Assembly: GCF_025465545.1 (NCBI RefSeq) | Contig: NZ_JAODMK010000040.1 | Location: forward strand, 1 to 64,000 | Direction: 5' to 3' | DNA length: 64,000 bases | Source: Naasia sp. | Lineage (GTDB): Bacteria > Actinomycetota > Actinomycetes > Actinomycetales > Microbacteriaceae | In this document: positions 1 through 64,000 of the stretch, in pieces | Layout: every line of letters starts with the position of its first letter | Position numbering within the stretch: the first letter of the stretch is position 1 | Made by a program: the position numbers and the translations under genes | Notes under the pieces: generated by a model | Told to the model about the DNA's origin: nothing | What the model saw: only the letters and a program-made list of their open reading frames with translations | Databases searched by the model: none

Positions 1-127
1 GAATTCTCAACGCGCTGCCGAAGCAGCACGACGAGGATAATTTGGCATTGACTTAGTGCACGCTGTTGAGTTCTCAAGGATCGGACGCACCACATCCTCC
101 GCCTCGCGGCTTCGGTCTGTGAGCAAC
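1..127 (-). other. 5' leader of an rRNA operon (16S gene off the left edge)
   Basis: Read on the minus strand this is the leader of an rRNA operon. It holds a boxA-like antitermination element (TTGAGAACTCAA at 66-77) followed by sequence typical of actinobacterial 16S leaders, and a GC hairpin with a UUCG loop at 12-29 near the left edge. The element runs leftward, so the 16S gene must lie just beyond position 1. tyrS upstream in the same direction agrees with known Microbacteriaceae gene order. No mature rRNA sequence is in the window. Confidence 0.75.
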
Positions 128-133
128 TTGTCC

Positions 134-162
134 AACTTACCCGCCACTGTCCGGCCCGTCAA
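134..162 (-). promoter_or_regulatory. Probable rRNA operon promoter
   Basis: On the minus strand TTGACG (162-157) and TAAGTT (139-134) are separated by exactly 17 bp. This is close to the vegetative sigma consensus and is the strongest -35/-10 pair in the window. The predicted transcript would begin near 127 and run into the boxA leader. A second TATGAT hexamer lies upstream at 231-226 without a good -35, so an additional promoter is possible. Confidence 0.7.
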
Positions 163-376
163 ACCAGGTCCTCGATCCGCGAAAGCGGGGGGATCCGATG
201 CAGGCCGTCTCTGTGGCGGCTTTCCATCATACCTCATCTGCGACTCCCGGAGGAGGCTGTTGAGAGGGATGAAGTCCCGCTTGAGGCCGGGGAACTCTTC
301 CGTTCCGCCGCACCTTTGGGGTGACGAGTAGTTACGTTACGGCGATGTTTCGGGCTCCGCAAGTTGGGGGCCCTCC

Positions 377-391
377 GGGCGTGTCACGCCC
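377..391 (-). terminator. Possible weak tyrS terminator hairpin
   Basis: A 6-bp GC stem with a 3-nt loop (GGGCGT/ACGCCC) lies about 45 bp downstream of the tyrS stop codon. There is no T run, so this is only a candidate stop between tyrS and the rRNA promoter. Confidence 0.3.
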
Positions 392-435
392 CGACCTGGT
401 ATCAAGGCGGACCGCGGGTCGGGCGTCCCAGGCCA

Positions 436-1734
436 TCACTCGAGGAAGATGCCCGCCAGCGTGCGCTTTCCGCGGCGCAGCACGGCCACCCGGCCGGGCA
501 GCGCGCTGCCCTCGAGGGTCTGCGCCTCGTCGGACACCTTCCTGTTGTTGAGGTGCACGCCGCCCTGCGCGATCGCACGCCGCGCATCGCCCAGGCTGGA
601 GCTGAGGCCCGTCTCCACCATCAGCTGGGCCACCGTGGACCACTCCCCCGCCGCCGCATGCGGAATCTCCCGCAGCGCGCTCGAGAGCACCGCCGGGTCG
701 AGGACGCTCAGGTCGCCCTGACCGAAGAGCGCGCTCGACGCCGCAATGACGGCGTCGGCCGCGTCCCTCCCGTGCACGAGCGAGGTGACCTCATCGGCCA
801 GCCGGCGCTGCGCCTCACGCCGGAAGGGCTCCTCGGCGACGGCCTGCTCGAGCCGCTCGATCTCGGTCCTGGGCAGGAAGGTGAAGATCTTCAGCCGCTC
901 GATCACGTCCGCATCCAGCGTGTTCAGCCAGAACTGGTACATCGCGTACGGGCTGGTCATCGACGGGTCGAGCCAGATGGCGTTCCCCTCGCTCTTGCCG
1001 AACTTGGTCCCGTCCGAGTTGGTGATGAGCGGCGTCCCGATGGCGTGCACGCCCACGCCCTCGACGCGGTGGATGAGGTCGGTGCCGCTCGTGAGGTTTC
1101 CCCACTGATCGCTTCCCCCGGTCTGCAGCACGCAGCCGTACGACCGGTAGAGCTCCAGGTAGTCGAGTCCCTGCAGGATCTGGTAGCTGAACTCCGTGTA
1201 GCTGATGCCGGCATCGGAGTTGAGCCGCGCGCTCACCGCCTCCTTCTTGAGCATGGTGCCGACGCGGTAGTGCTTGCCGATGTCCCGCAGGAAGTCGATG
1301 GCGGACATCGGCGCGGTCCAGTCCAGGTTGTTCACCATGCGCGCAGCACTCTCGCCCTCGAAGCTGAGGAAGCGCTCGATCTGGCCGCGCAGGTAGCCCA
1401 CCCACTCCGCCACCGTCTCCTTGGTGTTGAGCGTGCGCTCCGCGCTCGGCCGCGGGTCGCCCACGAGACCCGTGGACCCGCCGACCAGCCCCAGGGGCCG
1501 ATGCCCGGCGAGCTGCAGCCGCCGCATGGTGAGCAGCTGGACGAGGTTGCCCAGGTGGAGACTCGGAGCGGTCGGGTCGAAGCCGCAGTAGTAGGTGATC
1601 GGCGGACCGCCGAGCAGCTCCTTGAGGGCGGCGGCGTCCGTTGACACGGCGACGAGGCCACGCCACGTGAGCTCGTCCCATACGTTGGCGAAGCCGGGGT
1701 CGTTGTTCTGGCGCGCGAGGGCGTCTGCTGGCAC
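436..1734 (-). CDS. tyrS: Tyrosyl-tRNA synthetase
   Basis: Charges tRNA-Tyr with tyrosine in the cytoplasm. The 432-residue protein has the usual class I layout: a HIGH-like HLGN at residues 60-63, a KMSKS-like KFGKS at 244-248, and a C-terminal S4 RNA-binding domain from about residue 365. Length is normal for the bacterial family. The GTG start is supported by TAGCGT (1746-1741) ending 6 nt upstream, which predicts a leaderless mRNA. It lies immediately upstream of the rRNA promoter, in the same direction, an arrangement known in this family. Identification is firm. Confidence 0.97.
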   Translation of the reverse strand: MPADALARQNNDPGFANVWDELTWRGLVAVSTDAAALKELLGGPPITYYCGFDPTAPSLHLGNLVQLLTMRRLQLAGHRPLGLVGGSTGLVGDPRPSAERTLNTKETVAEWVGYLRGQIERFLSFEGESAARMVNNLDWTAPMSAIDFLRDIGKHYRVGTMLKKEAVSARLNSDAGISYTEFSYQILQGLDYLELYRSYGCVLQTGGSDQWGNLTSGTDLIHRVEGVGVHAIGTPLITNSDGTKFGKSEGNAIWLDPSMTSPYAMYQFWLNTLDADVIERLKIFTFLPRTEIERLEQAVAEEPFRREAQRRLADEVTSLVHGRDAADAVIAASSALFGQGDLSVLDPAVLSSALREIPHAAAGEWSTVAQLMVETGLSSSLGDARRAIAQGGVHLNNRKVSDEAQTLEGSALPGRVAVLRRGKRTLAGIFLE

Positions 1735-1800
1735 GCGCCTACGCTAGCAATCGCCGCGAGGAGGGCGCTCGCACGCATCCTATTGATTAAGCAATGACGC

Positions 1801-1829
1801 TTGATGATCGCAAGTCAAGTGCGTATGCT
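1801..1829 (+). promoter_or_regulatory. Promoter of the SatD-like gene with inverted repeat
   Basis: TTGATG (1801-1806) and TATGCT (1824-1829) are 17 bp apart. The -10 ends 6 nt before the ATG at 1836, so transcription should begin at the start codon. CTTGA (1800-1804) and TCAAG (1815-1819) form an inverted repeat between the two boxes, a possible operator. Confidence 0.6.
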
Positions 1830-1835
1830 TGACGG

Positions 1836-2453
1836 ATGTTCGTCGTCACCGCGGATCAGATCGCCAGCAGCAGAGGCACCGACCGCGTGCCTGCAGCCTT
1901 CGAGCTGCTCGCCGACCTCGAACCGGATCTCGCCCTGCCGCCCGACCGGAATGCCGGCGACGAGCTGCAGCTCGTGACCGCATCCGCGCCCACCGCTCTG
2001 GACATCGTGCTGCGGCTCCGCCGCGACGAGCACTGGAGTGTCGGTCTCGGCGTGGGGAGCGTCCGCGAGCCCCTCGCCCGCAGCGCGCGCGAGTCCTCCG
2101 GGGCCGCATTCCTCGCTGCGCGCGACGCGGTGGACGCGGCGAAGCGGGCGCCGACCCGGTTCTCGCTGGTGTCCGCCGTCGACGGCCGATGGAACGGGGG
2201 CCATGTGGGTGCGCTCCTCGATCTCCTGCTGGCGCTGCAGGGGCGCCGGTCCCCCGAGGGCTGGGCCGTCGTCGACCTGCTGCGATCGGGGTCGAACCAG
2301 CTGGCCGCCGCGGAAGCGCTCGGCATCACCCCGCAGGCCGTCAGTCTTCGCCTCCGCGCGGCCGGCTGGCGGATCGAGGAGCGGGCACGTCCGGCTCTCG
2401 TCCTACTCTTGGAGGATCTCGACCGGGGGATGTCCTCCCCGGAGCAGAACTGA
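1836..2453 (+). CDS. SatD-like putative DNA-binding protein
   Basis: A 205-residue protein whose N-terminus (ADQIASSRGTDR) resembles the SatD family and whose C-terminal 60 residues look like a helix-turn-helix (QLAAAEALGITPQAVSLRLR at about 151-170). A DNA-binding, regulatory role is likely; targets are unknown. A -10 box 6 nt upstream fixes the ATG start and implies a leaderless message. The stop codon lies 14 nt before the next gene, a membrane protein, so the two are probably one operon. The family assignment is from recall of sequence pattern and is moderate. Confidence 0.75.
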   Translation: MFVVTADQIASSRGTDRVPAAFELLADLEPDLALPPDRNAGDELQLVTASAPTALDIVLRLRRDEHWSVGLGVGSVREPLARSARESSGAAFLAARDAVDAAKRAPTRFSLVSAVDGRWNGGHVGALLDLLLALQGRRSPEGWAVVDLLRSGSNQLAAAEALGITPQAVSLRLRAAGWRIEERARPALVLLLEDLDRGMSSPEQN

Positions 2454-2467
2454 CGGGAAGCAGCTCC

Positions 2468-3016
2468 GTGATCCTTCCGCTCGTGTCCGTGCTTCACACG
2501 GTGCTGCTCGTCCTCTTCTGCGCCGCCGCCCCGGTGCTGAGCCTGCTGGCCTGGCGTGGCTCTCCCGCGGCGCTCGTGTATCCGGCGGCCGCGGCGGTCG
2601 CCGCGGCGCTGCTGCTCGCCGCGGTGCCGACGGGTGATCCCGGCTTCGGCGTCGTCCTGCTCCTCACGATGCTGATGCTCGTCGCCGCGGTCGTCGGCGG
2701 CGGGCCCGCCGCCACGCTCGCGCTCCGGCTCGCGGTGCGTGGATCGATCGAGGGTGAGCACGGCGGCATCCTGCAGAACGACCGTGAGGTGCTCCGGGGA
2801 GGCATGGCGATCGGGCTCCTCGAGCGGCTCGCGATCGCCGCCGTCATCCTCGCCGGCTTCCCGGAGGGCCTCGCGATCGTGGTGGCGATCAAGGGCGTCG
2901 GCCGCTTCACCGAGCTCGACGACGCGGAGACCCGGGAGCGGTTCATCATCGGGACCTTCGCGAGCTTCCTCTGGGCGGCGTGCTGCGCGGGGGTGGTGCT
3001 GCTCGCCCGGTCGTAG
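2468..3016 (+). CDS. Integral membrane protein of unknown function
   Basis: A 182-residue protein with four or five hydrophobic segments (about residues 3-23, 30-48, 54-77, 108-132 and 160-180) and a short polar loop between the third and fourth. No catalytic motif is visible. I chose GTG at 2468 because GGGAAG lies 7 nt upstream; a longer reading frame in the same phase runs back through the SatD-like gene but has no support. Co-transcription with the SatD-like gene suggests a shared function, which the sequence does not name. Confidence 0.7.
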   Translation: MILPLVSVLHTVLLVLFCAAAPVLSLLAWRGSPAALVYPAAAAVAAALLLAAVPTGDPGFGVVLLLTMLMLVAAVVGGGPAATLALRLAVRGSIEGEHGGILQNDREVLRGGMAIGLLERLAIAAVILAGFPEGLAIVVAIKGVGRFTELDDAETRERFIIGTFASFLWAACCAGVVLLARS

Positions 3017-3049
3017 CCGCCCGGTCGCCGACGTGGCGCCGAGAGGCGG

Positions 3050-3170
3050 TCAGCTCTCGGCAGGCTCGTCGAAGAGCCCGATGAGGGTTGCCCTCGCTGT
3101 CGCGCAGATAGACCCAGCGCGAGTGCTCGTTGAGCGGCTGGATCTCGCCGACCTGCCGGCCGCCCGGCCG
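3050..3170 (-). pseudogene. C-terminal remnant of a VOC (glyoxalase-like) protein
   Basis: On the minus strand, just after the decarboxylase stop, a fragment reads QVGEIQPLNEHSRWVYLRDS then EGN, the usual C-terminal strand of a vicinal oxygen chelate protein. An extra base in the run at 3085-3087 shifts the frame; removing one C gives LIGLFDEPAES and a stop at 3050. The N-terminal three quarters of the gene are missing. It is a decayed tail, not a functional gene. The original substrate cannot be inferred. Confidence 0.65.
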
Positions 3171-3171
3171 G

Positions 3172-4599
3172 TCAGTCGATCGTGTCGAGGATGGCGACGA
3201 GGAGCTCCACGGAGGTGCGAGGGTTCAGCACCGCGAAGCGCAGGATGGGCGCGCCCTCGTGGGCGCTCGGCATCACGAACGCGCGCTGGTCATCGAGCAG
3301 GGCGGCCGACCAGCGCGCGTAGTCGTCCGCCGCCCAGCCGATCCGCTCGAAGGCGACGACCGAGAGGTCGGGTCGGCGGATCAGCCGCAGGGAGGGGCGG
3401 GTCTCGATCTCGTCCGCGATGGCCCGAGCCAGGTCGAGGCTCGCGGCGATGGAGCGCCGGTACTCGGCCACGCCGTAGGTGGCGAGCGAGAACCACAGCG
3501 GGAGTCCGCGCGGACGCCGGGTGAGCTGGAAGGACAGGTCGGACGGGTTCCAGTCCTCCGCCTCGTTGAGCGGGTCCAGGTAGCTCGCGGACTGGCGATG
3601 CGCGGCACGTGCCGCCGCAGGATCGCGATAGATGAGCGCACAGGCGTCGAACGGCGCGAACAGCCACTTGTGCGGGTCGACGATCACCGAGTCCGCCCGG
3701 CCCACCCCCTCGAAGGTGGCCCGCATCTCGGGCACCAGGATGGCGGCGAGCCCGTAGGCGCCGTCGACGTGCAGCCAGAACTCGTGCTCGTCCTTGAGCG
3801 CCGCGATCGAGGCGATGTCGTCGACGATCCCCAGGTTGGTGGATCCCGCTGTGGCGACCACGGCGAACACGCTGTCCTTGTGCTCCTGCAGCGCGAGCTC
3901 GACCCCGGGTCCGGAGAGTCGGCCCTCGCTGTCGGCCGGCACGCGGACCACCCTGACGTCCATCACGGCGGCGGCTGACGCGACCGAGGAGTGAGTGGAC
4001 TCTCCGCTCAGGATCACCCACTCGTCCGGCTGGGCGAGTCCCCGCGCCTTCCGGGTGGCCCGGGCGTGGTGGCGCGCCGCGACGAGCGCGGACAGGTTGC
4101 CCACCGTGCCGCCCTGCACGAAGACCCCGCCCGCTTCGGGAGGCAGGCCGAACTCGGCCGCGAGGAAGGCGAGCACCTCGTTCTCCGCATGGATCGCTCC
4201 GGAGCCCTCCATCCAGGAGCCGCCGTAGATGGCGGAGGCCGAGACCACCAGGTCGAAGGCGATGGACGCCTTGGTGGGCGCGGCGGGGATGAAGGAGACG
4301 AAGCCGGGATGGTCGACCGAGATGCACGCGGGTGCCAGCACATGCTCGAACAGGCCGAGGGCCCGCCGGGCGCCCAGACCCTCCTCGGAGATCGCGTTCC
4401 CGGCGAGGCGCACCAGCTCAGGAGCGGTCATCGCCTTGTCGAGCGGGATGTTGTCGGCCAGGATCCGCCGCCGCGAGTAGTCCAGGACCAGCTCGACGAT
4501 GGCGCTCGTCTCCTCGGACTGATCGTGCATGCGCGAGGCCGGCGCGGCGCCCTCCAGCCGGTCCGGGCCGCTCGGCAGGGGCTGGGGCGTCGTACTCAC
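3172..4599 (-). CDS. PLP-dependent decarboxylase (group II, aromatic/glutamate decarboxylase-like)
   Basis: A fold-type I PLP enzyme of 475 residues, the normal length for group II amino acid decarboxylases. The Schiff-base lysine is K311 in VDPHKWLF, and the pyridine-nitrogen aspartate is D279 in HVDGAYG. Substrate is not readable from the sequence; aromatic amino acids, glutamate or 2,4-diaminobutyrate are all possible for the family. The GTG start sits 6 nt after TAAGGT (4611-4606), so the message is probably leaderless. Downstream is the broken VOC fragment. A second, only distantly similar decarboxylase lies at 18824-20236. Confidence 0.9.
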   Translation of the reverse strand: MSTTPQPLPSGPDRLEGAAPASRMHDQSEETSAIVELVLDYSRRRILADNIPLDKAMTAPELVRLAGNAISEEGLGARRALGLFEHVLAPACISVDHPGFVSFIPAAPTKASIAFDLVVSASAIYGGSWMEGSGAIHAENEVLAFLAAEFGLPPEAGGVFVQGGTVGNLSALVAARHHARATRKARGLAQPDEWVILSGESTHSSVASAAAVMDVRVVRVPADSEGRLSGPGVELALQEHKDSVFAVVATAGSTNLGIVDDIASIAALKDEHEFWLHVDGAYGLAAILVPEMRATFEGVGRADSVIVDPHKWLFAPFDACALIYRDPAAARAAHRQSASYLDPLNEAEDWNPSDLSFQLTRRPRGLPLWFSLATYGVAEYRRSIAASLDLARAIADEIETRPSLRLIRRPDLSVVAFERIGWAADDYARWSAALLDDQRAFVMPSAHEGAPILRFAVLNPRTSVELLVAILDTID

Positions 4600-4688
4600 T
4601 CCGCCACCTTAGTTCGCCGCATCCCGCGAGCCGGATGGGGCAGCAGCACGCGGGGCAGAGCGGGCACGCGTCTGCACGCTCTGGCTCG

Positions 4689-5312
4689 TCACCGCGGGGG
4701 CTCCGCTCCTCCGGCGCGCTTGCGTGGAGCGGACGCGCGGTAGGGCGAGACCGTGGGGTCGCCGTCGAGGAAGAAGCGCCAGGGGTAGGCGTCCGAACCG
4801 CCGGGACCGCTCACGCCGGTGCGGGCGCTCATCGCGGCGAGCGGCGGGTGCGGGTCGAGCTCGAGCGAGTAGGGCGGCGCGAGGAGGTCCGCTCCCCCGT
4901 CGCTCAGCGGGATGCCGAGGGCGACCGCCAGGCGTGCGGGCCCCCGGGCGAGGTCGCGCTTCGGCACGGCGTCCCCGCGCCGGATCCGGGCGAGGTCCTC
5001 CCCCTGGACGATCTCGCCCGCTCGCAGGAGGATCCCGGCCGCCCGGCCCTCGGGCAGGCAGACGACGTTGGCGCACACGTGCATGCCGTAGGTGAAGTAG
5101 GTGTAGAGGTGCCCGGACGGGCCGAACATCACCGAGTTGCGCGGGGTGCGGCCGCGATGGGCGTGCGAGCCCGGGTCGCTCCCCTCGCCGGAGTAGGCCT
5201 CCACCTCGGTGATCCGCAGCGCGACGGTGCCCTCCTCGGAGACCCGGGTGAGGACGGCACCGAGGAGCAGCGGCGCGACCTCCTGCGCGGGCCGGTCGAA
5301 CAGCGGGCGCAC
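4689..5312 (-). CDS. DNA-3-methyladenine glycosylase (AAG/MPG family)
   Basis: Base-excision repair enzyme that removes alkylated purines from DNA. The 207-residue protein matches the family's length. [20 protein letters not shown] near residues 30-50 contains the conserved catalytic glutamate region, and the [16 protein letters not shown] stretch is characteristic. I chose the GTG at 5312, 2 nt after the stop of the small upstream membrane protein gene; an in-frame extension further upstream lies within argH. It is the last gene of the argH-small protein-glycosylase unit, so it is probably co-transcribed with arginine genes. Confidence 0.93.
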
Positions 5313-5314
5313 GC

Positions 5315-7864
<2,550 letters not shown>

Positions 7865-7880
7865 CGGGATCCGTTTCGGG

Positions 7881-9077
7881 TCAGAGGTCGGCGAGCGTCC
7901 GGGCGAAGAGGTCGGCGAACGCCTCGATCTCGGCGTCGCCCACGATGAGCGGAGGCACGATCCGCAGGCTGTCCGCATTGGGGGCGTTCAGGATGAGGCC
8001 GTGCTGCAGGGCGCGGGAGGCCACCTCGGCGGCTCGCCCGTCGGCGATGCCGACCCCGATCATCAGTCCGCGCCCGCGGACCTCCTCGATCAGCGGCGAG
8101 CCGAGGGCGAGGATGGTGTCGCGGAGCTGCTCGCCGCGCACTCGGGCGTTCTCCACGAGGTCCGCCCGCTCGATCTCCTCGAGCACGGCTCCGGCGACGG
8201 CGGTCGAGAACGGCTGCCCGCCGAACGTGCTGCCGTGGTCGCCGCGCTGGAGCAGCTCGCTCGCGGCGCCGAAGGTCACCAGCGCGCCGATCGGGATGCC
8301 GCTCGCGATGCCCTTCGCGAGCGTCACGGCGTCGGGGAGGATCCCCTCGTGCTGGTAGGCGAACCACTCGCCGGTCCGCCCGACGCCGGTCTGGATCTCG
8401 TCGACGATGAGCAGCGCACCGTGCCGCTCGGTGAGCTCACGGGCGCGGCGGAGGTACCCCTCCGGCAGCGGGAGCACGCCGGCCTCGCCCTTGATCGGCT
8501 CGACCACCAGGGCCGCGACGGTGTCGTCGATCGACTCCTCGAGCGCCTCGAGCGTTGAGTCGATGTGCTCCACCCCCGGGACCATCGGCAGGAAGGCCTC
8601 CTGCATGGTCGGCTTGCCGGTGAGGGCGAGTGCGCCCATCGTGCGGCCGTGGAAGGAGTTCCAGAGGCTGAGGATGCGGTGCCGGCCGTGCACGGAGTTG
8701 CGTCGGGCCAGCTTGAATGCGGCCTCGATCGCCTCCGCCCCCGAGTTGCCGAAGTAGGCCCTGCCCTGCTCCCCCGCCCCGGTGAGCCGCCGCAGCCGCT
8801 CGGCCAGCGCGATCTGCGGGGGTGACGCGAAGTAGTTGGAGATGTGCACGAGGGTGGCCGCCTGACGGGAGACCGCCTCGACGAGCACCGGGTGCGCATG
8901 GCCCAGCGAGTCGACGGCGATGCCGGCGAGGAAGTCGAGGTAGCGCTTGCCGTCCACGTCCCACACCCAGCAGCCCTCGCCGCGCTCGAGCACCGCGAGC
9001 GGCGCGCTGAGGGTGCGCATGAGTGCTGCGCCGTGCCGCTGCGCGTACGCCGCGGCCGCCTCCCGGGTGTCGGTCAC
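7881..9077 (-). CDS. argD: Acetylornithine aminotransferase
   Basis: PLP class III aminotransferase of the acetylated arginine pathway; it may also serve lysine synthesis. The 398-residue protein has the PLP lysine K255 in [11 protein letters not shown], the aspartate-containing [12 protein letters not shown] at 225-236, and an N-terminal [13 protein letters not shown]. The GTG start at 9077 overlaps the argB stop by four bases (GTGA), showing translational coupling. Other in-frame starts further upstream would lie inside argB. Confidence 0.96.
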
Positions 9078-9991
9078 AGGACGACCTCCGTTCCGATTCC
9101 GCTGCCGGTGAAGATTTCGAGGAGCACCGAGTGCGCCACCCGACCGTCGATCACGGCCGCCTTCTCGACGCCGCTGCGAACCGCCTCGAGGCACGCCGTC
9201 ATCTTGGGGATCATCCCCGAGTCGAGGCTCGGCAGGAGGTGCGCGAGGTCCTCGGTGCGGATCTGCGAGACGAGAGAATCCCGGTTCGGCCAGTCGCTGT
9301 AGAGCCCGGCCACGTTGGTGAGCACGACGAGCTTCGCCGCGCCGAGTGCGACGGCGAGGGCCGCGGCCGCCGAGTCGGCGTTCACGTTGAGCGACTGGCC
9401 CGGCTCGTCACCGTCGGGTGCGATCGAGGACACGACGGGGATCCGCCCGGCGGCGAGGTGCTCGAGCACGGGCTCGGCGTCGACCGAGACCACGTCGCCG
9501 ACGAGGCCCAGGTCCACCTCCTCGCCGTCGATGACCGCCCCGCGACGGCGTCCCGTGAAGAGGCCGGCGTCCTCGCCGGAGATGGCGGCCGCGAGCGGTC
9601 CGTGCTCGTTGATGAGGGCGACGATGTCGCGGCTGACCTGGCCGCTCAGCACCATCCGCACGACCTCCATGACCTCGGGCGTCGTCACCCGGTAGCCGCC
9701 GCGGAACTCGCTGGGGATGGCGAGCCGCTCGAGCATGGCGGTGATCTGCGGCCCGCCGCCGTGCACGACCACCGGGCGGATGCCGGCGTAGCGGAGGTAG
9801 ACCATGTCCTCGGCGAACGCTCGGAGCAGCGCGGGGTCGTCCATCGCGTTGCCGCCGAACTTGACGACGATGATCTGGCCGGCGAAGCGCTTGAGCCAGG
9901 GCAGCGACTCGATCAGCGTGGCGGCCTTCACGGCGGCCTCGGCCTGGGTGGTGGTCTGCACCGGGAGGGATGCGGTGTCGAGGGTCGTCAT
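9074..9991 (-). CDS. argB: Acetylglutamate kinase
   Basis: Phosphorylates N-acetylglutamate, usually the feedback-controlled step in bacteria using the cyclic pathway. The 305-residue protein has KFGGNAMDD at 44-52, VHGGGPQI near 76-83, and [12 protein letters not shown] for the nucleotide and substrate sites. The N-terminal extension of about 30 residues before the core fits arginine-inhibitable hexameric forms. It starts 1 nt after the argJ stop and its own stop overlaps argD. Confidence 0.96.
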
Positions 9992-9992
9992 G

Positions 9993-11144
9993 TCAGCTCG
10001 AGTACGCGCTGTTCTCGTGGAGGTAGTCGTGGGTGAGGTCGTTCGTCCACACGGTCGCTGCGGCGTCGCCCGCCTTCAGGTCGATGAGCAGCTCGACCGC
10101 CCGGGGCGTGAGGTCCACGTCGCCGCGCGGCCGGTCGGGGGCGCCGTTGGAGCAGACCCGCACCCCGTTCATCGAGACGTCGACGGCGTAGGGGTCGAAG
10201 GGAGCGGTCGTCGTTCCGATCGCGGCGAGCACCCGGCCCCAGTTGGGATCGTTGCCGAAGATGGCCGCCTTGAACAGGTTGTTGCGGGCCACCGAGCGGC
10301 CCACCTCGACGGCGTCGTCCTCGGTCTGCGCGCCGATCACCTGGATGACGATGTCGTGGCTCGCGCCTTCGGCGTCGCGCTGCAGCTGAACGGCGAGGTC
10401 CGCGCAGAGGTCGGTGAGCGCCGCCTCGAACTCGGCCGGATCGGGGCGCACCCCTGAGGCGCCCGAGGCGAGCAGGGTCACCTGGTCGTTCGTCGACATG
10501 CAGCCGTCGGAGTCGAGGCGGTCGAAGGTGACCCTCGTCGCGGCGCGGAGCATCCGGTCGAGGTCGTCCGAGCCGAGGACGGCGTCCGAGGTGATGACGA
10601 CGAGCATCGTGGCGAGGCCGGGAGCCAGCATGCCCGAGCCCTTCGCCATCCCGCCGAGGGACCAGCCGGATCCGGAGCGCGTCGCCGTCTTCACGACGGT
10701 GTCGGTGGTGAGGATCGCGCGAGCCGCGTCCGCTCCGCCGTCCACGCTCAGCGCCGCGGCCGCCGCCGCGACCCCGGCGAGGAGCTTGTCGCGGTCGAGC
10801 TGCTCGCCGATGAGTCCGGTCGAGCAGACGAGCACGTCGCCGGCGGAGATCCCGACCGCCTGGGCGGCGCCCTCTGCGGTGGCGTGGGTGGTCTGGAAGC
10901 CCTCCGCTCCCGTGAAGCAGTTGGCTCCGCCCGCGTTGAGGACCACGGCGGACACGACGCCGTCGGCGATCGCCTGCTGGGACCAGAGAACGGGATTGGC
11001 CTTCGCCCGGTTGCTCGTGAACACGGCCGCCGCGCTCTGCAGCGGGCCCCGATTGACGACCAGGGCGAGATCGGGGGCGTCGGTGGCGCGGAGGCCTGCG
11101 GCGACGCCTGCGGCCTCGAAGCCTGCCGCGAAGGTAACCGTCAT
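9993..11144 (-). CDS. argJ: Bifunctional ornithine acetyltransferase/N-acetylglutamate synthase
   Basis: Recycles the acetyl group from acetylornithine to glutamate, so the pathway is cyclic. The 383-residue precursor is self-cleaving; the expected nucleophile is T179 in [15 protein letters not shown], cut after A178. The ATG start overlaps the argC stop (ATGA at 11144-11141), indicating coupled translation. Whether it is mono- or bifunctional cannot be told from sequence; no separate argA is visible here. Confidence 0.95.
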
Positions 11145-12196
11145 GGTGCGATCCCGTCCTTGGAGAGCCCGAGCGTCTCGGGCAGGCCGAGAGCGATGTT
11201 GAGGGACTGCACTGCCGCGCCCGCGGTGCCCTTCACGAGGTTGTCGACGGCGGCGATCACGACGACGCGACCTGCGGCAGCGTCCACGGCCAGGCCGAGG
11301 AGGGCGGTGTTCGCGCCGAGCACGTCGGCGGTGCGCGGGAACTCGCCCTCGGGCAGCAGCTCGACGAAGGGCTCCCCGGCGTACGCCGACTCCCAGGCGG
11401 CTCGGACGTCGGCCGCGGACACTCCGGGCGCGAGCACCGCGGTGGAGGTGGCGAGGACCCCGCGGGACATCGGGACCAGCACCGGGGTGAAGGAGATCGT
11501 CGGATCCGCGGCGCCCGCCCAGCGGAGCGCCTGCCGGATCTCGGGGATGTGCCGGTGGGTGCCGCCGACGGCATAGGTGCTGGCGCTGCCGAGGATCTCG
11601 GCGGCCAGCAGGTGCGGCTTGAGGGCCTTGCCCGCTCCGGAGGGACCGACCGCGAGGACGCTGACCAGGTCGGTGGGCAGGATCACCCCGGCCGCGATGC
11701 CGGGCGCGAGGGAGAGCGCGACGGTGCTCGCATTGCAGCCCGGAGCGGCGATGCGCCGTACCCCGACGAGCCGCTCGCGCTGCTTGACGGTCCCCGTGCC
11801 GGTGCGCACCGGCAGTTCCGGCACCCCGTACGCCCACGGCTCGGCCGCCTCGGTGCCGTAGAAGGCGGACCAGTCCTCGGCGGACTCGAGCCGGTGGTCC
11901 GCGCCGCAGTCGACGACGAGGACGTCGTCGGGAAGCGCGGCGGTGATCGCGGCGGAGGCGCCGTGCGGAAGGGCGAGGAACACCACGTCGGCGCCGGACA
12001 GCACGTCCGGGGTCGTCTCGCCGAGCACCAGGTCGCGCAGCGACCGCAGGTGCGGCGAAACCTCGCCGAGGCGGCGACCGGCCGACGAGTGCCCGGTGAC
12101 GATCTGCACATCGAGTTCGGGGTGGGCGGACAGGATCCGCAGGAGCTCACCGCCTGCGTAGCCGGAGGCACCGGCTACGGCAACGGACAGAGGCAT
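11141..12196 (-). CDS. argC: N-acetyl-gamma-glutamyl-phosphate reductase
   Basis: Third enzyme of arginine synthesis, reducing the acylphosphate with NADPH. The 351-residue protein has the nucleotide motif GASGYAGGE at 9-17 and the catalytic cysteine C154 in APGCNAST. It is the first gene of argC-J-B-D-F. TAAGGT (12209-12204) ends 7 nt before the ATG, predicting a leaderless operon mRNA; the -35 is weak. I saw no convincing ArgR box in the 134 bp upstream. Confidence 0.96.
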
Positions 12197-12330
12197 GGAT
12201 TCAACCTTAGCGACGGAGAGGCGGGGCCGAAGTCGGGCGACGTCGGGAAGGGCCGGGCGGAAGGATCGGATTCGCGGAAGGACCGGGAGGTGAGAGCGCC
12301 GAAGGCGCGTCTCCAAGCCGAGCCGGCGCC

Positions 12331-14864
12331 CTACTCGCGCAGGCTGGCCCCGTACCGCTCGCCCGCCACCGCGACTCCCGCGAGCTTCGCCTCGCTGGCC
12401 TCTGCGGCGGTCAGGGTGCGGTCCTCGGCCCGGAAGCGGAGGGCGAACGTCAGCGACTTCGATCCGTCAGGAACGCCGGCGCCGCGGTAGTCGTCGAGAA
12501 GCCGGATGTCTTCGAGCAGCCCGCCCGCGCCCTCGGCCACGGCGCGCTGCACGTCGCCGGCGGGCACCTCCGACCCGACCACGAGGGACAGGTCCTGGGT
12601 CGCCGCCGGAAGGGTGCGGATCGCCACGGCGTGCGCGTCGGGATCGGCGAGCGCGAGAAGGCGCGTGAGATCCAGCTCGGCGACGGCCACCACGTGGGGC
12701 AGGTCCGCCTCCTCGGCGAGCGACGGGAGCAGCTCCCCAGCCCAGCCGACGGTCTCCTCGCCGCTCGGAGTATCGGCGACGATGCGAGCCGTGCGCCCCG
12801 GGTGCAGCGCCTGGTGAGTGCCCTGCACCGGGCGCACCGTCACTCGGAGGGCCGCGGCCACCCGCTGCACGCTGGTCAGGGCGTCGCGCCAGTCGGCGGC
12901 GACGGCCTCCTGGCCCGGCTGCTTGGGGATCGCCGAGCCGAGCCGCAGGGTGGCGACGTGGCGGGGCTGGGGCGGGATGCCGGCCGCCATCGCGGCGAAG
13001 GTCTCCTCGGTGGGGAGGACGGCGAGCGGGGCGATGCTGTCCGTGCCGTACTGCACACCCGGCTCGGGTCGGAAGACGGAGCCGACCTCGAAGAGGTCCA
13101 GGTCGACGAAGCCGCGCGAGCGGTTGCGGGAGGCGATCTCGATCAGGCCGGGCAGCAGCGAGGTGCGCAGGTACGGCGCCTCCGCGTCGATAGGGTTCGC
13201 CAGCTTGACGGCGGGGACGGCGCTGCCGTCGGCCGAACCGAAGCGATCGTTCTGCTGCCGGCGCACGAACGGGAATGCGAGCACCTCCACGCCGCCGTTC
13301 GCGGCGAGCAGCTGGGCGACCGAGCGGCGCAGCTTCTGAGCGCGGGTGAGACCGCGCCCGGGCGGGGCGACCGGAAGCACCGAGGGGATCCGGTCGTAGC
13401 CCGCGAGACGGGCGACCTCCTCGGCCAGCGAGGCGCTGTCGACGAGGTCGGGCCGCCAGGTGGGCGGCGTGACCCGCAGCCCGCCGTCCTGATCGGCGAT
13501 GTCCGCGCCGATCTCGACCAGGGTGCGACGGATCTCCTCGTCGGCATAGTCGACGCCGACGAGCCGGGCGATGTAGCCATCGGGCAGGTCGATCGGGGCC
13601 GGCGGCTCGGCCGCAGCGTGGGCCGACCCGAGCGGATCCGGCGTCCCGCCCGCGAGGTCGACGAGCAGCTGAACGACCCGGGCCGAGGCCGCGTCGGCGA
13701 CGGCCGGGTCGACCCCGCGCTCGTAGCGCTTGGACGCCTCGCTCGGCAGCTTGTGCCGGCGAGCGGTTCGCGCGATGGACACCGGGTCGAAGATGGCGGT
13801 CTCGATGAGCACGTTCCTCGTGCCCTCGCTGATCTCGGTGTGCGCGCCGCCCATCACGCCCGCCAGGCCGATGGGACCCGAGCCGTCGGTGATCAGGAGG
13901 TCCTCGGGCGAGAGGGTCCGCGTCTGCCCGTCGAGCGTCGTCAGCCTCTCCCCTGGCGTGGCGCGGCGGACCACGATGCCGCCGGTGAGCCGATCGAGGT
14001 CGTAGGCGTGCACCGGCTCGCCGAGCTCGAGCATCACGTAGTTGGTGATGTCGACGGGGAGGGAGATGGAGCGGATGCCGGCAAGGCGCAGGCGTGAGGC
14101 GAGCCACGGCGGCGTGGGCCGGGTGGGGTCGATGCCGCGCACGGCACGGGTGAGGAACACGGACGCGCCGACGCGGCCGCGGAGCGGCGCATCGTCCTGG
14201 ATGGCCACCGGGAAGCCGTCCCCCGGCGGCAGGGGGCGGGCGAGGGCCGCAGGGTCGCGGAAGACGGCACCGGTGGAGTGCGAGTACTCGCGGGCGATGC
14301 CGCGCACCGAGAAGGCGTAGCCGCGGTCGGGGGTGACGTTGACCTCGACGGCCCGGTCGTCCAGGCCGAGCAGCCGGAGGGCGTCGGTGCCGACCTCGGG
14401 GTCGAGGCCGAGCGTGACGAGCCGGAGGATGCCGTCGTGCTCGTCGCCGAGGCCGAGCTCCCGGGCGGACGCGATCATGCCGTCGGAGACGTGGCCGTAG
14501 GTCTTCCGGGCGGCGATCGGGAAGGGCCCGGGCAGCACTGCGCCCGGCAGCGTGACGACCACCTTGTCGCCCACCTCGAAGTTCGCGGCGCCGCAGACGA
14601 CGCCCCGCACGTCCGCCCCGCCGTCCGCGGCGGAGCGCCCCTGGGGCGCGACTCGCACCTGGCACCAGCGGATGGTCTTGCCGTTCGACTGCGGCTCGGG
14701 GGTGAGCTCGAGCACCTCGCCGACGACGACCGGGCCGCTCACGCCGAAGCCGTGCTCGGCCTCCTCCTCGAAGCCCACCCGGACGAGCGCGGCATGCAGG
14801 TCCGCGACCGTGGTGCCCTCGGGCAGGTCGACGTACTCCGCCAGCCAGCTGATCGGAACCCGCA

Positions 14865-14865
<1 letters not shown>
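12331..14865 (-). CDS. pheT: Phenylalanyl-tRNA synthetase beta subunit
   Basis: Forms the (alpha-beta)2 enzyme with PheS. The 844-residue protein has the normal domain order: an N-terminal tRNA-binding fold (about 40-150), the B3/B4 editing region (about 210-390), B5 (about 395-470), a catalytic-like domain, and the ferredoxin-fold anticodon-binding domain at the C-terminus. The ATG shares one base with the pheS stop (TGATG). An imperfect hairpin at 12293-12312 just after the gene could end the transcript. Confidence 0.96.
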
Positions 14866-15947
<1,082 letters not shown>

Positions 15948-16796
15948 TTACCCGGCTGATGGCACGACTGATCCGTGCCGCCTCGCCGCCGCGTCGGACT
16001 CCCGCTGCGCGAACGCGCTCTCGTACAGACAGACGGACGCGGCCGTGGCGAGGTTCATCGACTCGGCGTGGCCGTAGACGGGGACCGCGAGGGCGCGATC
16101 GGCGAGGCGCAGGCTCTCCGCCTCGAGCCCCCTGGCCTCGTTGCCGAAGACCCACGCCGTGGGACCGACAAGGGATCCGTCGCGGCGCGCCTCGAGGAGG
16201 TCCTCGCCGGACACGTCCGCGGCGAGCACCTGGAGGCCCGCCTCGCGCGCGCGCACCGTGATCGCGGCCAGGTCGGCGTCGACCGCGATCGGCAGATGGA
16301 AGAGCGAGCCGGTCGTCGCCCGCACCACCTTGGGGTTGTAGAGGTCGACGGAACGGCCGGTGAGGATCACGGCGTCGGCGCCCGCCGCGTCCGCGGCGCG
16401 GATGATGGTGCCGGCGTTGCCGGGATCGCGGACCTCCTCGAGGATGACGACCAGGCGCGGCCGGTCGGCGAAGATCGCCCGGGCCGAGGCGGGGAACTGC
16501 AGGCAGACGGCCACGAAGCCCTGCGGCGTCACCGTGTCCGCCATCGCAGCGAGGACCTCCTCGCTCACGTACTCGACGTCGACCTGGGCACGCTCGGCCG
16601 CCTTCGCGACCTCCGGGTAGCGCTCGATGGCGGTGGGAGTCGCGTACAGCTCCTCGACGAGCTCGGGGCGCCAGGTGAGCGCCTCGGCGACGGCCTGGGG
16701 GCCCTCCAGGAGGAAGCGGCCGGTCTCGACGCGCTCCGTCTTGCGGGCGAGCCGGGCGACCGTGCGAACGCGCGGCGCGCGGGGGTTCTCGAGCAT
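15948..16796 (-). CDS. SpoU/TrmH-family RNA 2'-O-methyltransferase
   Basis: A 282-residue SPOUT methyltransferase that should modify a ribose in rRNA or tRNA using S-adenosylmethionine. An N-terminal substrate-binding domain (about 1-100) is followed by the three SpoU motifs: EEVRDPGNAGTIIRAADAAG, WVFGNEARGLE and ESMNLATAASVCLYE. The exact target cannot be told. It sits between rplT and pheS as in related genomes. TATCCT (16808-16803) ends 6 nt before the ATG, so the message is probably leaderless and separate from rplT. Confidence 0.92.
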   Translation of the reverse strand: MLENPRAPRVRTVARLARKTERVETGRFLLEGPQAVAEALTWRPELVEELYATPTAIERYPEVAKAAERAQVDVEYVSEEVLAAMADTVTPQGFVAVCLQFPASARAIFADRPRLVVILEEVRDPGNAGTIIRAADAAGADAVILTGRSVDLYNPKVVRATTGSLFHLPIAVDADLAAITVRAREAGLQVLAADVSGEDLLEARRDGSLVGPTAWVFGNEARGLEAESLRLADRALAVPVYGHAESMNLATAASVCLYESAFAQRESDAAARRHGSVVPSAG

Positions 16797-16860
16797 CGCA
16801 ACAGGATATCGGCGACGGGAGCGGCCGGCCGCACGTGCACGGAGCCGCCGCGGAGACGAC

Positions 16861-16893
16861 GAAGGGGCCGCCCTCCGAGAGGACGGCCCCTTC
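16861..16893 (-). terminator. Intrinsic terminator-like hairpin after rplT
   Basis: GAAGGGGCCG pairs with CGGCCCCTTC to give a stem of 10 bp that extends inward with one mismatch around a small loop. It lies 68-100 bp downstream of the rplT stop and would end the infC-rpmI-rplT transcript. There is no strong U run, as is common in GC-rich actinobacteria. Confidence 0.65.
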
Positions 16894-16902
16894 GCCTCGC
16901 GC

Positions 16903-16948
16903 GTTCCGGCCCGGATCGCGGCGCGCAGCGTGCCATCCGGGCCGGAAC
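16903..16948 (-). terminator. Perfect 14-bp hairpin after rplT
   Basis: The arms 16903-16916 and 16935-16948 are exact reverse complements (GTTCCGGCCCGGAT) with an 18-nt loop. The hairpin begins 12 bp after the rplT stop, so it is the first of two tandem structures there. Confidence 0.6.
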
Positions 16949-16960
16949 GTGCAGGTCGAG

Positions 16961-17344
16961 CTAGGAGACCTTCTGCGCCGAGGTGTCGGCAGGGAGCGCG
17001 GCGCGAGCCGTCTCCACGAGGGCCGCGAACGTGGCCTGCTCGTTGATGGCCAGGTCGGCGAGGATGCGACGGTCCACGTCGACACCCGCGAGGCCGAGGC
17101 CCTGGATGAAGCGGTTGTAGGTCATGCCCTGGGCACGCGCCGCGGCGTTGATGCGCTGGATCCACAGGCGACGGAAGTCGCCCTTGCGTGCGCGACGGTC
17201 ACGGTACGCGTAGACGAGGGAGTGGGTGACCTGCTCCTTCGCCTTGCGATAGAGGCGCGACCGCTGCCCGCGGTAGCCCGATGCGCGCTCGAGGATGACC
17301 CGGCGCTTCTTGTGGGCGTTGACGGCCCGCTTGACTCTTGCCAT
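16961..17344 (-). CDS. rplT: 50S ribosomal protein L20
   Basis: Binds 23S rRNA early in large-subunit assembly and in many bacteria represses its own operon. The 127-residue protein begins [15 protein letters not shown] and is highly basic, with the typical [20 protein letters not shown] segment. It is the third gene of infC-rpmI-rplT, 30 bp after rpmI. Two strong hairpins follow. Confidence 0.98.
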
Positions 17345-17374
17345 TTCCTTCGTCCTTCTGGGGGTAGTTCGGCG

Positions 17375-17569
17375 TCAGAGGCCGAGGAGCTTCTTGGCGA
17401 CCTTGGTGTCGGCTGCCGACATCACCTGGTCCTGGTTGAGTCGACGGGTGCGCTTGCTCGACTTGCCCTCGAGGTTGTGGCGCATGCCGGCCTGCTGCTT
17501 CATGAGCTTGCCGCTGCCGGTGATCTTGAAGCGCTTCTTGGCCCCGGAGTGGGTCTTCTGCTTAGGCAC
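17375..17569 (-). CDS. rpmI: 50S ribosomal protein L35
   Basis: Small basic ribosomal protein of 64 residues beginning [20 protein letters not shown], an unmistakable L35 start. Its ATG overlaps the last 8 bp of infC, so translation is coupled to IF-3 synthesis. Length is normal. Confidence 0.98.
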
Positions 17570-18191
17570 TGGTCTCCTTGGTGGTGGCGGCGTCGGGTGC
17601 TCCGGCGCCGGTGGTCTGCTCGGCGGGAGCGTCCGCCGTACGGGTCTTGCGGGTGGCGTTGGCCTCGGCCTTCGCGTCCGCCTTGTTCTTGTGGGGGCCG
17701 ATGATCATCACCATGTTGCGGCCGTCGATCATCGGGGTGGACTCGACGGAGCCGAACTCGCTGACGTCCTCGGCGAAGCGCTGCAGCAGGCGGACGCCCT
17801 GGTCGGGCCTCGACTGCTCACGACCGCGGAAGAGGATCATCGCCTTGACCTTGTCCCCCGCCTTCAAGAACCCCTCGGCGCGCTTGCGCTTGGTCTCGTA
17901 GTCGTGGTTGTCGATCTTCAGGCGGAACCGGACCTCCTTGAGGATGGTGTTCGCCTGGTTGCGACGGGCCTCCTTGGCCTTCTGCGCCGTCTCGTACTTG
18001 AACTTCCCGTAGTCCATGATCTTCGCGACCGGGGGCCGCGAGTTGGGCGCCACCTCGACGAGGTCGAGGTCCGCCTCCCGGGCAAGACGGAGCGCGGCAT
18101 CGATGGAGACGATGCCGACCTGCTCGCCCGCGGGTCCGACGAGTCGGACCTCCGGGACACGGATGCGGTCGTTGGTACGGGGATCGCTGAT
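17562..18191 (-). CDS. infC: Translation initiation factor IF-3, probable AUC start
   Basis: IF-3 binds the 30S subunit and enforces correct start-codon choice. The 209-residue reading has the N-domain from [19 protein letters not shown], the linker near MDYGKFKYE, and the C-domain [10 protein letters not shown] through [10 protein letters not shown], then a polar tail. I place the start at ATC (18191-18189) because AAGGAG lies 6 nt upstream and family similarity begins there; rare non-AUG starts are known for infC and support autoregulation. A GTG five codons upstream (18206) is the conventional alternative, but then the ribosome site would be inside the gene. Confidence 0.93.
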
Positions 18192-18408
18192 GCGCTGCTC
18201 CTTCACTCATTCCTGGCGTCCGTGCGTCTGGCACGGAGCGGCCGGAAGAGCAGAGTGAGATCCCGAGCGCTGCACGCGCTCCAGCACCAGCTCTCCGATC
18301 TCGAAGGGGTGCTGCTGACCCGGTAACCTGGTGAGGCGGTCGCCGCGGGTGGGAGGTCTCTCCACTTTTCTGTCCGGGATCGCTCCCGGGGCCCGAACAA
18401 GAATAGCA
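18192..18408 (-). promoter_or_regulatory. Structured infC leader with extended -10 promoter
   Basis: TGCTATTCT (18408-18400) is an extended -10 on the minus strand; a weak TTCGAT lies 17 bp upstream. The leader would be about 200 nt. It contains a CCGGGA/TCCCGG hairpin (18374-18389) and a two-tier structure in which GAGATC (18257-18262) can pair with GATCTC (18297-18302) around a GAGCGC/GCGCTC stem (18265-18281). Such a leader fits attenuation or feedback control of ribosomal-protein genes, but no known ligand motif was recognised. Confidence 0.45.
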
Positions 18409-18438
18409 GAGACCGCTCGCCGATCGAAGGGTGCCCCA

Positions 18439-18804
18439 TTGTCCAGCGACGTTCCCGCCTCCGCCCCTGCCGATGACACCCCAGGCGGGTACGAACGGGA
18501 CATCGGCGAGGTGCCCGCGGTCGAGGTGATCAACACGGTCGCGGTGCACCTGCTGAGTGCCGCCGCGGTCAAGTGCGGCCTCGGCGAGGAGCCGGACGCC
18601 GCCGCCGACCTGGATGAGGCGCGCAAGCTGATCGACGCCCTCGCGGGACTCGTGACCGCGAGCGCACAGCACCTCGGCGACCACCACGCCCGGGCACTGC
18701 GGGATGGCCTGCGCTCGGTGCAGCTCGCCTTCCGCGAGGCCTCCCCCTATCCCGACGCCCCCGGCGCGGGCCCGGGTGAGAAGTACACCGGCCCCGTCAA
18801 CTGA
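18439..18804 (+). CDS. DUF1844 family protein
   Basis: A 121-residue cytoplasmic protein. The middle (VINTVAVHLLSAAAVKCGL, then DLDEARKLIDALAGLV) matches the DUF1844 family, which commonly neighbours infC in Actinobacteria; its biochemical role is not known to me. TTG at 18439 is preceded by GAAGG at 8 nt and starts the recognisable protein; an upstream reading to 18331 would cross the infC promoter region and is less likely. It is divergent from infC and ends 19 bp from the convergent decarboxylase. Confidence 0.8.
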   Translation: MSSDVPASAPADDTPGGYERDIGEVPAVEVINTVAVHLLSAAAVKCGLGEEPDAAADLDEARKLIDALAGLVTASAQHLGDHHARALRDGLRSVQLAFREASPYPDAPGAGPGEKYTGPVN

Positions 18805-18823
18805 GCACGGCGGACCGCCCCGG

Positions 18824-20236
18824 TCAGCTCGCGGCGGGTTCGGCGGTCGCGGCGGGTTCGGCGGCACGGGCGACCGCATCGATCGTCTCCTCGACCTCGC
18901 GCCGGCCGGTTCGCCATGAGCTCACCGAGAACCGGATCACGGTGCGACCGCGCCAGGCGCTGAGCGAGGGCATCACGCGCCCCTCCTCGAGGATCCGGCG
19001 GAACACCTCGCGGGTGCGCTCGTCGGTCTCGAACGCCGCGCTCACCTGGGTGTAGACCACCTCGTTTCGTACGGTCGCGCCCGGGATGCGGCCCACCCCC
19101 TCGGCGATCCCCCGCGCGGCGGAGACGAGGCCGTTCACGAGGGAGCGCACGCCGTCCGCTCCGAGCACCGAGAGCGCGGCCCACACCGGCACACCCCGTG
19201 CTCGCCGCGACATCTCGGGCACCAGCTCATGCGGGTCGACGGCGGACGAGGTGAGCAGATACGCCGCGTGCACCCCCATGGCGGTCACCGCGGCCGGGGC
19301 GTCGCGGATGATCGCGATGCCGCAGTCGTACGGCGTGTTGAGGGTCTTGTGGGCGTCGGTCGCCCAGGAGTCCGCGTCCGCCAGTCCGGCGGTCAGCCCG
19401 AGCGCCGACGATGCGGCCGCCCAGAGCCCGAAGGCGCCGTCGACGTGCACCCACGCACCCGCCGCGTGCGCCGCCTCGGCCGCCGCCCGGAACGGATCGA
19501 ATGCTCCGGAGTGGATGTTGCCCGCCTGCAGGCAGACGATGGTCGGCCCCGCCCCCTCGGCGAGAGCGGCCGCGAGGGCATCGACATCCAGTCGGCCCTG
19601 GGCGTCGGAGCGGACCGTCCGCGGTGCGCCGAGACCCAGGTAGCGCAGCGCGAGGTCCACGGAGCCGTGGCGCTCCTCCCCCACCAGCACGCGGATGCGC
19701 GGGCCACCGGCCAGCCCGTCCGCCGGATCCCAGCCCCCATCGCGCAGCACCCGGTCCCGCGCCGCCGCCAGGCAGGTGAAGTTGGCCATGGTCGCCCCGG
19801 TCGTGAAGCCGACCGCGGAGCGCGGGGGAAGTCCGAGCAGCTCGAGAATCCAGGCGCCCGCCATCTCCTCGACCGCCACCACCCCGGGCGTCGCGTCCCG
19901 CATGCCGGCGTTCTGGTCCCATGCCGCGACGAGCCAGTCGGCGGCGATCGCGGCGGGGAGGGTGCTGCCCATCACCCAGCCGAAGAACCGCCCGGACTGG
20001 CTGGCCATGAGTCCTGGCTCCACTGCGGCGGCGAGCCGGTCGAGGACTTCAGAGGGATCCGCCCCGCGCTCGGGCAGGGAGGAGCCTGCCGCCCCGGGCG
20101 CGAGGAGCCGGGTCACCACGTCGGCAGGGGTCCCGTCCGCCGGCACGCGCCGATCCTCGAGGGAGGCGAGCCAGCGGCGTGCGTGCGCCACGGCCCGGTC
20201 GAGGACTGCATCATCGCTGCCCTGGGGCTCCGTCAC
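18824..20236 (-). CDS. PLP-dependent decarboxylase family protein
   Basis: A 470-residue fold-type I PLP enzyme. The PLP lysine is K297 in TDAHKTLNTPYDCG and the conserved aspartate is D266 in VHVDGAFG. The SGRFFGWVMGSTLPAAIAADWL N-terminal region is typical of bacterial tyrosine/diaminobutyrate-type decarboxylases, but the substrate is unproven. The C-terminus carries a short duplicated EPAATAEPAAS tail. GTG at 20236 lies 31 bp after the sseB stop, so it may be the tail of the his-sseB transcript. Confidence 0.85.
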   Translation of the reverse strand: MTEPQGSDDAVLDRAVAHARRWLASLEDRRVPADGTPADVVTRLLAPGAAGSSLPERGADPSEVLDRLAAAVEPGLMASQSGRFFGWVMGSTLPAAIAADWLVAAWDQNAGMRDATPGVVAVEEMAGAWILELLGLPPRSAVGFTTGATMANFTCLAAARDRVLRDGGWDPADGLAGGPRIRVLVGEERHGSVDLALRYLGLGAPRTVRSDAQGRLDVDALAAALAEGAGPTIVCLQAGNIHSGAFDPFRAAAEAAHAAGAWVHVDGAFGLWAAASSALGLTAGLADADSWATDAHKTLNTPYDCGIAIIRDAPAAVTAMGVHAAYLLTSSAVDPHELVPEMSRRARGVPVWAALSVLGADGVRSLVNGLVSAARGIAEGVGRIPGATVRNEVVYTQVSAAFETDERTREVFRRILEEGRVMPSLSAWRGRTVIRFSVSSWRTGRREVEETIDAVARAAEPAATAEPAAS

Positions 20237-20267
20237 GCGGCCATGCTCGTCCTCGCCGTCGAGCCCG

Positions 20268-21389
20268 TCAAGCCTCCGCGGCGCGGAGCCGGACCGCGAG
20301 CGAGTCGACCCGGGCGGCGATCAGGGCGCTGGCCGCCCAGCGCGCCGTGAGCTCGGCCAGCAGCGAGTCGAGGCGCCCGCGGTCGAGCCCGCCGATCAGG
20401 GTGAGGTCCACCTGCACCTCGGGGAAGAGGAGACGGGCCTCCGGGTCGCCGGACGCGAGGCGCACCTCGAGCACCTCGGAGACCGCCGAGCAGCGGGCGA
20501 ACTCGGCCGCCAGCTCCGGGTCGTCCTCGGGCGCCTGCCACGGGTGCTCCTGGGCGAGAGCGTCGAGGGCCGGGCGGCGGAGCGCGAACTCGGTGGGTGA
20601 GGTCGGATCGAGGATCACGACGTCGTTGCCCTCGGCGCGGGCGGCGAGGGCGACGCGCTCGCTCGCCGCGGGGACCGGTCGGGCGCGCGGATTCCACGCC
20701 TGCATCGCCGTGACGGAGGTGAAGGCCGGAAGAGCGGTCCTGCCATCGGGGGTGCCGACGGTCACGAGCGCCAGTTCTGCGCTCTTGTCCGTGAGCCTGC
20801 CTCCTCTGCCGGTGCCCGCCTCCGCGAGGCTCGCGAGCAGGGGGACGAGGAGTCTCGTGCCCCGCACGGCGTCGACGACCTCAGCGCGGCCGCCGTCTCC
20901 GTTCCGGAAGCGCCGGAGCGCCTCGAGGAGCAGCGGCGGCGCGGCTCCGTCGTCGTCGGCGTACGCTGTCTCGTCGAAGTGGCGGCCCGCCCAGGGCTGT
21001 CCGGCCGAATCGGTGCGCCGGCCCGGCAGATCCCCGGAAGGCTGTCCCGCCGAATCTGGGTGCCGGCCCCGCAGATTCCCGGAGGGCTGTCCCGCCGAAT
21101 CGGTGCGCCGGCCCGGCAGATCCCCGGAGGGCTGTCCCGCCGAATCGGTGTGGCGGCCCGGCAGATCCCCGGAAGGCTGTCCCGCCGAATCGGTGTGGCG
21201 GCCCCGCAGATCCCCGGAAGGCTGTCCCGCCGAATCTGGGTGCCGGCCCGGCAGATCCCCGAAGGGCTGTCCCGCCGAATCGGTGCGCCGGCCCCGCAGG
21301 TCCCCGGAGGGCTGTCCCGCCGAATCGGTGCGCCGGCCCGGCAGATTCCCGGAGGGCTGTCCCGCCGAATCGGTGTGCCGGTCGGACAC
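20268..21389 (-). CDS. SseB-family protein with expanded N-terminal tandem repeats
   Basis: The C-terminal 245 residues form an SseB-like protein (named for enhanced serine sensitivity; molecular role unclear), which in actinobacteria often follows hisA. The N-terminus is abnormal: after VSDRH come eight near-identical 15-residue units of the form TDSAGQPSGDLPGRR, then a ninth that runs into the core as TDSAGQPWAGRHFDE. The repeats contain no ATG, GTG or TTG in this frame, so translation must begin upstream; GTG 21389 is 5 nt after the hisA stop. The unit looks like an amplification of the native N-terminal motif. The repeat part is hydrophilic and probably disordered. Confidence 0.85.
   Translation of the reverse strand: MSDRHTDSAGQPSGNLPGRRTDSAGQPSGDLRGRRTDSAGQPFGDLPGRHPDSAGQPSGDLRGRHTDSAGQPSGDLPGRHTDSAGQPSGDLPGRRTDSAGQPSGNLRGRHPDSAGQPSGDLPGRRTDSAGQPWAGRHFDETAYADDDGAAPPLLLEALRRFRNGDGGRAEVVDAVRGTRLLVPLLASLAEAGTGRGGRLTDKSAELALVTVGTPDGRTALPAFTSVTAMQAWNPRARPVPAASERVALAARAEGNDVVILDPTSPTEFALRRPALDALAQEHPWQAPEDDPELAAEFARCSAVSEVLEVRLASGDPEARLLFPEVQVDLTLIGGLDRGRLDSLLAELTARWAASALIAARVDSLAVRLRAAEA
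20995..21386 (-). repeat. 45-bp coding tandem repeat (8 full copies plus a partial)
   Basis: Eight consecutive 45-bp units begin at 20995, 21040, 21085, 21130, 21175, 21220, 21265 and 21310; a ninth, partial copy begins at 21355. Each begins GGCTGTCC and ends near CCCCGGA on the plus strand. They differ at only a few positions, which give Thr/Pro, Asp/Asn, Pro/Arg and Arg/His choices in combinations that suggest shuffling between copies. Since 45 is a multiple of 3, several reading frames on both strands stay open through it; only the sseB frame is considered real. Confidence 0.95.
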
Positions 21390-21394
21390 GCCGC

Positions 21395-22141
21395 TCAGCG
21401 GCTCGCGACGTCGAGCGCCTCGGCCAGGGTGAACGCCCCCGCGTAGAGCGCCTTGCCGATGATGGCGCCCTCGAGTCCCTGAGGCACGAGCTCGCGGAGC
21501 GCGACGATGTCGTCGAGGCTCGAGACACCGCCGGAAGCCACGACCGGCCGCTCCGTCTTCGTCATGAGCTCGGTGAGCAGCTCGAGGTTGGGCCCACGGA
21601 GCGTTCCATCCTTGGTTACATCGGTCACGATGTAGCGGGCGCAGCCGGCGTCCTCGAGGCGCTCGAGCACCGTCCAGAGGTCGCCTCCGTCGCGGGTCCA
21701 GCCGCGGGCGGCGAGGGTGGTGCCGCGCACGTCGAGACCGACGGCGACCGCATCGCCGTGCCGGGCGATGACGCCCGCGGCCCACTCGGGATCCTCGAGC
21801 GCCGCAGTGCCGAGGTTGATGCGGCTCGCGCCGGTGCCGAGGGCCGCCTCGAGCGTCTCCTCGTCTCGGATCCCGCCGGACAGCTCCACCTTCACGTCCC
21901 GGCAGGCGCGGATGACACGGCGGATGAGGGAGGCGTTGTTGCCGCGGCCGAATGCGGCGTCGAGGTCGACGAGGTGGATCCACTCGGCCCCCTGGTCGGC
22001 CCATTCGCGCGCGGCGTCCACGGGGTCGCCGTAGCTCGTCTCGGTGCCGGCCTCGCCCTGGGTGAGGCGCACGGCCGCTCCCCCGGCCACGTCGACAGCG
22101 GGCAGCAGGGTCAGGGCAGGCGTCGTGGCGAACTCGCTCAT
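21395..22141 (-). CDS. hisA: Phosphoribosyl isomerase (HisA/PriA type)
   Basis: Isomerises ProFAR to PRFAR in histidine synthesis; in Actinobacteria the homologue PriA also serves the TrpF step in tryptophan synthesis. The 248-residue beta-alpha barrel has the N-terminal catalytic aspartate in [37 protein letters not shown] and [10 protein letters not shown] phosphate-binding motifs. ATG 22141 begins the recognisable protein, 49 bp after the hisH stop. The sequence alone does not settle whether it is bifunctional. Confidence 0.94.
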
Positions 22142-22190
22142 CGCGTCCTTCGGGTCGGGGCGCACGGGCTCGTTCCGCCCGGGCGGGAGG

Positions 22191-22829
22191 TCAGGAGGGG
22201 AGGCTGTCGATCCAGTTGGTAAGCAGCCGGATGCCCGCGGGCCCCGACTTCTCGGGATGGAACTGGGTGGCGGAGAGCGGGCCGTTCTCGACGGCCGCGA
22301 TGAAGGGCGAGCCGTGGGTGGCCCAGGTGACGGCGGGAGCCGGAAAGGGCTTCTGCACGTCCAGGGTCCAGTCCTGTGCTCCATAGGAGTGCACGAAGTA
22401 GAACCGCTCGCCGCGGATGCCCTCGAACAGCACCGAGTTACGAGGGGCGTCCACGGTGTTCCAGCCGATGTGAGGAAGCACCGGCGCCTTGAGCTCCTCG
22501 ACCTCACCAGGCCATTCGCCGAGTCCTGTGGTGTCGGCGCCTCGCTCGCGTCCGCGCTCGAACAGCACCTGCATGCCGACGCAGATCCCGAGGACGGGAC
22601 GGCCGCCGGCCAGGCGCCGGTCGATGAGCTCCCCTCCCCGGGCGGCATCCAGCGACGCCATGACGGCAGCGAAAGCTCCGACGCCGGGCACGACCAGGCC
22701 ATCCGCTTCCATCGCCTTCTGCCGGTCGCCCGTCAGCTCCACGTCGGCGCCGGCCAGCTGCAGCGCCTTGACGGCGGAGTGCACGTTGCCGCTGCCGTAG
22801 TCGAGCACGACCACCGAAGGGCGGCTCAC
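22191..22829 (-). CDS. hisH: Imidazole glycerol phosphate synthase glutaminase subunit
   Basis: Supplies ammonia to HisF. The 212-residue class I glutamine amidotransferase has its nucleophile C83 in GICVGMQ and the histidine/glutamate pair in TQFHPEKSG near residue 192. The GTG start overlaps the hisB stop by four bases. hisF is not in this window. Confidence 0.96.
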
Positions 22830-23434
22830 AGCGCGCCCTTCGTGGACGGAACGCCGGACACCCGGGGATCGAACTCCTTCGCGGTGCGGAAGGCGCGCGC
22901 GAACGCCTTGAACTCTGCCTCGGCGATGTGGTGCGGATCGCGTCCGGCCAGGACCTGGATGTGCACGGTCAGGCCCGCCGCGAAGGTGACCGCCTCGAAG
23001 AAGTGCCGCACCATTGACCCGGTGAAGTGACCGCCGATCAGGTGGTACTCGAAGCCCTCCGGCTCGCCGCCGTGCACCAGGTACGGCCGGCCCGAGATGT
23101 CCACGACGGCGCGGGCGAGCGCCTCGTCGAGCGGCACGAGCGCGTCGCCGAATCGGGCGATGCCGGACTTGTCGCCGAGCGCCCGGCGGATGGCGGTGCC
23201 CAGCACGATCCCGGTGTCCTCGACGGTGTGGTGCACGTCGATCTGAACGTCCCCGCTCGCGGTCACGGTGAGGTCGGTCAGCGAGTGCTTCGCGAAGGCG
23301 GTGAGCATGTGGTCGAAGAACGGGACGGTCGTCGAGATGTCGGAGCGACCGCTGCCGTCGAGGTCGAGGCGCAGGTCGACGGAGGATTCGCTCGTCTCGC
23401 GCTGGAGGTGCGCGGTGCGCTGCCCGGGTGCCAT
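22826..23434 (-). CDS. hisB: Imidazoleglycerol-phosphate dehydratase
   Basis: Dehydrates imidazoleglycerol phosphate, using two manganese ions. The 202-residue protein is the monofunctional form and has both metal-binding histidine motifs, including [14 protein letters not shown]. It starts 52 bp after hisC. TAAACT (23449-23444) lies 9 nt before the ATG, so an internal promoter is possible in addition to the hisC promoter. Confidence 0.96.
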
Positions 23435-23486
23435 GATTCGCCCAGTTTACGAGGACGGAGGGCGCCGTCGGTCGCCCCCGAAAGAG

Positions 23487-24575
23487 TCAGGCCCCCGCGC
23501 CGTCTCCGAGGCTCGCCAGGGCGGCGAGGAACTCGGTGGTCTCCACCTCGGTCCCGGCGCTGACGCGGAGGGTGCCCGGGATGCCCAGGTTGCGCACCAG
23601 CACCTCCCTGTCGAGCAGCTCTGCCCACGTGCGGGCGGGGTCGGCCACACCTCCGAACAGCACGAAGTTCGCGGAGCTGCGCCACGGCGAGTAGCCCAGC
23701 CCGGGGAGCTCGGCGACGATGCGGTCGCGCTGCTCCTTGATCTCATCGACCCCCGCGAGCAGCTCATCGGCGTGGCCGAGAGCCGCGATGGCGGCCGCCT
23801 GGGTCAGCGCCGACAGGTGGTAGGGCAGCCGGACGAGGCGCAGGGCGTCCGCGACCGCGGGATCGGCGGCGAGGTAGCCCACCCGGGCCCCGGCGAAGGC
23901 GAAGGCCTTGCTCATCGTGCGGGACACCAGCAGCCGCTCGCGTCCGGGCAGCAGGGTGAGGGCGTTGTCCTCATCCGTCGGCATGAACTCGGCGTATGCG
24001 GCGTCGACGAAGACCATGCCGTCCGTCGCCGCGTACGCGGCCTCGATGACATCGAGGCCGAGCGGGGTGCCGGTCGGGTTGTTCGGTCCGCAGAGGAACA
24101 CGAGGTCGGGGCGCGTTCGCTCGATCTCCGCGACGACCGTCTCCGCTGACAGCTCGAACTCGGCGTCACGCCGGCCGTCGATCCATCGGGTGCCGGTGCC
24201 CGCGGCCAGGATCGAGTGCATGGAGTACGTGGGCGGGAAGCCGAGCACGCTGCGTCCGGGCCCCCCGAAGGCCTGCAGGACCTGCTGGATGACCTCGTTC
24301 GAGCCGTTGCCGGCCCACACCTGGTCCGCGCTGACGCCGTGCCCGAGGTAGCCGGCGAGGCGCTCGCGGAGCACCGTGAACTCCCGGTCGGGATAGCGGT
24401 GGATCGTCCTGACCGCCTCGGCGATCGCGGCCACGATGTCCTGCGCCACGTCGTCGGGCACCCCATGGGTGTTCTCGTTGACGTTCAGGGCGATGCGCAC
24501 GCTGCGCTGCGGAGCGCCGTAGGGCTCGCGCCCGCGGAGGTCGTCCCGGATCGGCAGGTCGGCGAGCGAAGTCAC
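23487..24575 (-). CDS. hisC: Histidinol-phosphate aminotransferase
   Basis: Class I/II PLP aminotransferase making histidinol phosphate. The 362-residue protein has the PLP lysine K223 in SRTMSKAFAFAGARVG and CGPNNPTGTPL at 162-172. It is the first gene of hisC-B-H-A-sseB. TAAACT (24587-24582) ends 6 nt before the GTG start, predicting a leaderless transcript. Confidence 0.96.
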   Translation of the reverse strand: MTSLADLPIRDDLRGREPYGAPQRSVRIALNVNENTHGVPDDVAQDIVAAIAEAVRTIHRYPDREFTVLRERLAGYLGHGVSADQVWAGNGSNEVIQQVLQAFGGPGRSVLGFPPTYSMHSILAAGTGTRWIDGRRDAEFELSAETVVAEIERTRPDLVFLCGPNNPTGTPLGLDVIEAAYAATDGMVFVDAAYAEFMPTDEDNALTLLPGRERLLVSRTMSKAFAFAGARVGYLAADPAVADALRLVRLPYHLSALTQAAAIAALGHADELLAGVDEIKEQRDRIVAELPGLGYSPWRSSANFVLFGGVADPARTWAELLDREVLVRNLGIPGTLRVSAGTEVETTEFLAALASLGDGAGA

Positions 24576-24619
24576 CGCACGAGTTTAGGGCCGAGCACGG
24601 AGCCGCTTCGAGCGATGCC

Positions 24620-24958
24620 TCAGTCGACGTACCGGGCGGGGATGGCGAGCGACTGACCGGGAACGACGGACTGGTCGGCGAGGCTGTTGAGCCGCGAGAT
24701 GTCGACGATGACGTCGCGCGGGTCCTGGTCGGGCGCGATGCGCTCGGCGATGCTCCACAGCGACTCGCCGGCACTCACCGTGACCGTCCGGTACGAGGCG
24801 CTGACCACCTCGGAACCCGCCATGGCAGGGGTGGAGACGGACGCGAGCACGATGCCGATCACGATGGGCGCCGCGGCGAGACCGCCGAACACCGCGCGAC
24901 CGCGGCGGGTGAGGCGCAGGGCTGGGCGCTGTGCCGGAATGATGCTGATGCTGCTCAC
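24620..24958 (-). CDS. LysM-domain membrane protein, probable SOS-controlled division factor
   Basis: A 112-residue protein with a basic N-terminus, one membrane or signal segment (about residues 22-47, ending in AMA) and a LysM peptidoglycan-binding domain (about 56-108, [16 protein letters not shown]). It is divergent from lexA and a LexA box lies at its promoter. LysM proteins beside lexA in actinobacteria (Rv2719c in M. tuberculosis) and YneA in Bacillus act on septation during DNA damage; the same role is inferred here from context and architecture. The GTG start has AGGAGG 5 nt upstream. Confidence 0.85.
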
Positions 24959-25021
24959 GATGTCCTCCTCGAGACCCCGGGTGCGGCGCTCGGCCGGGAG
25001 CGCCGCACTCGAAGGTGTGTA

Positions 25022-25037
25022 TCGAATCTATCTTCGA
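25022..25037. promoter_or_regulatory. LexA box in the lysM-lexA intergenic region
   Basis: TCGAATCTATCTTCGA fits the actinobacterial SOS box TCGAAC-N4-GTTCGA with both TCGAA half-sites perfect. It lies 64 bp upstream of the LysM gene start, between a TTCGAC and a downstream TA-rich hexamer on the minus strand, where bound LexA would block transcription. Confidence 0.8.
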
Positions 25038-25086
25038 ATGTCGAACATCGCAAGATCCGGTTTCCGCGGGCTGTTTGCGGGTCTAT

Positions 25087-25102
25087 TCGAAGACACGCTC
25101 GA
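25087..25102. promoter_or_regulatory. Second, weaker LexA-box-like site
   Basis: TCGAAGACACGCTCGA has one perfect half-site and one with a single mismatch. It ends 8 bp before the -35 of the lexA promoter, a suitable place for autorepression. Confidence 0.5.
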
Positions 25103-25110
25103 ACGAACCG

Positions 25111-25139
25111 TTGTCGCGGACCCCGAATCTGGATACAGT
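25111..25139 (+). promoter_or_regulatory. lexA promoter
   Basis: TTGTCG (25111-25116) and TACAGT (25134-25139) are 17 bp apart, giving a leader of about 70 nt before the lexA ATG. Confidence 0.6.
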
Positions 25140-25214
25140 TTCGATGTTCGCCGCAAGGCAACCAGCAACCACCGACATCGCAACCACGAGTCGGTCGACC
25201 GGGGGGAAACGGCG

Positions 25215-25883
25215 ATGAGCGCGGAGCGCAGCGGCACGAGGCGACGAACGAGCCTGAGCGACAAGCAGCAGGCGATCCTCGAGGTGATCGCCCGGTCGGT
25301 CGCCTCCCGTGGCTATCCGCCGAGCATGCGCGAGATCGGCGACGCCGTCGGTCTGTCGTCCCTCTCGAGCGTCACCCACCAGCTGAACCAGCTCGAGCTC
25401 TCCGGCTACCTGCGTCGCGATCCCAACCGGCCCCGGGCGCTGGAGATCCTGATCGACGTGCCGCTGTCGGGCACCGATGACGCTGCCGAGAACTCCACGC
25501 CGGTCGGCGACGCCGCCATGGTCCCCCTGGTCGGGCGCATCGCGGCCGGCATCCCGATCACCGCGGACCAGCAGGTCGAGGAGGTGTTCCCCCTCCCCCG
25601 TCAGCTCGTCGGCAAGGGCGAGCTCTTCATGCTCAAGGTGGTGGGCGAGTCGATGATCGACGCCGCCATCTGCGACGGCGACTGGGTCGTCGTGCGCACG
25701 CAGCGCACGGCCGAGAACGGCGAGATCGTCGCGGCGATGCTCGACGGCGAGGCCACCATCAAGGTGTTCCGCCAGCGCGACGGGCACACCTGGCTGCTGC
25801 CGCGCAACAGTGCGTTCGAGCCGATCCTGGGCGACGAGGCCGAGCTGCTCGGCAAGGTCGTCGCCGTCCTCCGCTCTCTCTGA
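25215..25883 (+). CDS. lexA: LexA repressor
   Basis: SOS regulator that cleaves itself when stimulated by RecA filaments. The 222-residue protein has the winged-helix domain (about 14-80, [20 protein letters not shown]), cleavage site A111-G112 in RIAAGIPI, and the catalytic dyad S146 (VVGESMID) and K183 (ATIKVF). ATG 25215 follows a GGGGGGAAAC purine stretch; a longer frame upstream crosses the promoter and LexA sites. One strong and one weak LexA box lie upstream. Confidence 0.97.
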
Positions 25884-25891
25884 CCCGTCAC

Positions 25892-25959
25892 CCCAGGTGC
25901 CCGTTCCGGCGGGAAGTGCCCGCTAGAAGGGTCACTTTCCGCCGGAACGGGCACCTGGG
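25892..25959. terminator. 27-bp inverted repeat between convergent lexA and hflX
   Basis: The arms 25892-25918 and 25933-25959 pair over 27 bp with a single G-U wobble and a 14-nt loop. It starts 8 bp after the lexA stop and ends 7 bp before the hflX stop, so it can act as a terminator for both strands. The stem is far longer than an ordinary terminator needs. Confidence 0.75.
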
Positions 25960-25966
25960 ACAGATG

Positions 25967-27520
25967 TCAGGACGCGATTCCGCCGGAGGCCACCAGGTAC
26001 GGCGCCAGCAGCGCCCTCTCCTCCGGCCCGACGAGGGCATGCACGCGGGTGCCGGTCTCCTCGTAGCCGAGTTCGAGCACCTTGCCGCGTTCGTGCAGGA
26101 CCGCGACCAGGTCCCCGCGGTCATAGGGGATCACCGCGTCCACGTCGAGCTGCGGGGTGGGCAGCAGGTCGGAGAGCCGCGCGAGCAGCTCCTCCATCCC
26201 CTCGCCGGTGCGGGCCGAGACGAAGATCGAGTCGGGCTCGAGGCCGCGCAGCACGAGCCGCTCGTCGGGTCCCGCGAGATCGGCCTTGTTGAAGACCACC
26301 AGCTCGGGGATGCCGCGCGCGCCGACCTCGCCGATCACGTTCCGCACCGTCGTGAGCTGAGCCGCCGGATCGGGGTGGGACGCGTCGACCACGTGCAGCA
26401 GCACGTCGGCGTCCGCCGTCTCCTCGAGGGTGGAGCGGAACGCCTCGACCAGCTGGTGCGGCAGGTTGCGCACGAAGCCCACCGTGTCGGTCAGGGTGAA
26501 GAGGCGGCCATCCTGCGTCTCGTAGCGGCGCACGGTGGCATCCAGCGTGGCGAAGAGCGCGTTCTCCACCAGGACGCCCGCGCGGGTGATCCGGTTGAGC
26601 AGCGACGACTTGCCGGCGTTCGTGTAGCCCACGATGGCGACGGAGGGCACCGCGTTGCGGCGACGGTTGGCGCGCTTGGCCTCGCGGGCCGGCTTCATGT
26701 CCTTGATCTGCTTGCGCAGGCGGGCCATCCGGGAGTGGATGCGGCGGCGGTCGAGCTCGATCTTCGTCTCACCGGGGCCGCGCGAGCCCATTCCGGCGCC
26801 GGCGCCGCCCACCTGGCCACCGGCCTGGCGAGACATCGAGTCACCCCAGCCGCGCAGGCGCGGGAGGAGGTATTCGAGCTGTGCGAGCTCGACCTGGGCC
26901 TTGCCCTCGCGGCTCTTGGCGTGCTGACTGAAGATGTCGAGGATCACCGCGGTGCGGTCGATGACCTTCACCCCGACGACGTCCTCGAGGGCACGCCGCT
27001 GGCTGGGGGCGAGCTCGGTGTCCGCCACCACGGTGTCGGCGCCGAGCGCGCGAACGCGGTCGCGCAGCTCGATGGCCTTGCCGCTGCCGAGATAGGTGCT
27101 GGGGTCAGGCGTCGCCCGCTTCTGCAGCAGGCCGTCGAGCACCACCGCCCCGGCCGTCTCGGCCAGCGCGGACAGCTCCCGCATCGAGTTCTCGGCGTCG
27201 GGAAGGCCGCCCTGCGGGTGCACGCCGATCAGCACGACGCGCTCGAGGCGCAGCTGCCGGTACTCGACCTCGGTGACGTCTTCGAGCTCGGTGGAGAGCC
27301 CGCTGACCCGGCGCAGCGCCTGACGCTCCTCGAGGTCGAGCTGCTCGCCGTCGGCGTTGTCCGCCGGCGCGGGCTGGGGTGCGGCGCCCGCCGCCGTGGC
27401 AGGGAAGAGGGCGTAGTCGGCGGACCGGCGGTCGGCTGCGGCGAGCACGCGGGCGACGACGTCGTCCGTGTTCGTCTGCGCGTCGTCGCGCTCCGGCAGT
27501 CCCGTGTCGGTCGTATCCAT
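25967..27520 (-). CDS. hflX: HflX-type ribosome-associated GTPase
   Basis: GTPase that binds and can rescue or split stalled ribosomes. The 517-residue protein has the HflX-specific glycine-rich segment ending GSRGPGETKIE (245-255), P-loop GYTNAGKS (298-305), DTVGFVRNLPHQLVEAF as switch II region and NKAD for guanine. ATG 27520 was preferred over an ATG eight codons upstream because TACTCT (27535-27530) overlaps the latter and would place the transcript start near 27520. The acidic N-terminal 60 residues are family-variable. Confidence 0.95.
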   Translation of the reverse strand: MDTTDTGLPERDDAQTNTDDVVARVLAAADRRSADYALFPATAAGAAPQPAPADNADGEQLDLEERQALRRVSGLSTELEDVTEVEYRQLRLERVVLIGVHPQGGLPDAENSMRELSALAETAGAVVLDGLLQKRATPDPSTYLGSGKAIELRDRVRALGADTVVADTELAPSQRRALEDVVGVKVIDRTAVILDIFSQHAKSREGKAQVELAQLEYLLPRLRGWGDSMSRQAGGQVGGAGAGMGSRGPGETKIELDRRRIHSRMARLRKQIKDMKPAREAKRANRRRNAVPSVAIVGYTNAGKSSLLNRITRAGVLVENALFATLDATVRRYETQDGRLFTLTDTVGFVRNLPHQLVEAFRSTLEETADADVLLHVVDASHPDPAAQLTTVRNVIGEVGARGIPELVVFNKADLAGPDERLVLRGLEPDSIFVSARTGEGMEELLARLSDLLPTPQLDVDAVIPYDRGDLVAVLHERGKVLELGYEETGTRVHALVGPEERALLAPYLVASGGIAS

Positions 27521-27613
27521 TGAGGTCAAGAGTATTGGTTCCATCCGTTATGTTTCCTGCATGGGACGCCCTGTGCACCGCGCCCCCGAATCCGTAGGAT
27601 CCGCGGGAGCGAG

Positions 27614-28240
27614 ATGAGCAGCAGTCACTACTTCTCCGCCGAGCCCGAGGGTGAGCTGCGTCCCCGGCGGATCGCGGTGCGACTCGCGGGACTCGATCTC
27701 GAGGTGACGACGGCGGGCGGGGTGTTCAGTCCCGAACACCTCGACACCGGCACGCGCGTGCTCCTCGACGCGGTTCCCGACCCCGCCCCCGCCGGCGACC
27801 TGCTGGACGTCGGCTGCGGCTGGGGGCCCATCGCGCTGTCGCTCGCGCTGTCCTCTCCCGGCGCCACCGTGTGGGCGGTGGACGTCAACGAGAGGGCTCT
27901 CGAACTCACGCGCCGCAATGCCGCCGAGTTGGGCCTCACCAATGTGAACGCCGTGCTGCCCGCGGATGTTCCCGCGGAGGTGCGCTTCCGCACCATCTGG
28001 AGCAATCCGCCGATCCGAGTGGGCAAGGCTGAGCTGCACGCCCTGCTCACCGCCTGGCTGCCCCGGCTGGCCCCCGCCGGCGACGCGTGGCTCGTGGTGT
28101 CCCGCAATCTGGGCGCGGATTCGCTGCTGCGCTGGCTCGGCGAGGAGCTTCCCGCGCTGAATTCGGAGCGGGTCGCGACCGACAAGGGCTTCCGCGTGAT
28201 CCGGGTAGGGCCCGTCCCCCAGCAGGCAGAACGAGCTTGA
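27614..28240 (+). CDS. RsmC/RsmD-like class I SAM methyltransferase
   Basis: A 208-residue methyltransferase, probably acting on a guanine N2 in 16S rRNA as for RsmC-type enzymes. It has the SAM-binding motif LLDVGCGWGPIAL (about 63-75), an acidic VDVN at motif II, and the catalytic SNPPIRVGK (about 128-136) where RsmC proteins have NPPF. It is divergent from hflX. The stop codon lies within an intergenic repeat element that continues downstream. Confidence 0.85.
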   Translation: MSSSHYFSAEPEGELRPRRIAVRLAGLDLEVTTAGGVFSPEHLDTGTRVLLDAVPDPAPAGDLLDVGCGWGPIALSLALSSPGATVWAVDVNERALELTRRNAAELGLTNVNAVLPADVPAEVRFRTIWSNPPIRVGKAELHALLTAWLPRLAPAGDAWLVVSRNLGADSLLRWLGEELPALNSERVATDKGFRVIRVGPVPQQAERA

Positions 28241-28296
28241 GCAGGCGGAAACGCGCGCATACGGCGCGTGGACGCCTTTCTCCCTGCTGAGGGAGA
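28237..28296. repeat. Intergenic AGCAGGC palindrome, copy i
   Basis: Contains TTGAGCAGGCGGAAACGCG (28237-28255) facing a near-complementary segment ending CCCTGCTGA, plus a 7-bp TCTCCCT/AGGGAGA hairpin (28279-28296). It lies between convergent genes and may end both transcripts. The same core occurs at 48331-48408 and 55795-55865. Confidence 0.55.
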
Positions 28297-28307
28297 GTGC
28301 GGGGCCG

Positions 28308-28832
28308 TCAGGAGGCGCTGTCGACCGGATTCGGGGCGTCGGGAGCGAGCAGCCGGATCGAGCCGATCGTCGCCTCCAGCACCAGGACGCCGTCGGTGAG
28401 CCGGAAGTCCTGAACCGTCACGCCTTCCGCGATGGTGTTCACGGCCGCCTGCACCGCGACCCGCACCAGCGGGTCCGGAACTCCTGCGGTCACCTCGACC
28501 ACGCCCGTCGGGACGCCGGAGCGCTCGATCCCCTCGTTCACCTGCGAGAGGAGGAAGGGCACCAGCCGGTGGGCGGGCAGGCCGCGCGCGTGCGCGGTGA
28601 GGGCGAAGGTCGCGACGCCGTCCTCGAAGCCGGTGAAGGCGGCCGCCACCGCAACGGATCCTGCTGCCGCCAGGGCGAGCGCGAACAGGAACGAGTCGGT
28701 GTGCAGCGCGCGCAGATCCACGTCGGCGAAGACCGTTGAGCCCTCGCAGCGGAGCGACTGCACCAGTGCGGGAAGCGGGGAGCGCAGGGTGCCCAGCCGG
28801 ACGGCTTCGTCGAACGGCAGCTCGATTCTCAT
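28308..28832 (-). CDS. Conserved-looking protein of unknown function
   Basis: A 174-residue, Ala/Val-rich protein without recognised motif. Hydrophobic stretches near 47-66 are short and mixed with charged residues, so it is more likely soluble than membrane-bound. The ATG lies 12 bp after the dapF stop, so it is probably co-transcribed with dapF and miaA. Codon use and GC content resemble the neighbours. I do not recognise the family. Confidence 0.65.
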   Translation of the reverse strand: MRIELPFDEAVRLGTLRSPLPALVQSLRCEGSTVFADVDLRALHTDSFLFALALAAAGSVAVAAAFTGFEDGVATFALTAHARGLPAHRLVPFLLSQVNEGIERSGVPTGVVEVTAGVPDPLVRVAVQAAVNTIAEGVTVQDFRLTDGVLVLEATIGSIRLLAPDAPNPVDSAS

Positions 28833-28844
28833 CGGGCGTCGCCG

Positions 28845-29720
28845 CTAGATCTCGAGGGTTCCGCTGAACACCAGCTCGGCCGGTCCGCTGAGGGACACGT
28901 GCTCGCCCTCCTCGGTGGGGAACATGCGCACGCCGACGACGCCGCCCGCCACCTCGACCCGCCAGGAGTTGGGTGCCCCCGCGCCGGCCCAGTGCCGGGT
29001 GGCCAGCGCGGCCGCAGCTGCTCCCGTGCCGCAGGAGAGCGTCTCGCCACTGCCGCGCTCGTGCACCCGCATGCGGATCCTGCCGACGCCGTCCTGCACC
29101 AGGGGGTCGCGGGGCAGCACGAGCTCCACATTCGCTCCCTCGGGGGGCGCAGGGTCGATCACGGGGATGAAGGTGAGGTCGGCCGCCTCGAGCTCGGCCG
29201 TATCGGCGACCGCGAGCACGACGTGCGGGTTGGGAACGCTGATCGACACCCCCGGCCGGGCGACGGGAAGGCTGTGCACATGCACCAGGGGGTCGCCGGG
29301 CTCCAGGCGCCAGCGGCCGAGGTCCACGGAGAAGCCGCCCGCGCTGCGGGTCACGTCGCGGACTCCGCCGCGAGTGCCGATCGCGAGGGTGCCACCCTCC
29401 GGGATCTCTGCCAGGCCCTCCTCGAGCAGGAAGCGCGCGAAGACCCGGATTCCGTTGCCGCACATCTCTGCGATGCTGCCGTCCGCGTTGCGGTAGTCCA
29501 TGAACCACTCCGCGGCGGGCTCCTCGGCCAGCGCTGCCACCCCCGCATCGAGGCGGGCGGAGCGGACCGCCCGGAGGATGCCGTCCGCGCCCACGCCGAA
29601 GTGCCGGTCGCAGATCGCGGCCACCTGTTCCGGCGACAGGTCTGACTCGCCGTCGGCGTCGGCGAACAGGACGAAGTCGTTCCCGGTCCCGTGCCCCTTG
29701 GTGAAGGTGAGAGTGGCCAT
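28845..29720 (-). CDS. dapF: Diaminopimelate epimerase
   Basis: Converts LL- to meso-diaminopimelate for lysine and peptidoglycan. The 291-residue PLP-independent epimerase uses two cysteines, C87 in MCGNGIRV and C230 in LSCGTGAAA, both present. The ATG is 6 nt after TAGGGT (29732-29727), predicting its own leaderless transcript downstream of miaA. Confidence 0.96.
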
Positions 29721-29740
29721 GCTCCAACCCTAGGGCTCGC

Positions 29741-29795
29741 CGCCGAGCGCGCCGCGAGACGCCGACCGCGCCCCTTGTCCAGGGCGCGCTCGGCG
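29741..29795. repeat. Nested palindrome between miaA and dapF
   Basis: CGCCGAGCGCGCC (29741-29753) is the exact reverse complement of 29783-29795, with an inner GCGCCC/GGGCGC stem. A third related GGCGCACTCGGCG follows. It overlaps the dapF promoter region and may end the miaA transcript. Confidence 0.55.
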
Positions 29796-29843
29796 TGTGA
29801 AGGCGCACTCGGCGTTCCGGCGGCATCGCCCCACGGACGGCCC

Positions 29844-30812
29844 CTATCGAGGGACGACGGCCGAGACAGCCGCATCCACGAGGCCGGGATCGCCCGCCGG
29901 CAGCCGCACCGCGTCGCCCCATCGCGCGAACCAGGAGCGCTGGCGCCGCACATAGCGCCAGGTGAGCTGGATGGTCTCGTCCACCGCCTCCTCCAGGGAC
30001 TGCCGCCCCCGGAGCACGGCGAGGGCCTGCGCGTAGCCGATCGCCCGCCGCGCGGTCACCCCCTGCTCGAGGCCGCGGTCGCGCAGCGCCCGCACCTCGT
30101 CGAGCAGGCCGCCGGCGAACATGCCCCTGGCGCGCCCGGCCAGGACCTCCTTGAGGCCCTCCCGCCCGGAGGCCGGCACATCGAGGAGCAGCACCGTGGC
30201 GGGCCGCCACTGCCGGGACTCGTCGGGCAGGCTCGCCGAATAGGGCCGCCCGGTGAGCTGGATCACCTCGAGGGCCCGCACGACGCGTCGCCCGTTGCCG
30301 GAATCGATGGCCGCCGCGGCCTCGGCGTCACGGTCGCGCAGGCGCTGCCACAGCGTCTCGGAGCCGAGCGCGGCGAGCTCCTCCTCGAGGGCCGCGCGGA
30401 GCGCCGGGTCGGTGCCGGGGAAGCGGAAGTCGTGCAGGACCGCCGAGAGGTAGAGGCCGGAGCCGCCGACGAGGATCGGCACGGCGCCGCGCGACTGGAT
30501 GTCGGCGATCACCGCGCGGGCGTCCGCCTGGTAGTCCGCCACCGTCGAGGCCTCGCTGACCTCCAGCACGTCGAGCAGGTGATGCGGGATCCCCCGCCGC
30601 TCCTCGACCGCGAGCTTGGCCGTGCCGATGTCCATGCCTCGATAGAGCTGCATGGCGTCGGCGTTGACGATCTCGACCGGGGGGCCGCCGTGCGCGGTGA
30701 GCCGCTCGGCCAGCTCGAGGGAGAGCCCCGACTTGCCCGTGCCGGTCGGCCCCGCTATGGCGACGAGCGGCGGTGCCGTCTGCCGGCCCCCTCCGGGAGG
30801 AAGGCCGGTCAC
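29844..30812 (-). CDS. miaA: tRNA dimethylallyltransferase
   Basis: Adds the dimethylallyl group to A37 of tRNAs that read U-initial codons. The 322-residue protein has the P-loop AGPTGTGKS (20-28), the [15 protein letters not shown] substrate motif, and [14 protein letters not shown] near the C-terminus. The GTG start overlaps the miaB stop (GTGA), so the two enzymes that act in sequence on the same base are translationally coupled. Confidence 0.96.
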
Positions 30813-32338
30813 CGACCGATGCGCAGACCCGGCAGGCCGAGCGACACCGGTCCCGTGGTCGCCGCCGCGGCTGCGGCTGCGGACGATGGGACGGCGCAGC
30901 TGTCGGCCTCCGCCCGGTCCCAGGCGTCTCCGGCCCGAGTGCGGGTGATGCGCAGCGGCGCCCCGGTCGGGTCGTCGGCGAGCAGATGGAAGGGAGCCGC
31001 GCGGGTGACCGTCGCGGTGACGAGGTCCCCGGGACGCGGCACGTCGGATCCGGGCGTCACCTCGAAGTGCACGAGCCGGCCGTCGCGACCGCGACCGCTG
31101 AGGCGGGCGGACGCGCTGTCCTTGCGTCCCTCCCCTGTGGCGACCAGGATCTCCACCGAACGGCCGACCTGCCGCTCGTTCTCCTCCCAGGAGATGCGCT
31201 CCTGCAGAGCCGCGAGCCGCTCGTAGCGCTCCTGCACGACCGCCTTGGGGACCTGGTCGGGCAGGGTGGCGGCCGGGGTGCCGGGCCGGATCGAGTACTG
31301 GAAGGTGAATGCGGAGCCGAAGCGCGCCGCCTCGACGACCCGCAGGGTCTCCTGGAAGTCCTCCTCGGTCTCGCCGGGGAAGCCGACGATGATGTCGGTG
31401 CTGATGGCCGCGTCGGGCATGCGGGTGCGCACGCGGTCGAGGATTCCGAGGAACTTCTCCGACCGGTAGGACCGGCGCATGGCCCGCAGGATGCGGTCGG
31501 ATCCGGATTGCAGGGGCATGTGCAGCTGCGGCATCACCGCGGGCGTCTCCGCCATCGCATCGATCACGTCATCGGTGAAGGCGGCGGGATGCGGGCTGGT
31601 GAACCGGATGCGCTGCAGGCCATCGATCGTTCCCGCTGCACGGAGGAGCTTGCCGAACGCGTGCCGGTCCCCGAACTCGACGCCGTAGGAGTTGACGTTC
31701 TGCCCGAGCAGTGTCACCTCGATGGCGCCGTCGTCGACGAGGGCCTGGATCTCGGCGAGGACGTCTCCGGGCCGCCGGTCCTTCTCCTTGCCGCGGAGGG
31801 AGGGCACGATGCAGAAGGTGCAGGTGTTGTTGCAGCCGACGGAGATGGAGACCCAGCCGCTGTAGATCGAGTCCCGCTTGGCGGGAAGCGTCGAGGGGAA
31901 GACCTCGAGCGACTCGAGGATCTCGAGCTGCGCCTCGCCGTTGTGCCGGGCGCGCTCGAGCAGGGTGGGCAGCGAGCCCATGTTGTGGGTGCCGAAGACC
32001 ACGTCGACCCATGGCGCCTTCTCCAGGATGACGTTCTTGTCCTTCTGCGCAAGGCAGCCGCCGACAGCGATCTGCATTCCCGCGTGCCGGCGCTTGACGG
32101 AGGCGAGGTGACCGAGGTTGCCATAGAGCTTGTTGTCGGCGTTCTCGCGCACGGCGCAGGTGTTGATCACCACGACGTCCGCCTCCTCGCCGTCGGCGGC
32201 GACGTAGCCTGCCGCCTCCAGCGAGCCGCTCAGCCGCTCGGAGTCGTGCACGTTCATCTGGCAGCCGAAGGTGCGGACCTCGTAGGTGCGCGGGCGCAGG
32301 ACGCCCGTCTCTTCTGCCCGCTCGACCGTCATGCTCAT
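30809..32338 (-). CDS. miaB: tRNA-2-methylthio-N6-dimethylallyladenosine synthase
   Basis: Radical SAM methylthiotransferase completing ms2i6A at position 37. The 509-residue protein has the three N-terminal cluster cysteines C26, C61 and C95 and the radical SAM triad C169, C173, C176 (CNNTCTFC). A C-terminal TRAM domain is followed by an Ala-rich tail. TACACT (32352-32347) ends 8 nt before the ATG, suggesting a very short leader. Confidence 0.96.
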
Positions 32339-32440
32339 GATCGGCCAGTGTAATTCGGCCAGGGCTTCGCACGACGCAGAGCGCCGGACGGCAGGCGAGG
32401 CATCAGGGGTGCGGAGTGGGCAGCCGGGCAGAGGGCTGGC

Positions 32441-33070
32441 TCAGCGCCGGGAGCCGAGGGCCGTGTCCACCGCGTGCTGAAGGACGCTGCCCGAGAAGCC
32501 GCGACGCTGCAGGAACCCGGCGAGTCGGCGCCGGGCGGTCTCGGCGTCGTAGCTGGTGAGCTGGCGGGCCCGGTTCTCGGCGACCTGGACGGCGCGTTCG
32601 CGCTCCCCTTCGTCGTCGAGGGAGGCGAGCGCCTCCTCGATCGCGACGGCGTCGACTCTGCGCCGCCGGAGCTCCGCGGCCACTGCAGACCGGCCCCGTC
32701 CCTTGCGCTCGGTCTCGCTGCGCACGACGGATTCCGCCAGAGCCGCGTCGTCGAGGTAGCGTCCGTCCTCGAGCCGGGTGACCTCCGCCTCGATCTCATC
32801 AGGCTCGATGCCGCGGTCGGCGAGCCGGTCGCGCATCTCCGCCACGGACATGCCGCGACGGGTGAGTGCGGCGACGCTCACGTTGCGCGCCCTGCGCTCC
32901 GCCCGCTCGCGGGCCTTCTCGCCCGGTCCCGGCTCCTTCGCCGGCGGCGCCTCATCGGCGGGATGCTCGGAGCCACCGATGCTCGGAAGCGCCGAGTCGG
33001 CCGCCCCGTCCGCCCTGCCGCGGCCGGAGCCGAACAGCGAGATGACCGGGGCGACCCACTCGTCGGTCAC
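32441..33070 (-). CDS. recX: Regulatory protein RecX
   Basis: Inhibits and modulates RecA filaments. The 209-residue protein has the helical RecX repeats, including GMSVAEMRDRLADRGIEPDEIEAEV and YLDDAALAESVVRSE, with a low-complexity N-terminal region of about 70 residues. GTG at 33070 is 4 nt after the recA stop; a longer in-frame start would lie inside recA. It is co-transcribed with recA and therefore under LexA control. Confidence 0.92.
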   Translation of the reverse strand: MTDEWVAPVISLFGSGRGRADGAADSALPSIGGSEHPADEAPPAKEPGPGEKARERAERRARNVSVAALTRRGMSVAEMRDRLADRGIEPDEIEAEVTRLEDGRYLDDAALAESVVRSETERKGRGRSAVAAELRRRRVDAVAIEEALASLDDEGERERAVQVAENRARQLTSYDAETARRRLAGFLQRRGFSGSVLQHAVDTALGSRR

Positions 33071-33074
33071 GGGA

Positions 33075-34178
33075 TCAGGCCCCGACAGCCTTGCGCGCGG
33101 CCAGCTTCGGCTCGATGGAGACTGCTGCACTGCCGTCGGCGGCCTCGGCGGCGGCGGCCGCCGCCGCTGCGGCGGCACCTTCCGCTCCGACACCCAGCTT
33201 CGCGAGGATCTTCTTCTCGATCTCTGCCGCGATGTCGGGGTTCTTCAGCAGGAAGTTGCGGGCGTTCTCCTTGCCCTGGCCCAGCTGGTCGCCCTCGTAG
33301 GTGTACCAGGCGCCGGACTTCTTGACGATGAGGTGCTCGACACCGAAGTCGATGAGGCTGCCCTCGCGGCTGATGCCCACTCCGTAGAGGATGTCGAACT
33401 CGGCCTGCTTGAAGGGCGGAGCCATCTTGTTCTTGACGACCTTGACGCGGGTGCGGTTGCCGACCGCCTCGGTGCCCTCCTTGAGCGTCTCGATGCGCCG
33501 GATGTCGAGGCGCACGGAGGCGTAGAACTTGAGCGCCTTGCCACCGGCGGTGGTCTCCGGGCTGCCGAAGAACACGCCGATCTTCTCGCGCAGCTGGTTG
33601 ATGAAGATGGCGGTGGTCTTGGTCTGGCTGAGCCCGCCGGTGAGCTTGCGCAGCGCCTGGGACATGAGTCGCGCCTGCAGGCCGACGTGGGAGTCGCCCA
33701 TGTCGCCCTCGAGCTCGACACGGGGGACGAGAGCCGCAACCGAGTCGATGACGACGAGGTCGATCGCTCCGGATCGCACCAGCATGTCGGCGATCTCGAG
33801 GGCCTGCTCACCCGTGTCGGGCTGCGACACGAGGAGGGCGTCGATGTCGACTCCGAGCTTCTTCGCGTACTCCGGATCGAGGGCGTGCTCCGCGTCGATG
33901 AAGGCGGCGATGCCGCCGAGGCGCTGCGCATTGGCGATGGCGTGCAGGGTGAGCGTCGTCTTTCCCGACGACTCAGGACCATAGATCTCCACGATGCGCC
34001 CGCGCGGCAGTCCGCCGATGCCGAGCGCGACGTCGAGCGCGATCGAGCCGGTGGGGATGACCTCGATGGGGGCGCGCTCGTCACTGCCGAGGCGCATGAC
34101 GGAGCCCTTGCCGAACTGGCGGTCGATCTGGGCGAGAGCGGTCTCGAGGGCTTTCTCGCGGTCGGACGGTGAAGGCAC
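33075..34178 (-). CDS. recA: Recombinase RecA
   Basis: Strand-exchange ATPase and LexA co-protease. The 367-residue protein has Walker [10 protein letters not shown] (67-75), [10 protein letters not shown] as Walker B and the [11 protein letters not shown] loop region. No intein is present. The C-terminus carries an alanine tract of ten or more residues. The GTG start has AGGAGA upstream. A leader of about 160 nt separates it from a perfect LexA box. Confidence 0.98.
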
Positions 34179-34372
34179 GGGATCTCCTGTGGTGTCGTGG
34201 TGGGGCGCCTATAGGCTGTCGCCCGCTCCCGTTTCCGGTGCGGACCGACAAGGCATGCGGTGAATCTCGCCGGTGGATCCGACCCTAGGCGGCACCTCCG
34301 ACAGGGCCGGAGGGCGCCGTGACTCGGGGAGAACTCCCTGCGTGAAGCACCTGTGCAGGAGACTACGACCGT

Positions 34373-34388
34373 TCGAAGATATCTTCGA
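34373..34388. promoter_or_regulatory. Perfect LexA box upstream of recA
   Basis: TCGAAGATATCTTCGA is a perfect 16-bp palindrome matching the actinobacterial SOS box. On the minus strand a TAGTCT hexamer follows, so LexA would cover the -35 region of recA-recX. It also lies 32 bp downstream of the DUF3046 stop, whose gene is transcribed in the same direction. Confidence 0.85.
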
Positions 34389-34419
34389 GAGGCGCGCGGC
34401 GTGTCCCTGCCGCATCACC

Positions 34420-34638
34420 TCAGCGGGCGGGTCGGCCCCTGCCGTGCCACCGCTCGCGGGGCACGTCGGTGGCCCGGCAGAGCGCCGCCCACACGTCTCC
34501 CGGCGTCCGGCCGGCGGCGAGGGCCTGATCGGCGGTCAGCCCACCCAGCTCGTCGAGCACGAACTCCCGGGCGAGTGCGCGGCCGTAGGCGTCGCCGAAC
34601 TCCTCGCCCACGGCGAACCGGAACTCGCTCAGACGCAC
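34420..34638 (-). CDS. DUF3046 family protein
   Basis: A 72-residue protein (RLSEFRFAVGEEFGDAYGRAL...) of the DUF3046 family, which in actinobacteria commonly sits just upstream of recA. Its function is unknown to me. The GTG start is 6 nt after TAGCGT (34650-34645), predicting a leaderless message. Its readthrough would pass the LexA box into recA. Confidence 0.85.
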   Translation of the reverse strand: MRLSEFRFAVGEEFGDAYGRALAREFVLDELGGLTADQALAAGRTPGDVWAALCRATDVPRERWHGRGRPAR

Positions 34639-34676
34639 CCGGTCACGCTACCAATCCTTCCGGCGCCCGGAAACGA

Positions 34677-34707
34677 CGAACGCCCCGCTGGGAAAGCGAG
34701 GCGTTCG
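34677..34707 (-). terminator. Terminator-like hairpin after clgR
   Basis: CGAACGCC (34677-34684) pairs with GGCGTTCG (34700-34707), extended inward by CGCT/AGCG with one mismatch. Outer arms CTTCCGGC (34658-34665) and GCCGGAAG (34708-34715) can extend it. It lies 30 bp downstream of the clgR stop. Confidence 0.65.
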
Positions 34708-34736
34708 GCCGGAAGAGGAGGTCAGGTGGCCAAGAA

Positions 34737-35072
34737 TCAGCGGGAGACGAGGTCCGCCCCGAAGTCCTTGGCGAACGAGTCGTCGCCGAACTGGTCGCGG
34801 AAGTCGGCGGGCACGGTGTCGGGGATCACGTCGATGCCCTCGAGGACGGCGAGGCGATCGCCGACCTCACGCATGATCACCGAGATGGGAGTGTCGAGCG
34901 CGTCGGCCACCGAAGCGAGGATCTCCGAGGAGGCCTCCTTCTGGCCGCGCTCCACCTCGCTGAGGTAGCCGAGGGCGACACTCGCCTTGCTGGCCACCTG
35001 GCGGAGGGTGCGCCCCTTCTGGAGACGGAAGTCCCGCAGAACGTCGCCGAGCTCCTGACGAACTAGAACCAT
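34737..35072 (-). CDS. clgR: XRE-family transcriptional regulator, ClgR-like
   Basis: A 111-residue DNA-binding protein with an N-terminal helix-turn-helix (about 10-65, TLRQVASKASVALGYLSEVERGQ). Position downstream of cinA and pgsA is the standard place of clgR, which activates clp protease and stress genes in actinobacteria. A good AGGGAGG precedes the ATG. The C-terminal tail is acidic and ends in LVSR. Assignment to ClgR rests on context and sequence pattern. Confidence 0.85.
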   Translation of the reverse strand: MVLVRQELGDVLRDFRLQKGRTLRQVASKASVALGYLSEVERGQKEASSEILASVADALDTPISVIMREVGDRLAVLEGIDVIPDTVPADFRDQFGDDSFAKDFGADLVSR

Positions 35073-35201
35073 GTGGACCTCCCTACAGTGTTTCGGTGCT
35101 GGACGGTTGAGAAACGATACCCCGGGGGGAGGACCAACCCTACGGAGACGCGGTGTGTATTGCTTGTGAACACATCATCTGTAACGCCGCAGAAACCTGA
35201 G

Positions 35202-35717
35202 CTATTCCGACTCAAGGCCTCGACCGGCGTCCGGACGGCCAGCAGCCCCGGAATCGGAGCGGACCACCTCCTCCGCCAGCTCGAGCACGGCGTCGACGGC
35301 GGCGGCCCGGATCTCGGCGCGTGAGCCGGCGAGATCCACGCGACGCACCCGGGTCCCCTCGGCGGTGGCCACGGCGAGGTAGACCTCGCCAGGGGCGTGC
35401 CCGTCCTGCGGATCGGGCCCGGCGACCCCGGTCGTGCTGATGCCGACGTCGGCGCCGCACGAGCGTCGCACGCCCTCGGCCATCTGCCCGGCGACGTCGG
35501 CGTGGACGGCGCCGCTGCGCTCGAGCAGGGCGGCGTCGACCCCCAGCAGCACGTGCTTGAGCTCGGTGGCGTAGGAGACGATCCCGCCGCGGAACACGGC
35601 AGAGGCGCCGGGCACGCTCACCAGCCGGTCGGCCACCAGTCCGCCGGTGAGCGACTCCGCCGCGGCCAGGGTGAGGGCGCGCTCCCCGAGCAGGGCGAGG
35701 AGTCGCTGTGCGGTCAC
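35202..35717 (-). CDS. CinA C-terminal-domain nicotinamide-nucleotide amidase
   Basis: The 171-residue protein is the stand-alone CinA C-terminal (PncC) domain that deamidates NMN to NaMN in pyridine nucleotide recycling. AAAESLTGGLVADRL near the start and ISTTGVAGPDP near residue 95 are family hallmarks. GTG 35717 overlaps the pgsA stop by four bases. The N-terminal COG1058 domain of longer CinA proteins is absent, as is usual for this form. Confidence 0.92.
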   Translation of the reverse strand: MTAQRLLALLGERALTLAAAESLTGGLVADRLVSVPGASAVFRGGIVSYATELKHVLLGVDAALLERSGAVHADVAGQMAEGVRRSCGADVGISTTGVAGPDPQDGHAPGEVYLAVATAEGTRVRRVDLAGSRAEIRAAAVDAVLELAEEVVRSDSGAAGRPDAGRGLESE

Positions 35718-36514
35718 CGGCGCCGGTTCCTCGTGAACGCCTGGAGAAGGTAGTCGGCGCCCGTCACGATGGTGAGCGCCACGGCGACGGTCATCAGCAG
35801 CGCGCCCGCGCCCACGATCCACGGCACCGCGGCGTCGAGGCCCAGATCGTCGGCCAGCGCGGGCAGCGGCGCGAGGAGCACGGAGATCGCGACGGACTGC
35901 AGCACGGTCTTGAGCTTGCCTCCCCGCGATGCGGGGATCACGCGGTCGCGCAGCACGCTGAAGCGGAACACGGTGATGCCCACCTCGCGGACCAGGACGA
36001 GGATCGTGACCCACCACGGCAGCTCGCCGAGGATCGAGAGGCCCACCAGGGCGCCGCCGATGAGGACCTTGTCGGCGATGGGGTCGAGCAGGATGCCCAC
36101 GTTGGTCACGAGATTGCGGCGCCGCGCCAGGTGCCCGTCGAGTCCGTCCGTGGCGATCGCCACGACGAAGAGGACCGTCGCGATCCAGCGCAGGGCTCCC
36201 CCGTCGCCGGCGTCGGCGAGCAGCAGCCAGAGGAAGACCGGGGCGAAGAGGATGCGCACGATCGTGATGAGGTTGGCGACATTGCCGTCGCTGACCTTGG
36301 TGTCGCCCGCCTGCACTACGCGACCGCGCGCCCGCTCGACCACCTTGGCCGAGCCGCGCTCGTAGCTGGCGCGCGCCCGCAGCTTGGCCCGTCGGGCGGT
36401 CTCGCGGGCGGTGCCCGTGCCGCCTGCGGCTCCGCTGCCGTTCCGAGACACTCGTCGCTCCCTGCCGGTCGGTGCAGGGCGCTCCTCCCCGGGAGCACCC
36501 TCGTTCCTCGTCAT
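35714..36514 (-). CDS. pgsA: CDP-diacylglycerol-glycerol-3-phosphate 3-phosphatidyltransferase
   Basis: Membrane enzyme making phosphatidylglycerophosphate. The 266-residue protein has the CDP-alcohol phosphotransferase motif in DGLDGHLARRR through GILLDPIADK, with the required aspartates, and several membrane helices from about residue 78. The first 75 residues are polar and Gly/Arg-rich, longer than usual, so a later start is possible. It lies between ftsK and cinA as in related genomes. Confidence 0.92.
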   Translation of the reverse strand: MTRNEGAPGEERPAPTGRERRVSRNGSGAAGGTGTARETARRAKLRARASYERGSAKVVERARGRVVQAGDTKVSDGNVANLITIVRILFAPVFLWLLLADAGDGGALRWIATVLFVVAIATDGLDGHLARRRNLVTNVGILLDPIADKVLIGGALVGLSILGELPWWVTILVLVREVGITVFRFSVLRDRVIPASRGGKLKTVLQSVAISVLLAPLPALADDLGLDAAVPWIVGAGALLMTVAVALTIVTGADYLLQAFTRNRRR

Positions 36515-36585
36515 CGTAACCGCCGCCGCGTCGGGGCGGCCTCGTCCGTCGGCGTCGTCAGCGGCCGCGAGGAGGATGCGCTGGA

Positions 36586-39294
36586 TCAGTCGCGGCCGGT
36601 CAGGCCCCAGGCGTCCTCGTCGGGACTGTCCTCGACGACCTCGTAGCCGTCGAACTGGGCGTCCACCGCGTCTCGGGAATGCGCGACGGGGCCGGCCCCG
36701 GCGGGCCGGGCGGTGGAGGCCGCGCCGTCCTCGCCGCGCATCCGCGCGAGGACTCCGGGCAGCTGCTCCACGGTGACGAGCACGTCACGTGCCTTCGACC
36801 CCTCGGAGGGGCCGACGACCTCGCGTGACTCGAGCAGGTCCATCAGGCGCCCGGCCTTGGCGAAGCCCACGCGGAGCTTCCGCTGCAGCATCGAGGTCGA
36901 GCCGAACTGGGTGGTGACCACGAGCTCGGTGGCCTGCAGGAGCAGGTCGAGGTCGTCGCCGATGTCGGCGTCGATCTCCTTCCGCTCCACCACGGCCGCG
37001 ACGTCGGGGCGGTACTCCGGTCGCGCCTGCGCGGTGCAGTGCTCGACGACCTTGGCGATCTCGGCCTCGGTCACCCAGGCGCCCTGCGTGCGCATGGCCT
37101 TCGAGGTGCCCATCGGCAGGAAGAGGCCGTCGCCCTGGCCGATCAGCTTGTCGGCGCCCGGCTGGTCGAGGATGACCCGGGAGTCGGTGACGCTCGTCAC
37201 GGCGAACGCCAGCCGGGACGGGACGTTCGCCTTGATCAGGCCGGTGACGACGTTGACGCTCGGCCGCTGGGTGGCGAGCACCAGGTGGATGCCGGACGCG
37301 CGGGCCAGCTGGGTGATGCGGACGATCGAGTCCTCGACGTCGCGGGGGGCGACCATCATCAGGTCGGCGAGCTCGTCCACCACCACGAGCAGGTACGGAT
37401 AGGGCCGCAGGACCCGCTCGCTGCCGGCGGGCAGGATGATCTCGTTCGCGACGACGGCGGCGTTGAAGTCGTCGATGTGCTTGAACCCGAACGACGCGAG
37501 GTCGTCGTAGCGCATGTCCATCTCCTTCACGACCCACTGCAGCGCTTCGGCCGCCTTCTTCGGGTTCGTGATGATGGGCGTGATGAGGTGCGGGACCCCG
37601 GCGTATGCAGTGAGCTCCACGCGCTTCGGGTCGACGAGCACCATGCGCACCTCGGACGGCGTCGCCCGCATCAGCAGCGAGGTGATCATGGAGTTGACGA
37701 AGCTGGACTTTCCTGAGCCGGTGGAGCCCGCGACCAGCAGGTGGGGCATCTTCGCGAGGTTCGCGACGACGAAGCCGCCCTCGACGTCCTTGCCCACCGC
37801 GATCGTCATGGGGTGCTTGCTCTTGGCGGCCGCCGCGGAGCGCAGCACATCCGCGAGAGCCACGATCTCGCGGTCCGTGTTCGGGATCTCGACGCCGATG
37901 GCGCTCTTGCCCGGGATCGGCGAGAGGATGCGCACCTCATTGGAGGCGACCGCGTAGGAGATGTTCTTCTCCAGGGCGATGACCTTCTCGACCTTGACGC
38001 CGACGCCGAGCTCCACCTCGTAGCGGGTGACCGTCGGACCCCGGGAGAAGCCGGTGACCTTGGCGTCCACGGAGAACTGGTTGAGGACCCCGGTGATCGA
38101 CGCGACGATCTCGTCGTTCGCGGCGGACCGGCTCTTGGCCGGCGGGCCGGGCGTCAGCAGCGAGGCGGGGGGAAGCCGGTACGGGCCTGACGGGATGGGC
38201 GTGGCGAAGTCGGGTTCGGCGTCGAGCTCGTCGTCGGTGGGCGACGACTTGGTCAGATCCGGGACGACGGGGGAGGCCGCGGCGGCCGATGCGGGGGCGG
38301 CGTCCGCCCGGAGCATGTCCTCGAGCAGCTCGATGCCGAAGTCCCCGCTGTCCGCTCCCGACTCGGCGGCCGGAACCTCCGGCTGGATGACGTCGGTGAA
38401 GGACGGCTCCACGATCGGGGTGTCGAATGCGCGCTCGGGGTCGCGCTTGCCCTTGCTCTTGCGCCACCACGGCAGGCTGTCGGTGTCGATGAGCGGCGGC
38501 TCGAGGTCGAGGTCGACGACCTCGGTGGTCGCGCCCTTGCCGGATCGAGGGGACTTGGCGGGGGCCGCCTCCTCCGTCGTCTCCGCGCCGAAGAGGTAGG
38601 CGTAGAGCTGGCTCATCCGCTCAGGGACCCGGTTGGGCGGGGTGCGGGTGATGATGAACAGGGAGAGCATCGCCAGCACGGCGACCACGAGCGTGGCCCC
38701 GAGCGGGGTGAGCAGCCAGGCGAGCGGTGCCGCGATCAGCCAGCCGAAGACCCCGCCGCCGAGGGCGATGCGGTCGACGCCCTGGCTGGGCACCGGCATG
38801 CCGGTGTAGAGGAAGCACAGGCCGGACACCGACACGATGAGCAGGGCGAGGCCGATGCCGATCCGGCCGTTGTCGTGGACGGAGCTCGGATGGCGGAACA
38901 GCCAGATCGAGAAGACGAGGAAGATGACCGGCAGCGCGAACGCCACGCGGCCGACGAGTCCGCCGAAGGTCCACGCGTCGAGCGTCATGGCGATGGGATC
39001 GCCGACGAAGAACCACTCGACGACCGCGCCGGCCACCGCGAGGGTCAGCAGCAGGAACGGGATGCCGTCCCGGCGCTCGCCTTTCGCCACATTCTCCGGA
39101 CCGAGCGCGCGCGCGGCCGCCCCCGCGCCGTGCGCGAGCCCCAGCCAGCCCTTGGCGAGAAGGCCCTGGGGCTCCTCGGAGACCGGGTACTTCCTCGTGC
39201 GCTGCGTCGCCGTGCGGGCGCGCGGTTTGGTGCCGGTGCTGCGCGCCGCGGTCGTCGCGCGGGCGCGACTCGTCGTCCTGCTGCCTCCAGCCAT
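36586..39294 (-). CDS. ftsK: DNA translocase FtsK
   Basis: Septal motor that pumps chromosome termini during division. The 902-residue protein has four membrane helices in residues 78-215, a polar linker (about 230-390), the motor with Walker A GSTGSGKS at 523-530 and Walker B near 625, and a C-terminal gamma winged helix (about 815-860). The ATG is 6 nt after TACCGT (39306-39301), predicting a leaderless message. The linker is short compared with E. coli FtsK but typical of SpoIIIE-like forms. Confidence 0.96.
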
Positions 39295-39364
39295 GCGGCT
39301 ACGGTACCTCCGAGGTCCCCCCGCGTCCCGCTGACACGCGCTCGGAAGCCCCGGTCGGGCGAGG

Positions 39365-39856
39365 TCAGTGCAGCGTGCGGACCATGATGTCGGCGCTGCC
39401 GCGGGACTCGACGACGGCGAAGTGCTCGCTCGTGTAGAGACGGTGAGCGAAGTTGCCGCGCTCCACGCTGAGGCTGATCCTGGCGTGCCCGTCGGCCGCC
39501 GCCTGTACGAGGAGCTCGCGCAGCAGGATCCGGCCGATGCCCTGCGCCCGCCAGATCGGCTTGACCCCGAGGATCAGCTCGGGCACTCCCGTCGCCACGA
39601 AGCCGAGGCCGGGCCGGTCGCCCGAGAAGAGGCGGTACCAGGCGGCCCCCAGCACATCGCCGGTGTCGTCCTCGGCCAGGAAGCCGGCGTCGCCGGGTCG
39701 GCGCCATGCGGCGATGTAGCGGCGCCGCATCGGATCGGCCAGCACGGTCACGCGCGGGCGGCTCCGCTCGGAGTCCCAGTTCGCCGCCTCGACGAGCGCA
39801 TCGGTGAGCGCGCGCCCGTCGCCGGGCCCGGCCGCGCGGATCACCACGGTGCGCAC
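39365..39856 (-). CDS. GNAT-family N-acetyltransferase
   Basis: A 163-residue acetyl-CoA-dependent acyltransferase with the pyrophosphate loop in [15 protein letters not shown] (about residues 102-116). The substrate is unknown. The GTG start lies 6 nt after CAGAGT, a poor -10, with a nine-base C run near the expected -35. It stands alone upstream of ftsK. Confidence 0.8.
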
Positions 39857-39886
39857 GCCGCAACTCTGCCACTGTTCCGTCCGCCA

Positions 39887-39895
39887 GGGGGGGGG
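39887..39895. repeat. Nine-base G homopolymer upstream of the GNAT gene
   Basis: A run of nine G on the plus strand (C on the coding strand of the GNAT gene) at about 31-39 bp before its start codon, where the -35 region would fall. Such tracts can change length during replication. Confidence 0.8.
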
Positions 39896-39916
39896 CGGGA
39901 GCCGGGCGGGAGCAGA

Positions 39917-41146
39917 TCAGTACCGGATGGCGTCGATGACCTTCACCCGGACCGCGACCAGGGCCGGGATGAGCCCGGCGAGGGCGCCGACCGCCGTCGC
40001 GGCGATGAGGCCGACGACGGCCGCCGACATCGGGAACGGCGGCACGTCGGTGATCCCCTGAGCGAGGAACTCGGTGGTGATGGGGTTGCGGATGAGCAGC
40101 ACCGCCAGCATCACGCCGACCACGCCCGCGGCGACCGTCGCGACGACGCTCTCCAGCATCACGGCGAGGAAGACCCGGCCGGCGGTCGCCCCGAAGGTGC
40201 GCCGCACGCCGATCTCGCGGATGCGCGTGCGCACGGTGACGAGGGCGATGTTGACCAGCCCGAGCGCGCCGAGCAGCAGCACGAGGAGCGCGATGCCGCC
40301 GATGATCAGCTGCACCTGCCGGAGCGACTCGGCATTCTGCTCGCCGTAGTCGTTCCGGAAGGCGTCCACCTGCACGCCATCGCCGAGCTGGCCCCGGATG
40401 TCGGCCGACAGCCGGGCCCCGAGGGGCTCCGCGATGTCGGCGGGCACCCACACCTCGAACTGCGGAGTCCCGTACAGCGCCTGCTGCTCGGGGCTCTGCA
40501 GGGCGCGGGCCTGCGACGCGAGCATGAACATGGAGGGCGCGAGGTCGAAGCTGGGCGACGGCGTCACCCCGACCACGACCGCGGTCACCTCGTTCGTGGC
40601 GGAGAGCGTGAGGGTGGGATGGCTGCGCAGGTCCGGGGAGCCGATGCTCTCCCAGAGCCGCTCGTTCACGACGAGCGCGGGGGCGAGGCGCCGCTCGTCG
40701 GAGGTGGTGAACCACTCCCCCTCGAGCAGCGGGACCCGATGCATCTGGCCGAACGGGATGTCGACGGTCTCGGTGGGGACCGACTGCCTGCCGCCCGGCA
40801 GGCGCACCTGCTGCTCGCCGTAGCCGTGCTCGCTGGCGTAGCCGATGTCGTAGCGATCGACCGCAGTGCGGAATGCGGTGCGGATGTCCTCGGCCGGGAG
40901 GATCGAGCCGTCGTCGGTGAATGCGTTGATCCCCATCGTCGCCGCGCGGCCGCCGGAGCGCTCGCTCGTCTCGCGCAGGGCCTGCTCGGCGACCGAGCCA
41001 GCAGCGACGACCGCAGTGAGCGCGCAGACGGCGACGCCGACCCCGATCAGCGACAGCAGCACCCGGCCCCGGTGGACGCGCACCTCGGCCCACGCCTCGC
41101 TGAAGGCGCCGACGACGCCGGTGGCCAGCCCGCCGAAGAAGCCCAT
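39917..41146 (-). CDS. MacB-like ABC transporter permease
   Basis: A 409-residue permease with one N-terminal membrane helix (about 28-50), a large extracytoplasmic MacB-type domain (about 55-275), and three C-terminal helices (about 283-303, 335-358 and 375-400). This fold usually moves peptides, antibiotics or envelope components by mechanotransmission. Its ATG shares one base with the ATPase stop. It is the third gene of the adaptor-ATPase-permease operon. The cargo is unknown. Confidence 0.9.
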   Translation of the reverse strand: MGFFGGLATGVVGAFSEAWAEVRVHRGRVLLSLIGVGVAVCALTAVVAAGSVAEQALRETSERSGGRAATMGINAFTDDGSILPAEDIRTAFRTAVDRYDIGYASEHGYGEQQVRLPGGRQSVPTETVDIPFGQMHRVPLLEGEWFTTSDERRLAPALVVNERLWESIGSPDLRSHPTLTLSATNEVTAVVVGVTPSPSFDLAPSMFMLASQARALQSPEQQALYGTPQFEVWVPADIAEPLGARLSADIRGQLGDGVQVDAFRNDYGEQNAESLRQVQLIIGGIALLVLLLGALGLVNIALVTVRTRIREIGVRRTFGATAGRVFLAVMLESVVATVAAGVVGVMLAVLLIRNPITTEFLAQGITDVPPFPMSAAVVGLIAATAVGALAGLIPALVAVRVKVIDAIRY

Positions 41147-41844
41147 CAGTAGCGCCCCGCCGGCACCCGGTCGGAGATCCGCCCGGCGTCGAGCCGGTAG
41201 TGACGGCTGGCTCGGGCCGCGATGTTGGGGTCGTGAGTGATCGTGACCAGGGCGGCGTCGGTCTCGTTCGCGACCCGCTCGAGCAGCTCCATCACGGTGC
41301 CGCCGGTCTCGAGGTCGAGGGCCCCGGTCGGCTCGTCGGCGAGGATCAGCCGCGGACGCCTGACCAGCGCGCGGGCGATCGCGACCCGCTGCTGCTCGCC
41401 GCCGGAGAGCCGCTCGGGCGTGGACCCGAGCCGATCGCCGAGGCCGACGTTCTCGAGCATCCGCGTGGCGATCGCGCGCCGCCGCCAGAAGGCGACGCCG
41501 GAGTCGTAGAGCAGCGGTGTGGCCACGTTCTCGAGCGCCGTGCGCCGGGCGAGCAGGTTGAACTGCTGGAAGACGAAGCCGATGCGCCGGCCGCGGAGCC
41601 GGTCACGGCCCGCGCTCGAGAAGCTGCGGGCCGGAAGCCCCTCGAAGAGCACCTCGCCCGTGGTCGGGGAATCGATCAGCCCGAGCATGTTGAGCAGGGT
41701 GGACTTGCCGGAGCCCGAGCGCCCGACGATCGAGACCCGGTCCCCCTCGAAGACCTCGAGGTCGACGCCGTCGAGGATCGTGAGCGGCGCTCCGTCGGGC
41801 AGGGAGACCGTGCGCGACACCTGCTCGAGGCGGATGATGCTCAC
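41146..41844 (-). CDS. ABC transporter ATP-binding protein (MacB/LolD type)
   Basis: A 232-residue ATPase with Walker [10 protein letters not shown] (41-49), Q-loop FQQFNLL, signature LSGGEQQR (145-152) and Walker B LILADE (165-170). GTG at 41844 overlaps the adaptor stop by four bases; a longer frame upstream is within the adaptor gene. It powers the adjacent permease. Confidence 0.93.
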
Positions 41845-42878
41845 TTGACGATTCCGCCCCCACCGCAGACCACGTTGCCGCTGCCGTCGTCGAAGCACTC
41901 CTCGCCGCCCGGCACCGGGGCCTGGGCGTCCGGGCTGAACTGGAGGATCGCCTCACCCTGCTCCAGTCCGCCGGTGACCTCCACCATCGACCCGTCGGTG
42001 AGGCCGAGCGTCACATCCCGGGGCTCCGTGCCGCCCTCCGGGAGGACGGCATGGACGACGCCGGTCTCGGCGCCGCCCTCCACCGCGGTGGTGGGCACGA
42101 CGAGCACGTTCTCCGCCTGCCCGGCGGGGATGGTGATCGACGCGGTGAGGCCGGGGAAGACCCGGACGTCCTCGGGCACGAGGCAGCGGACGGTCGCGCC
42201 GGTGGCGCCGTCGCCCGTCGTGGGGTCCGGCTGCTCCCCCGCGAGGGGCGCCGTGATGCGCAGCTTCTCGCAGGCGAACGGCGCGGGGCCGCCGGTGATG
42301 GCGACGGTGGCGTCCTCCGGCTCGTCCAGCAGGCGGTACTGCTGCTCGGGGCTCAGCGTGCCCGAGACGGAGAAGCTCGGCGGGGCGACCTTGCCCGATT
42401 CATCGCCCACCGCGACGGCCTGCTTCGGGATCACCGTGAGCGCGGTCAGCGTGCCGGTGATCGGCGCGAACACCTTCTCGTAGGTGATGATCGGGTCCGG
42501 CTGGGTGATCGTGACGACGCCCTTGTCGTCGGTCGTCTCGATGGGGTCCTGCGGCGTCTCGACCTTGATGTCGAAGATCTTGTCGCCCTTGTCGACATGC
42601 TTGCCCTCGGCGATGAAGATCTCGTCGACGGCGCCGACCGCTGTGGCCTTCAGGACGACAGCAGGATCCGCGGACACCGTGCCGTCGAGCGTCACGTCGT
42701 TGACGATGGTGCCGAGCTCGACCGTGACCTGTGGATCGGAGAGCTGACCGGTGGGGAAGGCCGGCCCCTGCGCCTCGGCGACATCGGGAAAGAACGCCAG
42801 CTTGATGAGGGCGGCGGCGATCAGCGCGAACACCAGGATCCGGAGGATCGGGAAGACCCATCTCCGCACGACGCCCAT
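41841..42878 (-). CDS. HlyD/RND-type membrane fusion (adaptor) protein
   Basis: A 345-residue adaptor anchored by one N-terminal membrane helix (about 8-28), followed by lipoyl-like and beta-barrel segments (AVGAVDEIFIAEGKHVDKGD; KVFAPITGTLTAL) and ending in a glycine-rich CGGGGIVK. In a Gram-positive-type cell it probably sits outside the membrane and works with the ABC pair. ATG 42878 was chosen at the start of the hydrophobic segment; an in-frame ATG at 42962 would add 28 basic residues. Confidence 0.85.
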   Translation of the reverse strand: MGVVRRWVFPILRILVFALIAAALIKLAFFPDVAEAQGPAFPTGQLSDPQVTVELGTIVNDVTLDGTVSADPAVVLKATAVGAVDEIFIAEGKHVDKGDKIFDIKVETPQDPIETTDDKGVVTITQPDPIITYEKVFAPITGTLTALTVIPKQAVAVGDESGKVAPPSFSVSGTLSPEQQYRLLDEPEDATVAITGGPAPFACEKLRITAPLAGEQPDPTTGDGATGATVRCLVPEDVRVFPGLTASITIPAGQAENVLVVPTTAVEGGAETGVVHAVLPEGGTEPRDVTLGLTDGSMVEVTGGLEQGEAILQFSPDAQAPVPGGEECFDDGSGNVVCGGGGIVK

Positions 42879-43004
42879 CGGTCCCCGCCTGCTCTGCCGC
42901 GCGCTCTGGCGCTGTGCGGTCTCACAGTAGGGGTCCGAGCGCGGAAGGCGAATCATCCTCACGGGTGAGCCGCCTGCCCGCCATGAATCTCCCGCCCGAC
43001 CACT

Positions 43005-43050
43005 TTCGCGTTAACTGGCATTGACGCGAATATCCGGCCGGGCGTACCCT
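43005..43050 (+). promoter_or_regulatory. TetR-gene promoter with inverted-repeat operator
   Basis: TTCGCGT (43005-43011) and ACGCGAA (43024-43030) form an inverted repeat that overlaps TTGACG (43021-43026). TACCCT (43045-43050) is 18 bp further on and ends 9 nt before the ATG. The arrangement suits autorepression by the TetR protein. Confidence 0.6.
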
Positions 43051-43059
43051 CCGGTTGAC

Positions 43060-43653
43060 ATGACCAGCACCCGGCCGTACACGATGACCGCCCGTGCGGA
43101 TTCCGCCGCAGAGACGGCCGGGCGGATCGTCCGTGCGCTGATCGAGCTCGTCACGGAGCGCGTCTCCCTGGAGGTGACGCTCGACGAGGTCGCCGGGCGA
43201 GCCGGGGTCAGCGTGCAGACCGTCCTCCGGCATTTCGGGAGCCGGGACGCGCTGCTGGAGCGAGCGATGGCGGTGGGCGCCGCGGAGGTGGCGGAGGAGC
43301 GCAGCTTCCCCGCCGGGAATCTGGAGGACGCCCTCGGCGTGCTGCTTCAGCACTACGAGAGGCGTGGGGACTTCGTGCTCGGAATGCTCGCACACGAGCA
43401 GCGGGACGAGAGGATCCGCCGGGTGATGGCGCCCGGTCGGGTCTACCACCGCGACTGGGTCGCCGATCTCTTCGGTCCGGCGCTCCGGACGAGGGCCGAC
43501 GCCGACACCGGCTTCGACGCTGACGAGACGATCGACCTCCTGGTCGTGGCGACCGACGTCTACGCCTGGAAGCTGCTCCGCCGCGACCGAGGGCTGTCCG
43601 TCGGCGACGTGCATCGCCGGATGCTCCGGCTCACCACCGCCATCCTGACCTGA
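43060..43653 (+). CDS. TetR-family transcriptional regulator
   Basis: A 197-residue repressor with an N-terminal helix-turn-helix (about 38-62, VTLDEVAGRAGVSVQTVLRHFGS) and an unrelated ligand-binding C-terminal domain. The start at 43060 follows a -10 box at 9 nt; the upstream frame begins inside the promoter. The glycosyltransferase gene starts 13 bp after its stop, so the pair is likely an operon that the regulator controls itself. The divergent exporter operon shares the intergenic region and may be a second target. Confidence 0.88.
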   Translation: MTSTRPYTMTARADSAAETAGRIVRALIELVTERVSLEVTLDEVAGRAGVSVQTVLRHFGSRDALLERAMAVGAAEVAEERSFPAGNLEDALGVLLQHYERRGDFVLGMLAHEQRDERIRRVMAPGRVYHRDWVADLFGPALRTRADADTGFDADETIDLLVVATDVYAWKLLRRDRGLSVGDVHRRMLRLTTAILT

Positions 43654-43666
43654 GCGGAATCCCACG

Positions 43667-44789
43667 ATGATCACGATCCTGTTCGCCACCGTCAACGCCG
43701 GCGGGAATCTCCCCCCGGAGGTCGGGATCGGCGCCGAGCTGCAGCGGCGCGGCCATTCGGTGCGCTTCCTCGGGCATCCCGGGCAGCGCTCGGCGGTGGA
43801 GCGCTCGGGACTCGCCTTCGGGGCCTACCCGAGCGGCGCTGACTACGACCCGACCCTCGAGCGGAGCACCCTCCGCGGCCTCCGCGAGCTCACCGGGGTC
43901 TTCGCCGACCCGCGGATCACCGCCGACGTGATCGCGGCGGCCCGCCGGGATCGCGCCGATGTGCTCGTCGTGGACTGCCTGCTCACCGGCCCCCTGCAGG
44001 AGGTCACGCGCGCCGGCCTGCCCGTCGTGTCTCTCGTGCACACCTTCTGGGAGTTCTTCGAGCGGATGACCGCCGGTCCCGTGGGAGGCGTGCTGCGGCT
44101 TCGGGGCGTGCACGCTCGCGCGGCCCTCACGGCGCCGGCTCTCAGCATCGTCACGGCGCGACGGGACCTCGACCCGGCAGGATCGGTGCCGCCCGCAGTG
44201 CGGCACGTTGGCGCGGTGTGGCAGGGAATCCCGACCCAGGCGGCGACCGGGGCGGGGCGGCCACGCATCCTGGTCAGCCTCAGCACGACCTGGTTCCCGG
44301 GGCAGGAGCAGACGCTGCAGGCGATCCTCGATGCCGTCGCAGCTCTGCCCGTGGATGCGGTGGTGACGACCGGCCCTGCCGTGCCGCCCGGCAGGCTGCG
44401 GGTGCCCCGCAATGCGGAGGTGCATTCCTGGCTGGACCACGGGCCGGAGCTCGCGCGTGCCTCCCTGGTCGTCGGTCACGGTGGACACAGCACGCTGATG
44501 CGGGCGCTCTCCCACGGGGTCCCGGTGCTCGTGCTGCCCATGCACCCGATGCTCGACCAGCCGATGGTCGGCGCCGCGGCCTCCCGGAACGGGGTCGGCC
44601 GCTCACTGTCGAGGAAGGCGTCCCCGGAGACGATCGGCGCGGCCATCACGGCCATGCTCGGCGACCCCGCCCTGACGGCCGCCGCCCGCCGGATGGGCGA
44701 GGACATCCGGCGTGCCGACGGCGCCGTGGTCGCGGCCGACCTCGTCGAGCAGTTCGCCGCAGGCCGCCGTGCAGGCGGGGAGGAGCCGG

Positions 44790-44803
<14 letters not shown>
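43667..44803 (+). CDS. GT1-family (MGT/UGT-like) glycosyltransferase
   Basis: A 378-residue GT-B glycosyltransferase. The N-terminal GGNLPPEVGIGAELQRRGH is a typical acceptor-domain start, and the nucleotide-sugar site GHGGHSTLMRALSHGVPVLV...DQP lies near 268-298. Relatives glycosylate macrolides, flavonoids or other small molecules; acceptor and donor are unproven. Control by a TetR regulator and closeness to an exporter favour a detoxification or natural-product role. Its 3' end overlaps the convergent rnj gene by 14 bp. Confidence 0.85.
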
Positions 44804-46466
<1,663 letters not shown>

Positions 46467-46478
46467 GGCACTCCTTCC

Positions 46479-46516
46479 GGCGTCCTCGGGACGCCGCTGG
46501 GCCGCCTCGTGGCGGC
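46479..46516 (-). terminator. Two tandem hairpins between dapA and rnj
   Basis: GGCGTCC/GGACGCC (46479-46495) and GCCGCC/GGCGGC (46501-46516) lie in the 60-bp gap. They could attenuate readthrough from dapA into rnj or act as an rnj leader structure. Confidence 0.45.
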
Positions 46517-46527
46517 GGGGGGAAATC

Positions 46528-47505
46528 TCAGCGTGTGGTGCCGGCGACCTTCGGCAGCGCTCCACCGGCGGCCGCGTTGCGGTCGGGCCGGAAGTTGCGG
46601 AAGCTCGCTCCGGGGATGTCCTTGACGAGGTCGATCTCGTCCTCGATCTGCGCGGCCTCCCACTCCTCGGGTCCCACGAGCGGGAGCCGCACGCGGGGAG
46701 AGGAGATGCGGCCCAGGCCGTGCAGGATGTACTTCGCCGCGACGGTGCCGGGCACGTGAGTCATGACCGCGCGGACGAGCGGCTCGAGGGCCTTGTGCGC
46801 CGCGGTCGCCGACGCGAGGTCGCCGCTGTTCACCGCGTCGATCATGGTGCGGTACGGGGTGGGGGCGATGTTCGCCGTGACGCCGATCAAGCCGGTGCCG
46901 CCGATCGCGAGCGTCGGCAGCGCGTTGGCGTCGTCGCCCGCGAAGTACATCAGATCGGTCTGGTTGAGCACCCGGCTGACCTCGCTGAGGTCGCCCTTGG
47001 CATCCTTGACGGCGCGGATGTTCGGGTGCTTGGACGCCCGGAGAATCGTCTCGTACTTGATCGCGACCCCGGTGCGGCCGGGAATGTCGTAGAGGATGAC
47101 GGGCAGGTCGGTGGCGTCCGCGATCATCCGGAAGTGGGTGAGGATGCCCGCCTGGGTGGGCTTGTTGTAGTACGGCGTGACGATCATGACGCCGTCCGCG
47201 CCCGCCCGCTCGCTCTTGCGGTACAGCTCGATGGCGTGCGCCGTCTCGTTGGATCCGCCGCCGGTGACGATCCTGGCCCGGCCTGCGGCGACATCCTTGC
47301 CCGTCTCGACGAGGCGCACCTTCTCGGGGTCGGTGAGCGTGCTGGTCTCCCCCGTGGTGCCGGTGACGACGATGCCGTCGGCGCCCGCGTTGATCACGTC
47401 GTCCATGTGCTTCTCGACGCCCGGCCAGTCCACTTCGCCGTCGGCGGTGAACGGAGTGACCAGGGCCACCAGGACCTGGCCGAACGGGTTGTCTTGCGCG
47501 TGCAC
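46528..47505 (-). CDS. dapA: 4-hydroxy-tetrahydrodipicolinate synthase
   Basis: First committed enzyme of the lysine/diaminopimelate branch, condensing pyruvate with aspartate semialdehyde. The 325-residue barrel has the Schiff-base lysine K167 in RAVKDAKGD, GTTGETSTL (49-57) and YNKPTQAG (113-120). The GTG start is 7 nt after TAGCCT (47518-47513), predicting a leaderless message. It lies 10 bp from the stop of the SDR gene, so readthrough from upstream is also possible. Confidence 0.96.
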   Translation of the reverse strand: MHAQDNPFGQVLVALVTPFTADGEVDWPGVEKHMDDVINAGADGIVVTGTTGETSTLTDPEKVRLVETGKDVAAGRARIVTGGGSNETAHAIELYRKSERAGADGVMIVTPYYNKPTQAGILTHFRMIADATDLPVILYDIPGRTGVAIKYETILRASKHPNIRAVKDAKGDLSEVSRVLNQTDLMYFAGDDANALPTLAIGGTGLIGVTANIAPTPYRTMIDAVNSGDLASATAAHKALEPLVRAVMTHVPGTVAAKYILHGLGRISSPRVRLPLVGPEEWEAAQIEDEIDLVKDIPGASFRNFRPDRNAAAGGALPKVAGTTR

Positions 47506-47515
47506 GGGGTCAAGG

Positions 47516-48277
47516 CTATCTGGCTCGGAGCGCGCCCTTCGCGACGATCCTCGCCGGAAGCAGGCGCGACAGCGCCACGATCGCCTTGTAGCGGAGGCTC
47601 GGGATGGTCACGGCCCGCCTGCGGTCGGCGCCGCGGAGCGCGGCGCGCACGACCGAGGGCGGGTCGAGCCAGAGCACTTTCGGGATGGTGTCCTTGCGGA
47701 CGCGCATCCGGTCGTGGAACTCGGTGTGCACGAAGCCGGGGGCGACGGCGGTCACGGTGACTCCACGGCGGCGGTAGGCGATGTTGGCCGAGCGGCTGAA
47801 GGAGAGCACCCAGGCCTTGGCGGCGCCGTAGGTGCCGCGCGGGGAGTAGGCGGCGACGCTGGCCACGTTGAGGATGGTGCCGGATCCCCGCGGCAGCATG
47901 GCGGCGAGAGCGGCATGGCTGAGGCGCATCGGGGCCGTGACCAGCACGTCGAGAAGGGCCTGCTCGTCCGCGAGCGAGCTCTCGTCGAACGGCGCGCGCA
48001 GCCCGTAGCCCGCGTTGTTGACGAGGTAGGTGACGGGCTCCTCGGGATCCCGCAGCCGCGCCTCGACCCGTTCCAGGTCCGCGCGCACGGAGAGGTCGGC
48101 GGCGAGGACCTCGGTGCGGGCCCCGGTCCTCCCGGAGAGTTCCTCGCCGAAGGACCGCAGCCGCTCCTCGTTCCTGGCGACGAGAACCAGGTCGTAGCCG
48201 CGCAGCGCGAGCTGGCGCGCGAACTCGGCGCCGATCCCGGCGGTCGCGCCGGTGACGAGCGCCCATCCTCGACCCAT
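47516..48277 (-). CDS. SDR-family oxidoreductase
   Basis: A 253-residue short-chain dehydrogenase: TGATAGIG (9-16), NNAG (87-90), S140 and the Y150-x3-K154 catalytic pair. Substrate unknown; relatives with the C-terminal RYKAIVALSRLLPARI act on lipids or ketones. The ATG is 6 nt after TAGGGT (48289-48284). It is inserted between thyX and dapA. Confidence 0.9.
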   Translation of the reverse strand: MGRGWALVTGATAGIGAEFARQLALRGYDLVLVARNEERLRSFGEELSGRTGARTEVLAADLSVRADLERVEARLRDPEEPVTYLVNNAGYGLRAPFDESSLADEQALLDVLVTAPMRLSHAALAAMLPRGSGTILNVASVAAYSPRGTYGAAKAWVLSFSRSANIAYRRRGVTVTAVAPGFVHTEFHDRMRVRKDTIPKVLWLDPPSVVRAALRGADRRRAVTIPSLRYKAIVALSRLLPARIVAKGALRAR

Positions 48278-48330
48278 CCGGCGACCCTACGCCCTCCCCG
48301 CGCTCCTGACCTTCCGTGACTGCCCCCTAT

Positions 48331-48408
48331 CGCTCAGCAGGCAGATTCGCCTTCAGATCCCGTAGAGGGCCGTTTTTGCCTGCTCAAGGCAGAAACGCCT
48401 GCTGAGCG
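48331..48408. repeat. Intergenic AGCAGGC palindrome, copy ii
   Basis: Outer arms CGCTCAGCAGGC (48331-48342) and GCCTGCTGAGCG (48397-48408) are exact complements; inside, CGTTTTTGCC and GGCAGAAACG can also pair. On the minus strand 48387-48369 reads TTGAGCAGGCAAAAACGGC, the core shared with 28237-28255 and 55811-55830. Confidence 0.65.
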
Positions 48409-48409
48409 A

Positions 48410-48482
48410 GGGGGGCGGGAGGGGGGAGACGGGAAGGGGGGCGGGAGACGGGGAGGGGGACGGGGAGTGGACGGGGAGGGGG
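48410..48482 (+). repeat. G-rich tract with quadruplex potential
   Basis: The plus strand has eleven runs of three to six G in 73 bp, separated by one to several bases. It lies just downstream of the thyX stop and follows the palindrome. No reading frame here looks like a gene. Confidence 0.8.
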
Positions 48483-48492
48483 CAGGCGGCCG

Positions 48493-49248
48493 TCAGGGGG
48501 CGACGCGGCCGTTCGCGCCGAACGCCCCGGCGGTGAGCGGCATCAGCTCCTCCCAGAGGGACTCCATCTTCTCCGCCACCATCTCGATCTCGCGCTGCGG
48601 GAAGGACGGGAAGTGGCTGTCCTGGCGCTTGGTGCGCAGGGAGAGGAAGTTCATCAGCGCACGCGCGTTCATCGTCACGTACATGGAGGAGTAGAGGTTG
48701 AGCGGGAGCACGATCCGCGCGACCTCCCGCGCGATGCCCGCGGCGAGCATCCGCTGGTATGCCTGATAGGCCTGGGTGCACACGGCGCGCGCCTCCTCAT
48801 CCACGAGGGCGGTCATCTCGGGCTCGCCCGGGACGAAGTCGTATGCGCCCGGCTTGCCGACCTGGACGAGGTTGCGGTCCGCGCCCGGCACGTAGAACAC
48901 GGGGCGCATCTCGCGGTAGCGGCCCGACTCCTCGTTGTATGAGGCGATGCGGTGGCGCATGAACTCGCGGAAGACGAAGATCGGCGCCTGCACGTAGAAG
49001 GTCATCGAGTTGTGCTCGAAGGGCGAGCCGTGCCGGTCGCGCATCAGGTAGTTGATGAGGCCGCGGTCGCGCTTCTCGGTGACCGCGGGGTCGTGCTGCG
49101 CCTCCTCGAGGGTCTGCTCGCCCTGGGTGGACACGCGGGCGGCGAAGAGCACGTCGGAGTCGTGGGCACTGGACCGAACCAGCTCGACGACCACGTCGCT
49201 GCGGAACTCGATGGGCGCGGACGCCTCCGGGGCTTGAGTGTCTGTCAC
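48493..49248 (-). CDS. thyX: FAD-dependent thymidylate synthase
   Basis: Makes dTMP from dUMP with methylene-tetrahydrofolate and FAD. The 251-residue protein has the ThyX motif RHR-x7-S at 98-108 (RHRIASYNEES) and conserved SSMYVTMNARALMNFLSLR. GTG 49248 is 7 nt after TAGGGT (49261-49256), predicting a leaderless transcript; longer in-frame starts would cross the divergent epimerase promoter. Position next to dapB/dapA is the conserved actinobacterial order. Confidence 0.95.
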   Translation of the reverse strand: MTDTQAPEASAPIEFRSDVVVELVRSSAHDSDVLFAARVSTQGEQTLEEAQHDPAVTEKRDRGLINYLMRDRHGSPFEHNSMTFYVQAPIFVFREFMRHRIASYNEESGRYREMRPVFYVPGADRNLVQVGKPGAYDFVPGEPEMTALVDEEARAVCTQAYQAYQRMLAAGIAREVARIVLPLNLYSSMYVTMNARALMNFLSLRTKRQDSHFPSFPQREIEMVAEKMESLWEELMPLTAGAFGANGRVAP

Positions 49249-49333
49249 GGCTCCGACCCTAGCCGCGGACGGAACCGAGGGGGCGGAGCGTCGGAGAGCC
49301 TGCTGTCCGAAGGGGGAGCCGTAGGGTGGTGCC

Positions 49334-50434
49334 ATGGCCGCTCCGAAGCGCGTACCCGTGCCACCGGCGAAGCCGAAGCGCGTTCCGGTGCCGCCCGCGA
49401 GGCCCGCCGACCCGGCCGGTGCTGCCCCGGCAGCCGCCTCCGGAGCCGCCGGAAGGCCGAGCGCCGCAGCCGCTCCGCCCGCCCCGAAGCCGGCGCCTCG
49501 TCCCCCGATCACGAAGGACAGCAAGCTGCGGGTCCTCGTGGCCGGCGCGAGCGGGATGATCGGCCGCGAGCTCACCCACCAGCTGGCCGCGGCCGGGCAC
49601 ACCGTCCTCACCCTGGTGCGACGCCCTCCGCAGACGCCGGCCGAGTTCACCTGGGCGCCGGACGCCAAGATCCTCGACTTCCGCCTGCTCGACGATGTCG
49701 ACGCGGTGATCAACCTGTCGGGGGCCTCACTCAGCCGGCTGCCCTGGACCGCCGGCTGGCGCACCCAGATCCTCCGCTCGCGGGTCAAGGCCACCCAGGC
49801 GCTGGTGGAGGCGATGTCGATGGCCGCGCGCCCGCCGCAGGTCTTCCTCAGCGGCTCCGCGGTCGGCTACTACGGCAGCCGGCCGGGCGAGGTCCTCACC
49901 GAGGAGTCCCCCCGCGGAACCGGGTTCCTGTCCGACGTGGTCGAGCAGTGGGAGGCAGCGGCCCGGCTCGCCCCCGAGGCGACCCGCACGGTGCTCCTCC
50001 GCTCGGGCGTCGTGCTCGGCCACGACGGCGCCCTCAAGCCGCTGCGCCTCCTCACGCGACTCGGCATCAGCGGGCCGCTCGGCACCGGCCGCCAGCAGTG
50101 GGCCTGGATCGGCCTGCACGACGAGGCGGCCGCGATCGTGCACCTGCTCACCTCGGACCTGGCGGGGCCGGTCAACCTCGTCGCTCCGGAGCCCGCGACC
50201 GCCGGAGAGATCGGTGGCGAACTCGCCCGCAGCCTGCACCGCCCCTTCGCCTTCGCGGTGCCGCGCAAGGTGCTCGAGCTGGCCCTGCAGGACGCCGGCC
50301 GCGACCTGCTGCTCGCCGACCAGCTCGTGCGGCCGGAGCGGCTGCTCGCCGACGGGTTCCGCTTCCGGCACCCCACCAGTGCCGAGGCCCTCGCCGCCCT
50401 CAGCCCGGAAGTACCGGCCGCCGCTCGAGCGTGA
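49334..50434 (+). CDS. TIGR01777-type NAD(P)-binding epimerase with Pro/Ala-rich N-terminus
   Basis: A 366-residue protein whose core (from about 63) is an extended SDR/epimerase of the YfcH type: GASGMIG (71-77), NLSGASL, SGSAVGYYG and a C-terminal DUF1731-like part ending FRFRHPTSAEAL. Substrate unknown. The first 62 residues are a low-complexity Pro/Ala/Lys tail with a duplicated KRVPVPPA, not part of the usual family. The ATG is 6 nt after TAGGGT (49322-49327), so the tail is likely translated. The 3' end overlaps the convergent TPR gene by 35 bp. Confidence 0.85.
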   Translation: MAAPKRVPVPPAKPKRVPVPPARPADPAGAAPAAASGAAGRPSAAAAPPAPKPAPRPPITKDSKLRVLVAGASGMIGRELTHQLAAAGHTVLTLVRRPPQTPAEFTWAPDAKILDFRLLDDVDAVINLSGASLSRLPWTAGWRTQILRSRVKATQALVEAMSMAARPPQVFLSGSAVGYYGSRPGEVLTEESPRGTGFLSDVVEQWEAAARLAPEATRTVLLRSGVVLGHDGALKPLRLLTRLGISGPLGTGRQQWAWIGLHDEAAAIVHLLTSDLAGPVNLVAPEPATAGEIGGELARSLHRPFAFAVPRKVLELALQDAGRDLLLADQLVRPERLLADGFRFRHPTSAEALAALSPEVPAAARA

Positions 50435-50852
50435 TGGCCTGGCGGATCGCCTGGCGGGCACGCCTGCGGTCGCCGCTCGCGTCGTAGGCGAGGCCCAGCC
50501 GGAACCATGCGCGCCAGTCCTCGGGCGTCTGCTCCACCGCCGTGCGGTAGCGGGGGAACTCGGCGTCGGCGGCGTCGCGCTCCGGCCTGCCGCTCGCCCG
50601 CTTGGGGAGGTCGTCGACCGGCAGAGCACCCTCCGCGGCCAGCCGGTCGGCCAGCTGCTGCGACCGCAGCCCGAACAGCAGCTCGCGCAGCAGGGCCCAG
50701 GCTCCGAGGACCGGCAGGACCCCCAGCGCGATACCGAGCGCGATCGCGACCGGTTCTCCCGAGAGCACGAAGAGCACCGCGCGCTGGGCGACGAGCACCA
50801 GATAGAGCAGGAGCAGCAGCGCCATGCCCGCCACGGCGAACCTGCCGGTCAC
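50400..50852 (-). CDS. Membrane protein with TPR-like C-terminus
   Basis: A 150-residue protein with two N-terminal membrane helices (about 5-28 and 35-58) and a cytoplasmic C-terminal half with one tetratricopeptide-like unit (DWRAWFRLGLAYDASGDRRRARQAI, about 112-136). Possibly a scaffold or assembly factor. The GTG start is 25 bp after the dapB stop with GGACGGAGA upstream, so the two genes are probably co-transcribed. Confidence 0.8.
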   Translation of the reverse strand: MTGRFAVAGMALLLLLYLVLVAQRAVLFVLSGEPVAIALGIALGVLPVLGAWALLRELLFGLRSQQLADRLAAEGALPVDDLPKRASGRPERDAADAEFPRYRTAVEQTPEDWRAWFRLGLAYDASGDRRRARQAIRQAITLERRPVLPG

Positions 50853-50877
50853 GGTCGGGTCTCCGTCCGCTCCGCGG

Positions 50878-51711
50878 TCACGCGGACGTGGCGGATGCGG
50901 CCTGGCCGGACGTGCCGCCGTCCGAGGTGCGTCCCGCGGGCGGATCGCCTGGAATGCGGAACCGGAGGTCGAGCAGCCGTTCGAGCCCCACCGTCACCCC
51001 GCGTGCGGTCCGCGCGGCGCGCAGAGCGAGCAGGATGCCCGCCTCATACGCCGCGGGCGAGAGCGTCTCGTGGCTCAGCGTGAGCACTTCCCCCACGCCG
51101 CCGAAGTGCACGTCCTGCTTCGCGACGATCCCCTGGAGGCGCAGGGAGTGCACCGGGATGCTGGCGACCTGCTGCCCGCGGGCGCGCTGGTCCGCGTGCG
51201 GGGCGCCCACCGGGCCCAGCTCCGATCGTGCGGCGCCCATCAGCTCGGCCGTGCGCACCGCGGTGCCCGACGGCGAGTCGATCTTGGTCGCCGCATGCGC
51301 CTCGACGATCTCGATCGAGTCGTAGAAGCGAGCGGCCATCGCCGCGAACGAGGTCGCGAGCACCGAGCCGATGGAGAAATTGGGGATGATCAGCACGCCG
51401 ACGGCGGGCGCGCGGGCGACGGTGCGGCGGAGCGTCTCGATCCGATCGCCCGACCAGCCGGACGTGCCGACCACCACATTGACGCCGTGCGCGACGGCGT
51501 AGTCGACGATCCGCGGGGACACGTGAGGCAGGGTGACGTCGACGATGATGTCCGCCCCGCCCAGCTCGTCGAGGTCGCCCTGTGAGCCGATCCCGGCGGT
51601 GAGTGCGAAGTCCGGGGACTCCTCGACGAGGCGGGAGACCAGCCGGCCCAGCCGGCCCGTCGCGCCTGCGATCGCGACGCGCGTGGCGCTCGAGGAGGGC
51701 TGGTTGTCCAC
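50878..51711 (-). CDS. dapB: 4-hydroxy-tetrahydrodipicolinate reductase
   Basis: Second enzyme of the diaminopimelate branch, reducing the DapA product with NAD(P)H. The 277-residue protein has AIAGATGRLGRLV near the N-terminus and the active-site motif EAHAATKIDSPSGTA, where most homologues have two histidines and DAPSGTA; the first histidine and the lysine are kept. The tail after residue 255 is low complexity. GTG 51711 is 6 nt after TAGGGT (51723-51718). Confidence 0.94.
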   Translation of the reverse strand: MDNQPSSSATRVAIAGATGRLGRLVSRLVEESPDFALTAGIGSQGDLDELGGADIIVDVTLPHVSPRIVDYAVAHGVNVVVGTSGWSGDRIETLRRTVARAPAVGVLIIPNFSIGSVLATSFAAMAARFYDSIEIVEAHAATKIDSPSGTAVRTAELMGAARSELGPVGAPHADQRARGQQVASIPVHSLRLQGIVAKQDVHFGGVGEVLTLSHETLSPAAYEAGILLALRAARTARGVTVGLERLLDLRFRIPGDPPAGRTSDGGTSGQAASATSA

Positions 51712-51749
51712 GCGCCAACCCTAGCAAGGGGCCGATCTAGGCTCTCCGC

Positions 51750-52217
51750 ATGCGCTTCGTCCCTGCGGCAGCCGACTCTTCCGCCGCGCAACGGATGCTG
51801 GACGAGTACTTCTCGTCACGGGAGCTCGGCTTCTCCGGCGGCAGGTACCTGGTGGTGCCGCCCGACGCGAGCCGCTTCGTGCCGCCCGCAGGGATCTTCC
51901 TCCTCGTCCAGGACGACGCCGGGGAGGCGGTCGGCTGCGGCGGGGTGCGCCGGCTCGAGGACGCGGAGGAGGGTCCCGTGTTCGAGGTGAAGCACCTGTG
52001 GCTGCGGCCCGAGACGCGGGGACGGGGCTGGGGCCGGGCCCTGCTCGCGGAGCTGGAGCGCGAGGCCGTGCGGCTCGGAGCGGCCACCCTCGTGCTGGAC
52101 ACGAACGCAACCCTCACCGCGGCGGGCGGGCTCTACCGCTCGTCCGGCTTCACCGACATCCCGCCCTACAACGACAACCCGAACGCGACCAACTGGTATC
52201 GCAAGGCGCTCGCGTAG
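51750..52217 (+). CDS. GNAT-family N-acetyltransferase
   Basis: A 155-residue acetyltransferase with the acetyl-CoA loop RGRGWGRALLAELE near residues 90-103 and a C-terminal GLYRSSGFTDIPPYNDNPNATNWYRKAL typical of small-molecule GNATs. The ATG is 6 nt after TAGGCT (51738-51743), a leaderless arrangement back-to-back with the dapB promoter. Substrate unknown. Confidence 0.88.
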   Translation: MRFVPAAADSSAAQRMLDEYFSSRELGFSGGRYLVVPPDASRFVPPAGIFLLVQDDAGEAVGCGGVRRLEDAEEGPVFEVKHLWLRPETRGRGWGRALLAELEREAVRLGAATLVLDTNATLTAAGGLYRSSGFTDIPPYNDNPNATNWYRKALA

Positions 52218-52370
52218 GGGGCTCCCCGACAGTCCACGATCGCGCGACGCACGTAGTCGTCACCGGGAGCACCGGACTGGGCAGTTCGCGAGAGGCGACT
52301 CCCCTGGACACCACACCTTCCGCAATCCCGCGCTCTCCGTCCACGACGGCCACCGACCGAGCACCGGTCC

Positions 52371-52890
52371 GGGGGGCGGGTCGAACCGGCAATGCCTGGC
52401 TGATCGGAGTCCTCGCCGGCCTGGCCGAGGCCGGGCTCGATCTGACCGACGCCGATCTCATCATCGGGACGTCTGCCGGATCGACGACCGCGGCCCAGGT
52501 GACGAGCGCGGCCCCGGCCGAGATGCATGCCGCCATCTCCGCCGCTGCCGTCCAGCGGCCTCGCCTACCGCATCGGCGACGGCCGATACATCGGCGGGGG
52601 CTACCGGTCCAACGTCGAGAATGCCGACCTGGCAGCCGGGTTCGCGCGGGTGCTGGTGCTGTCGCCGTTCGGCGCGAGGTCACGCACGCCGGTGGCCTGG
52701 GGCATGCAGCTGGCCACCCGGTGGACCAGCTGCGCGCCCGCAGAGCAGCGTCGCGACGATCTTCCCGGACAGCAGCGCCGAGCACTTCTTCGGCGTCACG
52801 CGATGTCTGTCGCTGCGTCCGCCCGCCGGCCGCGCCGGCCACGACCATGGCATGACGCTCGCCGGTCGGCTCGCCGTGTTCTGGCGCTGA
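52371..52890 (+). pseudogene. Decayed patatin-like phospholipase gene
   Basis: Fragments of one patatin-like protein appear in different frames. First, GNAWLIGVLAGLAEAGLDLT and IIGTSAGSTTAA with the nucleophile-elbow GTSAG (about 52371-52545); then, in another frame, GLAYRIGDGRYIGGGYRSN and ENADLAAGFARVLVLSPFG (about 52557-52680); then, in a third frame, VATIFPDSSAEHFFG and LAGRLAVFWR with a stop at 52888-52890. A central block of more than 100 residues, which includes the usual catalytic Asp region, and the N-terminus are missing. It cannot make an active enzyme. The rest of the interval between 52218 and 52370 shows no convincing gene. Confidence 0.75.
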
Positions 52891-52919
52891 CGCGGACGCA
52901 CCGGAGCGGGGAGGGCCGC

Positions 52920-53522
52920 CTAGAAGGGCTGAGGCTCCGGCATGCCGGTGCGGAGCTCGACGGGCAGGTGCGCCAGGTCGTTGTGCACCACGAGCACGGG
53001 AGGCTTGGCGGAGCGCACGCGGATGATGGTCAGCCCGCAGTTGGCCTGGTTGAGGCCCAGCCAGCGCCAGGTGGGGGCGTCGAAGACATGCCGCACGAAC
53101 CAGCCGATCACGAAGTTGTGCGTGATGAGCAGGTCGTTCCGCTCACCGCGCGCGGGAGCCAGGAACTCCGAGACCGCGTCCTCCATCTGGGCGCGGCCCG
53201 CCTCGATCTCCGCCTCCGTCACCGAGTGGAACCAGGAGTCGAAGGAGCGCGGCGAATCCGGCGTCGGGCCCGACGGGATGCAGTCGAACAGCAGCGCGGA
53301 GGGGCGCGACTGCACGGCGGGTGCGACCTGACCGAACACCTGCGCGGTCTCCTCCGCCCGGCGCAGCGGGGAGTGCCACGCCCCGGTGAACGGGACACCG
53401 CTGAGACGCTGCGCGATCAGCTCGGCCTGACGCCGCCCACGGGCGGACAGCGGCCCGTCCGGAAGTCCGTGCTGCGCGTCCTGCTGCTCGCCGTGGCGGA
53501 CCAGGTAGAGGTAGTGAGACAA
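52920..53522 (-). CDS. Histidine phosphatase (phosphoglycerate mutase-like) family protein
   Basis: A 200-residue protein with the phosphohistidine motif RHGE at 9-12, SPLRRAEETA as the arginine-bearing second motif and LITHNFVIG with the second histidine. Substrate unknown. The TTG start has AGGA a few bases upstream and lies 36 bp after the M16 peptidase stop, so the two may be co-transcribed. An ATG alternative is not available near the N-terminus. Confidence 0.87.
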   Translation of the reverse strand: MSHYLYLVRHGEQQDAQHGLPDGPLSARGRRQAELIAQRLSGVPFTGAWHSPLRRAEETAQVFGQVAPAVQSRPSALLFDCIPSGPTPDSPRSFDSWFHSVTEAEIEAGRAQMEDAVSEFLAPARGERNDLLITHNFVIGWFVRHVFDAPTWRWLGLNQANCGLTIIRVRSAKPPVLVVHNDLAHLPVELRTGMPEPQPF

Positions 53523-53558
53523 CGCTGTCCTAACGTGGGGTGCGGAAGGGGAAGAACG

Positions 53559-54917
53559 TCAGCGGCCGGCCGGCTGGCCGGCGAGGTCCGGCAGGAGGGC
53601 CTGGAGGCGCGCCTCATCGGCCGCGCCAACGGCGGTGATCGAGAGCGGGCGGCCCAGGAGGTCCCCCGCCAGGGCGCGCACGTCGCCGATCGTGACCGCC
53701 TCGAAGCGGCGAACCTGCTCGTCCAGGCTGAGGTACTCCCCCGTGCCGATCTCGGCCCGGCCGAGCCGGGACATTCGCACGTCGGAGTCCTCCAGAGCGA
53801 GCGCCGAGGAGCCGGCCAGCTGGCCGACCGCCCTCTGCAGCTCGAGCGCGGTCACGTCCTCGTCGGCCAGGCGGGCGAACTCGGCGAGCATCAGCTCGGC
53901 CACAGTCCCGACGTTGGCAGCGGCGGACGCGGCGGAGAGGGCCACGACCCCGGCATCCGAGAACGACGCGGCGTAGGAGTAGACCGAGTAGGCGAGCCCG
54001 CGCTTCTCGCGGACCTCCTGGAAGAGCCGCGAGGACATGCCGCCGCCGAGGATCGAGTTGAGGACCGAGAGCGCGGGGCGGCGCTCGTCAGCGGCGACCA
54101 GGCCGGGGACGCCGAGGAGGAGGTGCGTCTGCTCGGTGGGTCGCTCGACGAGGGTGAGCGCCGTGCCGCGCTCCAGCGGCCGCACCTCGGCTCGGCGGGA
54201 GGCCGGCGGGGCGACGTCCTCGAGCGCCCAGCCCGAGGCGCGCAGGCCGTGCAGCACCCCGCGCACGAGCTCGTCGTGATCGACCCCGCCCGCCGCGCTC
54301 ACGACGAGCTGGGAGGGCAGGTACTCGGAACGGTAGTGCTCTGCGACGGCATCCCGGCTCGCGCCGGCGATGGTGTCGGGGGTGCCGCCGATGGGACGGC
54401 CCAGCGGGTGGTCACCGAGGACCGCCTCGAAGAAGCGCTCGCTCGCCACGTCCCCCGGGTCGTCCTCTGCCATCGCGAGCTCCTCGAGGATGACCCCGCG
54501 CTCGAGCTCGAACTCGTCGGGGTCGAGCAGCGATGCGGCGACCATGTCGGCGATCACCTCGACCGCCATGCCGAGGTGCACGTCGCGCACCTTGGCGTAG
54601 TAGCAGGTGTACTCCTTGGCGGTCGCGGCGTTGTGCTCGCCGCCCACCGAGTCGAACGCGACGGCGATGTCGAGGGCGCTGCGGCGCGGAGTGCCCTTGA
54701 AGAGCAGGTGCTCGAGGAAGTGCGTGGAGCCCCGGGCGACGGTCGTCTCGTCCCGGGAGCCGACGGGGACCCAGAAGCCGACGGTCGCGCTCTTGGCGCC
54801 GGCGACCTCCTCCGAGAGGATGCGGATGCCGGACGCATGTACCGTGCGACGAACGAGCGTGCCCGCCTCTGCGAAGAGGAGGTCCGGCTCGTCGAGGGGA
54901 AGATCGACGCCTGACAT
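53559..54917 (-). CDS. M16-family zinc metallopeptidase (mitochondrial processing peptidase-like)
   Basis: A 452-residue peptidase with the inverted zinc motif HFLEH (66-70), the downstream glutamate region and the C-terminal non-catalytic half typical of M16B enzymes. Its usual place downstream of pnp in actinobacteria is here separated by an insertion. ATG 54917 lies 7 nt after TAGGGT (54930-54925); a GTG three codons upstream overlaps that box and is less likely. Physiological substrate unknown. Confidence 0.92.
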   Translation of the reverse strand: MSGVDLPLDEPDLLFAEAGTLVRRTVHASGIRILSEEVAGAKSATVGFWVPVGSRDETTVARGSTHFLEHLLFKGTPRRSALDIAVAFDSVGGEHNAATAKEYTCYYAKVRDVHLGMAVEVIADMVAASLLDPDEFELERGVILEELAMAEDDPGDVASERFFEAVLGDHPLGRPIGGTPDTIAGASRDAVAEHYRSEYLPSQLVVSAAGGVDHDELVRGVLHGLRASGWALEDVAPPASRRAEVRPLERGTALTLVERPTEQTHLLLGVPGLVAADERRPALSVLNSILGGGMSSRLFQEVREKRGLAYSVYSYAASFSDAGVVALSAASAAANVGTVAELMLAEFARLADEDVTALELQRAVGQLAGSSALALEDSDVRMSRLGRAEIGTGEYLSLDEQVRRFEAVTIGDVRALAGDLLGRPLSITAVGAADEARLQALLPDLAGQPAGR

Positions 54918-54992
54918 CGCGTTCACCCTACGTCACGAGGGTGCGCCCCCTCTGAGCGGCACTCGGACTGGGGTCGGTTATGAGGGGGACAA

Positions 54993-55006
54993 ACAGACTT
55001 GTCTGT
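54993..55006. promoter_or_regulatory. Perfect inverted repeat, probable TetR operator
   Basis: ACAGACTTGTCTGT is a perfect 14-bp palindrome, 171 bp before the TetR start and next to TTGTCT/TACTGT hexamers that could be a promoter. It is a good candidate for autoregulation, and might be shared with the divergent M16 gene. Confidence 0.6.
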
Positions 55007-55176
55007 CCTCACCTTCTGATACTGTCGTGACAACGATCCCCCCGGATCGAAACACCAGGGCTACCCTCCCTGGCTCAACGGTTCGCTCGGTTCTCCCCAA
55101 ACCGAGCGATCCATGTCGGACGCGGCTTCGCCCGCCGACTGAGACGGTCGCACTCGTGCGACCGAAGGAGGACGCC

Positions 55177-55767
55177 GTGGCGGCTGACGCCCCCATCCCA
55201 GCCGCCCGGCGTCCCTCTGCCGCGAAGATCCGCCTCCTCGAGGTGGCCGACCGGCTCTTCTACGCGGAGGGGGTGAACACGGTCGGCATCGACCGCATCA
55301 TCGCCGAGGCGGCCGTCACCAAGGCGACCTTCTACAAGCAGTACGGCTCGAAGGACGCCCTGATCCTCGAGTACGTCGCCGGCCGGGATCGTCAGGTCCG
55401 CGAGTCGATGACCGAGCTGGCCGAGTCGAGCCCGAGCGCGGCGGCGACGCTGCAGGCCCTCGTCGAGACCATCGTCGCCGACACGAACCGGCCGGACTTC
55501 CGCGGCTGTCCCTTCATCAACGCGGCGGCCGAATTCTCCGATCCCGCCCATCCGGTGCGTCGCGCCATCGGCGCGCACCGCGACTGGTTCACCTCGTTCC
55601 TCGAGGACCTGCTGGCGGAGTCGGGCCACCCCACTCCCGGTGCGGCAGCCGACGAGCTCTACCTGCTGCGGGACGGCGCGATGGCGGGCGGCTACGCCGG
55701 TGACACCGTCGCCGCGAACTCCGCCCTGCTGCGAGCCGCGCGCCGCATCTTCGCCGAGGCCCGCTGA
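55177..55767 (+). CDS. TetR-family transcriptional regulator
   Basis: A 196-residue repressor with the helix-turn-helix at about 28-62 (VGIDRIIAEAAVTKATFYKQYGSKDAL) and a ligand domain containing FRGCPFINAAAEF near residue 108. That cysteine-bearing motif is common in TetR proteins near oxidoreductases and could sense electrophiles, which is inference. GTG at 55177 has AAGGAGG 5 nt upstream. The neighbouring aldo-keto reductases on the other strand are candidate targets. Confidence 0.87.
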   Translation: MAADAPIPAARRPSAAKIRLLEVADRLFYAEGVNTVGIDRIIAEAAVTKATFYKQYGSKDALILEYVAGRDRQVRESMTELAESSPSAAATLQALVETIVADTNRPDFRGCPFINAAAEFSDPAHPVRRAIGAHRDWFTSFLEDLLAESGHPTPGAAADELYLLRDGAMAGGYAGDTVAANSALLRAARRIFAEAR

Positions 55768-55794
55768 CCGCCGGCGCACTTCCGCACTGGTTCT

Positions 55795-55865
55795 CAGCAG
55801 GCACGCTTGCGCTCGGCAGGCGGAAACGGGCGGGAACCGCCTGTTCTGCGCGGTTCTGCCTGCTG
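55795..55865. repeat. Intergenic AGCAGGC palindrome, copy iii
   Basis: Outer arms CAGCAGGCA (55795-55803) and TGCCTGCTG (55857-55865) are exact complements; inner CAGGCGG and CCGCCTG also pair. It contains GCTCGGCAGGCGGAAACGGG (55811-55830), the shared core. It lies between the convergent TetR and aldo-keto reductase genes and may terminate both. Confidence 0.65.
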
Positions 55866-55872
55866 CGGGGAG

Positions 55873-57099
55873 TCAGTACTGGGACGCCCTGTCGAGCGCC
55901 GTGACCTGCGAGCGGCTGAGGTGCACGCTGGCCGCCCCGACGATCTCCGCGACCTGCTCCGGCCGGCTGGCGCTCACGACGGGCGCCGTGACGAGCGGCT
56001 TGGTGAGCAGCCAGGACACGGCGGCGGTCGACATGGAGACGCCCTGCTGCTCGGCCACGTCCTCGAGGGCGTCGAGCACCCGGAAGCCGCGCTTGTTGAG
56101 GTACTGCTCCACCCGGACCGCCCGCGAGTGCGCGTCGGAGCCCCTGGCCTCCTTGCTGCGGCCCCGGTACTTGCCGGTGAGGAATCCGTTCGCGAGGGCG
56201 AAGTAGGGCACCACGGCGAGACCCTGCGCCCGCACGATGGGGAGCAGATCCTTCTCGTACTCGGCTCGGTGCACGAGGTTGTAGTGGGCCTGCACGGCCA
56301 CGAAGCGCGGCAGCATCAGCTGTCCGGCCGTGATCCGCGCCTCCATCAGCCGGTCGGGAGCGTAGTTGGAGGCGGCGAGGTAGCGCACCTTGCCGCTGCG
56401 CACGAGGGAGTCCGCGGCGGTCAGGCTCTCCTCGAGCGGGACGTCGGGGTCGTCGAAGTGGAAGTAGAGCAGGTCGACCGTCTCGACGCCGAGCCGGGCG
56501 AGGGACGCCTCGGTGGCGCGCACGATGCTCTGGGCCGACAGCCCCGGATGCTCGGCGCTGCGGGAGACCTTGGTGGACAGCACGATGCCGTCCCGGTTCC
56601 GCCGGGAGCGGAGCCATGCGCCGATCAGCGTCTCACTGCGTCCGGCGGCATAGGAGTCCGCCGTGTCCACGGCGTTGCCGCCGGCCTCCGTGTAGGTGTC
56701 GAGGATCGCCGTCGTGGCGTCGGCACTCGCGGTCCAGCCGAAGGTGCTGCCGCCGAGGATGACGGGGAACACCGCGAGGTCCGTGTCGTCGAAGCGGCGC
56801 AGCCGGTAGCGCTTCGACGGCTCGTCGAGGAGCGGTCGCGTCTCGGTCGCGGCCATGCCGGCGAGAGACCGGGTGATCACGCCGAGCGCCTCCGCGACCG
56901 CGGGCTCCTCGCCCGGCCGGTCCGGAGCGGCGGGGCGCTCCAGCACGGTGGCGGTCGGCGCCACCTGCGAGGCCTGACCGGCCTGTCCGGCCGCCTCCTG
57001 CGCCGGCTGGGCGGGCGACGCGGCGACGGGGGTCTCGTCGAGCGGCCAGTCCCAGAGCGGGACCTGGGCGTACACCGGGGCGCGGGAGGGCTCCGCCAT
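55873..57099 (-). CDS. Aldo-keto reductase with long N-terminal extension
   Basis: NAD(P)H-dependent carbonyl reductase. The 408-residue protein has a complete catalytic tetrad: D145 (AVDTADSY), Y150, K177 (LSTKVSR) and H214 (YFHFDDPD). The barrel starts near residue 97; the preceding part is Ala/Pro/Gln-rich and unlike the family. ATG 57099 has GGGAGGGG upstream. The substrate is unknown. The next gene upstream is a paralogue. Confidence 0.88.
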   Translation of the reverse strand: MAEPSRAPVYAQVPLWDWPLDETPVAASPAQPAQEAAGQAGQASQVAPTATVLERPAAPDRPGEEPAVAEALGVITRSLAGMAATETRPLLDEPSKRYRLRRFDDTDLAVFPVILGGSTFGWTASADATTAILDTYTEAGGNAVDTADSYAAGRSETLIGAWLRSRRNRDGIVLSTKVSRSAEHPGLSAQSIVRATEASLARLGVETVDLLYFHFDDPDVPLEESLTAADSLVRSGKVRYLAASNYAPDRLMEARITAGQLMLPRFVAVQAHYNLVHRAEYEKDLLPIVRAQGLAVVPYFALANGFLTGKYRGRSKEARGSDAHSRAVRVEQYLNKRGFRVLDALEDVAEQQGVSMSTAAVSWLLTKPLVTAPVVSASRPEQVAEIVGAASVHLSRSQVTALDRASQY

Positions 57100-57262
57100 G
57101 CTCCCCTCCCGTTCTCTGCAGGGCGGGTAGGGCGCCGAGGATGCCTCGCGCCTCCGCCTGCAGTCACGACGAACTGCGACGTCGCTGCTGCTGTCCGATC
57201 AGCCTACGCGTCGAGCGGGCTCGGCACCCCGACGATCTCCTGATCGTTACCGGGGCGACGGG

Positions 57263-58204
57263 TCAGCCGCTGACCCGGTCGAGCAGGGCGAGCTGGTGGC
57301 GGGTGAGGGTGATCTCCACGGCGGGAAGCATGTCGAGGAGGGCGGGTCCGTCCTTCGCCCGCACGACGACCGCGGACACGTGGGGCCGGCTGAGCACCCA
57401 GGCGAGGGCGACCCGGCCGATGTTCTCCCCCACCTCGTGGGAGATGCCCTCCAGCGTCTCGAGCACCTTGTTCCCCCGCCTGCCGACATAGCGCAGCGCC
57501 CCGGCGAACATCGGCGAGCTGGGCAGGTCGTCACGGGTGCGGAAGTCGCCGCGCAGGTAGCCGCTGGCCAGCGGGAGCCGGGCGAGCATGCCGAGCCGGT
57601 AGGTCTCCACGACGGGCGCGAGCTCCTGCTCGTAGCGGCGGCGCTCCATCAGGCTGTACTCCGCGAAGACCGCTTCGGGCCAGGGGAGGCCGATGGTGGT
57701 CGACACCCGCTGCGCTTCGACCAGGCGGGGGCCGGAGAAGTCGGAGACCGCGAGGTGGCGGACCTTGCCGGCCGCCATCAGCTCGGCGACCGCGGTGAGG
57801 GACTCCTCGAGGGGGGTCTCGGGATGGTCGCCGTCGAAGGAGAGCAGGTCGATGTAGCCGGTCCGCAGGCGTTCGAGCGAGGCGTCCACCGCGTCGAGGA
57901 CGCTGCGCCGCCGAAGCCCGGGCGCGTCCGGGTGCCGGCCGATCTTGGTCGCGATAACCACCCGCTCACGCTGCGGATGGCGCGCCAGCCAGGAGCCGAT
58001 CATCACCTCGCTGCGGCCTCCCGCATAGTGGTCGGCGGTGCTGATCAGGGTGCCGCCCGCCCCATGGAACTCATCCAGCACGTCGATCACCGCGTCGTAA
58101 CCGGCGGTCCAGCCGAAGATCGAGCCGTCGATGCCGTAGGGGAAGACGCCGACGCCGGTGCTGCCGATCTGCCGTGAGACAGGCGTGGGAGCCACGGATT
58201 CCAT
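57263..58204 (-). CDS. Aldo-keto reductase paralogue with altered catalytic residues
   Basis: A 313-residue barrel clearly related to the downstream gene. Aligning the two, Y60 and K87 are kept, but the catalytic aspartate is S55 (LISTADHY) and the catalytic histidine position is D124 (LSFDGDHPE). It may be inactive, or have a different chemistry. AGGGAGGCGGG precedes the ATG, and TAAAAT at 58243-58238 is the best -10. The 162 bp between the two genes hold no clear terminator. Confidence 0.85.
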   Translation of the reverse strand: MESVAPTPVSRQIGSTGVGVFPYGIDGSIFGWTAGYDAVIDVLDEFHGAGGTLISTADHYAGGRSEVMIGSWLARHPQRERVVIATKIGRHPDAPGLRRRSVLDAVDASLERLRTGYIDLLSFDGDHPETPLEESLTAVAELMAAGKVRHLAVSDFSGPRLVEAQRVSTTIGLPWPEAVFAEYSLMERRRYEQELAPVVETYRLGMLARLPLASGYLRGDFRTRDDLPSSPMFAGALRYVGRRGNKVLETLEGISHEVGENIGRVALAWVLSRPHVSAVVVRAKDGPALLDMLPAVEITLTRHQLALLDRVSG

Positions 58205-58401
58205 CCCGCCTCCCTCCGGCGATCGGTCGCTCCCTTGATTTTACGAGGAAGTGGAAGCATATGCGCCCCCCCGGGTGGGCGCGCGGGTCCGCGCCACCGT
58301 GTGGGCGGACCGGACGGTCACTGCACGGCATCGAGAGAGCCGGCAATCGTGCCGAGGCCGCCTGCCGAGTTCGCCGTCCGGGAACGGAGTCCGGGAATGG
58401 C

Positions 58402-58435
58402 GGAGGCCCGCCCCGCTGCTGCGGGACGGGCCTCC
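58402..58435 (-). terminator. pnp terminator hairpin
   Basis: GGAGGCCCG and CGGGCCTCC pair, extended by CCCG/CGGG across one mismatch, with a small loop. It starts 14 bp after the pnp stop. Confidence 0.7.
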
Positions 58436-58449
58436 GGAACGGGTGGTGC

Positions 58450-60714
58450 TCAGATCGAGGCGTCCACCGACTCGGCGTCGGCCGGAGCGGACTCCGCCTC
58501 GTCCTCGGCGAGCACCGGGGCGAGCGACAGCTTTCCGCGGTCGTCCACCTTGGTGATCTCCACCTGGATCTTCTGGCCGACACCCAGCACGTCCTCGACG
58601 TTCTCGACGCGCTTGCCGCCCGCCAGCTTGCGCACCTCGGAGATGTGCAGCAGGCCGTCACGACCGGGCATGAGCGAGACGAAGGCGCCGAAGGTGGCGA
58701 GCTTCACGACGGTGCCGATGAAGCGCTCGCCGATCTCGGGGTTGTGCGGGTTGGCGATCGCGTTGACCGCCGAGCGGGCCGCCTCGGCCGAGGGGCCGTC
58801 GACGGCGCCGATGTAGACCGTGCCGTCCTCCTCGATGGAGATGTCGGCGCCCGTGTCGTCCTGGATCTGGTTGATCGTCTTGCCCTTCGGGCCGATCAGC
58901 TCGCCGATCTTGTCGACGGGGATCTGAACGCTGATGACGCGGGGCGCGGTGGGCGCCATCTCGTCGGGAGCATCGATCGCCGCATTCAGGACCGCCAGGA
59001 TCGCCGTGCGAGCCTCCTTCGCCTGCTTGAGCGCACCGTCGAGCACCGACGACGGGAGCCCGGAGAGCTTCGTGTCGAGCTGGATGGCGGTGACGAACTC
59101 GCTCGTGCCGGCGACCTTGAAGTCCATGTCCCCGAGCGCGTCCTCGGCGCCCAGGATGTCGGTGAGCGCCGCGTAGCGGGTCTCCCCGTCGACCGTGTCG
59201 GACACGAGGCCCATCGCGATGCCGGCGACCGGGGCGCGCAGAGGCACACCGGCGTTCAGCAGGGAGAGGGTGGATGCACAGACGGAGCCCATCGACGTCG
59301 AGCCGTTGGAGCCGAGAGCCTCGGACACCTGGCGGATCGCGTAGGGGAACTCCTCGCGGGCGGGCAGCACCGGCACGAGCGCGCGCTCGGCGAGGAAGCC
59401 GTGCCCGATCTCGCGACGCTTCGGCGACCCGACCCGACCGGTCTCACCGGTGGAGTAGGGCGGGAAGTTGTAGTGGTGCAGGTAGCGCTTCTTCGTGACC
59501 GGGGCCAGCGAGTCGATCTGCTGCTCCATCTTCAGCATGTTGAGCGTCGTGACCCCGAGGATCTGCGTCTCACCGCGCTGGAAGATGGCCGAGCCGTGAA
59601 CCCGCGGGATGACCGCGACCTCGGCGTCGAGCGGACGGATGTCGGCGAGTCCCCGGCCGTCCATGCGGATGCCATCGCGGAGGATCCGGTCCCGGACGAC
59701 CTTCTTCGTGACCGCCTTGTACGCGCCGCTCACCATCGGAGAGACGTCGGCGCCGAGCTCGCCGGCCTCGACCTTCTGGGCGATGGCCGCCTTGACCCGC
59801 TCCTTGAGCGCGTCGTCGGCGTTCTGACGCTCCGTCTTGCCCGCGATCTGGTAGATCGAGGCGAGCTCGTCCAACGCGAGGGCGGACACGGCCTCGTACG
59901 CCGCGTCGTTGTAGGGCAGGAAGACCGGGTACTGCCGGACCTCCTTGGCCGCCTGCGAGGCGAGCGAGGCCTGAGCCTCGACCAGCTGCTTGAGGAACGG
60001 CTTGGCCGCCTCGAGCCCCTGAGCGACGACAGCCTCGTTGGGCTTGGTCGCGCCGCCCTGGATGAGGCCCCAGGCGTGCTCGGTGGCCTCGGCCTCGACC
60101 ATCATGATGGCGACGTCCTCGACCCCCTTCGCGTCCTTCACGACCCGGCCCGCGACCGTGAGGTCGAAGACGGCCCGCTCGAGCTGCGAGTGCTTGGGGA
60201 AGGCGACCCACTGGTCGTCGATCAGCGCGAGGCGCACACCGGCGATCGGGCCGTCGAACGGCACGCCGGAGATCTGGCTGGACATGCTCGCCGCGTTGAT
60301 GGCGAGGGCGTCGTAGAACTCGTCGGGCGCGATCGAGAGGACCGTGATGACGATCTGCACCTCGTTGCGGAGGCCCTCCACGAACGACGGGCGAAGCGGC
60401 CGGTCGATCAGGCGGCAGACGAGGATCGCCTCGGTGGAGGGGCGTCCCTCACGACGGAAGAACGAGCCGGGGATCTTGCCGGCCGCGTATGACCGCTCCT
60501 CGACGTCGACCGTCAGCGGGAAGAAGTCGAACTGGTCCTTGGGGTGCTTGCCGATGCTCGTCGCGGACAGCAGCATCGTCTCCTCGTCGAGGTAGGCGAC
60601 TGCTGCGCCCTGGGCCTGCTGCGCGAGGCGTCCTGCCTCGAAGCGGATGGTGCGGGTGCCGAACTTGCCGTTGTCGAGAACGGCCTCGGCGAACTTGATT
60701 TCTGGACCTTCCAA
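58450..60714 (-). CDS. pnp: Polynucleotide phosphorylase
   Basis: 3'-to-5' phosphorolytic exoribonuclease in RNA decay. The 754-residue protein has two RNase PH domains, a KH domain (about 610-670, [18 protein letters not shown]) and an S1 domain (about 678-745). The TTG start is preceded by AGGAGA at 7 nt; no ATG or GTG fits the conserved N-terminus. Upstream is a structured leader. The rpsO gene that often precedes pnp in actinobacteria is not adjacent here. Confidence 0.96.
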
Positions 60715-60915
60715 GAGGTCGTCTCCTCACATGAGTGCGCCGGAGCAGACAGGACAGCAGGAAGGAGCGTGGCTAGTCCGAGTCCGGACTTCTGGTCATC
60801 AGTAGAAGGCCGCCGGAACGACGGGGCGCCTCGCCCCGCTTCCGGAAACCCACCACTAACGACCAGCTTCCTGCCGATCTGCTCCGGTGGCGCCCGCACC
60901 GTAAGGGCGGGCGAC
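60715..60915 (-). ncRNA. Actino-pnp-type leader RNA
   Basis: The 200-nt leader folds into a long coaxial structure: 60740-60749 with 60878-60887, 60757-60764 with 60867-60874, 60792-60805 with 60853-60866 (14 bp including G-U pairs), and an inner 60813-60845 hairpin. Sequence such as CTGGTCGTTAGTGGTGGG matches my recollection of the Actino-pnp motif, a cis-regulatory RNA found upstream of pnp in Actinobacteria. An extended -10 (TGATAAGAT, 60930-60922) would start transcription near 60915. Confidence 0.75.
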
Positions 60916-60927
60916 TTCAGCATCTTA

Positions 60928-62190
60928 TCAGGCGGCGTCCCGGGGACCAGAGTGCACCGTGCCCGGATGGGCGAGCATCCACCGCCCGGATGCCACGGCG
61001 AGGACGAGGAGCGCGGCGGCGAAGCCGTAGAGCGCCACCGGCGCCGGGAGCACCGTGAGGGCGGCGCCGAGGAGCACCACGGGCACCACCATGCCCGCAT
61101 AGGACACGAGGAACAGGGCGGCGGTGACCTCGCCACGGGACTGCGGGGTGGAGAGCCGTCCCGCGACGGCGACGACCGCCCGGAAGAGCAGGCCGACGCC
61201 TGCGCCCATCAGGATCCCGCCGCCGGCGAAGAGCGGGAGGAGTTCGCGGTCGGCGCCCACGGTGAGCGCGGCGAGGCCCGCCGCGAGCAGCAGGACGCCG
61301 AGCCGCAGCGAGTGCGGAGCGGCCAGCCGGGCGAACAGGACGGGCCCGAGGGCCGCCGCCCCGAACACCGCGAAGCTGGTGATGCCGGCTGCGAGCGGCG
61401 ACTCCCGGCCGAGGCTCGCGGCCACGAAGCTGGGGGCAACGGAGGTGAAGAAGCCGAACACGCTGAAGACCGCGAACCCGGCCGCGCCGGCGGCCAGGAA
61501 CGGCGCCATGCCGCCCCGGGGAAGAGACACCCGCTGGGGACGGTAGCGCGGGCGCGGGGAGGAAGCCTCCATCGTCTCCGGCAGCACGAGCACGACCAGC
61601 GCGGCCGCCGCGAGCAGGACGACGAACACGAGATACGGGGTCACCAGAGGTGCGGGGAGCAGCTGGGCCAGGGCGCCCGCGAGCAGCGAGCCGGCGCCCC
61701 TGCCGCCCAGGTTCGCCACGGCCGACGCGACCCCGGCCAGTTCCGGCCGCTCCGCATCCTCCAGGTCGTGCAGGAACGCCGTGGCGGTCGACGCCAGCGC
61801 GCCGATGCCGACCCCGGAGACGAAGCGGGCGAGGAGCAGGCCCGGCACCTCGGGCCAGGCGAGGAACAGCGCGGCCGAGCAGAGTTCGAGCGCGAGGCCG
61901 CCGAGCAGGACCGGCCGACGGCCGAGGGTGTCGCTGAGGTGGCCGGCGAAGTACAGGCTCAGCATGACTCCCGCCACGTAGATCCCGAAGATCACGGTCA
62001 GCAGGAGGTCGCCGAAGGCCCCGCGCGCCTGGTAGAGCGTGTAGAGCGGGGTGGGGGCCGTGGAGAATGCCATCGCCACCAGGAAGACGGCGCCGACGAG
62101 CCAGAAGGCGGCCCGTCGGCTCACTCGGAGCCCGGATCGGGCCGCGGCGTCACGGGTCGGCGGAGTCGCAGCACTCCCCCGGACCGGCAC
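60928..62190 (-). CDS. MFS transporter
   Basis: A 420-residue major facilitator with about twelve membrane helices and motif A GHLSDTLGRRPV (about 83-94). The type suggests proton-driven drug or metabolite export; the substrate is unknown. The GTG start is 6 nt after TAGGGT (62202-62197), predicting a leaderless message. Its stop codon overlaps the pnp promoter region. Confidence 0.9.
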   Translation of the reverse strand: MPVRGSAATPPTRDAAARSGLRVSRRAAFWLVGAVFLVAMAFSTAPTPLYTLYQARGAFGDLLLTVIFGIYVAGVMLSLYFAGHLSDTLGRRPVLLGGLALELCSAALFLAWPEVPGLLLARFVSGVGIGALASTATAFLHDLEDAERPELAGVASAVANLGGRGAGSLLAGALAQLLPAPLVTPYLVFVVLLAAAALVVLVLPETMEASSPRPRYRPQRVSLPRGGMAPFLAAGAAGFAVFSVFGFFTSVAPSFVAASLGRESPLAAGITSFAVFGAAALGPVLFARLAAPHSLRLGVLLLAAGLAALTVGADRELLPLFAGGGILMGAGVGLLFRAVVAVAGRLSTPQSRGEVTAALFLVSYAGMVVPVVLLGAALTVLPAPVALYGFAAALLVLAVASGRWMLAHPGTVHSGPRDAA

Positions 62191-62257
62191 CGTCCGACCC
62201 TAACCCGGCATCCCGCCCGCGCGCCCCCTGCTGGGGCGGAATCGGGGCCGTCGCCCG

Positions 62258-62884
62258 CTACTGGGCCCCGCCGACCCCGGTCGGGTCGAACCCGGCCGGA
62301 AGCGCGAAGGGGTCGCGAAGCTCGGACGTGCGGGTGGACCGGCGCACCACTTGGGCGAACTCCGCCGCCGCACGATCGATGCGCTCCGGCAGCGGCTTGA
62401 CCGTGTCGTCCGAGCTGCCCCAGTCGTCCGTCGCCGCGAACACGCCGGTGGTCGCGACCGTGGTGTGCAGATAGGTGAAGAGTGGGCGGATGGCGTAGTC
62501 CAGCGCGAGCGAGTGCCGGGGCGAGCCGCCGGTGGCGCCGATCAGCACGGGCTGCTCGGAGAGCGCACCGGGCTCCAGGATGTCGAAGAACGACTTGAAG
62601 AGCCCGCTGTAGCTGGTGCTGAAGATCGGGGTGACGGCGATCAGGCCGTCCGCGGAGGCCACCTTCTCGATCGCCGCGGCGAGCGTGCTGCTCGGGAACC
62701 CGGTGAGCAGGTTGTTGGTGATGTCGTGCGCGAGGTCGCGCAGCTCCACCACCTCGACGGTGACGTCGTCGCCGGTCTCCCGGAGGCGGCGGGCGGTGGC
62801 GTCGGCCAGCCGGTCGGCGAGCATCCGCGTGGACGAGGGCTTGCTGAGCCCCGCCGACACGACGGCCAGGGTGCGTGCGGTCAT
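62258..62884 (-). CDS. CE1759-type NAD(P)H-dependent FMN reductase
   Basis: A 208-residue flavodoxin-fold reductase (VVSAGLSKPSSTRMLADRL at about 8-26; TPIFSTSYSGLFKSFFDIL near 92-110). It resembles the reductase of the LLM duo family named after Corynebacterium CE1758/CE1759, supplying reduced flavin to the partner monooxygenase. ATG 62884 has AGGAGGG upstream and lies 10 bp after the monooxygenase stop, so they are co-transcribed. Confidence 0.88.
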   Translation of the reverse strand: MTARTLAVVSAGLSKPSSTRMLADRLADATARRLRETGDDVTVEVVELRDLAHDITNNLLTGFPSSTLAAAIEKVASADGLIAVTPIFSTSYSGLFKSFFDILEPGALSEQPVLIGATGGSPRHSLALDYAIRPLFTYLHTTVATTGVFAATDDWGSSDDTVKPLPERIDRAAAEFAQVVRRSTRTSELRDPFALPAGFDPTGVGGAQ

Positions 62885-62894
62885 GCTGTCCCTC

Positions 62895-64000
62895 CTAGCG
62901 GGTCGCGGCGGAAGCCGCAGCGATCGGGGAGCTGGTGGCGGCCGCGTCGCGGGCGGCGACGAGCGAGGCGTGGGTCGGACCATCGGGGACCGCGGCGGGG
63001 CGGTTCTTCTCGAGCTCCTTCCGCAGCACGGGCACCACCTCCTCGCCGAGCAGGTCGAGCTGCTCGAGGACGACCTTCAGGGGCAGGCCTGCGTGGTCCA
63101 TCAGGAACAGCTGGCGCTGGTAGTCGCCGAAGTGGTCGCGCATGCCGGCGTAGCGGTCGATGACCTGCTGGGGACTGCCGACCGTGAGCGGCGTCTGGGC
63201 GGTGAACTCCTCGAGGGACGGGCCGTTGCCGTACACGGGGGCCTGGTCGAAGTAGGGCCGGAACTCGTTCACGGCGTCCTGCGAGTTCTTGCGCATGAAC
63301 GCCTGACCGCCGAGCCCGACGATGGCCTGCTGAGCGGTGCCGTGCCCGTAGTGCTCGAAGCGCTGGCGGTAGAAGGAGATCAGCTGCATGTAGTGCTCCT
63401 TCGGCCAGAAGATGTTGTTGGCGAAGAAGCCGTCTCCGTAGTAGGCGGCCTGCTCGGCGATCTCGGGCGAGCGGATGGAGCCGTGCCAGACGAACGGGGG
63501 CACGTCGTCGAGGGGCCGCGGGGTGGCGGTGAAGCCCTGCAGCGGGGTGCGGAACTTCCCGCTCCAGTCCACGACGTCCTCGCGCCAGAGCCGGTGCAGC
63601 AGCGCGTAGTTCTCGATCGCCAGCGGGATGCCCTGCCGGATGTCCTTCCCGAACCAGGGGTAGACGGGGCCGGTGTTGCCGCGGCCGAGGATGAGGTCGA
63701 GGCGGCCGTCCGAGATGTGCTGCAGGGTGGCGTAGTCCTCGGCGATCTTCACCGGGTCGTTGGTCGTGATCAGCGTGGTGCTCGTGGACAGCAGCAGCGT
63801 GGAGGTGCGCGCGGCGATGTAGCCGAGCAGCGTGGTGGGCGAGGACGGGATGAACGGCGGGTTGTGATGCTCGCCCAGGGCGAAGACGTCGAGTCCGACC
63901 TCTTCCACCTTCTCCGCGATCGCGAGGATCGCCTTGATGCGCTCCCCTTCGGTCGGCGTGCGTCCCGTGGTCGGGTCCGGGGTGACGTCCCCCACCGTGA
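62895..64000 (-). CDS. LLM-class flavin-dependent oxidoreductase, CE1758-type (partial)
   Basis: A bacterial luciferase-like barrel of at least 368 residues; the start lies beyond the right edge, since the reading frame is still open at 64000 and the family has about ten residues before GDVTPDPTTGRTP. LGEHHNPPFIPSSP and LDLILGRGN are typical. With the downstream FMN reductase it forms a two-component monooxygenase of unknown substrate. Confidence 0.88.
   Translation of the reverse strand, partial: TVGDVTPDPTTGRTPTEGERIKAILAIAEKVEEVGLDVFALGEHHNPPFIPSSPTTLLGYIAARTSTLLLSTSTTLITTNDPVKIAEDYATLQHISDGRLDLILGRGNTGPVYPWFGKDIRQGIPLAIENYALLHRLWREDVVDWSGKFRTPLQGFTATPRPLDDVPPFVWHGSIRSPEIAEQAAYYGDGFFANNIFWPKEHYMQLISFYRQRFEHYGHGTAQQAIVGLGGQAFMRKNSQDAVNEFRPYFDQAPVYGNGPSLEEFTAQTPLTVGSPQQVIDRYAGMRDHFGDYQRQLFLMDHAGLPLKVVLEQLDLLGEEVVPVLRKELEKNRPAAVPDGPTHASLVAARDAAATSSPIAAASAATR

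Follow-up and report, generated by a model that had tools for sequence, protein, structure and literature searches.

The SseB-family gene in the window (the whole 64,000-nucleotide stretch of Naasia sp. DNA that was analysed) carries, ahead of its conserved core, a tandem array of 45-bp units that keeps the reading frame. This is probably a recent, lineage-specific and near-neutral coding minisatellite, which would have lengthened a disordered, length-tolerant tail of the protein. The features concerned are:

20268–21389, minus strand: SseB-family coding sequence (PF07179), 373 amino acids, start GTG at 21389–21387, stop at 20270–20268
21015–21374, minus strand: eight full tandem units of 45 bp (15 codons), consensus TDSAGQPSGDLPGR[H/R]
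20994–21014, minus strand: ninth, partial copy, a 21-base head (TDSAGQP) that runs into the core as TDSAGQPWAGRHF and forms the first part of the DSAGxxWxGR motif
20562–20930, minus strand: SseB N-terminal domain (PF07179), protein residues 154–276
21395–22141, minus strand: upstream gene priA/hisA (PF00977), stop codon at 21397–21395

On the minus strand, units 1–4 occupy 21374–21330, 21329–21285, 21284–21240 and 21239–21195, and units 5–8 occupy 21194–21150, 21149–21105, 21104–21060 and 21059–21015. The protein reads VSDRH, then the eight full 15-codon units, then the head of a ninth, which merges into TDSAGQPWAGRHFDE; this head, at 21014–20994, passes directly into WAGRHFDE. TRF calls the array at 20993–21381 with a period of 45, 8.6 copies, 90% matches and a score of 631, the highest in the 778,536 bases scanned (28% of the 2,756,659 of the genome), where the runner-up scores 276. 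Pairwise, the full units are identical at 38–44 of 45 bases; each is free of stops, and the frame is kept throughout. The sequence-only reading had described eight full units plus a partial copy before the SseB core, the last merging into it as TDSAGQPWAGR, and both points are borne out by these calls and coordinates. With 8.6 head-to-tail copies of 45 bp, the array is a minisatellite as defined in an excerpt of PMC3899988 (head-to-tail units over 10 bp).

The array DNA occurs at one locus only in its own genome, and a DNA search of congener genomes found it in none of eight. A mobile or dispersed repeat was ruled out by this single locus, by the congeners and by the lack of a match in plasmid or phage collections. 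A repeat shared with other proteins was also rejected: 396 order-level genomes gave seven weak matches beyond its own (L048–L054; E 5e-5 to 8e-4, 20–25 bits), and the SseB motif is missing from all seven loci. Some 20 family matches that apparently reach into the repeat region were inspected as sequences, and none has the array. One of the weak-match loci (L050, genome G147) contains, mid-locus on the minus strand, several dozen AEFNA pentapeptide units in a single open frame. Other repeats occur elsewhere in the genome of the window. A 212-residue frame (L189, contig C10, 3417–4055, plus strand) has roughly 15-residue repeats around DDVEGHAARSGR, called by TRF as 45 bp × 7.8 at 65%, and no Pfam match at E 0.001. 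A 332-residue frame (L188, contig C9, 10240–11238, plus strand) begins with hydrophobic sequence, contains a stretch of PVDPAPV-type repeats and looks secreted by eye.

The repeats, 120 residues in all, are very probably translated as part of the SseB-family protein. An open frame by itself proves nothing here, since none of the six is interrupted along the array; the argument comes instead from the position of the start. Between the priA stop and the conserved motif, GTG 21389 is the sole in-frame ATG, GTG or TTG, and five bases separate it from that stop. There is none inside the units, and the next downstream, GTG 20867, lies past the conserved motif, so that initiation there would cut away both the motif and the beginning of PF07179. 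GTG 21389 is therefore the only plausible start, and candidate starts in the relatives read likewise fall near the priA stop. The earlier claim that the repeats contain no start codon and so must be translated is confirmed in its first part and very probable in its second.

Membership of the SseB family, also proposed beforehand, is upheld by a PF07179 match of 83.4 bits (gathering cut-off 21, E 1.9e-23). Upstream lie hisB, hisH and priA; downstream lie a pyridoxal-dependent decarboxylase gene and, further away, infC. The biochemical role attached to SseB is serine sensitivity, from the E. coli gene name. The Salmonella SseB is not known to be related to PF07179. That protein belongs to a secretion system, as described in part of PMC10347375. 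An AlphaFold2 model from a 39-row alignment predicts the repeat tail to be disordered: in ten-residue blocks, pLDDT is 40–47 for residues 1–120, low values that may partly stem from the repeats being unmatched by any other alignment row, and 63–75 for residues 121–150. Core blocks are mostly at 94–98, dropping to 72–81 at residues 181–210. By sequence, no solved relative was found in the PDB (best E 0.75), and a fold search gave no match at E 0.001 or better, the best partial ones being zinc-transporter chains and TTHA0547.

A DSAGxxWxGR-type motif is present in all 154 relatives with a readable N terminus, and 153 of them have it in a single copy; second copies were sought with the pattern D[ST]AG in the sequence preceding the motif, which more diverged copies would escape. 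These relatives comprise 139 read by script, deduplicated and with a pattern requiring W-x-G, and 15 read by eye; they are the best-listed of 387 matching among 398 family genomes, with about 240 others not included. Nine named loci were added to the survey, four from genomes already met among the family rows. The counts leave out duplicate genomes (L107, L110, L149), further loci of the window's or an already counted genome (L001, L047, L055, L010–L012, L070, L009), the seven weak repeat matches, a 100-base stretch (L078) and one congener, G007 (L077), in which the contig breaks off within the gene. Among the 15 that escape the pattern, three have F for W (L085, L106, L160) and four have DSAD for DSAG (L082, L090, L164, L169); the motif is thus widely conserved yet not invariant. 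In the 39-protein alignment, built from L003–L008 and L013–L046 with the near-identical L035 and L036 omitted and no protein excluded for motif absence, D127, S128, A129, G130, W133, G135 and R136 are invariant.

All seven readable congeners have one copy. The best match among them reads VNGSDRFTDSAGTPWAGRHF where the window protein reads VSDRHTDSAGQP...WAGRHF, which makes a single-copy ancestor most likely. In one congener (G001; L010/L076) the SseB match falls into three pieces with a stop, and looks frame-shifted or mis-sequenced. That 153 of the 154 relatives carry the motif only once argues that the array arose recently, by amplification of a peptide from the N terminus of the protein itself. 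The full units keep DSAGQP and have SG(D/N)L(P/R)GR in place of W-x-G-R, so the amplified piece would be half of the motif. The proposal that the unit derives from the protein's own N-terminal motif is supported by the single-copy relatives, with the qualification that DSAGQP alone in the unit belongs to the family motif.

The window protein resembles SseB-family proteins in its folded core, which matches above the curated cut-off, and the relatives read in its place after priA; it differs in its longer N terminus, with about 125 residues ahead of the motif against roughly 4 to 78 in those relatives. Over 139 relatives, the distance between priA stop and motif has a median of 34 nt and a range of −2 to 217 (stop located by pattern, hence approximate); in the window it is 383 nt. 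In the orthologues of some genera (for example L086, L131, L163 and L157) a further short conserved stretch, ARNLGSTG, precedes DSAG in the N-terminal region. Linkers of SseB orthologues in other genera have also expanded, with unrelated units: 21 bp × 4.3 in L057, 15 × 3.2 in both L069 and L071, 9 × 4.3 in L131, 18 × 2.9 in L146, 18 × 3.1 in L067 and 24 × 3.0 in L087, the last two being poor arrays (76% and 68%). L103, from another genus (G145), has 24 bp × 2.5 and duplicates its own DSAG motif at about 680–756 on the plus strand (TDSAAGQPA, TDSAGQAA, TDSAGQPWQGR), independently of the window array. The arrays of L057, L069, L071, L103, L131 and L146 resemble that of the window in being in frame, tandem and at the matching position; they differ in having other units and fewer copies, and only L103 repeats DSAG.

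In each of the nine linker arrays scoring at least 60, that of the window included, the period is a multiple of three ((1/3)^9 = 5e-5), for a cut-off picked with the list already in view. This sets aside L120 (17 bp, score 66), which overlaps the stop of priA and the start of SseB; with it the count is nine of ten (P 4e-4). Below the cut-off, L019 has a 22-bp array (68%, score 56), and the linkers of L013, L068, L071 and L161 contain rows scoring 31–42 whose periods are 5, 10 and 14. L131 shares a genus with L146, and L057 shares a different one with L069, so the expansion events are not all independent.

The units differ among themselves in a mixed fashion. The D/N, P/R and H/R sites, spaced 7 to 16 bases apart, show all four allele combinations at each of the three site pairs (a four-gamete pattern). 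Such mixtures are to be expected from exchange or slippage whose junctions fall within units, and repeated mutation is the alternative; the variant combinations that the sequence-only reading had taken to suggest unequal exchange or slippage are thereby substantiated. Nine nucleotides vary, five of them nonsynonymously and four synonymously, where about 69% nonsynonymous is expected; this low-power test detects no selection on the unit differences (P 0.28). The DSAGQP protein sequence is unchanged in all nine copies and other positions vary. Such invariance would fit a functional motif, and recent homogenisation would account for it too.

These observations suggest a course of events. The ancestral N terminus would have been of the type (start)-SDRxTDSAGQPWAGRHF, and a duplication around its DSAGQP peptide may have produced a 45-bp unit lacking the W-x-G-R half. 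Replication slippage, unequal exchange or both would then have raised this unit to eight copies, and translation would place a disordered tail, some 125 residues long, in front of the single complete DSAGxxWxGR and the folded SseB core. The extra copies would represent near-neutral lengthening by chance, with no new device; neutrality is the most likely reading because the family as a whole accommodates changes of length at this tail position. The step from WAGRH to the unit tail SGDLPGRH is left without account by this scheme.

The main rival, though unlikely, is functional multivalency: DSAGQP would belong to a short linear motif that mediates binding, and the eight added copies would increase avidity towards a partner or towards further molecules of SseB. 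A DSAG-type motif in every relative read and the identity of DSAGQP across nine copies both favour it, as does, a little, the separate duplication in L103, which a functional reading would predict. Against this, the extra copies in the window and in L103 alike lack the W-x-G-R half, which does not vary among the 39 aligned proteins, other genera expand the linker with unrelated units, and the unit differences carry no selection signal in the low-power test. We know of no binding partner. The fuller proposal, that DSAGxxWxGR is a short linear binding motif whose DSAG half became a multivalent array independently in at least two lineages, seems a shade less likely still. Near-identical tandem units are also readily gained and lost, and copy number varying between cells or strains might adjust SseB abundance or activity, as variable bacterial repeats have been published (parts of PMC3899988 and PMC12817950). 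We think this very unlikely, given one copy in the seven readable congeners and a unit that is a multiple of three, so that copy change brings no frame switch; an on/off, phase-variable contingency locus is excluded by the preserved frame.

It is highly improbable that the array is an untranslated DNA or RNA element with the protein starting elsewhere. The six open frames leave room for this, and each full unit contains CTG, a rare start codon; the loss of conserved sequence that a start at 20867 would entail speaks against it, as do the single genomic site, the absence from phage and plasmid collections and the lack of any Rfam match at gathering scores over 20800–21700. The faintest chance of all we give to an assembly error, with either the copy number or the whole array wrong. 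The genome is a 53-contig draft, and arrays of about 390 bp are liable to collapse or mis-joining. The full units, however, differ from one another by 1–7 bases and the array lies within a 141,190-base contig, which makes pure invention unlikely; the copy count may still be wrong. The near-neutral coding minisatellite is thus the reading that we retain.

That bacterial genes can carry VNTRs and other variable segments in frame is well established (PMC2884548, PMC12817950 and PMC3899988, each in part). Excerpts of these sources describe such segments in the surface-protein genes of S. aureus (PMC2884548), VNTRs that keep the frame of pe/ppe genes (PMC12817950) and, in pathogenic bacteria, a preference of coding repeats for the N terminus (PMC3899988). 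As far as these excerpts go, the window array is like bacterial in-frame minisatellites and VNTRs in having units of tens of bases, a length that is a multiple of three, near-identical copies and mixed variants. It differs from the S. aureus and pe/ppe cases in that the gene is a conserved SseB-family gene and the unit comes from a family-wide motif; the array was seen in the one genome of the species that was analysed. In the openly licensed literature searched, we found no published account of the array, and nothing on the actinobacterial SseB family, on SseB with priA/hisA or on SseB with PF07179.

As an example of a conserved N-terminal peptide that has multiplied in frame within its own protein, the array is clear-cut, and its site is one that other genera have expanded with unrelated units. 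It also brings out DSAGxxWxGR ahead of the SseB core as a widely conserved, unexplained peptide that is directly testable. If the binding-motif reading were true, the array would amount to a natural experiment on the valency of a motif, set in a conserved protein that is uncharacterised. Should the additional copies be neutral, as is most likely, the interest would lie mainly in how disordered tails grow on conserved proteins.
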